Assembly: GCF_003432075.1 (NCBI RefSeq)
Contig: NZ_QWBU01000001.1
Span: 124,001 to 188,000, forward strand
Direction of reading: 5' to 3'
Source: Shinella sp. WSJ-2
GTDB taxonomy: Bacteria; Pseudomonadota; Alphaproteobacteria; Rhizobiales; Rhizobiaceae
Length of the DNA stretch: 64,000 nt
The first letter of the stretch is position 1. Every line of letters starts with the position of its first letter. Shown one piece after another: positions 1 to 64,000 of the stretch. Made by a program: the position numbers and the translations under genes. The notes beneath the pieces were generated by a model. That model did not search any database and had not been told where the DNA came from. It saw nothing but the letters and a program-made list of their open reading frames with translations.

Positions 1-75
1 GACATCCGGCAAGCCCTAACACGAAACGGACCGCCGTCACGCGTGGCTTTTGAAAAACCCACAGGGAAAGCCACG

Positions 76-864
76 TCAGACGACGCGCAACCCAAAACCC
101 TGCATCAGGCGCCGTGTCGAAAAGTCCGGCTTTCCCGAGGTGAAGACGGCGATGTCTTCGCCCGGTGCCAGTGTTTCCAGCGGCGGCACGAGGCGGCGGG
201 CCTGGCGGGCGATGGCTTCGGCGGGGTCGAGCCAGTCGACGGGCCACGGCGCGAGCTTGCGGAAGAGGTTCGCGACGAACGGGTAATGCGTGCAGGCGAG
301 CACGACGATATCGGTCTTGCGGCCCATCTCGTCGACGAAGCATGGAATGATTTCGGCGCGCACGGCCTCGTCGGACAGGGTTTCGCCACGGATATAGGCT
401 TCGGCCATGCGGGCGAGGTTTTCCGAACCGACGAGGCGCACGTCACATTGCGTGGCGAAGGACTGGATGAGATCGCGCGTATAGGCGCGCTTGACCGTGC
501 CGGGGGTGGCGAGCACCGAGACGAGGCCGGAGCTGGTGCGCTCGGCGGCGGGCTTGATGGCCGGCACGGTGCCGACGAATTGCATATGGGGGAATGCGGC
601 GCGCAGATCGCTACCGACGAGCGTAAAGGCCGTGTTGCAGGCGATGACGCAAATTTCCGGGTCGTGCTCGTTCAGGAGCTTTCCGAAGAGCGCGATGATA
701 TGCGCCTTCAGCGCCGGCTCTCCCCAGCCGCCATAGGGAAAGCCGGCATCGTCGGCCACGTAGGTGAAATGCCGCTCGGGCATCAGCACACGCGCCTCGC
801 GCAGCACGGTGAGACCACCAATGCCGCTGTCGAACATCAAGATAGGCTTCGGTGTCTGTTCCAT
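76..864 (-). CDS. murI: Glutamate racemase MurI
   Basis: Cytoplasmic enzyme that interconverts L- and D-glutamate and supplies D-Glu for peptidoglycan. The protein has 262 residues from this start, close to the usual size. Visible motifs are FDSGIGG at residues 11-17, the first catalytic cysteine in ACNTA (Cys76) and the second in ACTHYP (Cys191). The frame stays open upstream to 924, which would add 20 residues and overlap the stop of the methyltransferase gene. That extension is simply translation of a rhizobial intergenic palindrome at 866-910, so I chose the ATG at 864 ([14 protein letters not shown]). It lies directly downstream of the TrmJ-like gene on the same strand and is probably cotranscribed. 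Confidence 0.95.
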
Positions 865-865
865 C

Positions 866-910
866 ACATTTCCGGACGAAAAACCGGTTCCCACTTTTTC
901 TGGAAATGTT
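866..910. repeat. Rhizobial intergenic palindromic element
   Basis: An imperfect inverted repeat: the ends ACATTTCC and GGAAATGT pair, enclosing CCGGACGAAAAACCGG and a C/T-rich half. It has the look of the dispersed palindromes common in Rhizobiaceae genomes. It fills the gap between the trmJ-like gene and murI and, being open in the murI frame, makes a false N-terminal extension. A related composite element sits at 35314-35413. Confidence 0.6.
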
Positions 911-1744
911 TCAGTCGAGGTCACGGGGCTCTTTCGGCCGGCGGTTGCGGGTGCGGTTAGGATTGGTCACGCCACGCGGCGATTCCCGCGTGAAACGATC
1001 GAGGCAGGAAATGATGCCGCGCAGGACCTGGATCTCCGTGCCGGTGAAGGAGGGGCGCGTCAGAATAGCGCGCAGGTTCTCCACCAGTTTTGGCTTTTTT
1101 TCGGCAGGCCGGAAATAGCCGCGCGCATCGAGCGTCTCTTCCACATGGTCGAAGAGACCCTGCAACTCCTCCTTCTTGGCCGGACGCTGCGGCAGAGCGT
1201 CGAATGGTGTGTCCTCGACGGAGGCGAGACCGCTCTTCATCCACTCGTAACTCATCAGCAGAACGGCCTGGGCGAGGTTTAGCGAGGCGAAGGCAGGGTT
1301 GACCGGGAAGGTCACCAACTCGTCGGCCAGCGCGATCTCCTCATTGGTGAGGCCGGTACGCTCGCGGCCGAAGAGGATGCCGGTCTTCTCTCCTGCCCGG
1401 AAGCGGACACGCAGATCGTCCGCCGCCACGACCGGCGAGCGAACTTCCTTGTAGCCGTAGCGGTCGCGTGCCGTCGTCGCATAGACGAATTCGAGATCGG
1501 CGACGGCCTCCTCCAGCGAGGCATAGACCTTTGCCGCCTCGATGACGTGATCGGCCTTGCTGGCGGCGGAGATCGCCTTCTCGCTCGGCCAGCCGTCGCG
1601 CGGATTGACGAGGCGCAGTTCGGCCAGGCCGAAATTCGCCATAGCGCGCGCCACCATGCCGATATTTTCACCGAGTTGCGGATGAACGAGGATGATCGCC
1701 GGTCCTTCGGCGATCATCGTGCGTTCGCTGTTCGTGCCTGCCAT
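911..1744 (-). CDS. trmJ: TrmJ-like tRNA/rRNA 2'-O-methyltransferase (SPOUT family)
   Basis: SAM-dependent RNA ribose methyltransferase of the SpoU/TrmH class, probably modifying tRNA position 32 as TrmJ does. The protein has 277 residues. The conserved SPOUT knot motifs are visible: [13 protein letters not shown] near residue 27, LFGRERTGL at 124-132 and [13 protein letters not shown] at 149-161. The C-terminal 80 residues form the helical extension seen in TrmJ rather than the shorter TrmL. murI lies just downstream on the same strand. The exact target nucleotide cannot be read from sequence. Confidence 0.88.
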
Positions 1745-1811
1745 GCCAAATTTTCCCTAGAAAGTTGGCGCCTCACTGGCATAAACGGCCGGAAATGAAA
1801 AGCATCCGCTG

Positions 1812-2387
1812 CTATTCGTCGCTTTCGGGCTTTTCCGCATTGCCGCCATTGGCGCCGGCTTCGGCGATCTCGACCATTTCCTTCTTTAGGGACGCGCCCT
1901 CCTCGAAGCTCGGGCGCTCGATATCATCGATGACGGCATGGCCGTCCTCTTCCATCACCTTGAAGACCAGCGTCTCCGGCTTCCAGTCGGGCGCGCGCTC
2001 GCCGAAACAATGGCTGTTATCGAAGGTTACGGTCACGTCTTCAGCGCCATTGGCCGGCTGGCCCTCGGTGGTCTTCACATCCTTCAGCGCGCAGCCATCC
2101 TGGCCGCCGATAATCGGGTCGTAGTCGAAGGGCGAGCCGCCATCGTCATAGGCGGGGAATTTCGCCGCCGCACGGTATTTCGTGACGAAATCCTTGCTGT
2201 AGAGGCGCTTCAAAAAATCTTCGCTGAAGTAATCGACATAGTCAGGCGGCGTATCGCTGTCGGTGCCCATGTCCTGCCAGTTGTTGGTCGCCGCCGACAT
2301 GATCTCCGCCACAGGCGCCTTGAAATCGGCGGCGTGCGCGGCAATGGGAAAGAGGACGGCGAGCGCCACGAGACCGAAACGCGACAT
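1812..2387 (-). CDS. Exported protein of unknown function
   Basis: I do not recognise the family. The start at 2387 is chosen because GGAG lies six bases upstream and it gives a clean Sec signal peptide (MSRFGLVALAVLFPIAAHA, 19 residues, then A-D-F). The mature part is about 172 residues, acidic, with two cysteines (in DGCAL and SHCFG) that could form a disulfide, and a charged Glu/Ala-rich tail. The frame is open upstream to 2459, but that part has no ribosome-binding site. It may be a periplasmic protein of the DUF3828 type; this is only a resemblance. It is transcribed divergently from icd. Confidence 0.75.
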   Translation of the reverse strand: MSRFGLVALAVLFPIAAHAADFKAPVAEIMSAATNNWQDMGTDSDTPPDYVDYFSEDFLKRLYSKDFVTKYRAAAKFPAYDDGGSPFDYDPIIGGQDGCALKDVKTTEGQPANGAEDVTVTFDNSHCFGERAPDWKPETLVFKVMEEDGHAVIDDIERPSFEEGASLKKEMVEIAEAGANGGNAEKPESDE

Positions 2388-2510
2388 GATATTCTCCATT
2401 GGATGGCGGCACCCGGACGGGCCCCGCGAGCGAACCTTCCTGAAACGGAATTTGGGCAAAAGTTATTCCGCATCGCAACGAAAATAAACCGCCTCATTCC
2501 TTCGTTGGCT

Positions 2511-2538
2511 TTGCCTTCCGGGTCTCGGATGCTATAGG
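2511..2538 (+). promoter_or_regulatory. Candidate icd promoter
   Basis: TTGCCT at 2511-2516 and TATAGG at 2533-2538 are separated by 16 bases and lie 64 bases before the icd ATG. This fits a housekeeping sigma-factor promoter. It is assigned by eye only. Confidence 0.35.
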
Positions 2539-2601
2539 GCCAATCGGTTCTTTAAAGTCCACGATCCGGGGCGTTCCGCCCCTACAAGCACGAGGCTCCC
2601 C

Positions 2602-3816
2602 ATGGCAAAGATCAAGGTCGCCAACCCCGTCGTCGAGCTCGACGGCGACGAGATGACGCGCATCATCTGGCAGTTCATCAAGGACAAGCTGATCCACCCC
2701 TACCTGGACATCGACCTTGAATACTACGATCTCGGCATGGAGAACCGCGACGCCACCGACGACCAGGTGACGATCGACGCCGCCAACGCCATCAAGAAGC
2801 ACGGCGTCGGCGTCAAGTGCGCCACGATCACGCCGGACGAGGCCCGCGTCGAGGAATTCAAGCTGAAGAAGATGTGGAAGTCGCCGAACGGCACGATCCG
2901 CAACATTCTCGGCGGCGTCATCTTCCGCGAGCCGATCATCTGCAAGAACGTGCCGCGCCTCGTTCCCGGCTGGACCAAGCCGATCATCGTCGGCCGCCAC
3001 GCCTTCGGCGACCAGTACCGCGCCACCGACTTCAAGTTCCCCGGCAAGGGCAAGCTGACGATGAAGTTCGTCGGCGAAGACGGCAAGGAAATCGAATACG
3101 ACGTGTTCGATGCGCCCTCCGCCGGTGTCGCCATGGGCATGTACAACCTCGACGATTCGATCACCGAATTCGCCCGCGCCTCGTTCAACTACGGCATCCA
3201 GCGCAAGGTACCGGTGTACCTCTCGACCAAGAACACCATCCTCAAGGTCTATGACGGCCGCTTCAAGGATATCTTCCAGCAGGTCTTCGACGCCGAATTC
3301 GCCGACAAGTTCAAGGAACTGAAGATCTGGTACGAACACCGCCTGATCGACGACATGGTCGCCTCGGCGCTCAAGTGGTCCGGTGGTTACGTCTGGGCCT
3401 GCAAGAACTATGACGGCGACGTCCAGTCCGACATCGTGGCCCAGGGCTTTGGCTCGCTCGGCTTGATGACCTCGGTTCTGATGACGCCTGATGGCAAGAC
3501 CGTCGAAGCCGAGGCCGCGCACGGCACGGTGACGCGTCACTACCGCCAGCACCAGAAGGGCGAGGAAACCTCGACCAACTCGATCGCCTCGATCTTCGCC
3601 TGGACCCGTGGCCTCGCCCACCGCGCCAAGCTGGACGGCAATGCGGAGCTCGCCAAGTTCTCCGAAACGCTGGAACGCGTCTGCGTCGACACCGTCGAAT
3701 CGGGCTTCATGACCAAGGACCTCGCGCTCCTCATCGGTCCCGACCAGCCGTGGCTCTCCACGACGGGCTTCCTCGACAAGATCGACGAGAACCTGCGCAA
3801 GGCCATGGCGGCCTGA
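2602..3816 (+). CDS. icd: NADP-dependent isocitrate dehydrogenase
   Basis: TCA-cycle enzyme that oxidatively decarboxylates isocitrate to 2-oxoglutarate with NADP+. At 404 residues it is the eukaryote-like homodimeric type usual in rhizobia, not the longer monomeric form. Visible signatures are [14 protein letters not shown] at residues 10-23, the isocitrate-binding loop [13 protein letters not shown] at 93-105, and [16 protein letters not shown] near residue 310, which contacts NADP. The ATG follows a purine-rich stretch (GAGGCTCCCC), and a strong hairpin terminator lies immediately after the stop. It is monocistronic. Confidence 0.97.
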
Positions 3817-3832
3817 GCCTTAAAACACCGAG

Positions 3833-3864
3833 AAAGCCCGGCCATCGCGCCGGGCTTTTTCTTT
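3833..3864 (+). terminator. Rho-independent terminator of icd
   Basis: A perfect 9-bp stem, AAAGCCCGG at 3833-3841 and CCGGGCTTT at 3850-3858, has an 8-base loop and runs into a T tract (TTTTTCTTTT). It begins 16 bases after the icd stop. Confidence 0.9.
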
Positions 3865-3927
3865 TGGGCAGGCTTGCGACCGCCCCGCCGCGCTCTATTC
3901 TCCCCCTCGCCATTCGAGGAGGACACC

Positions 3928-4566
3928 ATGGCCGACGAGCTCGTTTTCTACAGCAACCCGATGTCGCGCGGGCGCATCGCCCGTTGGATGCTGGAGGAGG
4001 TCGGCGCGCCCTACCGCACCGAATGGCTGACCTATGAAGGCTCGATGAAGGCGCCGGATTATCTCGCGGTCAACCCAATGGGCAAGGTCCCGGCCATCCG
4101 CCACGGCAAGGTGGTCGTGACCGAAGCCGCCGCCATCTGCGCCTATATGGCCGACGCCTTCCCCGAAGCCGGACTTGCCCCGCCCATAAGCCAGCGCGCG
4201 GACTACTACCGCTGGATGTTCTTCGCCGCCGGCCCGGTGGAAATGGCGGTCTCGCTCAAGGCCTTCGGGCTGAGCGTGCCCAAGGAGCGTGAGCGCAGCA
4301 TCGGCTGCGGCAGCTACGAATCGGTGCTGAACGCGCTGTCCTATGCCGTCAGCCGCACACCCTATATCACGGGTGATACCTTTACCGCCGCCGATGTCTA
4401 TGTCGGCTCGCATATCAGCTGGGGCCTGCAATTCGGTTCGCTGGAGGCCCGGCCGGAATATCAGGCCTATTGGGACCGCCTGAAGGATCGCCCCGCCTAT
4501 CTGAAGGCCAAGGCGATCGACGACGAGGAGATGCATCGCCAGCTTGCGGCGATGAAAGCCAGTTAG
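3928..4566 (+). CDS. Glutathione S-transferase family protein
   Basis: Cytosolic GST-fold protein of 212 residues. The N-terminal thioredoxin-like domain (about 3-80) shows YSNPMSRGRIARWMLEE, with Ser10 and Ser13 near the expected catalytic position, then GKVPAI with the cis-proline and TEAAAI, which contacts glutathione. The C-terminal helical domain covers about 90-205 and contains TAADVYVG, the N-capping box region. The start is at 3928 because CGAGGAGG lies just upstream; an in-frame start at 3874 lacks one. The substrate is unknown. It follows icd after a terminator, so it is probably a separate unit. Confidence 0.88.
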   Translation: MADELVFYSNPMSRGRIARWMLEEVGAPYRTEWLTYEGSMKAPDYLAVNPMGKVPAIRHGKVVVTEAAAICAYMADAFPEAGLAPPISQRADYYRWMFFAAGPVEMAVSLKAFGLSVPKERERSIGCGSYESVLNALSYAVSRTPYITGDTFTAADVYVGSHISWGLQFGSLEARPEYQAYWDRLKDRPAYLKAKAIDDEEMHRQLAAMKAS

Positions 4567-4596
4567 GAAGGTGCAACTGCTTCTCCAGCTCTCCTT

Positions 4597-4627
4597 CGTC
4601 ATCCTCGGATCAAGCCCGAGGATGACG
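4597..4627. repeat. Palindromic intergenic repeat, single copy
   Basis: A perfect 12-bp inverted repeat, CGTCATCCTCGG at 4597-4608 and CCGAGGATGACG at 4616-4627, has a 7-base loop. The same sequence type occurs twice, in opposite orientations, at 13801-13883. It lies between two convergent genes, the GST and the AraC regulator, and has no T tract, so I call it a dispersed repeat rather than a terminator. Confidence 0.75.
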
Positions 4628-4687
4628 TCGATGGGGATGACGAGCCGAGACAAGCGGCGTCACGGCTCCCAATGCTCTACCTCGAGC

Positions 4688-5560
4688 TCAGGCCTCGGCC
4701 TTCCTTGCCGGCTGCAAGGGCAGGCAGATTTCCGTGATCAGCTCGTTCGGTGGCACGTCGCGCGGATTGTTGAGATAGGCCTCGAGCATCACCTCGTCGC
4801 GGATCGAGCGGCCGGAGGCCGGCAGCCAGGTGGCGTAGAGCCAGCGATAGGCCGCCCCCATATCGGCATAGGGACCCTTGTGGCGCAGCACGGCGTAGTC
4901 ACCACCAGCCAGCATGCGGCGTTCGAGCGGCGCGTCCGCCGGGACATCCGCATTCGCCGTCACGCAGGCATAGGAGCGGAGCTTGTCCTCTGGCACGAAA
5001 TCGGGATCATCGAGGAAGAGGCCGATCATGCGCATGTCGGGCGTGAAAATGTTGCGGGAATACAAGGCGCCGTAAAGCGCCTCGAAGGCTTTGCCGATGC
5101 CCATATAGGACCCTGTATGGGGAACCGAGAGCAGCGTCTGCTCGGGAATGGTGCGAATAACGATATCGTACATGCGGAACGTTTCCTTGCCGTGTTCGGG
5201 TTCGAAAGCGCGATGGGGGCCATTCCTGCGGTAGCGCGCCGGCGGCATGCCATAGGCCGCTGCGAAGGCTCGCGTGAATGATTGCAGGTTGGGATAACCC
5301 CAGCGCGCGGCGATGTCCCGGACCGAGCGGTCGCTTCTCACCAGATCGCCCGCCGCGCGGTGCAGCCTGAGCCGCCGGACGGTCATCGCCAGCGTCTCGT
5401 TGTGCACTGCCCGATAGACACGATGCCAGTGATGGGCGGAAAGACAGGCGATATCCGAGAGCCGGTCGAGGTCGAGATCCTCGTCCAGATGCTCGTAAAT
5501 ATAGGCGGAGACGCGCAGCAGACGCTTCTCGTAGGCGGCCCATATCTCATTCTCGCTCAT
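4688..5560 (-). CDS. AraC-family regulator with GyrI-like effector domain
   Basis: Predicted transcription factor of 290 residues. The AraC-type double helix-turn-helix is N-terminal (about residues 8-110), with LSDIACLSAHHWHRVYR as the first HTH and VRDIAARWGYPNLQSFTRAF plus MPPARYR as the second. Residues about 130-288 form a GyrI-like/SOUL ligand-binding fold starting at YDIVIRTIPEQTLLSV. This layout matches Rob and SoxS/Rob-like regulators that sense small hydrophobic ligands. I start at 5560 (MSENEIW), preceded by AAAGGAAA, rather than at 5587. No obvious target gene is adjacent. Confidence 0.9.
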   Translation of the reverse strand: MSENEIWAAYEKRLLRVSAYIYEHLDEDLDLDRLSDIACLSAHHWHRVYRAVHNETLAMTVRRLRLHRAAGDLVRSDRSVRDIAARWGYPNLQSFTRAFAAAYGMPPARYRRNGPHRAFEPEHGKETFRMYDIVIRTIPEQTLLSVPHTGSYMGIGKAFEALYGALYSRNIFTPDMRMIGLFLDDPDFVPEDKLRSYACVTANADVPADAPLERRMLAGGDYAVLRHKGPYADMGAAYRWLYATWLPASGRSIRDEVMLEAYLNNPRDVPPNELITEICLPLQPARKAEA

Positions 5561-5948
5561 GCCGTTTCCTTTCTCGTCGGGACGCATTCAAACAAGCACG
5601 GAGCGATTTCACAAATCCTGCGCTTCTGCGTATTCCACCATTTCGACAGGCTCGAGATCGGGCAATTGCATCAGCGAGGGAATAGGCATGAGATAGCTGC
5701 GCCGACCTCTCCGCCCGACAGCCTTTCGAGGCGTCCATGGCCGACACCCAAAGCTCGCTACCCTTTTCGCGGAGCTACGGTGCCGAGCGTTTGCGATCCG
5801 GCGCACTTCCGGGATGGACGGTAGCGATGTGGTGCTGCCGATCTCCGTGGCCATCGCTATTGCCTACGGCGTCTCCCGGATCGCAGTCTTTGCACCGCAA
5901 TCATACCCATTGCACCGACATGCCTCTAATGGGTTACACCGCCACTAG
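5561..5948. other. Intergenic stretch, no intact gene seen
   Basis: Several frames stay open for 60-90 codons on both strands here, but none has a recognisable domain or ribosome-binding site. Because a decayed STAS remnant follows directly at 5949, part of this stretch may be further degraded sequence of the same lost gene. Confidence 0.4.
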
Positions 5949-6110
5949 ATTCGTCGAAGGGTGGTTGCGCAAAGCTATCGGTTCGGTGCCAAGCTCCACA
6001 TTGCCGGCCTGAAATCGGATATGCACCGTCTTCTGGAAGTGCACGGCCTGCGCGATCACGTCATCCTCACCAGCGCGTGGGGAATGCGCGAACATATTGC
6101 TGACACCTAG
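5949..6110 (+). pseudogene. Decayed C-terminal STAS-domain fragment (SulP transporter type)
   Basis: One frame ending at the TAG at 6108-6110 reads RFGAKLHIAGLKSDMHRLLE followed by VHGLRDHVILTSAWGMREH. This strongly resembles the end of the STAS domain of SulP anion permeases (beta-strand, then the helix of the H/L-RxLLExxGL type). Upstream, TRFVEGWLRKA lies in another frame and would join it after a one- or two-base shift near 5976, as expected for a frameshifted relic. No membrane part of a transporter remains. The TAG overlaps the stop codon of the convergent diguanylate cyclase gene. The family assignment is by eye and tentative. Confidence 0.45.
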
Positions 6111-7339
6111 CCGGCGAACGCGACCCCGTTGGGATGGGCAGCGGGCTTGAACATGCGCCCCGCAAAACCGGACAGCATGGCGGCAGGGGCCGCCCGCATG
6201 ACGCGGTTGCGTCCGGCCTCCTTCGCGGCATAGAGCGCACCGTCGGCGGCCGAATGCAGACGGTCGAAATCCGTGCCGAAGGTCGCGACGTCAGCAAGGC
6301 CGATGCTGACGGAGACGCCGATCTCACGCCCTTCGCTCAGGACAGTGAGCGCCGCAACCTCCTGCCGCAGCCGTTCGGCGAAAAGCTCCGCCCGCGAAAT
6401 GTTGTGCCGGGGCGCAAAAAGCGCGAACTCCTCCCCGCCGAAGCGGCAGAACAACATGCCCTCCTCCAGCGAGGCCGAGATGCGCGCGGCGAAGCACTTC
6501 AGAACCGTATCGCCCGCCACATGACCATGCGTGTCGTTGATCGCCTTAAAGCGGTCGAGGTCGAAGATCATCAACGTACCGTCGTTGCCGCCGGCAAGAT
6601 GGAAACGCGTATCCTCGAAGAACGAGCCGCGATTGGCGATGCCCGTCAGCGCGTCGGTGCGCGACGCCTGCCGATAGAGCGCCTCGCCGCGCTCCTTGAT
6701 GAGAACGAGCATGGCGATGGCGGCGAGGATCGTATGGGCGAAGAGCTCCAGCGAAAACAGCGCAAACCAGGCGGAATGCGCAGTGCCATTGCCGAGCGGA
6801 GCTGGCGAGACGATGGCCATCGGGATGCGCAGCGAATAAATGATGCCATGCGACAGGAAAAAGATGGCGGACATGGTGCGGCTTGGCAGTCGTTGGCCGC
6901 CACGCCCGCGCCAGAGATCCAGACCGATCCACACGGAATAGGCCGTGATGATCACCGAGGAGAGAATGATGCGGTTGTTCACGTTCTCGGTGATCGCAGG
7001 CACGAAGAGATAACCAAGGCTCCACAGCACCGGCCCCGCCGCCACGACCATCATATAGACCGGGCGCCGCTCGAAGACGCGAAAGCCGGCCCACATTAGG
7101 GCATAGCCCAATGCGGTGAGCATGTTGGCAGCGCCGACTGTCAGCAGGGGATAGCCTATGGGACGCATCGCATAGAGCAACGTGCAGGCGGAGCCGACCC
7201 ACATGGCCAGGCACCAGTAGCCCGCCGCCGCATGGCGCCTGTCGGTCAGCCAGACCTGCAACATGAAAATTCCGACGACCATGGTCGACAGAAAGGTACA
7301 GATCATCAAGGTTGAAATACTGATGATATCTTCAGTCAA
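6107..7339 (-). CDS. Membrane-bound diguanylate cyclase (GGDEF protein)
   Basis: Predicted to make c-di-GMP from two GTP. About six hydrophobic helices span the first 215 residues, giving an integral-membrane sensor of unknown ligand. A GGDEF domain follows, beginning RTDALTGIANRGSFF, with IFDLDRFKAINDTHGH for Mg2+ and GTP binding and an intact GGEEF signature in CRFGGEEFALF. No RxxD inhibitory site precedes it. The frame is open from an ATG at 7393 (428 residues), but TTG at 7339 has GGAG eight bases upstream and starts the protein just before the first membrane helix (LTEDIISISTL), giving 410 residues; I prefer it without certainty. Confidence 0.85.
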   Translation of the reverse strand: MTEDIISISTLMICTFLSTMVVGIFMLQVWLTDRRHAAAGYWCLAMWVGSACTLLYAMRPIGYPLLTVGAANMLTALGYALMWAGFRVFERRPVYMMVVAAGPVLWSLGYLFVPAITENVNNRIILSSVIITAYSVWIGLDLWRGRGGQRLPSRTMSAIFFLSHGIIYSLRIPMAIVSPAPLGNGTAHSAWFALFSLELFAHTILAAIAMLVLIKERGEALYRQASRTDALTGIANRGSFFEDTRFHLAGGNDGTLMIFDLDRFKAINDTHGHVAGDTVLKCFAARISASLEEGMLFCRFGGEEFALFAPRHNISRAELFAERLRQEVAALTVLSEGREIGVSVSIGLADVATFGTDFDRLHSAADGALYAAKEAGRNRVMRAAPAAMLSGFAGRMFKPAAHPNGVAFAG

Positions 7340-7389
7340 AACACGCTCTCCGCACGACGAAGATGCTAGGCGCAAAGCTTGAAGACTTC

Positions 7390-7421
7390 GCAAACAAAAC
7401 GGCGGGCCAGAAGCCCGCCGT
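7390..7421 (-). terminator. Rho-independent terminator of alaS
   Basis: On the minus strand, ACGGCGGGC pairs with GCCCGCCGT (7413-7421 with 7399-7407) over a 5-base loop, followed by TTTTGTTT. It lies 28 bases after the alaS stop. Confidence 0.88.
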
Positions 7422-7449
7422 CATAGCGATACAGGATGTTTATGCTGGA

Positions 7450-10110
<2,661 letters not shown>

Positions 10111-10474
10111 ATCGCGTCCTTCATCTTGCCATTGTCTGCGCTCCAAGCCGGGCGCACCATCCACCAAAGTCATGTTCAGCAGACGCGAAACCGCTCCGCC
10201 GGCCGGAGTGCCCGCCGGAGGCCCCTAAAAGGCCACCATCCGCGAATTCCGTCGAAACTACACGCACCTGCCGCCATTCCCGGGGAAAGGCCGAAAACGC
10301 GGGCGCGCGCGAGAACTGAAGGCTTTTATCGCCCGCCCCCGCCCCTGTCCAGACATCAAAAAACCGGCCTTTCGCGAAGAAGAGGCCGGTTTTCCACGTT
10401 TTCATTACGCGCATGCCGCATTCACGAAACCGCGGCACGCATTTGCGACAGCCGGGTCAGCCGCCGCGGCGCGA
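10111..10474. other. recA-alaS intergenic region
   Basis: It holds the recA terminator (10357-10393) and, beyond it, the leader of alaS. A 105-codon minus-strand frame at 10121-10438 runs straight through the terminator and has no family resemblance, so I do not call a gene. Confidence 0.6.
10357..10393 (-). terminator. Rho-independent terminator of recA
   Basis: On the minus strand AAAACCGGCCT (10393-10383) pairs with AGGCCGGTTTT (10370-10360), with a 12-base loop, and runs into TTTTTTG. It is about 80 bases past the recA stop. Confidence 0.9.
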
Positions 10475-11560
<1,086 letters not shown>

Positions 11561-11628
11561 TTGGTCCACCTTTAGGTTATTGAAGCAAGACAGGCAACGA
11601 AGCCGTCGATGAACCGTATGTACACATT

Positions 11629-11645
11629 TTGTTCTCATTTTGCAA
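11629..11645 (-). promoter_or_regulatory. SOS (LexA) box of recA, TTG-N11-CAA
   Basis: TTG at 11629-11631 and CAA at 11643-11645 are exactly 11 bases apart, and GTTC is embedded in the left half. TTG-N11-CAA is the operator described for rhizobial recA genes. It lies 69-85 bases upstream of the recA ATG, where a LexA operator would overlap the promoter. Being palindromic, it has no intrinsic strand; I assign it to recA because that gene is nearest. Confidence 0.8.
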
Positions 11646-11795
11646 GATGCATTCATCCATTTGAATGATTTCGTGAATCGGGGGCGTGTTCTATTTTCGT
11701 TTCAAGTGGATAAGACCGACGCAGGAAAAGGAACAAACCGGTACTCGATGGAGCGCTACCCCAGCGAATCGGCCTGCCGGATGTGAAGGAAGACG

Positions 11796-12743
11796 ATGAC
11801 GGACAAAACGATTCTGGTGATGGGCGGCGCCCACGTGGACAGGCGCGGACGCATTGACGGCGAGACGGCGCCCGGGGCGAGCAATCCCGGCAGCTGGTTC
11901 GTGGAGGCGGGCGGCGGTGCGTTCAATGCAGCGCGCAATCTAGCCCGGCTCGGCCATGCTGTGCGGCTCATCTCGCCGCGCGGCGGTGACGCGGATGGCG
12001 ATATCGTGTCGGCGGCCGCTGAGGCCGCAGGCGTCGAAGACACGCCCTTCGTCTTCCTCGATCGGTCAACGCCGAGCTATACGGCCATCATCGAACGGGA
12101 CGGCAACCTCGTCATCGCGCTAGCCGATATGGAGCTCTACAGGCTGTTTTCGCCGCGCCGGCTGCAGCAGCGCGCCGTGCGCGAGGCGATGGCGGCTGCG
12201 GGACTGATCCTGACGGACGCCAACCTGCCTGCCGACACGCTCTCTAAGATGTCCGAGATTACCAAAGCCGCCAACGTACCGCTCGCCGGTATCGCCATTT
12301 CGCCGGCCAAGGTGGTGCGCTTCCGCGAAAGCCTCGATACCCTCGCCTTGCTTTTCATGAACGAGGCGGAAGCACGCGCCCTGACGGGAGAGGAAGCGCA
12401 AAACCCGACCGACTGGCCAAAGATCCTGCGCGCCGTCGGCCTTTCCGCCGGTGTCGTAACGCGCGGCGGATGCGGCGTGATCGCCTTCGATAAAACGCAG
12501 GCAGTATCGGTCGTTCCGCCAGCAATTCCTGAACTCGGCGATGTCACGGGTGCGGGCGATTCGCTCGCCTCCGGCTTTCTCAACGCCGTGCGCGCCGGCA
12601 AAGGTATCACGGAGGCCCTTCGCCACGGTGTGGCGGCGGCGACCATCACCGTGCGCTCACCGTTCGCCGTCGCCGAAGAAATGTCGCAGGCGGCGCTTGC
12701 CGCCGCACTTTCGCTTGTGCCGCAGGCCGAAATCCTGTCATGA
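11796..12743 (+). CDS. psuK: PfkB-family kinase, probable pseudouridine kinase
   Basis: Ribokinase-fold sugar kinase of 315 residues. Signatures are the N-terminal GGAHVDRRG, the substrate-binding glycine stretch AGGGAFNAARNLARLG at about 38-53, and the C-terminal anion hole with the catalytic aspartate, DVTGAGDSLASGF at about 249-261. The next gene encodes pseudouridine-5'-phosphate glycosidase on the same strand after 46 bases, so the most likely substrate is pseudouridine, phosphorylated for breakdown to uracil and ribose 5-phosphate. The substrate is inferred from this neighbour, not from residues. AAGGAAG precedes the ATG. Confidence 0.85.
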   Translation: MTDKTILVMGGAHVDRRGRIDGETAPGASNPGSWFVEAGGGAFNAARNLARLGHAVRLISPRGGDADGDIVSAAAEAAGVEDTPFVFLDRSTPSYTAIIERDGNLVIALADMELYRLFSPRRLQQRAVREAMAAAGLILTDANLPADTLSKMSEITKAANVPLAGIAISPAKVVRFRESLDTLALLFMNEAEARALTGEEAQNPTDWPKILRAVGLSAGVVTRGGCGVIAFDKTQAVSVVPPAIPELGDVTGAGDSLASGFLNAVRAGKGITEALRHGVAAATITVRSPFAVAEEMSQAALAAALSLVPQAEILS

Positions 12744-12789
12744 GACTTTTTTGCCCAAATTTCCTCCCAGGATTTTGTAAGGACATCGC

Positions 12790-13716
12790 ATGACCCGACC
12801 CGTTTCCCCCCTCCTGCCGATGCAGTATTCCGACGAAGTCGCAGCCGCCAAGGCGCGCGGCGCCCCGATCGTCGCCCTCGAATCGACGATCATCACCCAT
12901 GGCATGCCCTATCCGGGCAATCTCGAGATGGCACGCAGCGTGGAGCGCATCATTCGCGAACAGGGCGCCGTGCCAGCGACCATCGCGGTCATCGACGGCG
13001 TGCTGCATATCGGCCTCGACGAGGCAAAACTGGAAGCGCTGGCCCAGACGCAGGGCGCCATGAAGCTGTCGCGCGCCGACCTCGCCTTCGCGATCGCCGA
13101 GCGCCGCACGGGCGCCACCACCGTCGCCGCCACCATGATCGGTGCCGCGCGCGCCGGCATCACGGTCTTTGCGACCGGCGGCATCGGCGGCGTGCACCGC
13201 AAGGCCGAAGAAACCTTCGACATCTCCGCCGACCTCGATGAACTCTCGCGCACCGGCGTCATCGTCGTCTGTGCCGGCGCCAAGGCCATCCTCGATATAC
13301 CGAAGACGCTGGAAGTGCTGGAAACCCGTGGCGTGCCCGTAGTCACCTATGACAGCCCCGTCTTCCCGGCCTTCTGGTCGCGCGACTCGGGCTTGAAGAG
13401 CCCGCTGACGCTGAACAGCCCGGCGGCGATCGCCAACTTCCAGAAGGTGCGCGACCAGCTCGGCATCGACGGCGGCATGCTGATCGCCAACCCCGTGCCG
13501 GAGGAAGATGAGATTCCGCGCGACGAGATGGAGATCTACATCGCCCGCGCCCTCGACAATGCCGAGCGCGACGAAGTCGCCGGCAAGTCCGTGACGCCCT
13601 ATCTGCTCGACAACCTGTTCCACCTGACGGATGGCCGCAGCCTGAAGACGAACATCGCGCTCGTCGAAAACAATGCGCGGCTGGCGGCGGAGATCGCTGT
13701 GGCGCTGGTCGATTGA
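12790..13716 (+). CDS. psuG: Pseudouridine-5'-phosphate glycosidase
   Basis: Cleaves (or reversibly forms) the C-C glycosidic bond of pseudouridine 5'-phosphate, giving uracil and ribose 5-phosphate. The protein has 308 residues, the usual length. Conserved stretches are IVALESTIITHGMPYP near residue 22, GRTGATTVAATM-like ERRTGATTVAATM near residue 105, VFATGGIGGVHRKAEETFDISADL at about 120, and the late NPVPEEDEIP. AAGGACATCGC precedes the ATG. It forms a two-gene catabolic operon with the PfkB kinase upstream. The sugar and base would feed central metabolism and the pyrimidine pool. Confidence 0.93.
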   Translation: MTRPVSPLLPMQYSDEVAAAKARGAPIVALESTIITHGMPYPGNLEMARSVERIIREQGAVPATIAVIDGVLHIGLDEAKLEALAQTQGAMKLSRADLAFAIAERRTGATTVAATMIGAARAGITVFATGGIGGVHRKAEETFDISADLDELSRTGVIVVCAGAKAILDIPKTLEVLETRGVPVVTYDSPVFPAFWSRDSGLKSPLTLNSPAAIANFQKVRDQLGIDGGMLIANPVPEEDEIPRDEMEIYIARALDNAERDEVAGKSVTPYLLDNLFHLTDGRSLKTNIALVENNARLAAEIAVALVD

Positions 13717-13800
13717 TCCTATCGGGCGGCTGGTTTGCGCCGGCCGCCCTGCTCCGCCATCGGAGCTGCATTCCTCCTGCCGTCCACCCACCTCTCCTTG

Positions 13801-13883
13801 GTCATCCTCGGGCTCGACTCGAGGATCCACGCGGCAAACTCAGTGCGTGCGGATGGATCCTCGGGTCAAGCCCGAGGATGACG
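13801..13883. repeat. Pair of inverted palindromic repeats
   Basis: Two copies of a repeat lie head to head: GTCATCCTCGGGCTCGACTC with GAGGATCCAC at 13801-13830, and its inverted relative at 13853-13883, which ends GTCAAGCCCGAGGATGACG. Each is itself an imperfect palindrome, and together they can form a long cruciform. A third copy is at 4597-4627. They sit between convergent psuG and cckA, where they could also block read-through. Confidence 0.75.
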
Positions 13884-13989
13884 TTAGTGTATGGGGCCGG
13901 CGCTCTCGTTTCGTAGCGTAAATGGGTGGGGCCAACATTATCGTCCCGCCTCAACGTAAGTCCAGATCGGTCCGTACGACCGCCAACCA

Positions 13990-16593
13990 TCAAGCGTCCA
14001 GCATCTCCCGCACCGCTTCCGCCAGCTGCTTTAGCGAGAACGGTTTCGGAAGGAAGCCGAATTTGGCGTCGGCGGGCAGGTTGCGGGCAAAGGCGTCTTC
14101 CGCGTAGCCGGAGACAAAGATGAACTTCATGTCGGGATAGGATTTGCGTAGCTCGCGCAGCAGCGACGGACCGTCCATTTCGGGCATCACGACGTCGGAG
14201 ACGACGATGTCGACGGCGCCGTTCAGCTCTTCCATGATATCCAGCGCCTCGACGCCGGATCCGGCCTCGTGCACCGTGTAGCCACGGGTTTCCAGCATGC
14301 GCTTACCGCCACGGCGCACTGCCTCCTCATCCTCGACCAGCAGCACGACGGCCGAACCACCGGTGAGGTCGCGCGGCTCCTTTTCAGGCGTCGCGGCGAC
14401 CGCGACCGGCTGCTGGACCCCGGCTTTACTTGAATCAGCGGCTTCGACCGGGACGACGTCCTCAATATGCCGCGGCATCAGGATGCGGAAGGTGGTGCCC
14501 TTACCAACTTCGGAATCGAGATAGATGTAACCGCCGGACTGCTTGACGATGCCGTAGACCATCGAAAGGCCGAGACCGGTGCCCTTGCCGACTTCCTTCG
14601 TCGTGAAAAAGGGCTCGAAAATCTTGTCGATGATTTCAGGCGGAATGCCCGTTCCCTGGTCGGCGACATCGACTTCGACATAATCGCCCGGCGGCAGGTC
14701 GCGCAGGTTGCGCGCGGCGGCTTCCTCGGCCGGCACGTTGCGGGTACGGAAGGTGATCGTGCCCCCATCGGGCATCGCGTCGCGCGCATTGACGGCGAGG
14801 TTGATCAGCACCTGTTCGAACTGCCCGAGATCGGTCTTGACCGCCCAGAGATCGCGGCCGTACTCCACGTCGATCTTGACGTTGGTGCCCGTCATGCGGT
14901 CGACCAGCATGCGCAGGTCGCCGACGACGTCGGTCATGTTCAGGACGGTCGGACGCATCGTCTGCTTGCGCGAGAAGGCGAGCAGCTGACGCACCAACAC
15001 GGCGGCGCGATTGGCGTTCCGCTTGATCTCCATGAGGTCGGCGAAGCTCGCATCCGCCGGGCGGGCGGAAAGCAGCAGGTGATCGGAGGAGAGCAGGATC
15101 GCCGTCAGCACGTTGTTGAAATCGTGCGCGATGCCGCCGGCCAGCGTACCGACTGCATTCATCTTCTGCGTCTGCGCCATCTGTGTCTCGAGCGCCTTCT
15201 GCTCGGTGATCTCGACAGCATAGACGATGGCCGCCTCTTCGGGCGCCTCGTCGCTCTGGTCGATGACAGCGTTTATGTAGAAGCGGAAATGCCTGCTGTC
15301 GTCGGCCGGATGCAGCGAATCGAGCGGCGGGATATCGCCCTGGCGGTCCTTGGCGGCGTCCAACGCGGATTCCAGACGCAGGCGATCCGTCTCGTGCACG
15401 ATGGTCTCGAGTTTGGCGCCCCGATCAATGTCGTCGCGCGAAACGACGCCGGAAAACAGTTTCAGGAACGGTGCATTGGTGCGCAGGATACGACCGCTAC
15501 CATCGACTGAAGCGATCGCCATCGGCGTGTTGTTGAAGAAGCGCGTGAAACGCATGGAGGCCGCGGATGCGGACTGCTCGCTTTCTCCACCCCCCTCGCG
15601 CGTGAGAACGATGGTGCGGCTTTCGCCGGGTGCACCGTCACGCGTGGAGGAAACCCGATGCACGATGCGCACGGGAAGGCTTTGGCCGCTGGTCTTGCGA
15701 AGATCGAGATCCAGCGTTTCTGTCCGCTTGTGACCAGGTTCGGCCTGAACGGACTGGATGAGCGCAAGCCCTTCGCCCGCCACCATATCGGCAATAGACA
15801 ACGAACCCGGATGGAATTTTGCCAGATCGATGCCGAGCCATTCGGCGAGCGTCGCATTGAGATAGACGATCTCGCCTTTGCGGCCGGCGGAAAAGAAGCC
15901 GGCCGGCGCATGGTCGAGATAGTCGATCGCGTTCTGCAATTCCTTGAAAAAACGTTCCTGGTCGTCCCGCTCCGAGGTGATGTTGGAAATCTGCCAGATG
16001 TAGAGCGGCTGTTTCGCCTTGTCGCGGTTCGGCAGGACCCGCGCCTTCAGACGATACCAATGGGCGCCCGATCCGCTTGACGACGACGGGTTGAGCGCCT
16101 TCTGAACCCGGAATTCCTCCGCGCCCTCTTTGCCCTCGTGCAAGCCGTTGGTGAGGCGATAGACGGCCTCGGTTGCGTCACGGTTGCGCGACAGCAGAGT
16201 TTCGAGCGTCTGCACCTCCGCGGCACCCGAGGCGCCCGTTAGCGCGCCGTAGGCGGCGTTGGCATAGACGATGCGGCCCTTGCGGTCCGTGACCACGGTG
16301 CCATCCGAATGGGAATCGAGGAAGGCGCGCGCAAGCTCGTCGGAGCCCGCCGCCTGCGGCATGATCTCGATGAAGCCGATCAGCGCCGAGACGACGAAAA
16401 AGATACCGGCCATTGCGAGGACGCCAAGCACACCGAGCACAAGTTCATTGTCGAGCTGGTTCTTGAAGACGATGAAGGCACCGGCGGATGCCGCGAGCAC
16501 TATGGCGAGTACGACGACGCGCAGCGCCACCGCCGGCCGCGTATTGCGGTCCACGATCGGCAGGTTGTCCTCGCCAGGCCGCTTCATCGTCAT
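13990..16593 (-). CDS. cckA: Hybrid sensor histidine kinase CckA
   Basis: Inner-membrane kinase at the head of the CckA-ChpT-CtrA phosphorelay that controls the alphaproteobacterial cell cycle. The protein has 867 residues: two membrane helices near 23-77 with almost no periplasmic part, PAS domains (about 85-200, 230-340 and 360-470), HisKA with the phospho-accepting His490 in [11 protein letters not shown], a HATPase domain ([16 protein letters not shown], the DQGTGIPP and [18 protein letters not shown] boxes), and a C-terminal receiver with Asp800 in [12 protein letters not shown]. This order is the CckA order. Both kinase and receiver residues are intact. It ends opposite psuG. Confidence 0.93.
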
Positions 16594-16903
16594 TAGTCCC
16601 TCATTCGCAACGGTCCGGCGCAGTGTTTGTCGCCAGATCTGATGCCAGAATCATTTTTAACTGCTGGAGGGAAGCGCAAAAAGCCGTCGAGGGAAAGCAA
16701 GCTCGCGAATTCACAGGGAATATTGCCGCTCCAACCATCGCAATTTCGGCATCCCGCGCTATTTTCGCGACAGTGGCCGGGGAAATGGGCGCTGGACAAG
16801 CGGCAGCAAGCGCTTGTAGGTGCCTGCGAAAAGCCGTCAAATGCAGCCTTCGAGCTGATAGGTTGATCTGCCGACCCCATCTAGCGATTAAGGAGTGCGC
16901 GTT
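16594..16903. other. Divergent promoter region between cckA and the FliO-like gene
   Basis: I see no gene here and no clear full TTAA-N7-TTAA CtrA site. Short open frames on both strands have no family resemblance. AAGGAG at 16890-16895 is the ribosome-binding site of the next gene. Confidence 0.5.
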
Positions 16904-17899
16904 ATGTTCCAGGAGATTCTTGCGGAGAACGGCACGAAGTTCGTCATCGCCGCCATCGTGGTGCTGCTCGGCCTGCTGTGCCTCGCTCTGGTTCTGTGGA
17001 TCATCCGCGGCCGCCCCTCCTCGCCGTTCATCCGTGGCGGGCGCAACCGCACGCCGCGCCTGGCCGTGCTAGATGCCGCAGCCATCGATACGCGCCGCCG
17101 CCTTGTGCTCGTGCGTCGCGACGAAGTGGAGCATCTCATCATGATCGGCGGGCCGACGGACATCGTCATCGAGACACGTATCGGCGCAGGCGCTCCTGTC
17201 GAGCAGCCGGCCGAAAAGCCTGTTCAGAAAGTCGAGCGCGTCGAGCCAGCGCCGGTATCGCAGGAAACGCCGGTGCGCGCCAAGGAGACGGCAGCCGTTT
17301 CCCGTGCAGCAGCATCCACGACGGCAAGCGCCGGTGAGCGCCGGCCCGTTACCGTTCCGGATGGCGTCTCTTCGATGAGCAAGGTGCTTTATGCCGGCGA
17401 CGACGAGGCAACCGTCCACGCGCCGCAGGCCCGCCCGGTGACGCAGCCAGTCACCACCCCGCAGCAAATCCCGGTAAACGCCCAGCAGCGCACGCCGGAG
17501 CGACGCGCCGAAGACGTGCTGGAGCAAAGCCGCCAGCGCGTTCTCGCGACGCAGCCCACCACGACCGCACAGACCACGACGGCACTGGCTGCGGCCAGCC
17601 AGCCCGCGCAGCGTCCGGTGACGACGGCCACGGTCACCCGGCCGGTGACGACAGCCGCCGACAATGCGGCGCTGGTCAGCGAGTTCGAGAAAATCCTCGA
17701 GGCTGAAATGGTTAACAATGCGGCTACAGCAGGCGGCGCCCGGCCCGTCACACAAACGCCTGCCACGCAGACTGCCGCCATTACCACCCAGGCTACGCCG
17801 ATAGGCGTACAGGCACAGCCCGTCGCCAAGAGCCGCGAGGAAACAGAGGCGGAGATGGCGCGCCTGCTCGGCGAGATCGCGGCAAACCGTAAGAGTTGA
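16904..17899 (+). CDS. FliO/MopB-like single-pass membrane protein
   Basis: The protein has 331 residues with one membrane helix at about 11-33. A FliO-type domain follows at about 45-100 (PRLAVLDAAAIDTRRRLVLVRRDEVEHLIMIGGPTDIVIE, given here as its diagnostic order of a RLVLVRRD strand then LIMIGG-PTDIVIE). The remaining 230 residues are low-complexity, rich in Pro, Thr, Gln and Ala. FliO helps assemble FliP in the flagellar export gate, but there are no flagellar genes nearby, so its role here may be different. ATG 16904 is preceded by AAGGAG at eight bases; a GTG at 16895 is less well placed. It is followed by a strong terminator. Confidence 0.75.
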   Translation: MFQEILAENGTKFVIAAIVVLLGLLCLALVLWIIRGRPSSPFIRGGRNRTPRLAVLDAAAIDTRRRLVLVRRDEVEHLIMIGGPTDIVIETRIGAGAPVEQPAEKPVQKVERVEPAPVSQETPVRAKETAAVSRAAASTTASAGERRPVTVPDGVSSMSKVLYAGDDEATVHAPQARPVTQPVTTPQQIPVNAQQRTPERRAEDVLEQSRQRVLATQPTTTAQTTTALAAASQPAQRPVTTATVTRPVTTAADNAALVSEFEKILEAEMVNNAATAGGARPVTQTPATQTAAITTQATPIGVQAQPVAKSREETEAEMARLLGEIAANRKS

Positions 17900-17957
17900 T
17901 ATCAGCGCTCGTCTAACAGCCTCGAGAAATGCCCCTCGGGCATTCTCCTCCCAAAGA

Positions 17958-18001
17958 AAAAGCCGCAGGAAACGGTGTGTTTCCAGCGGCTTTTGATTTT
18001 T
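17958..18001 (+). terminator. Rho-independent terminator after the FliO-like gene
   Basis: AAAAGCCGC at 17958-17966 pairs with GCGGCTTTT at 17986-17994, and an inner stem GGAAAC/GTTTCC extends it, making a near-perfect 16-bp hairpin followed by GATTTTT. On the minus strand its AAAAGCCGC side could also terminate. Confidence 0.9.
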
Positions 18002-18100
18002 ACGATGCACCACAGCCCTAAACCTGGCTGCACCGGACGCAACCGATGTTCGATCCCAGTCAACGCAGGCCGCGGACCTCCTCAGATCCGCTGAAAACGC

Positions 18101-18520
18101 TTACTCGTCGCGATACACCTTCTCCCGACGCTCATGGCGCTCCTGCGCCTCGATCGACAGCGTTGCGATCGGGCGAGCGTCGAGACGCTTGAGGCCGATC
18201 GGTTCGCCGGTTTCCTCGCAATAACCGTAGGTGCCTTCGTCGAGACGCTGCAGCGCGGCGTCGATCTTGGAGATCAGTTTGCGCTGGCGGTCGCGAGCGC
18301 GAAGCTCGATGGCACGGTCGGTTTCCGAGGATGCCCGGTCCGCGAGGTCCGGGTGGTTGGCGCTTTCTTCCGCCAGATGATCGAGGGTTTCGCGCGCTTC
18401 GCGCAGGATATCGTTTTTCCAGGCGTTCAACTTCGCACGGAAGTAAGCGCGCTGGCGTGCATTCATAAATTCTTCGCCCTCATCGAGGACGAAACTGCTA
18501 AGATCGATCTTCTCACTCAA
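18101..18520 (-). CDS. dksA: DksA-family RNA polymerase-binding protein, degenerate zinc finger
   Basis: Binds the secondary channel of RNA polymerase and works with ppGpp to control transcription initiation. The protein has 139 residues. The coiled-coil hairpin has RQRAYFRAKLNAWKNDIL and the tip region ADRASSETDRAIELRARDR, keeping the acidic Asp-x-x-Asp/Ala-type tip as DLADRASSETD. The zinc-finger part reads YGYCEETGEPIGLKRLDARP, with one cysteine instead of the four of classical DksA, so zinc is probably not bound. I start at TTG 18520 (AGGAG eight bases upstream); the ATG at 18541 lies on the wrong side of that site. Confidence 0.9.
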   Translation of the reverse strand: MSEKIDLSSFVLDEGEEFMNARQRAYFRAKLNAWKNDILREARETLDHLAEESANHPDLADRASSETDRAIELRARDRQRKLISKIDAALQRLDEGTYGYCEETGEPIGLKRLDARPIATLSIEAQERHERREKVYRDE

Positions 18521-18895
18521 CGCGATTCTCCTGAAGAACATCTCAAGGCGCGCTGTATATCCCCACGGGTAACGCGATTCAAGCCTGTCGGGACTTACCC
18601 ACGGTTTTCGCGCATGCCTTAATTTAAACCTTGCCAGACTAATATTTCATCAAGATTACAACGGGATGGCAAAACCGACCCGTTAGAGGCTCCAATTCGG
18701 CGGCCGCCCACCCTCGAGAACGCTGCCTTCGCGATGGGCTTTCACATCCATCTGCCCTCAATTCAGGCACAGGATATTTGTTCCTAAGACGGATCATGCC
18801 CGCATTTTCTTTCCCGAGCCTGTTCAAGCGGCCAGATTCAGAATTATTTTAGCAAGTCGTGTTTCCCTTTGCCGTGGGGTGGGGGACGCGTTTTG
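18521..18895. other. Divergent intergenic region between dksA and the GGDEF-EAL gene
   Basis: It must hold promoters for both genes. There is an AT-rich patch at about 18618-18660 (CTTAATTTAAACC, then AATATTTCATC). I see no convincing gene or complete regulatory box. Confidence 0.5.
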
Positions 18896-20866
18896 ATGTT
18901 ACGCAATTCGAGGGCATTTCTGACGATCGAGGCAAGTGATCCAGAATTGGTTCAGGCGCAGCTTGCCGCCTTTACCAAGCAGGTGCCGCTGCTCTATTTC
19001 ATGCTGGTGACGAACACGGTCGCGCTGACGGTGACCCACTTTCAGGCTGCACCCGCGCTTCTGACACTCTATATCCCCTCCATGCTGTATGCCGTCAGCC
19101 TGTTCCGGCTGGTGCACTGGTGGTTCAGCCGTCACCGGCACTATACGCACGAGGAGGCAATCGGTCGCCTGCGCTCGACCTATCGCCTCACAGCCTTGCT
19201 CGGCGCCGGGTTCTGCGCCTGGTCGCTCAGCCTCTTTCCCTATGGCGATGCCTACCAGCAGTCCCATGTCGCCTTCTATATCGCCAACACGGTGATCGGT
19301 TGCATCTTCTGCCTTATGCATCTGCGCGCCGCAGCACTGGCCCTGACGGCCATCGTGCTCGGCCCCTTTACCATTTTTTTCGGCACGTCGGGCAATCCGG
19401 TCTTCACCGCATTGGCGCTCAATGTCGCGCTCGTCACCATCGCCATGGTGTTCATACTGTTGACCTATTACCGGGATTTTCGCGCCCTCATCCAGTCGCA
19501 GAAAGAGCTCACCGCCCGTCAGGCGGAAACCCAGCGCCTCAGCGACGAGAACCATCGCCTCGCCAATCTCGACAGCCTGACCAACCTGCCGAACCGTCGC
19601 CAGTTCCGCGCCGAGCTCGAGAAACGCCTGGCGCTTGCGGAGAAGAACGGCACAAGCCTCGCGCTCGGCCTCATTGACCTAGACGGCTTCAAGCCGGTCA
19701 ACGATACGTTCGGCCATAGCATCGGCGACAAGCTTCTGATCGAGGTTGGCGAAAGACTGAGCGCATTCGCCGATCACAACATTTTCCCGGCCCGCCTCGG
19801 CGGCGATGAGTTCGGCCTCATATTCGAAGGGCAGCCCGGCCCGGATCAGCTGCACGCGCTCGGCGACAGGATCTGCGCGGCCTTGCAGGAACCCTATATT
19901 TTCAGCGGCCAGACGGCGCGTGTCTCCGGCTCGCTCGGCGTCGCCATCCTCGGCGACGCCGGCACCACCGCTGATCGCCTCTTCGATTGTGCAGATTTCG
20001 CGCTTTACCTCGCCAAGCAGAATTTTCGCGGCACGACCGTCGTGTTCTCCGCCGAGCACGAGGCAGAGATCAACGAGCTTGGCCGTATCCAGCAGGCGCT
20101 GCGCGCTGCGGATTTTAGAACGGAAATGTATCTCGCTTTCCAGCCGATGGTGGACGCCGATACCAGCGGTATCTCTGCCTATGAGGCGCTGGCCCGCTGG
20201 AAGAGCCCCACCATCGGCACCGTTGCGCCCAGCGTGTTCATCCGCGCCGCCGAGCGCGCCGGCATCATCGGCAAGCTCACCGAGGTGCTGATGCAAAAAG
20301 CGCTGGAGGCGGCGAAGACATGGCCCGAGCATATCCGCCTCTCCGTCAACCTCTCCACGCGCGACGTCGTTTCCAACAAGACGGTCGATGCCCTGCTCGA
20401 CATCATTGCCGAAAGCGGAATCGACCCGGCCCGCCTCGATATCGAGGTGACGGAGACCGCCGTCATGCGCAATTTCACCCTCGCCGCCGAAAACATCCGC
20501 CGCTTTGCCGAGCGGGGCATTGGCATCGCGCTTGACGATTTCGGCACGGGCCATTCCAGCCTCAGCTACGTGCACCGGCTGCCGCTCACCAAGATCAAGA
20601 TCGACCGCAGCTTCATCATCGACATCGCGACGAACGAGCTCAGCCGCAGCATCGTCAAGACCATTGTTGACCTTTCGCGCAATGTCGGCTGCGTCTGCGT
20701 GGTCGAGGGCATGGAGACGGCCGAGCAGGTGGCGGCGCTGCGCGCGCTCGGCTGCCGCATGATGCAGGGTTACTACTTCGCCCGGCCGCAGAAGCTGGAA
20801 GATACGCTCGCCTATCGGGCGACAGCCGAAACGATCCTTAATCCGGTCCTGCGCAAAACCGGTTGA
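18896..20866 (+). CDS. Membrane GGDEF-EAL protein (c-di-GMP turnover)
   Basis: The protein has 656 residues. Five or six hydrophobic helices occupy about 25-205, then a short coiled coil, a GGDEF domain (LDSLTNLPNRRQFRAEL; LGLIDLDGFKPVNDTFGH; ARLGGDEF with the motif intact near residue 302), and an EAL domain starting at LAFQPMVDADT with YEALARW near 428, VEVTETAVM and LDDFGTGHSSLSY. The core residues of both the cyclase and phosphodiesterase halves are present, so it may have either or both activities. ATG 18896 follows GGGGGACGCG; a TTG at 18869 is less likely. It is divergent from dksA. Confidence 0.9.
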   Translation: MLRNSRAFLTIEASDPELVQAQLAAFTKQVPLLYFMLVTNTVALTVTHFQAAPALLTLYIPSMLYAVSLFRLVHWWFSRHRHYTHEEAIGRLRSTYRLTALLGAGFCAWSLSLFPYGDAYQQSHVAFYIANTVIGCIFCLMHLRAAALALTAIVLGPFTIFFGTSGNPVFTALALNVALVTIAMVFILLTYYRDFRALIQSQKELTARQAETQRLSDENHRLANLDSLTNLPNRRQFRAELEKRLALAEKNGTSLALGLIDLDGFKPVNDTFGHSIGDKLLIEVGERLSAFADHNIFPARLGGDEFGLIFEGQPGPDQLHALGDRICAALQEPYIFSGQTARVSGSLGVAILGDAGTTADRLFDCADFALYLAKQNFRGTTVVFSAEHEAEINELGRIQQALRAADFRTEMYLAFQPMVDADTSGISAYEALARWKSPTIGTVAPSVFIRAAERAGIIGKLTEVLMQKALEAAKTWPEHIRLSVNLSTRDVVSNKTVDALLDIIAESGIDPARLDIEVTETAVMRNFTLAAENIRRFAERGIGIALDDFGTGHSSLSYVHRLPLTKIKIDRSFIIDIATNELSRSIVKTIVDLSRNVGCVCVVEGMETAEQVAALRALGCRMMQGYYFARPQKLEDTLAYRATAETILNPVLRKTG

Positions 20867-20939
20867 TCTTTGCCGCGAGGAAAGACATGAAAGTCTGGAC
20901 GCGGCGCAGATGTCCGGCCGCAGGCGATGGAGGACAGAC

Positions 20940-21464
20940 TTGGCATCTTTCGGCGCACCGGCCTTCCGGCTTTATCTCCTCCGCCATGCACGCGCAGCCT
21001 GGGCCGAACCCGGCAAGACGGATTTCGACCGCACGCTCGACGACGACGGTTTTGCCGAAGCCGAAGTGATCGCCGAGGAAGCGGCCGACCAAGGCTACAA
21101 ACCCGATCTCATTCTGTCATCCACAGCCGTGCGCTGCCGCCAAACCACCGAGCCGTTCCAGCGCACCGTCAGCGAGGAACTGTCCATCGACTATATCGAC
21201 TCGCTCTATTCAGGCACGATCGATACCTATGCCGAACTCGCCTTCGCCGGGCGGCAGGAGACTTCCATCATGATCGTCGGCCACAATCCGATGATCGAAG
21301 AGCTTTTCCACCGCCTCGTCGGCAAGGAGATCGCGGAGACGGCGGCGCCCTTCGGCTTTCCCACCGCCGGCTTAGCGATCCTCGATTTCGACAAGCGGCC
21401 GACGGAAGACGACTATACCGGCGCCTGCCTTGCCGGGTTCATGACGCCGCGCCCCGCGCGCTGA
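20940..21464 (+). CDS. SixA-like phosphohistidine phosphatase
   Basis: Histidine-phosphatase superfamily protein of 174 residues. The catalytic LRHA motif places the phospho-accepting histidine at residue 16 (YLLRHARAAW), and the second conserved histidine is in IVGHNPMIEE. Length and the lack of a large insert match SixA, which removes phosphate from histidine-phosphotransfer domains. TTG at 20940 is chosen as the start because GATGGAGGAC is immediately upstream; the frame is open back to an ATG at 20910. It precedes the YcjX-like gene on the same strand. A link to the Hpt and CckA proteins in this window is only a suggestion. Confidence 0.85.
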   Translation: MASFGAPAFRLYLLRHARAAWAEPGKTDFDRTLDDDGFAEAEVIAEEAADQGYKPDLILSSTAVRCRQTTEPFQRTVSEELSIDYIDSLYSGTIDTYAELAFAGRQETSIMIVGHNPMIEELFHRLVGKEIAETAAPFGFPTAGLAILDFDKRPTEDDYTGACLAGFMTPRPAR

Positions 21465-21531
21465 GAACACGGCGGCCTCTTTTTTCGCCGGATTTCGGTT
21501 CCTATATCGCGATCGATGCTGGAAAGAGACC

Positions 21532-22995
21532 TTGCCCCCTAGCCTGACCAATCTCACCGATGAAGCCCTGCTCGCGCTCGACGCGCTGACCGGCCGCGCC
21601 GCCAATCTCGTCCATCCGTCGATCCGGCTTGGCGTGACGGGACTGTCGCGCGCAGGCAAGACGGTGTTCATCTCCTCGCTGGTGCATAACCTCTTGAACG
21701 GCGGCCGCCTACCGCTGTTCGAGGCAGGCCGCTCCGGCCGCGTCTCGAAAATCCGGCTAGAGCCGCAGCCCGACGACGCCGTGCCACGCTTCCAGTACGA
21801 GGATCATATCCGCGCGCTCGTCGCCGATCGCCTCTGGCCCGATTCGACGCGTGCCATTTCGCAGCTGCGCATCACGCTCGATTATGAAAGCGCCTCCGGC
21901 TGGGGTCGGCTGTTCTCGCCCGGAAAACTCTCCATCGACATCGTCGATTATCCTGGCGAATGGCTGCTCGACCTGCCGCTGCTCGGGCAGGATTTCCGTA
22001 CTTTTAGCCAAAACACGGTAACGCTCGCCGGCTCCGGCATTCGCGCCGAGCTTGCCCGCGACTGGCTGGCGCTTTCCGGGACCGTCGATCCCACTGCTGC
22101 GGCGTCCGAAGCAACGGCACGGGCGCTGGCGGAAAGTTTCACCGCCTATCTGAAGGCCTGCAAATCCGACGAGCGTTCGCTCTCAACCTTGCCGCCCGGC
22201 CGCTTCCTGATGCCCGGCGATCTCGAGGGATCGCCAGCGCTAACCTTCGCCCCTCTGCCGAACCTCGCAAACGGCCCCCCTGCCAAGGGCTCGCTCCAAG
22301 CAATGATGGAGCGGCGCTACGAGGCCTACAAGACCCATGTGGTGCGGCCGTTCTTCCGCGAGCACTTCGCCCGCCTCGACCGGCAGATCGTGCTGATCGA
22401 CGCGCTTCAGGCGATCAATCGCGGCGCGGAGGCGGTGCATGACCTGGAACGGGCGCTGGGCGACGTACTCGATTGCTTCCGCTCCGGCACCAACAGTTTC
22501 CTGTCCTCTTTCGTCACCCGCCGCATCGACCGCATCGTGATTGCCGCGACCAAGGCGGACCACCTGCACCACGAGAGCCATGCGCGGCTCGAAGCCGTCA
22601 CGCGGCGACTGGTGGAGCGTGCCATCGAGCGCATCGGAATGAGCGGCGCCGGCATCGAGGTCATGGCGCTCGCCTCCGTGCGCGCTACCCGCGAGGCGAC
22701 CGTCAAACACAATGGCGAGGAGCTGCCTGTGATCGTCGGCGTGCCGATGAAGGGCGAAAAAATCAACGGCGAAATCTTCGACGGCGAAAGGAAAACCGCC
22801 ATATTTCCAGGTGATTTGCCGGAGAATCCGGATTCACTTTTCGAAGCGCTTGAACAGCATTCCGAAGGTCTTCTCAACTTCGTGCGATTCCGCCCGCCGC
22901 ATATCGAAGAGACCGGCGGGGGCCTGAAACTGTCGGTGCCGCACATAAGGCTCGATCGCGCGCTGCAATATCTCATCGGAGACCGGCTGGCATGA
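21532..22995 (+). CDS. YcjX-family predicted P-loop GTPase
   Basis: Protein of unknown function with a P-loop, 487 residues. Walker A GLSRAGKT is at 37-44 and SIDIVDYPGEWLLDLPLL near 140 looks like the switch II/Walker B region; AATKADHL near 345 resembles the NKxD specificity loop. This is the COG3106/DUF463 family, often induced by stress and paired with YcjF. The start is a TTG with GGAAAGAG upstream; there is no ATG before the P-loop. Its stop overlaps the ATG of the next gene (ATGA at 22992-22995), so the two are translationally coupled. Confidence 0.88.
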   Translation: MPPSLTNLTDEALLALDALTGRAANLVHPSIRLGVTGLSRAGKTVFISSLVHNLLNGGRLPLFEAGRSGRVSKIRLEPQPDDAVPRFQYEDHIRALVADRLWPDSTRAISQLRITLDYESASGWGRLFSPGKLSIDIVDYPGEWLLDLPLLGQDFRTFSQNTVTLAGSGIRAELARDWLALSGTVDPTAAASEATARALAESFTAYLKACKSDERSLSTLPPGRFLMPGDLEGSPALTFAPLPNLANGPPAKGSLQAMMERRYEAYKTHVVRPFFREHFARLDRQIVLIDALQAINRGAEAVHDLERALGDVLDCFRSGTNSFLSSFVTRRIDRIVIAATKADHLHHESHARLEAVTRRLVERAIERIGMSGAGIEVMALASVRATREATVKHNGEELPVIVGVPMKGEKINGEIFDGERKTAIFPGDLPENPDSLFEALEQHSEGLLNFVRFRPPHIEETGGGLKLSVPHIRLDRALQYLIGDRLA

Positions 22996-24053
22996 ACGAC
23001 CGCCCGCGCAAGCCCGCAGCCTTCTCGCTACCACCGGATAGCATCGCGCCGCCGGTGCGCGGCGAGCCGCGCAAGCCGGCCGCCTTTGACAATGCCGTGA
23101 CCCTGACGCCGGATGCCGATGATCCCTTCATCGCAACGACGACGGACCTGCCGGATCTCGCCCCGCCGGTCGCCACACCGCGCCCCCGCCGCCTCACCTT
23201 CGGCCGCATCGCCATCGGTGCGCTTGGACTACTCCTCTCGCTGGCCGTCGGCCTCTGGGTCGATGCGCTGATCCGCGACCTGTTCAGCCGCAACGACTGG
23301 CTGGGCTATCTCGCCATCGGCGCGACGGTCGTTACCGTGCTCGCCCTTCTCGGCGTCGTGCTGCGCGAGGCCTGGGGCCTGCGCCGCCTCGCCGCCGTGC
23401 AGGACCTGAAGCGCGACGTGGCTGAGGCCATCGCGTCGCCGAAGCCGGCGGCAGGCCGCGCCATCGTTGCCCGCCTCGTCACCCTCCTCTCCGCCCGCCC
23501 ACAGACGGCGCGCGGCCGCACGCGGCTCGCTGAAACGGAAGGCGAGATCATCGATTCGGCCCATCTCGTTGACCTTGCGGAGCGCGAGCTGATGGCGCCG
23601 CTCGACCGCGAGGCGCGCGCCCTCATCCTTGGGTCGGCCAAACGCGTCTCCATCGTCACCGCCGTCAGTCCGCGCGCGCTGGTCGATCTCGGTTATGTCA
23701 TCTACGAAAGCAGCCGGCTGGTGCGCGGCATGGCGGAACTCTATGGCGGTCGGCCGGGCAAGCTCGGCATGCTCCGACTGATGCGCGACGTCATCGCCCA
23801 TCTCGCCGTGACCGGCTCGATCGCCATGGGCGATAGCTTAGTGCAGCAGGTGCTCGGCCATGGGCTCGCCTCGAAACTCTCCGCCCGCCTCGGCGAAGGC
23901 GTCATCAACGGCCTGATGACGGCCCGGATCGGCATCGCCGCCATGGACCTCTGCCGCCCCATGCCGTTTCGCGCGCTGAAACGCCCCGGTATCGGCGATT
24001 TCATCGGTGACCTGACGCCGGGCTCAAGCAACGGCCGGCGCGACGAGACGTGA
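22992..24053 (+). CDS. YcjF-like inner-membrane protein (TIGR01620/DUF697)
   Basis: The protein has 353 residues: a Pro/Ala-rich N-terminus with two copies of the KPAAF motif (RKPAAFSLPP, RKPAAFDNAV), two adjacent membrane helices at about 75-125 (GRIAIGALGLLLSLAVGLWV; YLAIGATVVTVLALLGVVL), and a C-terminal DUF697-type helical domain with hydrophobic stretches. It overlaps the YcjX-like gene by four bases, the conserved arrangement for this pair. The function is not established; a role as membrane partner of the YcjX GTPase is inferred. Confidence 0.87.
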   Translation: MNDRPRKPAAFSLPPDSIAPPVRGEPRKPAAFDNAVTLTPDADDPFIATTTDLPDLAPPVATPRPRRLTFGRIAIGALGLLLSLAVGLWVDALIRDLFSRNDWLGYLAIGATVVTVLALLGVVLREAWGLRRLAAVQDLKRDVAEAIASPKPAAGRAIVARLVTLLSARPQTARGRTRLAETEGEIIDSAHLVDLAERELMAPLDREARALILGSAKRVSIVTAVSPRALVDLGYVIYESSRLVRGMAELYGGRPGKLGMLRLMRDVIAHLAVTGSIAMGDSLVQQVLGHGLASKLSARLGEGVINGLMTARIGIAAMDLCRPMPFRALKRPGIGDFIGDLTPGSSNGRRDET

Positions 24054-24200
24054 CCGTCTTGCAACATCCCGGTTTTGCGGGGCGACAATCCTAGCAAATG
24101 ATGAACGACAAGGGCGCCGGAAACCGTCCATTAACCATTTTCGCGCAAATCTCGTCGCACCAAATGAGGCCGAATGGCCGTCGCCCATCAAGGATCGTTC

Positions 24201-24749
24201 ATGTACCCGCGCACTTCTTTGATCGCCCGCGCTTCCGTAGCGGCCTTCGTTGCAGCCTCCACTTTTGTCCTTCCGGCCTCGGCCGGCACGCGTGACAAGG
24301 CCTTCTTCGAGCAGGTCACCGGCAGCTGGTCCGGCAAGGGCGAGATCGTCGCCGGCAAGTACAAGGGCACCAAGTTCGCCTGCGACCTGACGGGCGACAC
24401 CGCACCCGCCAAGGGCGCCGGCATCCAGCTCGACGGCTTCTGCCGCGTCGGCGTCTTCAAGCAGCCGATGTCGGCGCTGATCACCAAGACGGCGGGAACC
24501 TACAAGGGCAAGTTCCTCGACGGCGCAGCCGGCAAGGGCCTCGACATCACCTCCGGCCAGGTCGCCGGTAACAAGGTCGTCGTCGGTATCAACCGCCAGA
24601 AGCTGAACGGCGCGATGATCGCCCGTCTCGAAAGCGACAACAAGCTCGCCATTACCATCTCGGTGAAGGTCGGCGAGAAGATGGTTCCGGTCATCGGAGT
24701 CGCACTCGACCGCAATCTCGACGACATCGCCGTCGGCTCGATCAAGTAA
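24201..24749 (+). CDS. Small exported protein, conserved in rhizobia
   Basis: The protein has 182 residues. A 28-residue Sec signal peptide (ending LPASA before GTRDK) precedes a basic, mostly beta-rich mature protein with two cysteines (FACDLT and DGFCRV). Lys is frequent (KGTKF, KGKFLDG). I do not recognise a named domain. AAGGATCGTTC precedes the ATG; an in-frame start at 24174 lacks this. Its last eight bases overlap the 3' end of folK on the other strand, so the two are transcribed toward each other. Confidence 0.82.
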   Translation: MYPRTSLIARASVAAFVAASTFVLPASAGTRDKAFFEQVTGSWSGKGEIVAGKYKGTKFACDLTGDTAPAKGAGIQLDGFCRVGVFKQPMSALITKTAGTYKGKFLDGAAGKGLDITSGQVAGNKVVVGINRQKLNGAMIARLESDNKLAITISVKVGEKMVPVIGVALDRNLDDIAVGSIK

Positions 24750-25260
24750 GCGGGCACCATTCGGAGCCGGCACTCGCCGGCTCGATGCCCGCGACATCCG
24801 CATCCTGAAGCCAGTCGCCGATCGTGCGGCCCGCGACGATCAGATCGCGTGCAATATCCGAAAGCGGCATCAGCACGAAGCCACGCCCCGTCATGCGCGG
24901 ATGCGGCAATTCCAGCCGCCCGCCGGACTGCGCCACACCCTCATAGGTCAGAACGTCGATATCGATGGTGCGCGGCCCCCAGCGTTCCTTGCGCTCGCGC
25001 TTCATGTCGCGTTCGATGCCGAGGCAGGTGTCGAGCAATGCCTCGGGCGCAAGCGACGTCTCCACCAGCGCACAGGCGTTGAAGAACCAGTCCTGATCGG
25101 TCTTGCCCCAGGGCGGTGTGCGGTAGAGCCGCGAGACGGCCGTGACGCGGCAATCCGGCCGCGCGTTCAGCGCGCGCAGCGCCTCAGCCATGGATTTCAC
25201 GGGATCACCGATATTGCCGCCGAGGCCGAGCGAGGCCCGGCGGAAGATTTCAGACGACAT
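24742..25260 (-). CDS. folK: 6-hydroxymethyl-7,8-dihydropterin pyrophosphokinase (HPPK)
   Basis: Transfers pyrophosphate from ATP to 6-hydroxymethyl-7,8-dihydropterin in folate synthesis. The protein has 172 residues. Key stretches are SLGGNIGDP-like ASLGLGGNIGDP near residue 9, SRLYRTPPWGKTDQDWFFNA (pterin loop), and the metal-binding GPRTIDIDVLTYEG near residue 95, followed by LPHPRMTGRGFVLMPL. It is the last gene of folP-folB-folK and overlaps folB by 11 bases. Confidence 0.95.
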   Translation of the reverse strand: MSSEIFRRASLGLGGNIGDPVKSMAEALRALNARPDCRVTAVSRLYRTPPWGKTDQDWFFNACALVETSLAPEALLDTCLGIERDMKRERKERWGPRTIDIDVLTYEGVAQSGGRLELPHPRMTGRGFVLMPLSDIARDLIVAGRTIGDWLQDADVAGIEPASAGSEWCPLT

Positions 25261-25618
25261 GATCGACGGTCACCTGAACGTAATCCAGTACGCCCGGCAC
25301 CGGCGCATTCGGCTTGCGCACCGTAATGCGCGCGCGGAAAATCTGCGGGAAGCGGGCACAGAGCACCGTGGCGATCTCCTGCGCCAATGCCTCGATGAGA
25401 TAACGGCGCTGGCCAGTGACGATCTTCTCGATCTCCTGGAAGGCCACGCCGTAATCGACGGTCGATTCGATAGCATCGTCGGAGAGCGGCTGTGAGGGAC
25501 GGACTTCGAGCTCCGCATCGACGAAGAAGCGCTGGCCGAGGAACTCTTCCGCATCATGCAGGCCATGGCGGGCGAAGAAGGCGCAGTTCTTGAGCGTGAT
25601 CGTGTAGGTGGTGGTCAT
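25250..25618 (-). CDS. folB: Dihydroneopterin aldolase
   Basis: Converts 7,8-dihydroneopterin to 6-hydroxymethyl-7,8-dihydropterin and glycolaldehyde. The protein has 122 residues, standard for FolB. Visible are the N-terminal LKNCAFFARHGLHDAEEFLGQ with the pterin-binding pattern, the strand FVDAELEV, STVDYGVAFQEI, and the catalytic lysine region ITVRKPNAPVPG. GACAGGAAAACC precedes the ATG. It lies 21 bases after folP and overlaps folK. Confidence 0.94.
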   Translation of the reverse strand: MTTTYTITLKNCAFFARHGLHDAEEFLGQRFFVDAELEVRPSQPLSDDAIESTVDYGVAFQEIEKIVTGQRRYLIEALAQEIATVLCARFPQIFRARITVRKPNAPVPGVLDYVQVTVDHVV

Positions 25619-25639
25619 GGTTTTCCTGTCTGGCTGTGG

Positions 25640-26512
25640 TTAGGCGCGTTCTTCGCGGGCCTTCACCGTGCGCTTTGCCTCCAGCATAGCATCCGCCATG
25701 GCAAGCGCATCCCTGTTGATTGCGACATCGTGCACCCGAAACACCGCCGCACCTGCGACACGCAGCAGCGCCGTCGTGGCGGCCGTGCCGACATCGCGCT
25801 CCAACGCCTCGCGGCCCGTCACCGCGCCAACGAAGCGTTTGCGCGAGGTGCCGGCGAGGATGGGCAGGCCGAAGCCGAAAAGCTCGCCGAACCGGGCCAT
25901 CAGCTCGAGATTCTCTTCCGTATCCTTGGCAAAGCCGAAGCCGGGATCGAGCACCATCGCATCGCGAGCAATACCGGCCTCGCGGGCGATCTCCAGCGAG
26001 CGGCCGAGGAAGAGATATTGGTCCTCGACCACATCGGGTCTTTTTTCGCGGTCGCGGCCGGTATGCATGATGCACAGCCCCGCCCCCGTTTCGGCCGCGA
26101 CACGGGCAATATCCGGCTCGCGCTGCAGGCCGTGCACGTCATTGACGATATGGGCGCCGGCAGCGACGGCAAGACGCGCGGTCTCCGCGCGGTAGGTATC
26201 GACGGAGATGATGGCATCCGTCGTGCCGACGAGCGCTTCGATGACGGGCAGGATACGCTCCTGCTCCTCGGCCGCCGAGACACTGGCAGCGCCTGGCCGG
26301 GTCGATTCGCCACCGATATCGATGATCCCGGCCCCCTGTTCCAGACAGAGGATCGCCTGCGCGATCGCCGCATCCGCGCTGTCGAACTGCCCGCCGTCCG
26401 AAAAGGAATCGGGCGTGACATTGACGATCGCCATCAGGACGCCGCGCGGGCCGAGCTCCAGATGCCGGCCATGGGCGAGCGCCCAGCGAAAGGGATCGAA
26501 CGGCGAGACCAT
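25640..26512 (-). CDS. folP: Dihydropteroate synthase
   Basis: Joins p-aminobenzoate to the pterin pyrophosphate; target of sulfonamides. The protein has 290 residues with a TIM-barrel. Motifs are NVTPDSFSDGG at 31-41, DIGGESTRPGA near 61-71, NDVHGLQR, and GTSRKRFVGA near the end of the core. AAGGAAACC precedes the ATG. It heads the compact minus-strand operon folP-folB-folK, so successive pathway enzymes are cotranscribed. Confidence 0.96.
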   Translation of the reverse strand: MVSPFDPFRWALAHGRHLELGPRGVLMAIVNVTPDSFSDGGQFDSADAAIAQAILCLEQGAGIIDIGGESTRPGAASVSAAEEQERILPVIEALVGTTDAIISVDTYRAETARLAVAAGAHIVNDVHGLQREPDIARVAAETGAGLCIMHTGRDREKRPDVVEDQYLFLGRSLEIAREAGIARDAMVLDPGFGFAKDTEENLELMARFGELFGFGLPILAGTSRKRFVGAVTGREALERDVGTAATTALLRVAGAAVFRVHDVAINRDALAMADAMLEAKRTVKAREERA

Positions 26513-26669
26513 GGCGGTTTCCTTCGCGATTAACCAGCGTTCCCGAAAGGGTGTTGCGCTCGCCGAGCCTATGCCCCAAGCTTAAGGGAAGTTCAACCGG
26601 CCTCTGGCCGGCACTGCGTCGGGCTCCGTCGATTGCAAAAGCCCGATGGCGAAAGGAATGCTGATCAGA

Positions 26670-27281
26670 ATGAAGACCATCGCTCGCCTGATGGCCGTTG
26701 CCGCTCTCGCCACTGCCGCTTTCCAGCCCGCTGCCGCCGAGACCATCACCTCGAAATCCTTCGCCTATTTCTCGATCGGCGGGCGCACGGCGGCCGAACT
26801 GGACGAGGAACTGTCAAAGCGCGGTCCCGTCATGAAGCATTCCGGTTCGCGCCATCCCGGCGCCACCCGCATCAAATGGGGCGGTTCGGTCACCTATGTG
26901 CGCCGCGGCGGCAAATGCGCGGTCGGTGACGTCAAGGTGACGCTCTCCACCCAGATCATCCTGCCCAAGTGGAAGAACCGGAAGCGCGCCACCGCCTCAC
27001 TGGCCTTAATCTGGGATACGCTCTCGGCCGACATCAAGCGCCATGAGGAACGCCACGCGGAAATCGCGCGCACCCATGCCCGCGCGCTGGAAAAGACGCT
27101 GAAGACGCTGCGGCCGGAAAGCGACTGCGAGCGCATGCAGGCCCGCGTCGACCGGGCAACGGCGGACGCGGTCTCGAAACACGATGCCGACCAGGCCCGT
27201 TTCGACAAAGTCGAATCGAAAAGCTTCAATGACCGCATGATGCGGCTCCTCACGCACCGACTGAAGAGCCAGGCCGAATAA
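26670..27281 (+). CDS. Exported DUF922-family protein, predicted zinc protease
   Basis: The protein has about 203 residues with a signal peptide (MKTIARLMAVAALATAAF, cleavage near PAAA-ET). The mature part contains the HExxH zinc signature HEERH and a following HAEIARTHA helix, typical of DUF922 proteins assumed to be metallopeptidases. Two cysteines (GKCAV and SDCER) may be disulfide-bonded. ATG codons at 26646, 26658 and 26670 are in frame. I prefer 26670 because it starts the signal peptide exactly, though AAAGGA is 12 bases away. The substrate is unknown. Confidence 0.75.
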   Translation: MKTIARLMAVAALATAAFQPAAAETITSKSFAYFSIGGRTAAELDEELSKRGPVMKHSGSRHPGATRIKWGGSVTYVRRGGKCAVGDVKVTLSTQIILPKWKNRKRATASLALIWDTLSADIKRHEERHAEIARTHARALEKTLKTLRPESDCERMQARVDRATADAVSKHDADQARFDKVESKSFNDRMMRLLTHRLKSQAE

Positions 27282-27469
27282 GCGCGCGAGGCCGCGCATG
27301 TATTTCCTGAAAAAGACTTAATGGAATTGGACCGGCACAAGGCCGGACACGCTTCTGTCCATGAAATGAATGGTTAGTTTTAGCGATAGCGCAATTCCGC
27401 AAATCACCGTACTTTCATATCAACAGTGAGCGGGAAAAGACATTTCCTTCCCGCAGTTGCATGAAACGG

Positions 27470-27589
27470 TTTGTAACAGGTTCTCCTGGCGCGTCCTTAT
27501 CTCAGCAGCAGGTGTCTCCTCCCTCTCCTCGCTGCGATGCGCCCTACTGGCCTCGCTCGTCCTGATCGACTGGCGAGGCTCTTTTTTTC
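27470..27589 (+). ncRNA. Candidate small RNA with anti-Shine-Dalgarno loops (alpha-r14-like)
   Basis: No gene fits here, but the sequence looks like a trans-acting sRNA. CAGG-TTCTC-CTGG forms a first small hairpin. GCAGC at about 27509 pairs with GCTGC at about 27531 and exposes a CU-rich loop containing CTCCTCCCTCTCC, complementary to Shine-Dalgarno sequences. A final stem GCCTCGC (27550-27556) with GCGAGGC (27573-27579) is followed by CTTTTTTTCC, a terminator. Rhizobial alpha-r14 sRNAs (for example NfeR1 of Sinorhizobium meliloti) have this plan. The 5' end is a guess. A 65-codon frame through it has no support. Confidence 0.5.
27550..27589 (+). terminator. Rho-independent terminator ending the candidate sRNA
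   Basis: A seven-base-pair GC-rich stem, GCCTCGC at 27550-27556 with GCGAGGC at 27573-27579, has a 16-base loop and is followed by seven T residues. It is 270 bases past the DUF922 stop, too far to be that gene's natural end without a transcript between. Confidence 0.7.
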
Positions 27590-27750
27590 CTCATCTATTC
27601 TTAAAGAAAACTCAGACGAATGATTTCTTCTTTGTGGAAGAGAAGATCACGTGACATCTACATATCTCGCGACTGTGAAGAAAAGCATGCATGCAAAAAG
27701 GGCGGCGCCGTCGCGGTACCGCCACTCAAGCTCAGCGTCGGGGGATGATG

Positions 27751-28071
27751 TCAGGCCTGGCGTTCCGGCACGTGAACCACGAGCCCGTCGAGCGCATCCG
27801 ACATCTTGATCTGACAGGAAAGCCGAGAGGTGGGGCGCACCTCGTAGGCGAAATCCAGCATGTCCTCTTCCATTGCTTCCGGCGGGCCGACAGTGGCGCT
27901 CCACGCGTCATCGACATAGACGTGACAGGTGGCGCAGGCGCAGGCGCCGCCGCATTCCGCCTCGATGCCCGGCACGGAGTTGCGCACGGCATTTTCCATG
28001 ACCGTGGAGCCGTTGGCGACATCCAGTTCGTGGCGCGTGCCGTCGAAGGCGACGATGGTGAGTTTGCTCAT
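27751..28071 (-). CDS. [2Fe-2S] ferredoxin, adrenodoxin type
   Basis: Electron carrier of 106 residues. The cluster ligands are C40, C46, C49 and C86 (spacing C-x5-C-x2-C, then LSC), the ISC/adrenodoxin-like pattern, with an additional C44 between them. The loop with acidic residues [11 protein letters not shown] is where such ferredoxins dock partners. I start at 28071 ([11 protein letters not shown]), the conserved beginning; an open frame runs upstream to 28230. Partners could be a cytochrome P450 or Fe-S assembly, but neither is adjacent. Confidence 0.92.
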
Positions 28072-28276
28072 GATGGCTTCCGGATTCTCAAGAACAGCCC
28101 GAAGCGGGCAAAGGGACGACCGGCGAAAGGGTTTTCCGAAACGCCGGTTTTCCGCCGGACGTTTCCAACAAAACCCCTCTCCAGTCAACATCGCGCGTCG
28201 GACAAGGCCGTGCCCGTCCCGCCGCGCCATGGAGTTTTCCCGCCGCGCCGGGTAGCGACGCGCCCGTCTGCGACGA

Positions 28277-28645
28277 TCAGCGGCAGAGTTTCAGGATGAA
28301 GTTTTCCGCCTCGACGACGGCGGCCGTCACGCCGGCAAGGGAAATAGCATCGGCCGGATTGTCCTCGAGCGCGGCGGCAGCCTTGGCAATGGCATCCGCA
28401 CCGACGGACTGGGCGGAGCCCTTGAGGCGGTGTGCCACGGCGGCACGCGCGGCCCCCTCGCTCGTCGCCAGTTCCTTCATGCTTTCGCGCGCCTGGCGCG
28501 CAAACATCTGCAGCACCTCCAGTTCGAGGGCCTTGTCGCCCATCGTCTGGCGCGCCAGGTGTACCAGATCGATCGGACGTCCGTTCGAAGGCCCCATGCC
28601 GCCGGCATTGTCGGGGGCCTCGAAGGCGATGTTGAGCGCTGCCAT
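28277..28645 (-). CDS. Stand-alone histidine phosphotransfer (Hpt) protein
   Basis: The protein has 122 residues and one Hpt four-helix domain. The phospho-accepting histidine is His72 in [13 protein letters not shown], the classical HxLKGSA motif. The upstream helix ([20 protein letters not shown]) and the downstream Ala-rich helices match. Such proteins relay phosphate between hybrid kinases and response regulators. It is distinct from ChpT, the usual CckA partner. It is divergent from the giant coiled-coil gene. The cognate kinase is unknown. Confidence 0.87.
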
Positions 28646-29174
28646 TTGCTAATTTCCTTTATATGCGATGCACGCTTGTTTCGTTGTGATGCACGCAGAA
28701 GCCGGATACGGCCATGAACCTGTACCGGGATCCGGTGGAAGTCATGGGACACCATTCTGCGGGGCCGGCGCGCCTATCCGATTAAAAGAGGGCGCAATAT
28801 GGGCATGAATCGCAAACTATGGTTAACGGCTGAAAAATTGCGGTTTTCCCTGTTATTCCATTGCGGTACAAAGTCCGCCCACTTTAACTTCCTGTTAAGT
28901 TTCGAGCGAAGGGAGATGGCAATCAATTGTGTGATACAGGCTAATGTGTCACTACGATACGACCGGGATAGTCCCGGTGGATAAGCCGTGCGCGGAGATA
29001 CTTTACGCCACGATTTCGGTTTATCGAGCGCATTTGGAATGAACGGCGGCCTGGACGCTGCTTGCCATGAGGGTAAGCAGCAAGACCGGCCACCCACCGG
29101 ACGGTTCGAAGACGCCTGAGCAGCGGCAGCGCGTATGAGGCCCGTCCCGGAGAATGGTAACGAGGCGTAACCGC
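28646..29174. other. Regulatory region between the Hpt gene and the giant GPR-like gene
   Basis: About 530 bases without a supported gene. It contains a full CtrA-type site (28884-28898), a short perfect inverted repeat ACCGGGA/TCCCGGT near 28962-28978, and AT-rich sequence around 28785-28900 suited to promoters. A 61-codon frame at 28799-28984 on the plus strand has no family resemblance. Confidence 0.55.
28884..28898 (+). promoter_or_regulatory. Candidate CtrA-binding site TTAA-N7-TTAA
   Basis: TTAA at 28884-28887 and TTAA at 28895-28898 are separated by exactly seven bases (CTTCCTG). This is the consensus core of CtrA, the master cell-cycle regulator controlled by CckA, whose gene is also in this window. 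It lies 277 bases upstream of the GPR-like ATG and 239 bases upstream of the divergent Hpt gene. The match is exact for the two half sites, but the distance is longer than usual. Confidence 0.5.
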
Positions 29175-32100
29175 ATGGCGACGAACAAGTCCAACGAGAC
29201 GATCGACGAAAAGGCTTTCCAGGCATTGGAAGAGGCGTTGAAGATCGATTTCGACGATCTGACGCCGGAGACGCCCTCGAAGAAGGATACTTCGGAGGCG
29301 CGCGTGTCTGAACCAGCAAGCCGTGTTTCGACCAAGACCCAGGAGAAGCCGGCAAGCCGCCCGGCAGCGGGCGAAACGCCCCGCAACCTGGCGCCCGAGC
29401 CCGCACCCAAGACCCCCGCCTTCACGCCCGCCAATGACGGTTCGCGCAAATCGCCGGCCGCGATCCTGAAATCGCTGGACGTGCGCTCCAGCCGCTCGTC
29501 GATCCGCACCGCCGTCGTCGCCTCGATCCTTTGGGTCGTCGGCGGCCTCGGCGTTGCCAACCTGCTTTATGCGCCGAAGATCTGGGAGATCCGCTCGGTC
29601 GCCGATCTCGTCGCCCTTCCCGGCGCCATCGGCATGGTCGTCGCCATCGTCATGCCGATCATGCTGTTCTTCGCCTTTGCAATCATGATCTCGCGCGCCC
29701 ATGAACTGCGCAGCGCCGCCCGCTCCATGGCAGAAGTGGCTTTGCGCCTTTCCGAACCGGAAACGGTCGCCACCGATCGCATTATGACTGTCGGCCAGGC
29801 CGTTCGCCGCGAAGTCTCGGCGATGAACGAAGGCATCGAGCGCACCATCGCGCGCGCCACCGAGCTTGAAACGCTCGTACATTCCGAAGTGAATGCACTG
29901 GAGCGCAGCTATACCGACAATGAAATGCGTGTGCGCACGCTGGTGCAGGAACTTGGCTCCGAGCGCGAAGCCATCGTCAGCCATGCCGAGCGCATCCGCT
30001 CCTCGATTTCGGGGGCGCATGAGCAGCTGAAGGACGAGCTCGCCAGCGCCGGCGACAACATCACCCAGCGTCTTGCGACCTCCGGCGAGGCCTTTGCCTC
30101 TATGCTCGACACCCGCGCCGCCATGCTGATGGAAAAGTCCGACAGCGCGACGCAGACGATCGGCGCCATGCTTTCGGCCCGCACCGACAGTCTGCTCTCC
30201 ACCCTCTCCTCCTCGGGCCTGGCGCTCGCCAACGAGTTCGACGCCCGCCTCGATCATCTGACGAAGAACCTCGATTCCCGCGGCCGCGACCTGCTGCAGC
30301 AGTTCGAAACGCGCGCTTCCTCGCTCGACACCAACACCGAGAAGCTGAACGCCGCCCTCAACGAGCGCGCCAAGCAGCTTAACGAGACATTGATCGCCCG
30401 CACCCGCGAGATCAGCGAAAGCCTGTCCGTCGGCCAGCATGCCGTCACCAATGGTCTTGACCAGGTTCTCCAGTCGATGAATGCCGCGCTCGACGAAAAG
30501 GGCGCGCAATTCCGCCAGAGCCTCAAGAATGCCGCCGACGACACGGTAATGGATCTCGACCTGCGCTCGGGCTTCTTCGACGAGCGCCTGCAGGCGACGG
30601 TCGGCCAGATCGCTGGCGCTTTCGACAACCGTGTCGAGGAATTCGCCCAGGCCTTCGACCAGCGCGCCGGTTCGCTCGATTCGAAACTTATGGAAAGCCT
30701 CGGCCGCATCAACGAGACGGTCGCCAGCGGTCGCGATGCGATCGACGGCCTGTTGACCTCCGGGATCGATCGCCTCGGCAACACGCTGACAGACCAGTCT
30801 TTTGCGTTGGCGACGACGCTCGCCACCAGCCAGGAAGTGCTCGAAAGCGCCGTTTCCGGCCATGCGGACGCCATTAACAGCGCCGTTACCGGTGCGCATG
30901 AGCGCGTCGCCGCGGTTCTGTCCGAAAAATCGGCGGCCCTGCTCGGCGGTCTTTCCGATGTGCAGAACCGGATCGAGAGCGGTTTTGGCGCCCGCGCGGA
31001 TGCGCTGGCGGAAAGCATTTCGGGCAGCGAACGCCGCCTGACAGAAGCGCTCGACAATCGCGGCACGGCAATCGCCACCGACATCCAAGCCGCCCAGGTG
31101 CGCATGGAAGAAGCACTTGGCGCGCGCGCCGACGAGATCACCTCGACGATCGCCGCCAGCCACAACCGCCTGGACAGCGCGCTCACCGAACGCACGGCTG
31201 CCCTGTCGGCCATGCTGAACGAAACCGGCAGCCAGCTTGAGCAGTCGGTCGGCTCCGCCGCCGGCCGCGTCGAAAACGCGCTGACGGGTGCCGCCCGCCA
31301 GATCGACGAGGTCATCACCGGCCGCACAGCGAACCTAGCCTCGGTGCTCTCCAACAGCGCGGGCGCCATGCAGTCGTCGATCGACGCCGCTGCAAACCGC
31401 GTCGAGACCGTGTTGACCGAAGGCAGCCGCGAACTTGGCGGCGTCCTCCATGGCCAAGCTGCCGAATTTGCCGATGCTTTCTCCGGGCGCGCCGCGGAGA
31501 TTGCCGAAGCCCTGTCCGGCCGAGCCTCGCAGCTTGCCGGCTCGCTCGTCAACACGCATGAGCAGATCCGCGCCACGCTCGACGACCGAATCAACGCGAT
31601 AAACGTCGCTATCACCGACGGCAAGAACCAGCTTGCTGACACGCTGAACGAGCAGGCCACCAATATCGGCACTTCGATCGCCACTTCGGCTGGCATGCTG
31701 GAAATGTCGCTGGAGCAGCATGAGGAAACGCTTCGCCGTACCATCGACGGCAGCGCCGCCCTGCTCGACCACCGCGTGCGCGAAAGTGCCGGTGCGGTTG
31801 CCGAGCGCCTTGGCGAAACCACGGCAAAAATCGCCGAGGCCGCCGACGCCTTTGGCGCCCGCATGGAGACGACGGTCGACAGCGTCGCAAGCCGCTTCGA
31901 TGCAACGGGCAGTCGCCTGGAAGAAAACCTTGGCAAACTGGAAGCGCGCATCGAACAGAGCGTCGAGCATGTCTCGGGCACCGTCGATACCGCAGCCAGC
32001 CGCATCTCCGACACGCTGTCCGAGCGTCTGGTCGATCTCGATCGCGTCGGCAGCGACGTGTCGCTGCGCGTCTCCGACGCGCTGTCCCGCCCGATCGCCG

Positions 32101-35100
32101 AAGTCGATCGCATCGGCGACGAAACGACGGCACGCATCGCAGCAGCGCTGGCCGGCCGCGTCGGCGACATCGAGCGCGTCAGTGCCGATGCCGCCAGCCG
32201 TATCGAAGGCGCCCTTTCTGGCCGTCTCAGCGATATCGAACGCGTCACGACGGAAGCCGCCGAACGCATCGACAACACCCTGACCGGCCGCGCGCTCGAA
32301 ATCGACCTGATCGCCGAAAACGCCGCCCAGCGCATCGACGCATCCCTTTCCGGGCGCGCTTCCGAAATCGAGCGCATTGCTGGCGACGTTGCCCAGCGCA
32401 TTGATCTCACGCTATCGAGCCGCACCTCCGACCTGGAGCGTGTTGGCGGCGACACCGCGGAGCGCATCGAGAATGTGCTTTCCGGCCGCGCGGCCGAGAT
32501 CGAACGCATTACCGGTGATGCCGCAACACGGCTCGAAGGCACGCTTGCCGAACGCGCAAGCGAAATCGCCCGCGTGACCGGCGAGGCGACAGACAAGATC
32601 GAAGGCACGCTCACCCAGCGCGCCGGCGATATTGAACGCGTCTCCACCGAAGCCTCCGAGCGCATTGCAGCGACCATCGACGAGAAAACCGGCCGTATCG
32701 AAGAACGCCTCAGCACGATGGACCGGGCGCTCACCATCGGTCTCGACGGTGTCAACCGCACGATCGACGGCAAGGCCGCCGGCCTTGCCCAGACGCTGCG
32801 CGAAGCCGTCTCGCAAGCCGCCCAGGACATGGACGCGGAAGCCGTCCGATCCGCCCAGTCGCTTGCCAAGACCGGCGAGGAATTCGCCCATTTGTCGAGT
32901 TCGCTGCGCGGCGCGGTTTCCCGTGCAGCCCAGGAAATGGGCGTCGAAGCCCAGCGTGTCGCGGAAACCATCGCCAAGACGGGCGATGAGTTTGCCGAAA
33001 ACCTCTCGGCTCGCAACGAGGCCTTCACGCGCGCGGTCGACGAGACCACGTCCGCTGCCGTCGCTCGTTTTGCCGAAACGGAAAACCGTCTCGCCAGCCA
33101 GACGCAGTCGCTTCGCACAGGCCTCGGAGACGTAGAGAAGGCATTGGAAGCCCGCGGTGCCTCCATTCGCTCCACGCTTGACGACCGCACGCGTGAACTC
33201 AACTCTATGCTGGCGAGCCGCACGGAAGAACTGTCGCGCCTCATCAACGAGGAAGCCCGTCCTGTCATCGATAACTATGCTGCCGTAGGCCGCGAAGCCG
33301 TCGAGCGGATGGCCGGCGTGGGTCGCGAGACCGCCGAAAGCATCAGCGGCGTCGCCCGCGACAGCGCCGAGCGCCTGCGCAACGAGAATGCCGCGCTGAT
33401 CAACGCGATCTCCGCCCGCACGGCTGATACGCTTGCTGCGATTTCCAGCAGAACGGAAGAAGCGGCCGGCGCGATGCGCGACATCGAGAACGGCCTTGCC
33501 GCCAATGTCGAAGGCCTGATCGCCCGCCTCTCCGAGAGCAACGGCGCGATTGCCGGCCTCGTTGACGCCGCCAGCCAGACGCTCGGCGCCATCGACGGCC
33601 GCCTCACTAGCACATCGGAGCGCTTCACCACTTCCGCCGAACGCGCCGCCGACATGGTCGCCACCACCTCGCGCCTGCTTGAGGGCAAGGTCGATCGCCT
33701 GTCCGACATCTCGGCCGGTACGCTCTCGCAGATCGGCGGCATCGTCGGTCGCTTCGAGGATCACTCGAAGATCCTGTCGCAGGCCTCCGACCTGCTCGCC
33801 GCCGCCCAGTCGAACCTCGTCTCGACGCTGGAAGAGCGCCAGGACGCGCTGCGTTCGCTCTCCATCGGCCTCGTCCAGCGCTCGGAAGAGATCGAGAAGA
33901 CCATGCAGTCGCTCGAAGGCATGGTCGAGGGTGTCTTCACCCGCGCCGAGGAACGCTCCAACCTGATCGCCGGCAATCTGCGCGGCGGTATCCAGAGCTC
34001 GTTTGCGGAAGTGGGTCGCATTCTCGGCGAAACCGAGAAGCGCGCGGAAGCCGCGGCCAGCACCCTGCGGGACTCGTTGGTCAAGGCGGGCGAAGAGGCG
34101 GGCCAGTCCGTCGAGGGCGCCTTCGTGCGCGCCGAGGAGCGGACCAAGGAAGTGGCAAACCGCCTGCGCGGCAGCGTCGGCGCCTCGCTTTCCGATGTGG
34201 ACCGCCTGCTCTCGGAGTCCGGCAAGAAGTCCGAGGCCGCCACGACCGTCATGCGCGAATCCATGCGCGAGGCCGTCGAGGAGGCCATCGGCAAGTTCTC
34301 CGGTGCGACCGAAGAAATCCGCCGTGCTGCTTCCGAAATCCGCAAGGAACTCGACCAGACCCGTGGCGAACTGAAGCGCGGCGCCTTCGACCTTCCGGAA
34401 GAAGCCAAGGAAAACGCCGCCCAGATGCGCCGTGCCGTCAGCGAGCAGATCAAGGCGTTGCAGGACCTGTCCGACATCATCGGCAAGTCCTCCTCGGCGC
34501 TCGAAGTCTCCCGTCCGGCCGTCCAGCAGCCCGTGGTGCAGCAGCAGCCGGTGCAGGAAACCCGTGCCGTCGAGCCGCGCCGCGAAGAGCCGGCCCAGCT
34601 GCGTGGCACCCTCGGCCTCGAACGTGCGGCCAGCACCACCGTGCCGCAGCGTGCACAGCCCCTGCCCGCCGAGACCGATCCCAAGGCAGCGGGTGAAGGT
34701 GGGTGGATGCGTGACCTGCTGCGCGGCGCCGTCTCACGCGAGGAGGCGCAGTTCGCCCAGCCGCGCGGCGAGGCCCAGGCCGCCCGCCCGGCCGACACGC
34801 GCAACCCGCGCCACGTTGTGGAATCGCTGAACTCGCTTTCCGTCGACATTGCCCGCGCCATCGATCACGATGCCTCGGTCGACCTGTGGCGCCGTTACCA
34901 GCGTGGCGAGCGCGACGTCTTCACGCGTCGCCTCTACACGCTAAAGGGCCAGCAGACCTTCGACGAAATCAAACGCAAGTACGAGCGCGAGCCGGAATTC
35001 CGCACTGCAGTCGACCGTTACATCTCGGACTTCGAAAAGCTGCTTGCCGACGTCGCCCGTAACGACCGCGACAAGGTGATGACTCAGACCTACCTCACCT

Positions 35101-35156
35101 CGGATACCGGCAAGGTCTATACCATGCTGGCCCATGCGGCAGGCCGCTTCAGCTAA
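29175..35156 (+). CDS. gpr: Giant coiled-coil growth-pole-ring (GPR/RgsE-like) protein
   Basis: The protein has 1993 residues. Residues 1-105 are Pro/Ala/Glu-rich and cytoplasmic-looking; two membrane helices lie at about 112-133 and 150-178. From about 200 to 1800 the chain is almost purely alpha-helical, rich in Ala, Glu, Arg, Ser and Asp, with 11/22-residue periodicity; ten contiguous 22-residue units cover residues 949-1168. A Pro/Gln-rich linker follows, then a conserved C-terminal domain (about 1870-1993) with SLNSLSVDIARAIDHDASVD and WRRYQRGERDVFTRRL. This is the layout of the Agrobacterium Growth Pole Ring protein and Sinorhizobium RgsE, which organise unipolar growth. ATG 29175 is chosen over 29154 for its ribosome-binding site. 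A terminator follows. Confidence 0.88.
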   Translation: MATNKSNETIDEKAFQALEEALKIDFDDLTPETPSKKDTSEARVSEPASRVSTKTQEKPASRPAAGETPRNLAPEPAPKTPAFTPANDGSRKSPAAILKSLDVRSSRSSIRTAVVASILWVVGGLGVANLLYAPKIWEIRSVADLVALPGAIGMVVAIVMPIMLFFAFAIMISRAHELRSAARSMAEVALRLSEPETVATDRIMTVGQAVRREVSAMNEGIERTIARATELETLVHSEVNALERSYTDNEMRVRTLVQELGSEREAIVSHAERIRSSISGAHEQLKDELASAGDNITQRLATSGEAFASMLDTRAAMLMEKSDSATQTIGAMLSARTDSLLSTLSSSGLALANEFDARLDHLTKNLDSRGRDLLQQFETRASSLDTNTEKLNAALNERAKQLNETLIARTREISESLSVGQHAVTNGLDQVLQSMNAALDEKGAQFRQSLKNAADDTVMDLDLRSGFFDERLQATVGQIAGAFDNRVEEFAQAFDQRAGSLDSKLMESLGRINETVASGRDAIDGLLTSGIDRLGNTLTDQSFALATTLATSQEVLESAVSGHADAINSAVTGAHERVAAVLSEKSAALLGGLSDVQNRIESGFGARADALAESISGSERRLTEALDNRGTAIATDIQAAQVRMEEALGARADEITSTIAASHNRLDSALTERTAALSAMLNETGSQLEQSVGSAAGRVENALTGAARQIDEVITGRTANLASVLSNSAGAMQSSIDAAANRVETVLTEGSRELGGVLHGQAAEFADAFSGRAAEIAEALSGRASQLAGSLVNTHEQIRATLDDRINAINVAITDGKNQLADTLNEQATNIGTSIATSAGMLEMSLEQHEETLRRTIDGSAALLDHRVRESAGAVAERLGETTAKIAEAADAFGARMETTVDSVASRFDATGSRLEENLGKLEARIEQSVEHVSGTVDTAASRISDTLSERLVDLDRVGSDVSLRVSDALSRPIAEVDRIGDETTARIAAALAGRVGDIERVSADAASRIEGALSGRLSDIERVTTEAAERIDNTLTGRALEIDLIAENAAQRIDASLSGRASEIERIAGDVAQRIDLTLSSRTSDLERVGGDTAERIENVLSGRAAEIERITGDAATRLEGTLAERASEIARVTGEATDKIEGTLTQRAGDIERVSTEASERIAATIDEKTGRIEERLSTMDRALTIGLDGVNRTIDGKAAGLAQTLREAVSQAAQDMDAEAVRSAQSLAKTGEEFAHLSSSLRGAVSRAAQEMGVEAQRVAETIAKTGDEFAENLSARNEAFTRAVDETTSAAVARFAETENRLASQTQSLRTGLGDVEKALEARGASIRSTLDDRTRELNSMLASRTEELSRLINEEARPVIDNYAAVGREAVERMAGVGRETAESISGVARDSAERLRNENAALINAISARTADTLAAISSRTEEAAGAMRDIENGLAANVEGLIARLSESNGAIAGLVDAASQTLGAIDGRLTSTSERFTTSAERAADMVATTSRLLEGKVDRLSDISAGTLSQIGGIVGRFEDHSKILSQASDLLAAAQSNLVSTLEERQDALRSLSIGLVQRSEEIEKTMQSLEGMVEGVFTRAEERSNLIAGNLRGGIQSSFAEVGRILGETEKRAEAAASTLRDSLVKAGEEAGQSVEGAFVRAEERTKEVANRLRGSVGASLSDVDRLLSESGKKSEAATTVMRESMREAVEEAIGKFSGATEEIRRAASEIRKELDQTRGELKRGAFDLPEEAKENAAQMRRAVSEQIKALQDLSDIIGKSSSALEVSRPAVQQPVVQQQPVQETRAVEPRREEPAQLRGTLGLERAASTTVPQRAQPLPAETDPKAAGEGGWMRDLLRGAVSREEAQFAQPRGEAQAARPADTRNPRHVVESLNSLSVDIARAIDHDASVDLWRRYQRGERDVFTRRLYTLKGQQTFDEIKRKYEREPEFRTAVDRYISDFEKLLADVARNDRDKVMTQTYLTSDTGKVYTMLAHAAGRFS
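32019..32678 (+). repeat. Ten tandem 66-base units encoding 22-residue apolipoprotein-like repeats
   Basis: Ten units of exactly 22 residues follow one another with no gap, residues 949-1168 of the GPR-like protein. The pattern is x-G-R/E-R-x-x-(D/E)-I-E-R-V then x-x-(D/E)-A-x-x-R-I then x-x-x-L. Typical units begin SGRLSDIERV, TGRALEIDLI and SGRASEIERI. Conserved hydrophobic positions alternate with acidic and arginine positions, as in amphipathic apolipoprotein helices. The nucleotide sequence is diverged between units, so the duplication is old. Confidence 0.85.
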
Positions 35157-35180
35157 GAGCAATCGAGATCGAAAATAGCG

Positions 35181-35214
35181 ACGGCCGCCCCTCAGGCGGC
35201 CGTTTTGTTTTGAT
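35181..35214 (+). terminator. Rho-independent terminator of the GPR-like gene
   Basis: ACGGCCGCC at 35181-35189 pairs with GGCGGCCGT at 35195-35203 over a 5-base loop, followed by TTTTGTTTTG. It starts 24 bases after the stop. Confidence 0.9.
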
Positions 35215-35313
35215 AACGCGCCGATAACGCAGATGTGAGGCCTTCGCGCCGTTTCCCCACGCCGAAACCTTATAATCCGCGTGCCTTGCCTCTATATGCG
35301 TCTCGACGCACCC

Positions 35314-35413
35314 AGAGCATTTCCGGCGAACTGCGGTTCGCCGGAAATGCTCCAAGGGTTTGTTTTATCGCATTGTCCGACGCCGAAGCGAATTCGCTTC
35401 GGCTGGAAATGCT
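35314..35413. repeat. Composite rhizobial palindromic element
   Basis: A perfect 17-bp inverted repeat with a 4-base loop (GAGCATTTCCGGCGAAC at 35315-35331 with its complement at 35336-35352) is followed by GCCGAAGCG-AATT-CGCTTCGGC (35382-35403) and a further GGAAATGCTC. The outer ends are the same type as in the element at 866-910. It lies between the GPR-like gene and the Tim44-domain gene. Confidence 0.75.
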
Positions 35414-35445
35414 CTTGAGGGTGCCAAGGGGAAGAGAGACGAAAT

Positions 35446-36423
35446 ATGATATTTATCCAGGGATTTGGACGCGGGCTGGCAACGCTGGCGATTGCGCTGA
35501 TGACGATCGTCACGGTCGTTGACGTCGCCGAAGCGCGCCGCGCCGGCGGTGGTTTCGGCAGCCGCGGCACGCGGACATTCTCGACGCCGTCGACGACGCG
35601 CACCTCGCCGACGGAAGCCCAGCCGATCGACCGCACCATGACGCGCCAGCAGTCGGCACAGCCCTCCGCCGGCCGCAACACCACGACCGCAACGAACCCG
35701 CGCCCCGGCCTGTTCGGCGGCTTTGGCGGCAGGCTGCTCGGCGGCCTGATGCTCGGCGGCCTTGTCGGCATGCTGCTAGGCTCCGGCTTGGGCGGCGGCA
35801 TCGGCTTTCTCGGCCTCATCCTGCAGGTGGCGCTAATCGCCGGCCTGTTCTTCTTCCTGCGGCGCATGTTCGCGCAGCGCAACGCGCCGGCCTATGCCGG
35901 CAGCGGCCAGGCCCGCAGCGCATATCAGGGCGGCGCCTCCGATTTCGAAATCCCGCGCATCGGTGGCGGCAGCCGACAGGCAGCACCCGCTCAGCCGAAA
36001 AACAATGACGAAATCGGCGTCCAGCAGGCGGATCTCGAACAGTTCGAAAGCATGCTGAAGGAACTGCAAGCGGCCTATGCGGCCGAAGACTTCCGCACGC
36101 TGCGCCAGATCACGACGCCAGAAGCCATGTCCTATCTCGCCGAGGAGCTGAGCGACAACGCTACCCAAGGTCTGAAGAACGAGGTCAGGGATATCCACCT
36201 CGTTCAAGGCGACGTGGCCGAAGCCTGGCGCGAAGGGTCGGATGAATATGCGACCGTCGCGATGCGTTACGAAAGCATCGACGTGATGCGCGACCGTGCG
36301 ACCGGCCGCCTCGTTTCCGGCGACCCGGACAATCTGACGGAAGCCGTCGAGATCTGGACGTTCCTGCGCCGCAACGGCGGCGAGTGGAAAGTCTCTGCCA
36401 TCCAGGGCGTCGCCGACGCCTGA
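35446..36423 (+). CDS. Tim44-like domain membrane protein
   Basis: The protein has 325 residues. A signal-like N-terminal segment (LATLAIALMTIVTVVDVAEA) is followed by a Ser/Thr/Pro-rich stretch, then a Gly-rich hydrophobic region at about 85-140 (LFGGFGGRLLGGLMLGGLVG and onward, with LILQVALIAGLFFFLRRMF) that is probably one or two membrane helices. The C-terminal Tim44-like domain (about 190-322) has LEQFESMLKELQAAYAAEDF, and ends EIWTFLRRNGGEWKVSAIQG. Tim44-like domains bind membranes and protein partners; the bacterial role is unknown. It is downstream of the GPR-like gene but separated from it by a terminator and a repeat. Confidence 0.87.
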   Translation: MIFIQGFGRGLATLAIALMTIVTVVDVAEARRAGGGFGSRGTRTFSTPSTTRTSPTEAQPIDRTMTRQQSAQPSAGRNTTTATNPRPGLFGGFGGRLLGGLMLGGLVGMLLGSGLGGGIGFLGLILQVALIAGLFFFLRRMFAQRNAPAYAGSGQARSAYQGGASDFEIPRIGGGSRQAAPAQPKNNDEIGVQQADLEQFESMLKELQAAYAAEDFRTLRQITTPEAMSYLAEELSDNATQGLKNEVRDIHLVQGDVAEAWREGSDEYATVAMRYESIDVMRDRATGRLVSGDPDNLTEAVEIWTFLRRNGGEWKVSAIQGVADA

Positions 36424-36429
36424 ATGCAA

Positions 36430-36461
36430 AAACGGTGCGCAGCCCACACTGCGCACCGTTT
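36430..36461 (-). terminator. Bidirectional terminator between the Tim44-like and lipoprotein genes
   Basis: A perfect 13-bp stem (AAACGGTGCGCAG at 36430-36442 with CTGCGCACCGTTT at 36449-36461) has a 6-base loop. On the minus strand it is followed by TTTTTGC, a good terminator for the MCE operon; on the plus strand only TTTCCC follows, so it is weaker for the Tim44-like gene. Confidence 0.85.
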
Positions 36462-36484
36462 CCCAACGCCTTGAAAAATCATAT

Positions 36485-37102
36485 TTAGATAGTGGAGAGC
36501 GTCCAGCCGACGATATCGGCGGTCACCCGCGCGAAGGCAGCGTCGAGCGCCTTCACAAAGGCTGGATTGCCTGCGCCGCTAACCGGTACCGTCGCGCGGA
36601 AAACCTTTTGCGAGCGAACCGTGCCGTTGCGATCATTGAGCAGCTTGGCCGAGATTTCCACGACGGCCGTATCTGCACCCGACGCCTGTACCTCGAAGGA
36701 CCTTATGTCGGTGACGAGTTGGTAATCGATTGCAAGGCCCTGCCCCGGCATGCCGACTCCACCGAGACGACCGGTATTCTCAAACGCCTGGACGAGCTTG
36801 GCCTGCACCATTTTGCTCAGGCTGTCGCTCCATTGCGCCTTGGCGAGATACTGGATTTCCGACGGCGTGGGGCGGATGACGATCTGCTCGCTGTCGAGCG
36901 CCTTCAGAGCCGAAGGTTGCGGCACGAGAAGCTGGCGGCTCTTGGCAGACGGACCTTCGACGGAGGACTGCGCAGAAAGACTGAACGTATCGTTGTTCGC
37001 TGCCTTGCTACCGCACGCGGCAAGCGTTGCCGCCAGAACGGCGATCAGGGCAGCGCGCGCCGCCGTTCCGTTCCGCAACAACTCCATACCCGGTACTGTC
37101 AT
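36485..37102 (-). CDS. ABC-type transport auxiliary lipoprotein (PqiC-like)
   Basis: Predicted outer-membrane lipoprotein of 205 residues. The lipobox LAAC puts the acylated cysteine at residue 30, followed by GSKAANND. The mature domain (about 50-200) has the ABC_trans_aux fold seen in PqiC: LVPQPSALKALDSEQI, PTPSEIQYLAKAQWSDSLSK, LAIDYQLVTDIRSFEV and a C-terminal helix. The last gene of an MCE transport operon, it probably bridges the MCE protein and the outer membrane. GAGGACGAG precedes the ATG. It replaces the MlaC/MlaB position of the E. coli operon. Confidence 0.88.
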   Translation of the reverse strand: MTVPGMELLRNGTAARAALIAVLAATLAACGSKAANNDTFSLSAQSSVEGPSAKSRQLLVPQPSALKALDSEQIVIRPTPSEIQYLAKAQWSDSLSKMVQAKLVQAFENTGRLGGVGMPGQGLAIDYQLVTDIRSFEVQASGADTAVVEISAKLLNDRNGTVRSQKVFRATVPVSGAGNPAFVKALDAAFARVTADIVGWTLSTI

Positions 37103-37229
37103 CTCGTCCTCAAATCCACAGACTCAATGTCTAGCAGCGGTACACCAACAAGTCACGGCTGCGATACCGGACAAATTCACGTCCGAAACATCCCGGCCGC
37201 CATTGTGGAAATACAGCCACACCTGCAAC

Positions 37230-38600
37230 TCAGCGCCGCGTGCGGCCGTCATATTGTTTCACCGTCTCGCCGCCGAACAGCAGGCGCTGCGGATCGCGCT
37301 CAAAGCCCGAGATCGCGCTGTCGAGGTTCTGGATCGTGCGGCGCGTATCCTGCACCAGCGTTTCCACATCGCGCAGACCCGAGCCGGAGAAGCGCTGGAG
37401 GCCGTCGGCGATCGGCCCGATGCGACCATTCAGCGTATCGGCGGCCTGCTTGATCGATTGCAGCGTGGCCTTCGCCTCCGCAAAGAGCGATTCGGAATCT
37501 CCCTCGCCCAGGAAACCGTCGAGCTTGGCGAGCACGCCATCGACGCGCGTGGAGGCGGCGTTCAGCTTGTTGGTCATCTGCTTAACATCGGTGATGATCT
37601 GGTCGATATCGCCCTGACGCTCACCGATACGGTTGGCGACGCCTGTCACCGAGGCGACAGCCTTACGGGCATCGGCGCTTGCCACCGAGATATTGTCGAT
37701 CGCGCCAGAGACCTTCTGCGTGTCGACGGCGGCGATCAGCGTATCGACCTTGTCGAGCGCCGCATTGGCATTCTTGCCGAACGTATCGAAGGTCTCGGCC
37801 GTCTTGCGGAAGCCCTCAACTGTCGTCTTCACGTCACCGGAGGCAGCCGCAATATCCTTGCTGATCTTGTCGACATTGCCGACGAAATCCTCGACCTTCT
37901 TGGGATCGACGGCCTTGATGAGGGAATCGACCGACGCAAGCGTCGAATCCAGCCGGCCGGAAAGATTACGGAACGTTTCCGACAGACCGCCGACACTCTT
38001 CAGGAACTCATCGATGTTCTTACCGTTGCGGGCAAGCGAATCGGAGAACTGTTCGGCATTGTTGATCGTCGTGGTCAGCGGTCCGCGCGCATCTGCGACA
38101 AAGCCCTGAATGTCGGTGATGGCGGCATCGGCGCGCTTCAGAATCTTGTCGGCGGTCGACAGGATATTGGTCACGCTCGACTGCTCGGCCTGTAGCACGG
38201 CGGCCGTCTCGGTGTCGAAAGCCTTCTGGAGAATGTTCGGATCGGCAGCGGTGCCACCGGAGAGCTCGATATAGGCGGCTCCCGTCAGGCCCTGCACTTC
38301 AAGCACGGCGGTGGTCGATTGCTTGACCGGCGCGCTCGTCGCCACCTCCGTCATGGCGACGGAAAAGCGCGGGTCGTCGGCATCGATGGCAAGGCTGCGG
38401 ACGGAGCCGACCGGAATACCGTTGAAACGTACCGGCGAGCCGATGCTGAGACCGTTGGCGGAGCCCGGAATGCGGATGGCGAGCTGCGCCATGTCGCCGC
38501 TACGGCCGTATTGCGACATCCAGTAGACGAAGCCGAAGGCGGCGGCCATCACGAGCACGGTGAAGAAACCGACGATGGCGTAATTGGCTTTCGTTTCCAT
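37230..38600 (-). CDS. mlaD: MCE-family (MlaD-like) membrane-anchored lipid-transfer protein
   Basis: The protein has 456 residues with one N-terminal membrane helix (about 8-28) and one MCE domain (about 38-115, with GLSIGSPVRFNGIPVGSVRSLAID and TGAAYIEL). A long helical tail of about 330 residues follows, rich in Asp, Thr and Ala with repeated V/I-x-x-I/L patterns, likely to form a tunnel or needle like those of LetB/Mce proteins. This is about 270 residues longer than E. coli MlaD. The gene lies between the ATPase gene upstream and the PqiC-like lipoprotein gene downstream. Confidence 0.93.
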   Translation of the reverse strand: METKANYAIVGFFTVLVMAAAFGFVYWMSQYGRSGDMAQLAIRIPGSANGLSIGSPVRFNGIPVGSVRSLAIDADDPRFSVAMTEVATSAPVKQSTTAVLEVQGLTGAAYIELSGGTAADPNILQKAFDTETAAVLQAEQSSVTNILSTADKILKRADAAITDIQGFVADARGPLTTTINNAEQFSDSLARNGKNIDEFLKSVGGLSETFRNLSGRLDSTLASVDSLIKAVDPKKVEDFVGNVDKISKDIAAASGDVKTTVEGFRKTAETFDTFGKNANAALDKVDTLIAAVDTQKVSGAIDNISVASADARKAVASVTGVANRIGERQGDIDQIITDVKQMTNKLNAASTRVDGVLAKLDGFLGEGDSESLFAEAKATLQSIKQAADTLNGRIGPIADGLQRFSGSGLRDVETLVQDTRRTIQNLDSAISGFERDPQRLLFGGETVKQYDGRTRR

Positions 38601-38660
38601 GCTTGAGGCTATCCCGCTCGCAGTTCCTATTCCGGGGCATCGCGGCTCCCGGACACTTGT

Positions 38661-39446
38661 TCACGCCTTCCGAACGATGGAGCGCGCACGTTTGCCCTTG
38701 AAATAGGACTGCACCCACGCATCGTCAAAGGCCAGCATGTCCTCGATCGTGCCTTCGACCATGACCTTCTTCTGCCCGAGCACCGCGATGCGGTCGCAAA
38801 CCGAAAACAGGCTGTCGAGGTCGTGAGTCACCATATACACGGTCAATCCCAGAGTGTCGCGCAGTTTGGCGATCAGCTCGTCGAATTCGGCTGCACCGAT
38901 CGGGTCGAGACCTGAGGTCGGCTCGTCGAGAAAGACCAGCGCCGGATCGAGCGCGAGCGCGCGCGCCAGTGCCGCGCGCTTGATCATGCCGCCGGAGAGT
39001 TCGGACGGATATTTGTCGGCGGCTTCCGGGGCAAGACCGACCAACTCGATCTTCAGCTTGGCCAGCTCGTCCATCATCGCCTGCGGCAGGTCGAGATATT
39101 CGCGCATCGGCACCTGGATGTTCTCCTTCACCGTCAGCGAGGAGAACAGGGCGCCGTGCTGGAAGAGCACGCCGAGCTTCATGTCAAGCGCGAGGCGCTG
39201 GGCCTGCGTCGCCTTGTCGAAATCCGTGCCGAAGATGCGGATATTGCCGGAACGGCGCGGCAGGAGACGCAGCACCGTGCGCATCAGCACGGACTTGCCG
39301 GTGCCAGAGGCGCCGACAAAGCCGAGAATTTCGCCGCGATAAATATCGAGGTTCAGCCGATCGAGCACGATATTGCTGCCGAAGCCCACGGTCAGATCCT
39401 TGACCGAAAGTACGACATTATCCTGTTTTTCAGGAGCCTGATCCAT
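38661..39446 (-). CDS. mlaF: MlaF-like ABC transporter ATP-binding protein
   Basis: ATPase energising lipid transport between the membranes. The protein has 261 residues with Walker A GASGTGKS, Q-loop HGALFSSLTV, signature LSGGMIKRAALARALA, and Walker B LVFLDEPTSGLD followed by the switch histidine in VTHDLDSLF. It begins eight bases after the permease stop, in the same operon. Confidence 0.96.
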   Translation of the reverse strand: MDQAPEKQDNVVLSVKDLTVGFGSNIVLDRLNLDIYRGEILGFVGASGTGKSVLMRTVLRLLPRRSGNIRIFGTDFDKATQAQRLALDMKLGVLFQHGALFSSLTVKENIQVPMREYLDLPQAMMDELAKLKIELVGLAPEAADKYPSELSGGMIKRAALARALALDPALVFLDEPTSGLDPIGAAEFDELIAKLRDTLGLTVYMVTHDLDSLFSVCDRIAVLGQKKVMVEGTIEDMLAFDDAWVQSYFKGKRARSIVRKA

Positions 39447-39454
39447 CTGTGCCC

Positions 39455-40672
39455 CTAGAAATCGATGGCTGCATAGAACATGGCGAAGAGACCGTCGACG
39501 AGGATGACGACGAAGATCGACTTCACCACGGCCGCCGTGACATGGCGTCCGAGCGATTCGGCGCTGCCGCCGACTTTCAGGCCCTCCACCGCGGCGACGA
39601 TACCGATGATCAACGCCATGAAGGGCGCCTTGATCATGCCGGAAACCACGGTCGAGAGATCGATGGCTTCCCGCAGACGCGACAGGAACGTGTCGAAGGT
39701 TATGCCGGAATAGGCCCAGGCGACGCAGGCCGCGCCAAACAGCGCGGCGAAGTTCGCAATGATGGTGAGCAGCGGCAGTGCGACGGTCAACGCCACGAGC
39801 CTTGGGAAGACGAGCACGCCGACGGGGCTGAGGCCCATGACCTTCAGCGCATCGATCTCCTCGCGCATCTTCATCGAGCCGATCTCGGCGGTGATGGCGC
39901 TGCCGGAGCGGCCGGCAATCATGATCGCGGTCAAGAGAACACCGATTTCGCGCAGCTGCAGGATGCCCACGAGATCGACGACGAAGACCTCCGCCCCGAA
40001 ATAGCGCAGCTGGAATGCGCCCTGCTGGGCGATGATCGCGCCGATAAGAAACGACATCAGCAGGATGATCGGCACGGCGCGCACACCCATATGGTCGATC
40101 TGATGCACGATCGCCGCCGGTGAAAGCCCGCTCCGGCGGCCGAGCTTCAGCTGCGCGCCGCGCACCGCCGAGCCGAGAATGAACATGGCTGCGACCATAT
40201 CCTCCCAGGCATCCACCATGACGCGGCCGACCGGCGAGAAGATCCGCTCGAACAACGTGACCCGCTTTGCCTTTTCCGTGCGCGGCTCGGCAAGCTTTTC
40301 GGGCAGAGCGGACACGAGGTCTGCATAACGCTCGCCCTCGCCGTCTCTGAGGTGCACCTCGGCGCCGCCGGATTGCCGCTCGGTGATGGCGCGACGCAGC
40401 AGCCAGGCGCCGGCCGTATCCATTTCGGAGACCTCACTGAGATCGACCTCCAGCGCACCGCCCTTGCCCGCGGCCAAGTCGGCAAGGCGCTTGGCACCGG
40501 TAACGGCGGTCGTGTTCACCCAGTGGCCGGACAGGCGCCAAACCTCCCCGCCATTCTCCGGCAGGCTTTCGCTCACGATATCGGCTGAGGGGCTGGCGGC
40601 TGTGGTCAAGTCTCTTGCATCTTTCCGTGCTTGCGGCACAACATGCGCCTGTCTTATCGGCTCGCCGGCCAT
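39455..40672 (-). CDS. mlaE: MlaE-family permease with N-terminal STAS domain
   Basis: Inner-membrane component of the MCE transporter. The protein has 405 residues, longer than E. coli MlaE (260) because a STAS domain is fused at about residues 30-140 (VWRLSGHWVNTTAV, EVDLSEVSEMDTAGAWLLRR). In E. coli the STAS protein MlaB is separate, so one chain here covers both MlaB and MlaE. The permease domain (about 155-405) has five to six hydrophobic helices, with the conserved GSAITAEIGSMKMREEIDAL and SPVGVLVFPRLVAL. It leads the operon, 71 bases from the divergent epimerase gene. Confidence 0.94.
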   Translation of the reverse strand: MAGEPIRQAHVVPQARKDARDLTTAASPSADIVSESLPENGGEVWRLSGHWVNTTAVTGAKRLADLAAGKGGALEVDLSEVSEMDTAGAWLLRRAITERQSGGAEVHLRDGEGERYADLVSALPEKLAEPRTEKAKRVTLFERIFSPVGRVMVDAWEDMVAAMFILGSAVRGAQLKLGRRSGLSPAAIVHQIDHMGVRAVPIILLMSFLIGAIIAQQGAFQLRYFGAEVFVVDLVGILQLREIGVLLTAIMIAGRSGSAITAEIGSMKMREEIDALKVMGLSPVGVLVFPRLVALTVALPLLTIIANFAALFGAACVAWAYSGITFDTFLSRLREAIDLSTVVSGMIKAPFMALIIGIVAAVEGLKVGGSAESLGRHVTAAVVKSIFVVILVDGLFAMFYAAIDF

Positions 40673-40743
40673 CTGTCACCGAATGAACCGGCAAAAGCCC
40701 GTTTTCGCCTCGAATTTTTCGGGGCCAGCCAGGATCCCGCCCC

Positions 40744-41727
40744 ATGCACCGCAGATTGCGCGCAACCGCCGAAACCTTCCCGATTGCCGGAGCCTTCACG
40801 ATTTCCCGCGGCGCCAAGACGACGGCCGACGTCGTCGTCTGCGAAATCGAAGCCTCCGGGCAGGTCGGCCGGGGCGAATGCGTGCCCTATGCCCGCTACG
40901 GCGAATCGGTGCCCGGCGTGCTCTCTGCAATCGAGGAGATGCGCGGTGCCGTCGAGGACAGCATCGGCCGCGAGGCCCTTGCCCGCATCATGCCGGCTGG
41001 AGCCGCCCGCAATGCCATCGACTGCGCCCTTTGGGACCTCGAGGCGAAACTTTCGGGCGTGCCGACCTGGCAGGTCATCAATGCCGCCGCCCCGCGGAAG
41101 CTCGTCACCGCCTACACGCTCTCGCTCGGCGAGCCCGAGGCCATGCAGCGCCAGGCCGCCGAGCATGCCGGCCGCGCCTTGCTCAAGGTGAAGGTCGGCA
41201 CCGCCGACGATGCCGCCCGCATCAGGGCCGTGCGCGCCGGGGCGCCCGACAGCGCGATCATCCTCGACGCCAACGAGGGCTGGACGCCCGAAAACCTCGC
41301 TTATCACTTCGCGATCTGCGCGGAGGCCCGCATCGCGCTCGTCGAACAGCCGCTGCCGGCCGGAAACGATGCGGCGCTTGCCGACCAGGCGCGGCCGATC
41401 CCGGTCTGCGCGGATGAGAGCGTTCATCGCACGGAGGATGTGGCAAAGCTCGTCGACCGCTACGACGCGATCAACATAAAGCTCGACAAGGCCGGCGGCC
41501 TGACGGAAGCGCTGGCGCTACGCGAAGCCGCCCGCGAACACAGGCTGAAGATCATGGTGGGCTGTATGGTCGGCACCTCGCTTGGCATGGCGCCGGCGGT
41601 ACTTTTGGCGCAGGGCGCCGATTTCGTCGATCTCGACGGCCCCCTGCTGCTGGCGCACGACCGAGTGCCTGGTCTGCAATACGAAGGATCGTCGGTCTAT
41701 CCGCCGGAAGCGGCACTCTGGGGCTGA
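40744..41727 (+). CDS. dgcA: Dipeptide epimerase / enolase-superfamily racemase (DgcA-like)
   Basis: The protein has 327 residues of the enolase superfamily, L-Ala-D/L-Glu epimerase group. Catalytic pattern: KVK with Lys148 and Lys150, metal ligands D175 (DANEG), E201 (VEQPLP) and D224 (CADES), and the second base Lys246/Lys249 in NIKLDKAGG. The active-site MVGCMVGTSLGMAPAVLLAQ follows. The enzyme would recycle peptidoglycan-derived dipeptides or racemise N-acyl glutamate; the sequence does not decide. Its last 31 bases overlap the end of the convergent MFS gene. Confidence 0.9.
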   Translation: MHRRLRATAETFPIAGAFTISRGAKTTADVVVCEIEASGQVGRGECVPYARYGESVPGVLSAIEEMRGAVEDSIGREALARIMPAGAARNAIDCALWDLEAKLSGVPTWQVINAAAPRKLVTAYTLSLGEPEAMQRQAAEHAGRALLKVKVGTADDAARIRAVRAGAPDSAIILDANEGWTPENLAYHFAICAEARIALVEQPLPAGNDAALADQARPIPVCADESVHRTEDVAKLVDRYDAINIKLDKAGGLTEALALREAAREHRLKIMVGCMVGTSLGMAPAVLLAQGADFVDLDGPLLLAHDRVPGLQYEGSSVYPPEAALWG

Positions 41728-42914
41728 AGGCGCGCGGCAAAAAACCGGCCGGCGACGACGCAGGCGAGACCGGCCGCGGCGATGCAAGACATCAGGTAGA
41801 AGCCGTGCACGCCGTACCAGTTGAAGGCATAGCCGGACAGGAAGGTCGCGATCGCCGTGAAGATGCCAGTGTAGAAGTAGTAGAGCCCCTGCGCGGAGGC
41901 TTCCTGCTCTTCCGCCACGCGATCCACGAGGCGGCTCTGCACGCTCATATGGATGATGGCATAGGTGAAAGCGTGCAGGCACTGCAGCACGAAATAGCCG
42001 GCGAAGGACATGTCCATCGGAAAGATGATCCAGCGCAGGACGGCAACGCTGCTGCCGGCGATCATCATGGACCACAGATTGAAGCGTCGGCGGAGCTGGA
42101 CGGCGAAGAGGAAGAACAGAATCTCGGCCATGACCCCGGCGCTCCAGAGGATGCCGACATCCACGCCACTGAAGCCCATCTTCTGCCAATAGATCGCCGA
42201 GAAAGCGAAGAGCATGGCATGGCTGGAATTCACCAGCGCGACGCCGATCAGCATGAACTGCACATCCGCCTGCCGGAGCGTGCTTTTCGTCGGCATGGTG
42301 GCGATCGCCGAAATAGGCGATGGCCGGCGCGGCTTGCCGACCCGCGGTGCGATCACCGCGCCGAGCATGGTCAAAACAAAGCCCACCGCCATCGCCGGCA
42401 GCACCATGGCGCCACCATAGAGGCCGGCGAGCCAGCCGCCGATCATGGTGGCGACGATGAAGGCGAGCGAACCCCAGAGGCGCATCCGGCCGTAATCGAA
42501 ATTCCAGCGCCGCACGCCCGACAGCATGATCGCCTCGGTTATCGGCACATAAGGCGAATAGACCGCGCCTTGCAGCGTGTAGAGCAGCAGTATCGGCCAG
42601 AACGATCCCGTCGCGAAGAGCGCGATTGCCGTCATGAGCGACAGAACGGCCGACCAGGCCAGCATGATCGAGCGTTCGCCTATCCGGTCGGCGATGACCC
42701 CGGCCACCGGCGCGCTGAAGACGCGCACAAACATCGGCACGGCCAGGATGATGCCGATCTGGAAATCGCTCATCGATAGCGTTTCGAGCCAAACGGGAAA
42801 GAACGGCAAGGCGATGCCGTTCACCATCATCGGGGCGCTGAAAACGAGGGCGATGCGCGCGACGAAGAACGGCGGCGCGCCTGATGTCACGGTGAACCCG
42901 GAAGGGGCGGTCAT
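41697..42914 (-). CDS. MFS transporter, HcaT/PPP family-like
   Basis: Twelve hydrophobic segments in 405 residues, with a short cytosolic centre (about 195-215). Features are the N-terminal FFPVWLETLSMSDFQIGIIL, the DRIGER cytoplasmic loop and WNFDYGRMRLWGSLAFIVA, a pattern typical of HcaT-like (phenylpropionate permease) MFS_1 proteins. The substrate is unknown. I start at 42914 (MTAPSGF), as the frame from 42971 adds an unlikely basic stretch. The 3' end overlaps the dipeptide epimerase gene by 31 bases. Confidence 0.88.
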   Translation of the reverse strand: MTAPSGFTVTSGAPPFFVARIALVFSAPMMVNGIALPFFPVWLETLSMSDFQIGIILAVPMFVRVFSAPVAGVIADRIGERSIMLAWSAVLSLMTAIALFATGSFWPILLLYTLQGAVYSPYVPITEAIMLSGVRRWNFDYGRMRLWGSLAFIVATMIGGWLAGLYGGAMVLPAMAVGFVLTMLGAVIAPRVGKPRRPSPISAIATMPTKSTLRQADVQFMLIGVALVNSSHAMLFAFSAIYWQKMGFSGVDVGILWSAGVMAEILFFLFAVQLRRRFNLWSMMIAGSSVAVLRWIIFPMDMSFAGYFVLQCLHAFTYAIIHMSVQSRLVDRVAEEQEASAQGLYYFYTGIFTAIATFLSGYAFNWYGVHGFYLMSCIAAAGLACVVAGRFFAARLQPQSAASGG

Positions 42915-43022
42915 AGCGGGGAACCTGTCTTGGAATATCCTCGCTCTAGCACGCCGATGTACGTACGCCAATCCGCTATTTCTGCCGGGTGATTTCGTGT
43001 CGACCGCCCCCGTCTCAAAGTG

Positions 43023-43859
43023 TCAGGCGGCCTCTGCCCCTGCTGTTGCAACCACGCCAAGGCTCCGGCTGGCGATCGACACGGGCTCTGGCACCGCCGT
43101 CAGCGTCTGCCAGGTGATCAGCTCCATCTCGCCATCGTGATGCTCGGCAATCGCCGTGCAGCTTTCCACCCAGTCGCCGCTGTTGATGTAGCGGATGCCG
43201 TCGATCTCGGTGATGACTGCATGGTGGATATGGCCGCAGATGACGCCGTCGGCATCGTTGCGGCGCGCTTCCTCGACGACCACCTTCTGGAACTCGCCGA
43301 TGAAGTTCACCGCCGTCTTCACCTGCTGCTTGGCCCAGGACGAGAAGGACCAGTATGGCAACCCGAGGCGGCGGCGGATGGCGGCGAAAACCACATTGAT
43401 GGCGATCGCCGCGTCATAGGCCCAGTCACCGAGATAGGCGACGACACGGGCATGGCGCACCACGACGTCGAACTCGTCGCCATGCAGCACGAGATAGCGC
43501 TTGCCGTCGGCCGCCTCGTGGATCATGCGCTCGGCCACTTCTACGCCGCCGAAATGCGTGCCGGGGAAATCACGCAGGAATTCATCGTGATTGCCGGGGA
43601 TGTAGATGATGCGCGTGCCCTTGCGCGCCTTGCGCAGGATCTTCTGCGTAACGTCGTTGAAGGACTGCGGCCAGTACCAGTTGCGCTTCAGCCGCCAGCC
43701 GTCGACGATATCGCCAACGAGCACGATCGTCTCGGCCTCGTGATAGCGCAGGAAGTCGATCAAAAAATCCGCCTTGGCCGCTTTCGAGCCCAGATGCACA
43801 TCCGAAATGAAGAGTGTGCGGAAGTGGCGGACATTGGGATCGGCAGGCGTCGGGGTCAT
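43023..43859 (-). CDS. LpxH-like calcineurin-type metallophosphoesterase
   Basis: The protein has 278 residues. The binuclear metal motifs are all present: DVHLG with D20 and H22, GDIVDGW with D50, GNHDE (N90, H91), HGDEFD near 128 and GHIHHA near 205. This is the UDP-2,3-diacylglucosamine hydrolase-like group, which makes lipid X for lipid A; many rhizobial members are LpxH-related proteins with unproven substrate. ATG 43859 has CGGAG upstream; the frame is open to 43955. Confidence 0.87.
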   Translation of the reverse strand: MTPTPADPNVRHFRTLFISDVHLGSKAAKADFLIDFLRYHEAETIVLVGDIVDGWRLKRNWYWPQSFNDVTQKILRKARKGTRIIYIPGNHDEFLRDFPGTHFGGVEVAERMIHEAADGKRYLVLHGDEFDVVVRHARVVAYLGDWAYDAAIAINVVFAAIRRRLGLPYWSFSSWAKQQVKTAVNFIGEFQKVVVEEARRNDADGVICGHIHHAVITEIDGIRYINSGDWVESCTAIAEHHDGEMELITWQTLTAVPEPVSIASRSLGVVATAGAEAA

Positions 43860-44092
43860 GTGATTCGTCTCCGGTGGCCGGCCGCCGCGTTCCGTTCGGG
43901 AGCGGCGGCTTTCGTCCCGTTGAAACCAGACTCCTGTTTCAAATTGATGACACACCTATGCCTTTTCCGTCCTCAAATAGGCATTGCACAGGCCGGCGAA
44001 TGCGGCTTTATGGAAGGTTACGGGAACTTCACGTCGCGACGCGTTCGTGGCATGTGAAGCCGCAACGAAAACAGCATATGGCAGGAAACATC

Positions 44093-46405
44093 ATGAGCAC
44101 GGGTGACAAACCGAGGACGCAGAACGGCCCAGTCAGTGGCGACATCGACCAGCAGGCTCTCTTCTTCCACCGCCATCCCCGCCCCGGCAAGCTCGAGATC
44201 ACCGCAACCAAGCCGCTCGGCAACCAGCGCGACCTGGCGCTTGCCTATTCGCCCGGCGTCGCCGCGCCCTGCCTTGCCATCCGCGACAATCCGGAAACGG
44301 CCGCCGAATACACGGCACGTGCCAATCTCGTCGCCGTCGTCTCGAACGGCACGGCCGTTCTCGGCCTCGGCAACATCGGTCCTTTGGCCTCCAAGCCGGT
44401 CATGGAAGGCAAGGCCGTCCTCTTCAAGAAATTCGCCGGCATCGACGTCTTCGACATCGAAATCGACGCCCCCACCGTCGACGAGATGGTCAATGTCGTC
44501 TCGGCACTGGAGCCGACCTTCGGCGGCATCAACCTCGAAGACATCAAGGCGCCGGAATGTTTCGAAGTCGAGCGTCAGCTGCGCGAGAAGATGGACATCC
44601 CCGTCTTCCACGACGACCAGCATGGCACAGCCATCATCGTCGCAGCCGCCGTCTTGAACGGCCTGGAGCTGGCCGGCAAGGCGCTCGGCGAGGCCAAGAT
44701 CGTTGCCTCCGGCGCGGGTGCGGCGGCGCTCGCCTGCCTCAACCAGCTCGTGGCGCTCGGCGCGAAGGTTGAAAACATCTGGGTGCACGACCTCGAAGGC
44801 CTCGTCTATAAGGGCCGCGAGGTCCTGATGGACCAGTGGAAGGCCGTCTATGCGCAGGAGACAGACAAGCGGGCGCTTTCCGAGAGCATCGACGGCGCCG
44901 ACGTCTTCCTCGGCCTCTCCGCCGCCGGTGTGCTCAAGCCGGAACTTTTGACCCGCATGGCAGAAAAGCCGCTGATCATGGCGCTCGCCAATCCCACGCC
45001 GGAAATCATGCCGGAAGAGGCCCGAGCCGTACGCCCGGACGCCATGATCTGTACCGGTCGCTCGGATTTCCCGAACCAGGTCAACAACGTTCTCTGCTTC
45101 CCCTATATCTTCAGAGGCGCACTCGATTGCGGCGCGCGCACGATCAATGAAGAGATGAAGATGGCCGCCGTGCGCGCCATCGCAGCCCTTGCCCGCGAGG
45201 AAGTCTCCGACGTCGCCGCCCGCGCCTATTCCGGCGATACGCCGAGCTTCGGCCCGAATTATCTGATCCCCTCGCCCTTCGACCAGCGCCTCATCCTGCG
45301 CATCGCGCCGGCCGTCGCCCGCGCGGCGGCAGAGACCGGCGTGGCATCCCGTCCGATCACTGATTTCGACGCCTATCTCGACCAGCTCAACCGCTTCGTC
45401 TGGCGCTCCGGCTTCATCATGAAGCCGATCTTCGCCGCCGCGAAGAAGGCCGAGAAGAAGCGCGTTATCTTTGCCGAAGGCGAAGACGAGCGCGTGTTGC
45501 GCGCCGCCCAGGTCTTGCTGGAGGAAAACACCGCCCTGCCGATCCTCATCGGCCGCCCGCAGATCATCGAAACGCGCCTCAAGCGCTACGGCCTGCGCGT
45601 GCGTCCGAATGTCGATTTCGAGGTGGTCAATCCGGAAGACGATCCGCGCTACCGCGACTATGTCGACGAATATCTTCGCCTCGTCGGCCGCAAGGGGGTC
45701 AACCCGGAAGCCGCCCGCACCATCGTACGCACCAACCAAACCGTCATCGGTGCATTGGCCGTCAAACGCGGCGATGCGGATGCCCTGATCTGCGGCGTCG
45801 AAGGCCGTTATGCCCGCCACCTGCGAGATGTCAGCCAGATTATCGGCAAGAAGCCCGGCGTGCTCGATTTCTCGGGCCTCAGCCTGCTGATCTCGCAGCG
45901 TGGCGCGACCTTCTTCACTGACACCTATGTGACGATGGAGCCGACCGCCGAGGAAGTGGCCGAGATGACCATCATGGCCGCGCAGGAAATTCGCCGCTTC
46001 GGCATCACGCCGCGCGCAGCTCTGGTTTCCCATTCGAACTTCGGTTCGCGCGACTCGGACAGCGCCTTCAAGATGCGCCGCGCCATGGAGCTTGTCCGGG
46101 AACAGGCGCCGGACCTCGAAGCCGATGGCGAAATGCACGGCGACGCCGCCATTTCCGAGGCGCTGCGCCTGCGCGTCATGCCGGACTCGACACTGACGGG
46201 CGAAGCCAACCTGCTGGTCTTCCCGAACCTCGATGCCGCCAACATCACGCTCGGCGTCGTCAAGACGATGACGGACAGCCTGCATGTCGGCCCGATCCTG
46301 CTGGGTGCCGCCCTGCCCGCCCACATCCTGTCGCCGTCCGCGACGTCGCGCGGCGTGGTCAATATGGCCGCACTCGCCGTTGTGGAAGCCTCTTACCCGG
46401 CTTGA
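44093..46405 (+). CDS. dme: Malic enzyme with C-terminal phosphotransacetylase-like domain
   Basis: Oxidative decarboxylation of malate to pyruvate. The protein has 770 residues: malic domain (about 15-150, [32 protein letters not shown]), NAD-binding Rossmann (about 160-400, [39 protein letters not shown]), and a PTA_PTB-like domain (about 440-770) of regulatory function, with [20 protein letters not shown]. Its N-terminus ([19 protein letters not shown]) matches rhizobial Dme rather than Tme, so NAD preference is likely but not proven. ATG 44093 is used because AGGAAACATC is upstream; 44078 is the alternative. Confidence 0.93.
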
Positions 46406-46427
46406 AGTCAACGGAATGATTGGAAAG

Positions 46428-46464
46428 ACGGCCGCCGGTTCTCCGGCGGCCGTTTGCGTTTTCT
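46428..46464 (+). terminator. Rho-independent terminator after the malic enzyme gene
   Basis: A perfect 11-bp stem, ACGGCCGCCGG at 46428-46438 with CCGGCGGCCGT at 46443-46453, has a TTCT loop and a following TTTGCGTTTT. It lies between convergent genes and may serve both. Confidence 0.85.
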
Positions 46465-48046
46465 AGGGCTTGAGCAGCTCCACCCGCCGCGTGATGCCGA
46501 TCGCCTGCAAGAACGCCTCGTCGTGGCTGACAACAATCAATGCGCCGTCATAGGCCCGAAGCCCTGCCTCCACCGCCTCGATGGAATCGATGTCGAGATG
46601 GTTGTTCGGTTCGTCGAGGATGAGCAGCGGCGGTGGTGCACCGCCACCAAGCACGCAGGCAAGACCGGCGCGTAGCAACTGCCCGCCGCTGAGGCTGCCA
46701 GCGATCTGCAAGGCCGCATCGGCCCGGAACATGAATCGCGCCAGCGCTGCCCGACAGGCATTCTCGCTGGCTTCTGGATTGAGCCTGCGAAAATTGTCGC
46801 GGATGGTGAGGCTGGCATCGAGCAGGCTGACGCGCTGGTCGAGCATGGCGACATCGGTGAAGACCTGTGCTCGCCCCTCGAAGGGTTGCAATTGCCCCGT
46901 CAAGAGGTTGAGCAGCGTCGTCTTGCCGGAGCCGTTCGGCCCGGTCACCGCAATGCGTTCCGGTCCGGTGACCGTGAGAGAAAGTCGCCGAAGGACCGGA
47001 GATTCCGCGCGATACCCGGCCGTCACGCCGTTGAGCTTCAGCACCGTCTTGCCGGCGGCGAGATGGGTCGGCGGCACGGAAACGGTGAGCGGTTGCAGAA
47101 CCTCGATGCGACCCCGCGCGCTCGCCACGGCCTCCGCCGCCTGTGCCTGCCGGCTTTCGGCAAGGCGCGCCTGCACGCCGCCGGTCACCTCGCTGCGCTC
47201 CTTCATGGCGCCGAGCACAATGCGCGGAATGTCGCCTTTCGCCTTCTTGCGCTTGCCGGCGCCATCCTTGCGCGCTTTGCGCTCGGCCACGGCCTGCGCC
47301 GAGCGTGTGAGGTCAGCCACATGCCGCTCCGCATCGGACAATTCCCGCTGCGCCGCGGCCAGTTCCAGCGCCTTGCGCTCGCGATAGGCACTCCAGTTGC
47401 CGCCATAACGCGTGGCGCCGAGCGAGGTGAGCTCGACGATGGCATCCATCGTTTCCAGCAGCTCGCGGTCATGGCTGACGACCACGGCACCGGCCCGCCA
47501 ACCGGCAAGCATGTCGATCACGGCCTGCCGTCCCTCCCGGTCGAGATTGTTGGTCGGCTCGTCGAGGAGCAGGAAATCAGGCTTGCAAAAAAGAAGAGCC
47601 GCAATCGCCGCGCGCGTTCGCTGGCCGCCCGACAGCGCCGCAAGGTGGGTGTCGGCCACGGCATCCAGCCCGACATGAGCAAGGGCGGCAGCAAGACGCG
47701 TCTCCAGCGTCCAGTCGGCGTCTGCCAATGCTTGGGCTTCCGCCTGGCCACGCTCAGCACGGCGCATTAGGTCAAGCCCTTCTTCAATGCCGAACAGGCT
47801 GGCAATCGTTTCCTCTGCCCCGACCTGCACGCTCTGACGCAGCATGCCGATCGAGCCATCGACGGACAGGGTGCCGGAAAGCGGTTGCAGATCGCCGGTT
47901 ATCAGCTTGAGCAGCGTCGTCTTGCCGACGCCGTTGCGTCCGACAAGGCCGACGCGTTCACGACCGAAGCTCAGATCGAGATTGGAGAGAAGCGCGTGGC
48001 CGTCAGGCGTGGACCACGAAATTTTCGAGAGAGTAATGGACGGCAT
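46463..48046 (-). CDS. ABC-F family ATP-binding cassette protein
   Basis: The protein has 527 residues with two ABC cassettes and no membrane segments, so it is a ribosome-associated or translation-factor ABC-F protein rather than a transporter. Walker A loops are VGRNGVGKTTLL and TGPNGSGKTTLL, signatures LSGGQRTRAAIAALL and LSGGQLLRAGLACVL, and Walker B LLLDEPTNNLD and LILDEPNNHLD. The inter-domain linker (about 230-300) is basic (RKARKDGAGKRKKAKG), as in Uup/YheS-like members. ATG 48046 is used; a TTG at 48070 is possible. Confidence 0.92.
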   Translation of the reverse strand: MPSITLSKISWSTPDGHALLSNLDLSFGRERVGLVGRNGVGKTTLLKLITGDLQPLSGTLSVDGSIGMLRQSVQVGAEETIASLFGIEEGLDLMRRAERGQAEAQALADADWTLETRLAAALAHVGLDAVADTHLAALSGGQRTRAAIAALLFCKPDFLLLDEPTNNLDREGRQAVIDMLAGWRAGAVVVSHDRELLETMDAIVELTSLGATRYGGNWSAYRERKALELAAAQRELSDAERHVADLTRSAQAVAERKARKDGAGKRKKAKGDIPRIVLGAMKERSEVTGGVQARLAESRQAQAAEAVASARGRIEVLQPLTVSVPPTHLAAGKTVLKLNGVTAGYRAESPVLRRLSLTVTGPERIAVTGPNGSGKTTLLNLLTGQLQPFEGRAQVFTDVAMLDQRVSLLDASLTIRDNFRRLNPEASENACRAALARFMFRADAALQIAGSLSGGQLLRAGLACVLGGGAPPPLLILDEPNNHLDIDSIEAVEAGLRAYDGALIVVSHDEAFLQAIGITRRVELLKP

Positions 48047-48199
48047 GGATACGAATTTCCCCGAGGACAAAACGAAGTCGATTTGTGGTCGGGTTGAAAT
48101 CCATGCTGCACCATCCGGTCGGCGTTGACGACGGGGCCTATGTAGAGCCCGATCGGCGGCGTTGCAAGAGCAACCCGCCGATCGGGTTATTCGAAGACC

Positions 48200-49261
48200 T
48201 CAGGCCGGAGGCTGGTCGAGACGCTTGGACCATTCGTCAGCCTTGCCAAGGCCGGCATCGCGCCAGGGCGAGCCCTTGATACCGAGCTTGCTGCGCAGTC
48301 GCATGCCCGAGATGATCCAGCGGTTCATGCCGGATGCGATGAACGGCAGCGAGGCGATGTGAAGGCCGGTGAACGGCAGGAACGGATTGCGGCGAAGCGA
48401 ACCGTATATCTCGATGCGAGTCGTCGTCTTGTAGCTCGGGCTACGGGCATGGAAGCCGTGCGTGTCGGCGACAATGAGCGTGTTGGCCTTAACGGTCATC
48501 TTTACCGGCTGACCATAACCGAGCGCACCAAGCTCGTCCGGCATGATGCGCAGCGAGCCGCGGGCGGAATAGATGTTTTCGATCGCATCGGCGTTTTCGC
48601 TGATGCCGCGCTCCCAGGCGAGACGCTGCGGCGTCATTTCATGCGAACCAGGCACATAGGCGAAGGGGCCGTCTTCCTCACCGACATCGCGCAGGAACAG
48701 CCAAGCCTTCGCCGTCGGCTGGAACGTATCGCTGTGCAGCGCCGTCTGCGGATCCGTCGAACCGGCAGCAACGACGGACGGCAGGGCCATGACGATCTGT
48801 ACCACCAGCAGCGGCTGGCCGTCATGGGACGAAACGTAGCGCAGCAGATTGGCAAGGCGCGGGTCGTTACGTGCGGCCTTGAAGCCCGGCAGCGTTTCGA
48901 GATCACTATCGTCGATGATCGCGCGGCGGGTGACCGTCGCGCCCTGCTTCATATCGTAACGCTCGAAATCCCGCTCGGCCAGCTCGCGCGTAACGGCGGC
49001 AAAGACCTCCGGCGACAAAAAGTTCTCGATCTTGACGAAGCCGGTCTCGGCATATTGCCGGCGGTGGTCCGGCGCGACGAGGTTTTCCAGCTTCCTGCGG
49101 CGCCAGGCGGCCATACGCATGGCCAGCGAAACGCGCTTTTCATGCAGGCCCTTTTTGTTGAGCCACTTGCTGCCAATGACAGGGTTATCGGCAAAGGACT
49201 TCGCGCCCGATGCGAGCGCGAGCGCGTAGATCGGGCTCAACAAGACTGACGATATCTTCAT
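48200..49261 (-). CDS. Phytanoyl-CoA dioxygenase-like protein (PhyH family)
   Basis: Predicted Fe(II)/2-oxoglutarate oxygenase of 353 residues. The facial triad appears as H176 and D178 (ALHSDTF) and a distal histidine in DTHGFHARS (H268 or H271), with R274 to bind 2-oxoglutarate. The N-terminus has a short hydrophobic stretch (LSPIYALALASGA) that may be a membrane anchor, and basic RMAAWRRRKLE follows. The substrate is unknown; relatives act on lipids, alkyl chains and small metabolites. AGGTGACT precedes the ATG at 49261. Confidence 0.83.
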   Translation of the reverse strand: MKISSVLLSPIYALALASGAKSFADNPVIGSKWLNKKGLHEKRVSLAMRMAAWRRRKLENLVAPDHRRQYAETGFVKIENFLSPEVFAAVTRELAERDFERYDMKQGATVTRRAIIDDSDLETLPGFKAARNDPRLANLLRYVSSHDGQPLLVVQIVMALPSVVAAGSTDPQTALHSDTFQPTAKAWLFLRDVGEEDGPFAYVPGSHEMTPQRLAWERGISENADAIENIYSARGSLRIMPDELGALGYGQPVKMTVKANTLIVADTHGFHARSPSYKTTTRIEIYGSLRRNPFLPFTGLHIASLPFIASGMNRWIISGMRLRSKLGIKGSPWRDAGLGKADEWSKRLDQPPA

Positions 49262-49531
49262 AGTCACCTGCCTGCGGGATGAATGTGCCGCCGGTTGGGC
49301 GATCCGCACCATAACCGACTGTTGTATATGCCGAGAGTGCTACACCAAGCCCCGCGCGAGATCAATTGCGCCGCTCGCGCAAAGGTGATTACGTTATTCA
49401 TATTATCTCTCCGGGCGTTAATCACAAATCCGGGAGCGCGTTGCACGGCGCGCGCAGAGGCTTATGATAGGTGCATGTGCTCAAGGCGGGCGTCAGACCG
49501 CCCTCCAGTCTCTCTTGCAGGATATCAGGAC

Positions 49532-50632
49532 GTGAAAGGACGCCTCCGCTTCTTGTTTGCGATCGCAACCGGCCTGCCCCTGCTCGTCTCGGGCGTCGCG
49601 TCGGCGTCCGACGTATGCGAGCGCATCCAGGCGGAACTGGCAAATCTTCCCCGTGTCGTGGTCGACACGACGAGCGCACGCAAATATGCCGGCGCCATCG
49701 CCCGCCAGAACATCCAGCTGCGCAAAGCCAGAAGCGACCAGCGCCGCCTCGGCTGTTCGTCCGGCAGCATCACCGTCTTCGGCGGCGAAAACGAAGCGGC
49801 CTGCGACACGCTCGAAACGGTCATCGGCAAGATGGAGCGTAATCTCTATATCCTCGACCGCAAGCGCCGCGAATTCGCCGACGGCACATCCTCGCAAGGG
49901 TCGCGCAACCGTCTGCTCGCCGCGCTGGAAACGAACGGCTGCAATGAAGAAGCCAAGGTGATGCCGATCGCCGCGACCGAGACTCTGCGCACCCTGCAGG
50001 ACGACACACGCACCCTCCCGCTTGGCATCATGCCTGAAGACAGCGGCCGGCTACAGCTGCGCTCGCTGGGGGGCAGCGCCGGCCACGGCAATCTGCGCAC
50101 CGTCTGCGTGCGCACCTGCGATGGCGGGTTCTTCCCGATTTCCTCGGGCGCGACACCGCTTGATTTCCGCCGCGACCAGAAGGTCTGCGCGATGATGTGC
50201 CCGCAGACGGAAACGCAGCTTTTCTACCAGTCGATGACGCCGGGCCAGGAAACCGAGCAGATGACGTCCACCGTCACCGGCCGTCCCTATCGCGATCTCG
50301 AACATGCCTTCAGCTACCGCACGCGCGACCTCTCGAAAGCCGGCACCTGCGGCTGCAATCTCTCCGCCTATTATCAGGAAATGATCAAGCGCCAGAAGGC
50401 GATGAAGGGCGAGACGGCGGCCACAACAGAGGAAGCTCTGCCGGAAACCGGCTCGATCACGACGATCACCACCCGGCAGGACAAGCAGGAAACCATAAAG
50501 ACCCCTGCCCAGATCGAGGATCGCGTCTACGATCCGACACGCCACAAGGTTCGCACCGTCGGTCCCGCCTTCCTGCCGGAAAATGAGTCCGCCATCGATC
50601 TCGGCCGCCCGGCCGATGCCGGCGTCAACTGA
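49532..50632 (+). CDS. Exported DUF2865-like protein
   Basis: The protein has 366 residues from a GTG start. A signal peptide (RFLFAIATGLPLLVSGVASA, mature protein from SDVCERI) is followed by an N-terminal helical part with paired cysteines (SDQRRLGCSSGS, EAACDTLE), and a conserved central part with VCVRTCDGGFFPIS and VCAMMCPQTETQLFY. The C-terminal part is low complexity. This motif set matches DUF2865 of rhizobia, of unknown function. I choose the GTG because an in-frame ATG further up (49283) would put more than 80 residues of unlikely sequence ahead of the signal peptide. AGGATATCAGGA precedes it. Confidence 0.72.
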   Translation: MKGRLRFLFAIATGLPLLVSGVASASDVCERIQAELANLPRVVVDTTSARKYAGAIARQNIQLRKARSDQRRLGCSSGSITVFGGENEAACDTLETVIGKMERNLYILDRKRREFADGTSSQGSRNRLLAALETNGCNEEAKVMPIAATETLRTLQDDTRTLPLGIMPEDSGRLQLRSLGGSAGHGNLRTVCVRTCDGGFFPISSGATPLDFRRDQKVCAMMCPQTETQLFYQSMTPGQETEQMTSTVTGRPYRDLEHAFSYRTRDLSKAGTCGCNLSAYYQEMIKRQKAMKGETAATTEEALPETGSITTITTRQDKQETIKTPAQIEDRVYDPTRHKVRTVGPAFLPENESAIDLGRPADAGVN

Positions 50633-50637
50633 TCGGC

Positions 50638-51375
<738 letters not shown>

Positions 51376-51384
51376 CTATCTCGT

Positions 51385-51576
51385 CAGGCCGGTCTTCTGA
51401 CTTCGGTTCCCGCGGCCCGCGCCTGCCTTCCCGGTTCAAGAACCAGTGGCAAAAGCCTGAATCGATTCAAGCTTTTACGGCGCAAGCCATCCCCGTTACA
51501 GCGTTGGGCACGTTCCGGACCTGGGCATTGCGCCCGCACCGGATTCCCGATTCTCCCGTTTAAAAACGGGCACCTG
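51385..51576 (-). promoter_or_regulatory. Cobalamin (B12) riboswitch upstream of bluB
   Basis: On the minus strand the conserved sequence blocks appear in order: CAGGTGCCC at the 5' end, GGGAATCCGGTGCGG, the paired AATGCCC and GTGCCCAAC, GCTGTAACGGGGATGG, then the B12 box GCCACTGG, CGGGAAGGC and AAGTCAGAAGACCGGCCTG at the 3' end. These match cobalamin riboswitches. It ends 61 bases upstream of the bluB ATG, so it can control transcription or translation of bluB. Confidence 0.92.
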
Positions 51577-51660
51577 ACAGGAGGATATGCGCATGGCTTT
51601 CCGGCGCGATCAAGTCTGCCGGCGTCGCACGCCTGTCTCATAACGACTTGAGGGCTAACG

Positions 51661-53178
51661 TTAAGCCGCGCGCGCCGCGCCCGCTTCAGCCACCGCGTCG
51701 GCGTCGATATCGCCGGCATGAACGGCGCGGTTGCGGCCCGCATGTTTGGCTGCATAGAGCGCGGCGTCCGCCATAACCATGACGTCGTGCAGGCTGCCGC
51801 CATGATCGGGGAACTGCGCGATGCCGGCGCTGCCGCCAATGAGCAGAAGTTGGCCGTCATAGGCGATCGGCATCTGCGCATCGAGCACCAGAGCTTCGGC
51901 AAGTTGCACGAGGGCTTCGCGGGAAAAATCACCATTCAGGAGAATGGAAAATTCGTCGCCGCCGAGGCGCGCCACCGAGCCCTGGGTGCCGACGCGCTCG
52001 GAAAAGCGCCGGGCGACCGCCTGCAACACGACATCGCCGGCCGCATGGCCATGGCGGTCGTTGACAGCCTTGAACTTGTCGAGGTCCAGCGCAAGGATCG
52101 CAAAGGGCTTGCCGTTGGCTTTCACGATGGTGCGGCGGACCTCCTCGTCGAAGCCGCTGCGGTTTTTCAATCCCGTCAAAGGATCGTGCCGGGCGAGGAA
52201 GGCATTCTTCTCCTCGCTGCGTTGGAGCGCCTTGACCAGCCCGGAAAAGCGCAAGGTCACGAAGAGCATGACGCTGGCGAAGACCAGCACGAAAATGGCG
52301 ATCTGCGGCAGGGCGGAGCGCCACACGAAGGATCCCGGCATGTTGGGACGCCAGGAGGCGACCATCGGATTATAGGCGTCGCCTCCGACCGGCGTCATCA
52401 CGAGGCCCGGCTCTTCGGTGACGATAGGAGTGAATCCGAGATCGTGTACGCCGAGCCGCCGCTCCGCATTGGACAGCATCTTCTGCGATACAGGCTTGAC
52501 TGTGATGAGCAGCGTCGGCTCCAGCCGGCTTGCGGGAATGTAGAGCGATTTCGGAACAACGGCCTGCACGACGACGATGCTCATGACGCGGTCAATAAGA
52601 CGCATGCCCGAAACGTGGATCTGCGGCAGCGCCGGGGTGAGAAGATCCGGGTCTTCCTTAGCGCGCGCCACCTGCCAGCCACCGCGATCCGGTGACAGCG
52701 CCTCGCGATAGGCCCGCTCGGCGCGGCGGGTGAGATCGCTCATCCATTGCAGTTTTTCGCGCGCCTTGCGGTCGGAAACCTTTTCGCCGCGATGCACGCC
52801 GAGGATTTTTTCGCCGTCCGGCGATGACAGAATCATCCAGGAGAAGCCGAAATCGGACCACATCCAGTCGCGCATCTGGTCGCGTACGAAGTTGTCGTCC
52901 GGCATGCCATGGGCAAGCGCTGCGAAACTCTTGTCCCAGAAGGACAATTGGCTTTGGTATTGTACCACCTGATCGATCTGGTGGCTGAATTCGTTGCGGA
53001 CCAGCGTGCGCTCGGTCTCGGCGACAAAGCTGTCGGCGCGTTCGATGGCGTAGTCGAGGACGAAAAAGTTGGCGGCACCGAAAAGCCCGACGATCATGAC
53101 AGCCGCAGCGCGGATCGCAAAACCCACCCCGCGCCGTTTTCCCGGCGGCCTCTCGTCCGTCCTGTCCGTCATCGACAA
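51661..53178 (-). CDS. CHASE4-GGDEF diguanylate cyclase
   Basis: The protein has 505 residues: one membrane helix (about 20-42), a periplasmic CHASE4 sensor (about 43-290, beginning FVAETERTLVRNEFSHQIDQ), a second helix (about 300-322, IAIFVLVFASVMLFVTL), then a GGDEF domain starting ARHDPLTGLKNRSGF with LDLDKFKAVNDRHGH and ARLGGDEF (near residue 405, intact). No RxxD site is visible. It should make c-di-GMP in response to an external signal. The C-terminal tail is short and Ala-rich. It is probably monocistronic. Confidence 0.9.
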   Translation of the reverse strand: MSMTDRTDERPPGKRRGVGFAIRAAAVMIVGLFGAANFFVLDYAIERADSFVAETERTLVRNEFSHQIDQVVQYQSQLSFWDKSFAALAHGMPDDNFVRDQMRDWMWSDFGFSWMILSSPDGEKILGVHRGEKVSDRKAREKLQWMSDLTRRAERAYREALSPDRGGWQVARAKEDPDLLTPALPQIHVSGMRLIDRVMSIVVVQAVVPKSLYIPASRLEPTLLITVKPVSQKMLSNAERRLGVHDLGFTPIVTEEPGLVMTPVGGDAYNPMVASWRPNMPGSFVWRSALPQIAIFVLVFASVMLFVTLRFSGLVKALQRSEEKNAFLARHDPLTGLKNRSGFDEEVRRTIVKANGKPFAILALDLDKFKAVNDRHGHAAGDVVLQAVARRFSERVGTQGSVARLGGDEFSILLNGDFSREALVQLAEALVLDAQMPIAYDGQLLLIGGSAGIAQFPDHGGSLHDVMVMADAALYAAKHAGRNRAVHAGDIDADAVAEAGAARAA

Positions 53179-53298
53179 CCCTGCCTGTCCCCACCCGGTT
53201 CCGGGTATTGTTGAACAGAGGCTAATTGGCAGACCGCAAAAATCGCTTAAACAGCCTGGTGAGCGAAAGCTTAACTTACGTTCACTGTAAGTTGTGAA

Positions 53299-54123
53299 TC
53301 AGGCCGGCGCATAACGCACAAAGGCAAACTCGCTGCCGTCGGGCGACCAGTTCGGCACGTTCATCGTGCCCTGCCCACCAAAAAGATCGAACAGAATCCG
53401 CGCGTTACCGCCGTCCGTGTCCATGAGGCGCAGCCGCACGTCTAGATCGCGTGGATGATCGGAGACATCGCCGTCATAGGAAAGCACGAGCAGGTGTTTT
53501 CCATCGGGCGAAGGATGCGGGAACCAGTCGCCATAGGGGCTGTCGGTGATGCGTGTCGGCTCGGAGCCGTCAGGGCGCACCCGCCAGATCTGCATGCGGC
53601 CGGTGCGGCTGGAATTGAAATAGAGCCATTCCCCATCCGCCGAGTAATCCGGCCCGTCATTGCGCCCTTCCCCAAAGGTCAGCCGCTTCTCCTCACCGCC
53701 GGAGACTGGAATGGTGTAGATATCGAAGACATCGTCGCGGATGCCGCAATAGGCCAAAGTCTGCCCGTCCGGCGACCAGCCGTGCCAATAGGACGGCAGG
53801 TTCGGCGTCACCAGTTGGGGAACACCGCCCTCGGCCGGCAGCACATAGATCGCCGACTTGCCGAACTCCACCTTGTCGCTGATCGCCAACATAAGTCCGT
53901 CGGGCGAAAGCCCATGGTCGTTGTTGCAACAGACGGCAAAGCCGGTATCGACCCGTTCTGGCGCACCGCCGTCGAGCGCCAGCCGATAGAGCAGCCCATC
54001 GCCATTGATGACGAGAAAACGCCCGTCCCGCGAAAAATTCGGCGCCTCCACCAGCTGCCCGGTCTGCCAGACGACACGCGTTTCGCCGGTGACGATGTTG
54101 TGGATCTCGACCGAGCTGCGCAT
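53299..54123 (-). CDS. TolB-like beta-propeller protein
   Basis: The protein has 274 residues with repeated PD40/WD40-like blades, each with a W/F-S-P/R-D-G signature (NFSRDGRFLVI, GLSPDGLMLAI, GWSPDGQTLAY, YSADGEWLYF, HPSPDGKHLLV, NWSPDGSEFAF). It has no signal peptide, so it is likely cytoplasmic, unlike true TolB. It may be a binding or hydrolytic scaffold; the function is unknown. It is on the same strand as the NYN gene upstream, 28 bases away. Confidence 0.85.
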   Translation of the reverse strand: MRSSVEIHNIVTGETRVVWQTGQLVEAPNFSRDGRFLVINGDGLLYRLALDGGAPERVDTGFAVCCNNDHGLSPDGLMLAISDKVEFGKSAIYVLPAEGGVPQLVTPNLPSYWHGWSPDGQTLAYCGIRDDVFDIYTIPVSGGEEKRLTFGEGRNDGPDYSADGEWLYFNSSRTGRMQIWRVRPDGSEPTRITDSPYGDWFPHPSPDGKHLLVLSYDGDVSDHPRDLDVRLRLMDTDGGNARILFDLFGGQGTMNVPNWSPDGSEFAFVRYAPA

Positions 54124-54151
54124 ATCTCACTCCAACCATTGAATCGGAATG

Positions 54152-54865
54152 TTAACCGTTATCGACCACCTTCTTCAACATAGGCTTTCTCAACCGCGCT
54201 TTCCTGTTTTTGTCGGCGAGCTCCACACCCGAGACGGCCAGCAGCTTGCAAAGCTGGCTGTGGCCGTAAGCTTTCACCTCGAAATCCGGCTGACAGGCTT
54301 TCAGGGCTTTCATGAGATCAGGCAAGCCAACCCACTCGTCATCAAGCGGCGGCGCGGCGACGAAAGCCCGTTGCAGCACGTCCGCCGCCAAGGTACGCGC
54401 CGGTTTCATCTGCCGGGCCGTTTGCCTGGCTTGGCTTTTCGGGGCATCGACAACCTTGAAGACATCGCAGGCGCTTCGAAAGCGCGCAGAGGCATGCGTC
54501 GTGCCCATACCGACGAATGTCCCGCCGCCCCGCCTTATCCGCATCGCCAATTGCGTGAAATCACCATCGCACGTGGCAAGGCAGAACACAGTTGCATCGG
54601 TGGTGTGAAGCAGGTCCATCGCATCGATAACAAGAGCGATGTCGGCGCCGTTCTTTCCCGCCGCACCTGCAACCGTCTGGCAGACCGTCAGAGCGTGACG
54701 CGGGACCATTTCCAGCCATGGGGCCAGAGCCGACCTAGAAAAGTCACCGTAAACGCGACGATGAAACAGGAAACCCTGTTGCTTGGCCTCATCGAGAATG
54801 ACGGCGGCGAGTGACGGCGGCATGTTTTCCGCGTCGATGAAAAGCACCGTATTTTGTTCGCCCAT
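54152..54865 (-). CDS. NYN-domain RNase-like protein with C-terminal LOTUS/OST-HTH domain
   Basis: The protein has 237 residues. The PIN-like NYN (LabA/DUF88) domain (about 5-140) has the acidic residues in FIDAENM, NGADIALVIDAMDLL and CDGDFTQLA, which coordinate the metal of such RNases. A winged-helix OST-HTH/LOTUS-like domain follows at about 170-230 (EWVGLPDLMKALKACQPDFE, SQLCKLLAVSGVEL). This architecture is known from bacterial and eukaryotic RNA regulators. The RNA target is unknown. It is followed on the same strand by the propeller gene. Confidence 0.87.
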   Translation of the reverse strand: MGEQNTVLFIDAENMPPSLAAVILDEAKQQGFLFHRRVYGDFSRSALAPWLEMVPRHALTVCQTVAGAAGKNGADIALVIDAMDLLHTTDATVFCLATCDGDFTQLAMRIRRGGGTFVGMGTTHASARFRSACDVFKVVDAPKSQARQTARQMKPARTLAADVLQRAFVAAPPLDDEWVGLPDLMKALKACQPDFEVKAYGHSQLCKLLAVSGVELADKNRKARLRKPMLKKVVDNG

Positions 54866-54960
54866 TCGCTACCATCTCCCAAGCATATGGGAATAGTAGC
54901 AAACGGCGGCCAGGTCGCAATCGAAGGGCCGCCTTTTGCTTGCGTGCGGTTAACGCGGCA

Positions 54961-56640
54961 CTACCCGCGGTCACGATACCGGTTGGTTATCGGGTAGCGG
55001 CGGTCGCGGCCGAAATTCTTCTTGGTGATCTTCACGCCCGGCGCTGACTGGCGGCGCTTGTATTCGGCAATGTAGAGCAGGTGCTCGATGCGGTGCACGG
55101 TTTTGACGTCATGGCCGCGCGCGACGATGTCCTCCGTGCTCATCTCCATCTCGACAAGGCATTCGAGGATGTCGTCAAGCACCGGATAGGGCGGCAGGGA
55201 ATCCTGGTCGGTCTGGTTCGGCCGAAGCTCGGCGGACGGCGCCTTGTCGATGATGTTCTTCGGAATGACCTCGCCGGTCGGGCCGAGCGCGCCTGGCGGC
55301 AGATGGGTGTTGCGCCAGCGCGAGAGCGCATAGACCTGCATCTTGTACAGATCCTTTATCGGGTTGAAGCCGCCGTTCATGTCGCCGTAGAGCGTGGCGT
55401 AGCCCACCGACATTTCGGACTTGTTGCCGGTCGTCACGACCATAGAGCCGAACTTGTTTGAGATCGCCATCAGGATCGTACCGCGCGCGCGGCTCTGGAG
55501 GTTTTCCTCTGTGATGCCCTCTTCCGTTCCCTCGAAAGTCTCCGACAAGGCGGAAAGGAAGCCGGTCACCGGCGCCTCGATCGGCACGATATCGTAGCGG
55601 CAGCCGAGCATCTTGGCGCAATCGGCGGCGTCCTTGAGGGAATCCTGCGAGGTATAGCGATAGGGCAGCATGATGCAGCGCACCCGCTCCTCGCCCAGCG
55701 CATCGACGGCGATTGCGGCACAGATCGCCGAGTCGATGCCGCCGGAAAGGCCCAGCACGACATTCTTGAAACCGTTCTTGTTGACGTAATCGCGGAAGCC
55801 GAGCAGACAGGCGCGGTAATCGGCCTCCTCCTTTTCCGGAATGCGCGACATCGGCCCGCCGTCGCAGACCCAGCCATCGCCGTCCTTCTTGAAGGTGACC
55901 AGCGCGACGGTCTCCTCGAACTGGCTCATCTGGAAGGCGAGCGTCTTGTCCGCATTGAAGGCGAAGCTCGCGCCGTCGAAGACCAGCTCGTCCTGGCCGC
56001 CGAGCTGGTTGGCATAGAGCAGCGGCAGGCCCGTCTCGATGACCTGCTTCAGCACGACCTGGTGGCGGATATCGACCTTGCCGCGATAATAGGGCGAGCC
56101 ATTCGGCGAGAGCAGGATTTCCGCGCCGCTTTCTGCCAGCGTCTCGCAAACGCCGAGGTCGCCCCAGATATCCTCGCAGATCGGAATGCCGAGCCGTACA
56201 CCGCGAAAGTTCACCGGACCCGGCATCGCGCCCTGATCGAAGACGCGCTTCTCGTCGAATTCGCCATAGTTCGGCAGATCCACTTTGTCCCGAACGGCAA
56301 TCACCTTACCGGCGTCGATAACGGCAACGGCGTTGAAGCGGCCGGTCTCGTCTTGGCGGGGAAAGCCGATGATGACGCCGGGTCCGCCGTTTGCGGTGTC
56401 GGCGGCGAGTTCGTCGATGGCACGACGGCAGGCCTTCAGGAAGGCGGGCTTCAGCACGAGATCCTCAGGCGGATAGCCGGAGATGAAGAGTTCCGTGAGC
56501 AGCAGCAGATCAGCACCCTGCCGTGCAGCATCCTCGCGGGCCGCGCGCGCCTTGGCGAGGTTGCCGGTGACATCGCCGACAACAGGGTTCAATTGCGCAA
56601 CCGCGATACGGAGCGTCGCCTTTTCAGTCTCGGAAGTCAT
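54961..56640 (-). CDS. nadE: Glutamine-dependent NAD+ synthetase
   Basis: Amidates nicotinic acid adenine dinucleotide to NAD+ using glutamine ammonia. The protein has 559 residues. The N-terminal nitrilase-like glutaminase (about 10-270) has the triad E50 (LTELFISGYPPED), K119 (RDKVDLPNYGEFDE) and C155 (GIPICEDIWGD). The C-terminal synthetase (about 280-555) has the ATP-pyrophosphatase loop SGGIDS at 299-304 and TTGNKSEMSVGYATLYGDM. All key residues are present. It is on the minus strand, downstream and divergent of the LtaS-like gene. Confidence 0.96.
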   Translation of the reverse strand: MTSETEKATLRIAVAQLNPVVGDVTGNLAKARAAREDAARQGADLLLLTELFISGYPPEDLVLKPAFLKACRRAIDELAADTANGGPGVIIGFPRQDETGRFNAVAVIDAGKVIAVRDKVDLPNYGEFDEKRVFDQGAMPGPVNFRGVRLGIPICEDIWGDLGVCETLAESGAEILLSPNGSPYYRGKVDIRHQVVLKQVIETGLPLLYANQLGGQDELVFDGASFAFNADKTLAFQMSQFEETVALVTFKKDGDGWVCDGGPMSRIPEKEEADYRACLLGFRDYVNKNGFKNVVLGLSGGIDSAICAAIAVDALGEERVRCIMLPYRYTSQDSLKDAADCAKMLGCRYDIVPIEAPVTGFLSALSETFEGTEEGITEENLQSRARGTILMAISNKFGSMVVTTGNKSEMSVGYATLYGDMNGGFNPIKDLYKMQVYALSRWRNTHLPPGALGPTGEVIPKNIIDKAPSAELRPNQTDQDSLPPYPVLDDILECLVEMEMSTEDIVARGHDVKTVHRIEHLLYIAEYKRRQSAPGVKITKKNFGRDRRYPITNRYRDRG

Positions 56641-56926
56641 ATCTGCAGACCCGTCTTTGCATTGTGTCCGATCCTGCGCAGCCGCACTCTCGAACGGTCG
56701 AGAAGCTGTTTAGAGCATGATGCACGTTTTGGGAATGAAAAGCCGGACGATTTTGCGGGCGCTCATGCGCCAAGGCCCTGTTTTCAGCGGGTTCCCGCCG
56801 CCGGTGCGGCTATGCAACAGGCGGAACCAAAGCATGCTGAGAACGTTTCAGAAACCGTTCATGTCCTGTTCAAGATGACATCCGTATGACAGATACACGA
56901 AAGTTTCATGAAGTTTGGAGACGGCG

Positions 56927-58855
56927 TTGGCCCTGTTCACTCCCGCAGCCGTGGCAATGGATGCCACAGAAGGACTTGTCGTCGAGGCAGGCTTCCTTGC
57001 GCGCCATGCAAAGGCGCTTGCCGTCCTGCGCTCGCTTGCCGTTTCCGGCCTTCTGGCACTGCTGACGGTTGTCGTCGTCGAACTTATCACGCGCGGCTCC
57101 TTTGAGCAGACCTGGATCTATTTCACCAATCTCGAACAGCCGGCTTGGACCACGACGGGCGTCTTCTTCCTGACCTATCTCGCGCTGGATGCAATCATCG
57201 GCCGCCAGCACAAGGGCGTGCTTTTCGTCGCCCCTCTTGTCGTGCTGATGGGTGTCATATCGCAGCAGAAGCAGGTTTTCCTGACGGACCCGCTCTATCC
57301 GACGGACCTCTTGTTCGGCCGCCAGATCATGGAACTGATGCCGGTTCTCGTACAGGACCGCCCTTGGACGGCTGCCGGCCTTGCCGTGGCCATCCTCATC
57401 GCAATTGTCGGCCTCGTCAGCCTTTGGGTGTTCGCCTGGCGCCGATTTCGGCCGCTGACGCGCAAGGAGCGTCTTTCCCGCCTCGCGATCGCGCTGCCGC
57501 TGCTCGCGGGCTTCGCCTCCATCATGGACTACAACGATTTCTCCTGGGTTCGCGACCGCCTCAAGGTGTTCCCGATCATGTGGGACCAGGCGGAGAACTA
57601 TCGCCACAACGGCTTCGTCATGGCGTTCGCCATCAACCTGCCGATGGCCAATGTTCAGGCACCCTCGGGCTATATGGTCGATGCGATCGACAAGATTCCT
57701 TCCAAGCCGCTGCCTTTCGGAACGACGCATCGCTCCAAGCCCGACGTCATCGTCGTGATGAGTGAATCGCTGTGGGATCCGATGCGTATCGACAGCGTCA
57801 AGCTTTCGCAGGATCCGATGCCGGTCATCCGCGAAAACGAGGGCGGTAACGTTTTCTCGCCGGAATTCGGCGGCCTGACGGCCAATATCGAATTCGAGGC
57901 GCTGACGGGCTTCTCCAACGCCTTCCTGCCGACCGGCAGCATTCCCTACCAGCAATATATCCGCAAGCCGATCCCCTCGCTGGCCACGTTCTTCCGCGCG
58001 GAAGGCTATACAGCGCGCGCCATCCATCCGTTCTCGGGCTGGTTCTGGAACCGTTCGAGCGTTTACAAGGCCTTCGGCTTCGAGACCTTCAAGGACGTGG
58101 ACAAGATGCCGCCGCTCGCCAAGCGTGGCAACTTCACATCCGACGAGGCGCTGACCAAGGAGATCATCCGTCAGGCCGATCTGCAGGAGGATCCGTTCTT
58201 TTTCTTCACCGTGACGCTACAGGGCCATGGCCCCTATGACGACGGCCGCTACACGAAGACGGACATCACACCCGAAGGTAAGCTGGACGCGCGCGACAAC
58301 CGCATGCTCGCAAGCTATGCACAGGGCGTCAAGGAAGCCGACCAGAGCCTGAAGATGCTGATGGACTGGGCCAAGGAGCGTGACCGCGAGACGATCATCG
58401 TCGTCTTCGGCGACCACCTGCCACCGCTCAACACGGTCTACCAGAATTCCGGCTACATGAAGGGCATCACCGCCTCGCGCAAGGGCTCGACCGAGCAGAT
58501 GAAGAAGGAACACGAAACCCCGCTCGTCATCTGGTCGAACAAGACGGGTGCGGAAAAGGATGTCGGCACGATCAGCCCGGCCTTCCTTTCCTACTACATC
58601 CTCAAGGAAGCCGGTTTCGAGCATCCTTATTATACGGGTTTCCTCGGCGCCGTGCATGACAAGCTGCGCGTCATCGACCGCTACATGCTGATCGACGCCA
58701 AAGGCAACGGCACACCGGACTGGGCCCGTAAGAAGAAAATCGACCCGCTGGTACGCGACTTCCGCTTCCTCCAGCACGACATCATGTTCGGCAAGCAGTA
58801 TGGCCTGGAGCGCTTCTTCAACTCCCATGCCGAACTGATGAGCGCAGGCTACTGA
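56927..58855 (+). CDS. LtaS-like membrane phosphoglycerol/sulfatase-fold transferase
   Basis: The protein has about 642 residues. Four or five membrane helices occupy about 35-185, then an extracellular or periplasmic sulfatase-type domain (about 265-560) with DVIVVMSESLWDP (metal-binding Glu/Asp), FGGLTANIEFEALTGFSNAF around the catalytic threonine of LtaS-type enzymes, and VFGDHLPPL. In Gram-negative rhizobia such enzymes add phosphoglycerol or phosphoethanolamine to cyclic glucans or lipids (CgmB/OpgB type); I cannot choose. I favour TTG 56927, with GGAG six bases upstream, over TTG 56915. Confidence 0.85.
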   Translation: MALFTPAAVAMDATEGLVVEAGFLARHAKALAVLRSLAVSGLLALLTVVVVELITRGSFEQTWIYFTNLEQPAWTTTGVFFLTYLALDAIIGRQHKGVLFVAPLVVLMGVISQQKQVFLTDPLYPTDLLFGRQIMELMPVLVQDRPWTAAGLAVAILIAIVGLVSLWVFAWRRFRPLTRKERLSRLAIALPLLAGFASIMDYNDFSWVRDRLKVFPIMWDQAENYRHNGFVMAFAINLPMANVQAPSGYMVDAIDKIPSKPLPFGTTHRSKPDVIVVMSESLWDPMRIDSVKLSQDPMPVIRENEGGNVFSPEFGGLTANIEFEALTGFSNAFLPTGSIPYQQYIRKPIPSLATFFRAEGYTARAIHPFSGWFWNRSSVYKAFGFETFKDVDKMPPLAKRGNFTSDEALTKEIIRQADLQEDPFFFFTVTLQGHGPYDDGRYTKTDITPEGKLDARDNRMLASYAQGVKEADQSLKMLMDWAKERDRETIIVVFGDHLPPLNTVYQNSGYMKGITASRKGSTEQMKKEHETPLVIWSNKTGAEKDVGTISPAFLSYYILKEAGFEHPYYTGFLGAVHDKLRVIDRYMLIDAKGNGTPDWARKKKIDPLVRDFRFLQHDIMFGKQYGLERFFNSHAELMSAGY

Positions 58856-58881
58856 TTCCGCCCACAAAACGAGGCTAGACT

Positions 58882-58908
58882 GGGGCTCCGATTCTCTTGC
58901 GGAGCCCC
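58882..58908 (+). promoter_or_regulatory. Hairpin that buries the DUF1003 ribosome-binding site
   Basis: A perfect 8-bp inverted repeat, GGGGCTCC at 58882-58889 with GGAGCCCC at 58901-58908, has an 11-base loop. Its right arm contains the only Shine-Dalgarno-like GGAG before the ATG at 58912. No T run follows, so it is unlikely to be an ordinary terminator. Confidence 0.5.
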
Positions 58909-58911
58909 GCC

Positions 58912-59442
58912 ATGAAACCTTTCGACGACGCCGCCCAGATTCTGTTCGGCAAGCCCGCCGACCAACTCGATGAGACCGAGCGCGAGGTCCTGCTTCATTC
59001 CCGCGAGGGGCGCATCCTGTCGGAAGACAGGAATGTCGCCTATCAGTCGAAGCAGGCAACCGGCGAGCGGGTCGCCGATGCCATCGCCCGCATCGGCGGC
59101 TCCTGGGCTTTCATCATCGGTTTCCTCGTCTTCCTACTTGCATGGACGGTGGTCAACACCATCCTGCTGAGCAAGAACGCCTTCGACCCCTACCCCTTCA
59201 TCTTCCTCAATCTCGTGCTTTCCATGCTCGCCGCCCTCCAGGCGCCGATCATCATGATGTCGCAGAACCGACAAGCCGCCCGCGACCGCTTCGAGGCTTC
59301 CAAGGATTATGAAGTAAACCTAAAGGCCGAGATCGAGCTCATGGCGCTTCACCACAAGATTGACACGCATTTTCTCGACGAGATTGCCGCCTTGAAAATG
59401 GAGGTGCTGCGGTTGCATGACGTTCTGCGCGACAAGGGGTAA
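58912..59442 (+). CDS. DUF1003 membrane protein
   Basis: The protein has 176 residues and two adjacent membrane helices (about 67-88, WAFIIGFLVFLLAWTVVNTI, and about 100-120, FIFLNLVLSMLAALQAPIIM), followed by MMSQNRQAARDRFEASKDYEVN and a coiled-coil C-terminus. This is the signature pattern of DUF1003, of unknown function. ATG 58912 is used; the frame is also open from 58897. The ribosome-binding site is inside a hairpin. Confidence 0.88.
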   Translation: MKPFDDAAQILFGKPADQLDETEREVLLHSREGRILSEDRNVAYQSKQATGERVADAIARIGGSWAFIIGFLVFLLAWTVVNTILLSKNAFDPYPFIFLNLVLSMLAALQAPIIMMSQNRQAARDRFEASKDYEVNLKAEIELMALHHKIDTHFLDEIAALKMEVLRLHDVLRDKG

Positions 59443-59460
59443 TACGTGACACAGTTGTGG

Positions 59461-59490
59461 TTGCATAAATCCAGCCTACCAATCTATAGG
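59461..59490 (+). promoter_or_regulatory. Candidate promoter of the TadE/TadG pair
   Basis: TTGCAT at 59461-59466 and TATAGG at 59485-59490 are 18 bases apart and lie about 90 bases before the TadE-like ATG. It is a visual match only. Confidence 0.3.
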
Positions 59491-59581
59491 AGAAATTAAG
59501 ATTCAGATTGCATCATAAGCGTGCATCCACTTCCGGATGCGGGAATGCCAAGTCGTCAGACAGTCTCAAGGAGGAGATGTC

Positions 59582-60004
59582 ATGTACGTTTTGTCCCGCC
59601 TGTCGAAGGATCGCGCCGGCACATCGGCACTGGAATTCGCGATCATCGCGCCTCTATTCTTCCTAGTCCTCTTTACGCTGATCGCTTACGGCATCTACCT
59701 TTCTGTTACCCATTCGGTGCAGCAGATTGCGGCGGATGCCGCCCGCACAGCGGTTGCCGGCCTCAACGCGAACGAGCGCGTCACACTGGTCAATCACTAT
59801 CTCGATGCCTCGCGCTTCAACTACTCCTTCCTCAACCGGCAGAAGATGAACGTGCAGGTGGCCGACGATCCCGGAAATCCGGATCAGTTCACGGTGACCA
59901 TCTCCTACGATTCCAGCGACCTCCCGATCTGGAAGATGTTCACCTTCGCCCTGCCGCAGGAAAAGATCGAGCGCTATGCCACTGTGCGCGTAGGGGGCAT
60001 GTGA
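59582..60004 (+). CDS. TadE-like pseudopilin
   Basis: The protein has 140 residues. It begins with a prepilin-like leader (MYVLSRLSKDRAGTSALEFA, with the conserved Glu at about 18 for methylation and assembly) and a hydrophobic helix (about 19-40). The C-terminal globular part has NANERVTLVNHYLD. AAGGAGGAG precedes the ATG. It overlaps the TadG-like gene by one base (TGATG). TadE/TadG act with Flp pilus systems, but no tadA/B/C or secretin genes are visible here, so this pair could be an orphan. Confidence 0.83.
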   Translation: MYVLSRLSKDRAGTSALEFAIIAPLFFLVLFTLIAYGIYLSVTHSVQQIAADAARTAVAGLNANERVTLVNHYLDASRFNYSFLNRQKMNVQVADDPGNPDQFTVTISYDSSDLPIWKMFTFALPQEKIERYATVRVGGM

Positions 60005-61728
60005 TGATGAAGCGCCCCTCCACCGTCCTTGCTGATCGCTCCGGCAATATCGGCACACTCGCCGCTCTCAGCCTGCCCCTGTTGGTCTTCTCCATCGCGC
60101 TCGGAGTCGACTTCGGTTATCTCACCGTGCAAGAACGCCAGTTGCAGGCCTCCGCAGATCTCGCCGCCATCGCCGCGGCCGCCAATATCGGGGAGGCCGC
60201 GAAATCGGCGGCCGCCTATTTCGCGCTGAACGGCATGCCTGTCACCGTTACCGACAAGGATGGTGATACCGTCATTCAGGCTATCGCGCTGCCGCCCGGC
60301 ACCAAGAGGACGCTCGCGACGGCACAGATCGAGCGCGGTCGCTATAGCGCCGATCCCGATATCACCCCGGAAGCACGCTTCAAGCCGGCCAGCACCGATG
60401 CCGACGCCGCACGTGTAACGCTCACCCGACCCGCTGATCTTTTCATCGCGTCGATCTTCACGCACCAGCCGCCGGTTCTGTCGGCCGTCGGCTCGGCCGC
60501 CCGCAACAAGATCGCGGCCTTTTCGGTGGGCACCCGGCTTGCCAGCCTCAATGACGGCATTCTCAACGCGCTGCTCGGCCAGCTTCTGGGCACCAAGCTT
60601 TCGCTGAAGGTGATGGACTACCGTGCGCTCGTCGATACCGACATTGCCGTCAATCCATTCCTCAAGGCCGTTGCGACGCAGCTCAACCTTACGGCAGCGA
60701 CCTATGAGGACGTGCTGAATGCTGGCATTACCATGCCGCAACTTCTCGCTTCCATGAGGGCCGTCGATGGACTTTCCGCCACAACCAAATCGGCGCTCCG
60801 GCTGATCGAGCACGCAACGGCGAGCAGCAAGGTCAAACTGCCGCTATCGCGCATTCTCAACATCGATCCGAAGAAGGGCCTCGCCGTCGCCACCGGCGGC
60901 GATTGGCAGATGGCGGTCAACGCGCTGCAGATAATCTCGGCCGCAGCCGCCCTTGCCAATGGCAAGAACCAGGTAGCGCTTGATCTCGGCACGTCGCTGC
61001 CCGGTCTTGCCGCAGTCACCGTCCGCCTCGCCATTGGCGAGCCGCCGGTTGAGACGCCCGCCCACCGTCTGGGCGAACCCGGCAGCGCCGTCCGCAGCGC
61101 GCAGACGCGGCTTGCGGTGGAAGTCAGTTTCGACGGGCTTGCGGCACTCGCCGGCCTGCGCATCAAGCTACCGCTCTACGTGGAGGTCGCCGCGTCGGAA
61201 GCCAAGCTCGCCGACATCCGCTGCCTCGGCGGCAAGGCGGAGAATGCCAATGTCTCGGTCGATGCTGTACCGGGCGTCGCTGAGATCGCGCTCGGCAAGG
61301 TCGATCCCTCGGTCCTCTCGGATTTTTCCGATGACGCCCGTGTCCAGAAAGCGCGTATCCTCGATTCCGGCCTCGTACGCATCGATGCCATCGCCCATGT
61401 CGAGGCGAAAAACCTCGGCCGTACCCGCCTCGCCTTCTCCCCGACCGAAATCGCCGGGCGGACGGTCAAGACGGTCTCGACACGCCACACGCTGACCTCC
61501 TCGGTCACGACGCTGCTTCAGAACCTCGATCTCGACATCCAGATCCTGTTCCTCACGCTTGGTACCCCGAAAGCGGTGACATCCGCCCTTGCCTCCACCT
61601 TGGCAATGGTGACGGCGCCTATCGACGAGCTGCTCTATAACCTGCTGCTGGTCGTCGGCGTCCGGGTCGGGGAAGCGGATATCCGTGTCACTGGTGTGCG
61701 CTGCCAGCGCCCGGCTTTGGTGCAATAA
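60004..61728 (+). CDS. TadG-like minor pseudopilin/pilus assembly protein
   Basis: The protein has 574 residues. The N-terminal TadE/G domain (DRSGNIGTLAALSLPLLVFS, then IALGVDFGYLTVQERQLQAS) anchors it. The rest is a long exported domain with beta and Ala-rich segments that I cannot match to a von Willebrand factor domain; no MIDAS DxSxS motif is seen. It is co-transcribed with the TadE-like gene. The original ATG is chosen because it overlaps that gene's stop; an open frame further upstream is in a different context. Confidence 0.78.
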   Translation: MMKRPSTVLADRSGNIGTLAALSLPLLVFSIALGVDFGYLTVQERQLQASADLAAIAAAANIGEAAKSAAAYFALNGMPVTVTDKDGDTVIQAIALPPGTKRTLATAQIERGRYSADPDITPEARFKPASTDADAARVTLTRPADLFIASIFTHQPPVLSAVGSAARNKIAAFSVGTRLASLNDGILNALLGQLLGTKLSLKVMDYRALVDTDIAVNPFLKAVATQLNLTAATYEDVLNAGITMPQLLASMRAVDGLSATTKSALRLIEHATASSKVKLPLSRILNIDPKKGLAVATGGDWQMAVNALQIISAAAALANGKNQVALDLGTSLPGLAAVTVRLAIGEPPVETPAHRLGEPGSAVRSAQTRLAVEVSFDGLAALAGLRIKLPLYVEVAASEAKLADIRCLGGKAENANVSVDAVPGVAEIALGKVDPSVLSDFSDDARVQKARILDSGLVRIDAIAHVEAKNLGRTRLAFSPTEIAGRTVKTVSTRHTLTSSVTTLLQNLDLDIQILFLTLGTPKAVTSALASTLAMVTAPIDELLYNLLLVVGVRVGEADIRVTGVRCQRPALVQ

Positions 61729-61743
61729 AGACGGCAGCGCGCC

Positions 61744-62139
61744 TCACCTGCCCTGAGCGTATTGAGGCGCGTCGTCAGCAATCTCGTAGTAATCGCCCTT
61801 GTCAGCACAGAAGATGTGCACGCCGATCTTGAGCCCCGTCGGCTGGTCGAAGGCGCCAGCCATGATCGAGGTATAATCCGATCCGTCGCCCTTCCAGAAC
61901 AGGGCCGAACCACAGGTGCGGCAGAAACCGCGGCTTGCCGTCTCGCTGGCGCGGTACCAGGTGACGCTCTCGGCCCCCTCCACCGCCAAGCCGTCATCCT
62001 GCACATTGGTCGCCGCATAAAAATGCCCCGTCTGCCGGCGGCACTGGCTGCAATGGCAGGCGGTCACCTCTCGCAGCTTGCCGGACGTGCGAAACCGCAC
62101 CGCACCGCACAGGCAATGTCCCGAATGCGTCTCGCTCAT
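61744..62139 (-). CDS. GFA-family (glutathione-dependent formaldehyde-activating enzyme-like) protein
   Basis: The protein has 131 residues. The zinc-binding cysteines appear in HCLCGAVRF, CHCSQCRRQTGHF, and SRGFCRTCGSALFW, the standard GFA family pattern, binding two zinc ions. Family members are mostly uncharacterised; the formaldehyde-glutathione reaction is proven only for a few. It is transcribed toward the TadG-like gene. Confidence 0.9.
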   Translation of the reverse strand: MSETHSGHCLCGAVRFRTSGKLREVTACHCSQCRRQTGHFYAATNVQDDGLAVEGAESVTWYRASETASRGFCRTCGSALFWKGDGSDYTSIMAGAFDQPTGLKIGVHIFCADKGDYYEIADDAPQYAQGR

Positions 62140-62235
62140 GTCTCCCCCTTCGAGAACCGTTCAGAATTCAATGATCTTAGGTGGTGATGCGCCACCCGGG
62201 CCGCTTTCGCGCGGCAAGGCATGGCGCGGGCAAGC

Positions 62236-62272
62236 AAACGAAAACCGGGCCAGCTTTGTCAGCGGGCCCGGT
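62236..62272 (-). terminator. Rho-independent terminator of the DAHP synthase gene
   Basis: On the minus strand ACCGGGCC (62272-62265) pairs with GGCCCGGT (62251-62244) over a 13-base loop and continues into TTTTCGTTTG. It lies 76 bases after the DAHP synthase stop. Confidence 0.75.
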
Positions 62273-62347
62273 CCTGTCAAATTCACATTCCTGAATGCTT
62301 GCATCAGCGCCGCTAATTTACGGAACCGAAGCGTGAACGGATAGGGA

Positions 62348-63721
62348 TCAACCGTTCACAACCATCCGCTTTTCGTCGCGGCCGCCCTTCATGCGCTCGG
62401 CAAGAAGGAAGGCGAGCTCGAGGGCCTGGTCGGCATTGAGGCGCGGGTCACAATGGGTGTGGTAGCGGTCTGCGAGGTCATCGCCCGACAGCGCGCGTGC
62501 GCCACCCGTGCATTCCGTGACATCGTTGCCGGTCATCTCGATATGGATGCCGCCCGGATGCGTGCCTTCCGCGCGGTGGATCTGGAAGAAGCTTTCGACT
62601 TCCGACAGGATCCGCTCGAACGGACGGGTCTTGTAGTTGTTGAGCGTGATCGTGTTGCCGTGCATCGGATCGCAGGACCAGACGACCTTCTTGCCCTCGC
62701 GCTCGACGGCGCGGATGAGCTTCGGCAGGTTGTCGGCGACCTTGTCGTGGCCGAAACGGCAGATCAGCGTCAGGCGGCCGGCCTCGTTGCTCGGGTTCAG
62801 GAGATCGATCAGCTCAAGCAGGCCATCGCCGGTGAGCGACGGGCCGCACTTCAGGCCGAGCGGGTTCTTGATGCCGCGGCAATATTCGATATGCGCGTGG
62901 TGGGCCTGGCGCGTGCGGTCGCCGATCCAGATCATGTGGCCGGACGTGGCATACCAGTCGCCCGAGGTCGAATCGACGCGTGTCAGCGCCTGCTCGTAGC
63001 CGAGCAGCAATGCCTCATGGCTCGTGAAGAAATCGGTCTCGCGCAGGTTCGGATTGGTTTCCGGCGTGATCCCGATGGCCTTCATGAAGTCCATCGTTTC
63101 GGAAATCCGGTCGGCGAGCTTGCGGTAGCGCTCGGCCTGCGGGCTATCCTTGACGAAGCCGAGCATCCACTGGTGCACGTTGTCGAGATTGGCGTAACCG
63201 CCCATCGCGAAGGCGCGCAGCAGGTTCAGCGTCGCGGCCGACTGACGGTAGGCCATGATCTGGCGTTCCGGGTTCGGAATACGGGCTTCCTCGGTGAATT
63301 CGATGCCGTTGATGATATCGCCACGGTAGGACGGCAGCGACACATCACCCTGTTTCTCGATGTTCGAGGAGCGCGGCTTGGCGAACTGGCCGGCAATACG
63401 ACCGACCTTAACAACAGGTTGTTGGGCGCCAAAAGTCAGGACCACGGCCATCTGGAGGAAGGCGCGGAAGAAGTCGCGGATCGTATCGGCGCCATGTTCG
63501 GCGAAGCTCTCGGCGCAATCGCCGCCCTGCAGCAGAAAACCCTTGCCTTCTGCGACATTGGCAAGCGATGCCTTCAGGCGGCGGGCCTCACCGGCGAAGA
63601 CGAGCGGCGGAAACTTCGCAAGGCGCTCTTCAGTCGCCGCCAATGCGGCGAGATCCGGATATTCCGGAACCTGCTGGATGGGCTTCTGCCGCCAGCTGGT
63701 CGGGGTCCAATTCTGTGCCAT
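62348..63721 (-). CDS. aroF: Class II 3-deoxy-7-phosphoheptulonate (DAHP) synthase
   Basis: First enzyme of the shikimate pathway: phosphoenolpyruvate plus erythrose 4-phosphate to DAHP. The protein has 457 residues, the class II (plant-like) size. Signatures are [11 protein letters not shown] (metal-binding Cys), [39 protein letters not shown] and [11 protein letters not shown], then [19 protein letters not shown] 63721 ([14 protein letters not shown]) is preceded by AGGTGAG and is the conserved start; the frame is open to 63862. It is monocistronic and ends in a terminator. Confidence 0.95.
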
Positions 63722-64000
63722 GATACTCACCTGTCCTGAGCGCTCGCGAAAGCCTGCGGGCGCCCTCCGTTTTGAAGATGCGGGCTTATAAACCGTTAGA
63801 TGGTTCTTGCATAGCCGAACTTCCAGCGGTCGCCGAGGCAATTGCGGCGCCGGTGTTTTCATGTGACAGGCGGCAGGCAGACGATCAGGCCCGGGAGCGA
63901 CGCGATGCGGTCCCGAATGCGAATATCCAGCTCGAAACAGGCTTTTGCCTTGCCTTTCGCGGTTGCGGCCTGTCGTTTCCCAGCCATCGGCTGAACAGAG
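63722..64000. other. Upstream region of the DAHP synthase gene, window edge
   Basis: It contains the promoter of the DAHP synthase gene, not clearly recognised. On the minus strand a frame is open from beyond the window edge to a stop near 63860; from its only ATG it gives a 43-codon peptide ending [13 protein letters not shown]. This could be the tail of a gene outside the window, but I see no family evidence. Confidence 0.35.

What the first reader, a model, noticed from the sequence alone, without database searches (positions are those of the whole stretch)
29175..35156. Giant growth-pole-ring-like protein as the central object of the window
A 1993-residue chain has two membrane helices near the N-terminus, about 1600 residues of helix with 11/22-residue periodicity, and a separate conserved C-terminal domain. 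Known GPR (Agrobacterium) and RgsE (Sinorhizobium) proteins of this plan form a ring at the growing pole and are needed for unipolar elongation in Rhizobiales. The direct neighbours, an Hpt phosphotransfer gene and a Tim44-domain membrane protein, might belong to the same polar module; that link is inference.
Basis: partly seen in the sequence, partly recalled or inferred. Interest (0 to 1): 0.82.

Follow-up and report, generated by a model that had tools for sequence, protein, structure and literature searches.

The report
Growth-pole ring protein and conserved neighbours
The gene is the Shinella version of a known giant protein that marks the growing tip of unipolar bacteria; what looks new is that in many relatives it sits beside a phosphorelay gene and a lipid-transport operon, which suggests how the growing tip might be controlled and fed.

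Summary
The 1993-aa ORF at 29175-35156 is real and is an RgsE/GPR orthologue in a genome that is almost certainly Shinella. It aligns end to end with a 2089-aa S. meliloti protein of RgsE's published length (44%) and with an A. rubi protein (37%). Its last ~115 residues are a domain with no Pfam or PDB match, found in 284/297 genomes of the order and 108/289 of the class. A Caulobacter protein of TipN's length matches GPR at both ends; one paper already mentions GPR-TipN similarity. The 11/22-residue array is largely confined to the order.

Tim44 is rejected (Shinella only). Two neighbours were missed: a ferredoxin gene and an MCE lipid-transport operon (Brucella Mpc type) converging on gpr in 49/80, 14/34 and 10/60 loci. 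The hpt-gpr spacer has a CtrA half-site in 69/71 parsed Rhizobiaceae regions. That these links are functional is inference; slow loss of gene order is a serious rival.

The parts
29175..35156 (+). gpr/rgsE orthologue, 1993 aa
29502..29690 (+). N-terminal two-helix membrane hairpin (residues ~110-172)
   Evidence: hydropathy; profile match to the Caulobacter protein
29772..34511 (+). helical array with 11/22-residue periodicity, PF01442 matches
34512..34796 (+). Pro/Gln-rich linker (~95 residues)
   Evidence: read by eye; the published GPR has a Pro-rich region in the corresponding place
34797..35153 (+). conserved C-terminal domain, 119 aa, all-helical model, no Pfam or PDB match
28277..28645 (-). 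stand-alone Hpt protein, 122 aa, conserved His at residue 72; divergent from gpr
28819..28826 (-). CtrA-type half-site TTAACCAT (read towards hpt) in the hpt-gpr spacer
   Evidence: motif named as CtrA half-site in PMC3692519 and used in PMC11527210
28884..28898 (+). TTAA-N7-TTAA full CtrA-type site in the same spacer (4 of 57 relatives have one)
27751..28230 (-). Fer2 [2Fe-2S] ferredoxin-like gene beside hpt (true start may be further in)
36485..37102 (-). ABC_trans_aux lipoprotein (MpcA-like)
37230..38600 (-). MCE protein with long helical C-terminus (MpcD-like)
38661..39446 (-). ABC ATPase (MpcF-like)
39455..40672 (-). MlaE permease with a weak STAS match below cut-off (MpcE-like)
35446..36423 (+). 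Tim44-domain membrane protein between gpr and the MCE operon, found there only in Shinella; judged not part of the module

Best explanation
The protein is the Shinella orthologue of RgsE/GPR. The two N-terminal helices anchor it in the inner membrane. About 1580 residues of amphipathic 11/22-residue repeats form a long cytoplasmic helical array that self-associates and may lie on the membrane. The conserved C-terminal helical domain is the ancestral part and most likely docks client proteins or closes the ring. Together the chains form a ring-like scaffold at the new pole that confines wall and envelope synthesis there. SHOWN here: sequence anatomy, orthology, class-wide domain, conserved neighbours, CtrA-type site. 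SHOWN in print for relatives: polar ring, loss of rod shape on depletion, need for the C-terminus. INFERRED: that the Shinella protein does the same; that the divergent Hpt belongs to a phosphorelay acting on the ring or its timing; that the convergent Mpc-type operon supplies lipid transport for the same growth zone.
For: BLASTP 44% over residues 1-1993 vs 1-2089 of the S. meliloti homologue, whose length equals RgsE in PMC7327166; 37% end to end to A. rubi, 48% to S. meliloti 4H41. Domain in 41/41 genomes, own included, 284/297 of the order, 108/289 of the class. Hpt divergent upstream in 77/77, 27/33 and 9/54 loci with at least 900 bp upstream held. MCE operon convergent downstream in 49/80, 14/34 and 10/60, against DUF922 in 4 of 34 and 0 of 60 (27 and 50 of these had 2.6 kb upstream) and Tim44 in 0/34 and 0/60. 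CtrA half-site in 69/71 spacers; GGTTAA/TTAACC in 57/57 against a shuffled mean of 13.6. Published function of GPR/RgsE: PMC8262873, PMC7327166, PMC9938171.
Against: No experiment in Shinella. The A. tumefaciens GPR sequence itself was not held; other Agrobacterium species were used, and A. vitis and Agrobacterium sp. a22-2 aligned only in part. Five in-order genomes with the domain have no match to this Hpt at E 1e-6 (G041, G101, G064, G074, G027), and 45 of 54 outside-order loci have no Hpt nearby, so the scaffold does not require it. The ferredoxin gene stays near gpr in all five in-order loci that have upstream DNA but no Hpt hit there, so neighbour retention need not mean partnership. The half-site as such is in only 5 of 27 further in-order and 1 of 10 outside-order spacers. 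The domain model rests on 50 rows at 91-100% identity (pLDDT 81.4).
Confidence: 0.82

Rival explanations
1. The neighbours (hpt, ferredoxin, MCE operon) are kept by neutral inertia of gene order and have no functional tie to the ring.
For: The MCE operon is convergent, so not co-transcribed. Retention outside the order is clustered: 7 of 54 loci have both hpt and MCE, 43 have neither, as shared ancestry would give. S. meliloti Ak57 has the MCE operon 15 kb away. A ferredoxin, with no evident role at the pole, is kept in 31 of 34 in-order loci, even where hpt is gone.
Against: Other flanking genes are lost while these stay: DUF922 4/34 and 0/60, Tim44 0/34 and 0/60. The 26 best of 55 class genomes with an Hpt match are all domain-positive (base rate 108/289); 17 of them were not in the training alignment and 7 are not adjacent to the domain gene.
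Confidence: 0.45
2. The Hpt belongs with the ferredoxin in a separate redox phosphorelay and only shares a promoter region with gpr.
For: The ferredoxin gene lies beyond hpt on the same side in 25 of the 26 in-order loci that have both.
Against: 6 of the 9 outside-order hpt-gpr pairs have no ferredoxin homologue in the stretch held (3 have: L075, L115, L124), and 5 in-order loci have the ferredoxin without an Hpt hit, so the two part company.
Confidence: 0.2
3. Generic coiled coil unrelated to GPR, with similarity due to composition of the repeat.
For: The repeat matches many coiled-coil models, including ZorA (53 bits, cut-off 190), and relatives match SMC models.
Against: Collinear end-to-end 44% identity by BLASTP; 94% over residues 1901-1993; in a global aligner 58% of aligned pairs identical against 23% with the reversed sequence.
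Confidence: 0.02

Closest known systems
RgsE of Sinorhizobium meliloti (SMc00190)
   Same: Architecture, length class (2089 aa), 44-48% identity to S. meliloti homologues along the whole chain, same hpt and ferredoxin neighbours
   Different: 96 residues longer than the window protein; its MCE operon is 15 kb away, beyond an IS110 gene and others, in S. meliloti Ak57, but close by in the window
GPR of Agrobacterium tumefaciens (Atu1348)
   Same: Two N-terminal TMs, PF01442 array, Pro-rich region before the C-terminus; 37% end to end to the A. rubi homologue
   Different: 2115 aa in print; the A. tumefaciens sequence itself was not compared
TipN of Caulobacter crescentus
   Same: The single-copy Caulobacter protein of 823-884 aa matches at the N-terminal hairpin (97.9%, E 5.5e-13) and the C-terminal domain (98.5%, E 2.6e-15); new-pole marker and ectopic poles on overproduction, from passages in print
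   Different: Less than half the length; weak 11-residue and no long-range 44-residue periodicity in the one checked; no hpt or MCE neighbour found in the eight Caulobacter-family stretches examined. That the protein is TipN is inferred from length, topology and copy number
Mpc (mpcEFDA) lipid-transport system of Brucella abortus
   Same: Gene order E-F-D-A and domain content of window 40672-36485 (PMC12436622, abstract, section 7 and passages)
   Different: Its place next to the growth-pole ring gene is not mentioned in the main text ('RgsE' and 'GPR' occur 0 times); the sequences themselves were not compared

Membership tests
RgsE/GPR | two N-terminal transmembrane helices | tested here: met
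   hydropathy peaks at 110 and 154
RgsE/GPR | very long helical region with PF01442 matches | tested here: met
   E 2.5e-59, 7 stretches; lag-11/22 autocorrelation
RgsE/GPR | collinear homology over the whole chain | tested here: met
   44% to the S. meliloti 2089-aa protein, 37% to A. rubi; partial best alignments to A. vitis, Agrobacterium sp. a22-2, two Rhizobium and Hoeflea
RgsE/GPR | conserved C-terminal domain | tested here: met
   94% identical over residues 1901-1993 to S. meliloti; in 41/41 genomes, own included
[quoted passage not shown]
   needs microscopy
RgsE/GPR | depletion causes loss of rod shape | not testable with these tools
   needs genetics
TipN (as wider family) | homologous N-terminal hairpin and C-terminal domain | tested here: met
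   hhalign 97.9% and 98.5%; reversed, column-shuffled, Hpt, MCE and end-swapped controls under 1%
TipN (as wider family) | the Caulobacter protein compared is TipN itself | tested here: inconclusive
   882 aa in two of six Caulobacter-genus genomes read equals TipN's length in PMC13170164; TipN sequence not held
PF01442 apolipoprotein | common descent with animal apolipoproteins | tested here: inconclusive
   score over cut-off, but the long-range array is rare outside the order (1 of 57), which favours convergence
Mpc operon (downstream neighbour) | permease-ATPase-MCE-lipoprotein in order E-F-D-A | tested here: met
   Pfam domains and gene order
ZorA | score over the NCBIfam cut-off | tested here: not met
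   53 bits against 190

The most novel reading that the evidence does not exclude
gpr, hpt and the Mpc-type operon are one conserved polar envelope-growth module of Alphaproteobacteria. A CtrA-timed phosphorelay through the stand-alone Hpt tunes a TipN-related ring, and the ring, through its Rhizobiales-specific amphipathic array, positions Mpc phospholipid transport at the growing pole, so that membrane and wall are extended together.
Probability: 0.28. Interest if true: 0.82.

Novelty: new member of a known kind. Interest (0 to 1): 0.5.

Why it matters
The protein itself is a further orthologue of a known factor. What could matter is its setting. How the growth-pole ring works, and whether its apolipoprotein-like repeats have to do with lipids, are posed as open questions in the GPR paper. 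A conserved neighbouring Hpt, a CtrA-type site and an MCE lipid-transport operon give named candidates for single-gene deletions. The C-terminal domain, not the repeat, is the hallmark that joins giant GPR, shorter outside-order relatives and the Caulobacter TipN-length protein, and no Pfam model matched it.

Tried and rejected
Rejected: Tim44 as a module part; ZorA; a PDB relative of the C-terminal domain by sequence (best E 0.11) or fold (best E 0.62, none at E <= 0.001). CC2171 RNA (RF01867) failed as a marker for Caulobacter because it is widespread in the class; HfaD (NF037936) then served. tblastn of four outside-order domains against the plasmid collection found no further named taxon. 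Scans of domain-bearing proteins against NCBIfam and Pfam gave no model for the domain. GANTC sites are fewer, not more, upstream of gpr (19 of 57 loci against a shuffled mean of 45). The main text of the S. meliloti CtrA paper PMC4433202 does not contain SMc00190 or SMc00191 (supplements not open to me), so it gives no support for CtrA control. The RdsA paper PMC9022086 mentions Hpt and GPR apart, found no Hpt gene near rdsA and normal GPR expression on RdsA depletion. The TipN link first looked unreported; PMC8546619 mentions a similarity, so no priority is claimed.

Rows and choices: the neighbour survey read 80 named Rhizobiaceae loci (the best 80 of 579 relatives kept), 34 in-order loci and 60 of the 104 outside-order positive genomes, about one per family by my choice. 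Loci with under 900 bp upstream were left out for Hpt (3 of 80, 1 of 34, 6 of 60). In the spacer scan 70 of 77 eligible loci were parsed, plus the window; earlier parses took 13 and 57. The random-stretch control (34 of 1400) is mostly coding DNA and understates the expectation for spacers; the shuffles are the better yardstick. I lowered the novel case from 0.30 to 0.28, raised the inertia rival from 0.40 to 0.45 and lowered the redox rival from 0.25 to 0.20 for that.
Full report
WHAT IS THERE. The ORF at 29175-35156 (+) encodes 1993 aa. Two hydrophobic helices near residues 110 and 154 are followed by a long Ala/Glu/Ser/Leu/Arg-rich array whose hydropathy repeats every 11 and 22 residues far above 200 shuffles, then a Pro/Gln-rich linker and a C-terminal domain. 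Pfam's apolipoprotein model PF01442 scores E 2.5e-59. The genome is almost certainly Shinella: same-genus genomes have contigs of exactly the lengths of named Shinella records (4,605,385 bp, Shinella sp. PSBB067; 1,004,559, 1,259,695, 177,715 and 217,086 bp, Shinella sp. CPCC 101442, S. curvata, S. granuli and S. pollutisoli).

ORTHOLOGY. A S. meliloti record (CP090106.1, annotated 'kinesin') holds a 2089-aa homologue, the published length of RgsE. BLASTP aligns 1-1993 with 1-2089 at 44% identity. In a global alignment 58% of aligned pairs are identical (23% with the reversed sequence); identity is lowest in the repeat (22-58% per 100 residues between 500 and 1500) and 94% over residues 1901-1993. 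A. rubi aligns end to end at 37%, A. albertimagni at 43%, S. meliloti 4H41 at 48%; A. vitis, Agrobacterium sp. a22-2, two Rhizobium and one Hoeflea protein gave only partial best alignments (12 proteins compared). Published RgsE and GPR are 42% identical (PMC7327166, passages). I therefore file the protein as RgsE/GPR. Localisation and depletion phenotypes are known only for relatives: A. tumefaciens (PMC8262873, abstract and sections 3, 5, 9, 12), S. meliloti (PMC7327166, passages) and, for localisation, B. abortus (PMC9938171, passages). The 2019 paper that first described GPR was not held.

THE C-TERMINAL DOMAIN DEFINES A WIDER FAMILY. The domain was found in 41 of 41 genomes, own included, 284 of 297 of the order and 108 of 289 of the class, 104 of those listed as outside the order. 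The window's domain has no Pfam hit at E <= 1, and the other 36 rows only weak scattered ones. There is no PDB sequence match (best E 0.11), and its all-helical AlphaFold model (pLDDT 81.4) has no PDB fold match at E <= 0.001. PMC7327166 already reported distant RgsE homologues in two other orders. The carriers mostly keep the plan 'hairpin, helices, domain': exactly two N-terminal hydrophobic helices at my threshold in 52 of 77 Rhizobiaceae, 25 of 34 further in-order and 39 of 57 outside-order frames, the rest showing none to four. Outside the order they are shorter (median frame 1079 aa, against 1812 in-order and 2150 in Rhizobiaceae), and the long-range array is largely missing: lag-44 autocorrelation exceeds 0.15 in 77 of 77 Rhizobiaceae, 27 of 34 in-order and 1 of 57 outside-order proteins. 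The giant repeat therefore looks like an elaboration within the order on an older scaffold.

TIPN. HfaD (NF037936, accession recalled; the tool gave the name) rings in the control genome Caulobacter vibrioides and, of 14 handles, only in G596 and G383. Their family has one match per positive genome in 70 of 80 genomes. One genus of it, positive in 70 of 75 genomes, contains a 4,655,622-bp chromosome, the length I recall for Caulobacter segnis. The six genomes of that genus that I read encode proteins of 823-884 aa, 882 aa in two; TipN is given as 882 aa (PMC13170164, passage). Profile-profile comparison joins these proteins to the GPR set at the C-terminal domain (98.5%, E 2.6e-15) and at the N-terminal hairpin (97.9%, E 5.5e-13). 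They were picked by the domain search, so the N-terminal match is the independent one. Reversed, column-shuffled, Hpt, MCE and end-swapped controls all stay under 1%. A 2015 review calls TipN Caulobacter-specific (PMC4460556, passage) and a 2026 paper calls it 'analogous', but PMC8546619 already writes that GPR has 'similarity to' TipN (passage). The link is thus supported here in more detail, not discovered here; that the protein compared is TipN itself remains an inference.

HPT. A 122-aa stand-alone Hpt gene is divergent from gpr. Of four Pfam Hpt hits in this genome it is the only one not inside a large frame. An iterated profile found 42 short Hpt proteins among 9007 ORFs of 99 loci; 41 are upstream and divergent, one (L058) upstream on the same strand, and three were seeds (window, S. 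meliloti, Sphingomonas). With at least 900 bp held, the divergent pair is present in 77 of 77 named Rhizobiaceae loci, 27 of 33 further in-order loci (34 loci from 30 family labels, four of the window's own family) and 9 of 54 outside the order, at most 1.2 kb between frames. The phospho-acceptor His is kept in 39 of 42; the exceptions are Leu (Sphingomonas, L049), Trp (L073) and Asn (L035). Against the link: five in-order genomes with the domain have no match to this Hpt, and a sixth only a fragment. For it: of 55 class genomes with a match at E <= 1e-10, the 26 best are all domain-positive (base rate 108 of 289). Nine of the 26 were in the training alignment and 17 were not, several of these of the same genus as a training row; seven are not adjacent to the domain gene (G410, G324, G401, G515, G599, G506, and G596 in a 616-aa frame). 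The cut was chosen after seeing the list; over all 55 it is 32.

TIM44, FERREDOXIN, MCE OPERON. Tim44 is adjacent only in Shinella (3 of 80 Rhizobiaceae loci, 0 of 34, 0 of 60). A Fer2 ferredoxin gene lies in the stretch held in 31 of 34 in-order and 3 of 60 outside-order loci. It stays in all five in-order loci that have upstream DNA but no Hpt hit, and 6 of the 9 outside-order hpt pairs lack it: hpt and ferredoxin come and go apart, and the ferredoxin shows that a gene can be kept here without an obvious polar role. Downstream, a four-gene MCE operon (permease, ATPase, MCE protein, lipoprotein) converges on gpr. Counted by its lipoprotein gene, it does so in 49 of 80 Rhizobiaceae (45 within 1.6 kb), 14 of 34 in-order loci (2 more on the other side) and 10 of 60 outside-order loci; an MCE-protein match lies in the same stretch in 48 of 49, 16 of 16 and 10 of 10. 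Other flanking genes are not kept: DUF922 is in 4 of 34 and 0 of 60, 27 and 50 of which had 2.6 kb upstream. By domains and order the operon matches Brucella Mpc, a Mla-Pqi chimera said to be conserved in numerous Hyphomicrobiales (PMC12436622, abstract, section 7 and passages); its main text contains neither RgsE nor GPR. I found no paper that ties hpt or an MCE system to the growth-pole ring (searches; term look-ups), within the open-access library only.

SPACER. ATGGTTAA, that is TTAACCAT towards hpt, occurs within 600 bp upstream of gpr in 69 of 71 parsed regions (70 of 77 Rhizobiaceae loci plus the window) and never in the other orientation; the GGTTAA core lies near -350 to -390 in 67 of 71 and nearer in 4. 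GGTTAA/TTAACC occurs in 57 of 57 against a shuffled mean of 13.6. TTAACCAT is a CtrA half-site (PMC3692519, passage; used, as atypical, for A. tumefaciens in PMC11527210, passage). In the other in-order loci the half-site is in only 5 of 27, with GTTAAC in 19 of 27 (shuffled mean 2.5); outside the order 1 of 10 and 0 of 10. CtrA binding itself is not shown, and the S. meliloti CtrA paper gave no support in its main text.

MECHANISM. Most likely a membrane-anchored polar scaffold as published for GPR/RgsE. The hairpin anchors, the array self-associates and may bind membrane, and the C-terminal domain is the ancestral docking part: in A. [quoted passage not shown] The Hpt, CtrA-type site and Mpc-type operon suggest phosphorelay timing and lipid supply at the growth zone; these are inferences from gene neighbourhood.

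Noticed in passing
L114 (G515): An 889-aa frame with an Hpt match (E 2.7e-6) lies directly upstream of the domain gene on the same strand: a possible fused version of the Hpt link.
   Followed up: no
L093, L105, L113: Outside the order a ~620-640-aa frame matching ABC ATPases starts 1-49 bp downstream of the domain gene's frame on the same strand; it could be a lipid exporter but was not classified.
   Followed up: no
L213 (G570) and L215 (G341): Short proteins (330- and 344-aa frames) keep two N-terminal hydrophobic helices and a divergent domain with little between: minimal versions of the family.
   Followed up: partly
L229 (G737) 3197-4531: In one of six Caulobacter-genus stretches a frame matching the window's enolase-superfamily gene 40744-41727 (E 2.9e-108) overlaps the end of the TipN-length gene's frame on the same strand; that gene lies just beyond the MCE operon in the window.
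   Followed up: partly
L047 14091-20360: The S. meliloti Ak57 rgsE homologue is annotated 'kinesin', on a 3.7-Mb record labelled plasmid pSymB that looks like a chromosome; an IS110 gene lies downstream.
   Followed up: no
L049 9622-12342: Sphingomonas parapaucimobilis carries a 774-aa relative with a divergent Hpt-like gene lacking the phospho-histidine on an 880-kb replicon.
   Followed up: partly
500 bp upstream of gpr in Rhizobiaceae loci: GANTC sites are depleted (19 of 57 loci, shuffled mean 45).
   Followed up: no
window 35446-36423: The Tim44-domain protein is a second copy beside the genome's stronger Tim44 hit (G000:C6:6113-6544) and sits here in only part of Shinella (4 of 6 Shinella-labelled loci).
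   Followed up: partly
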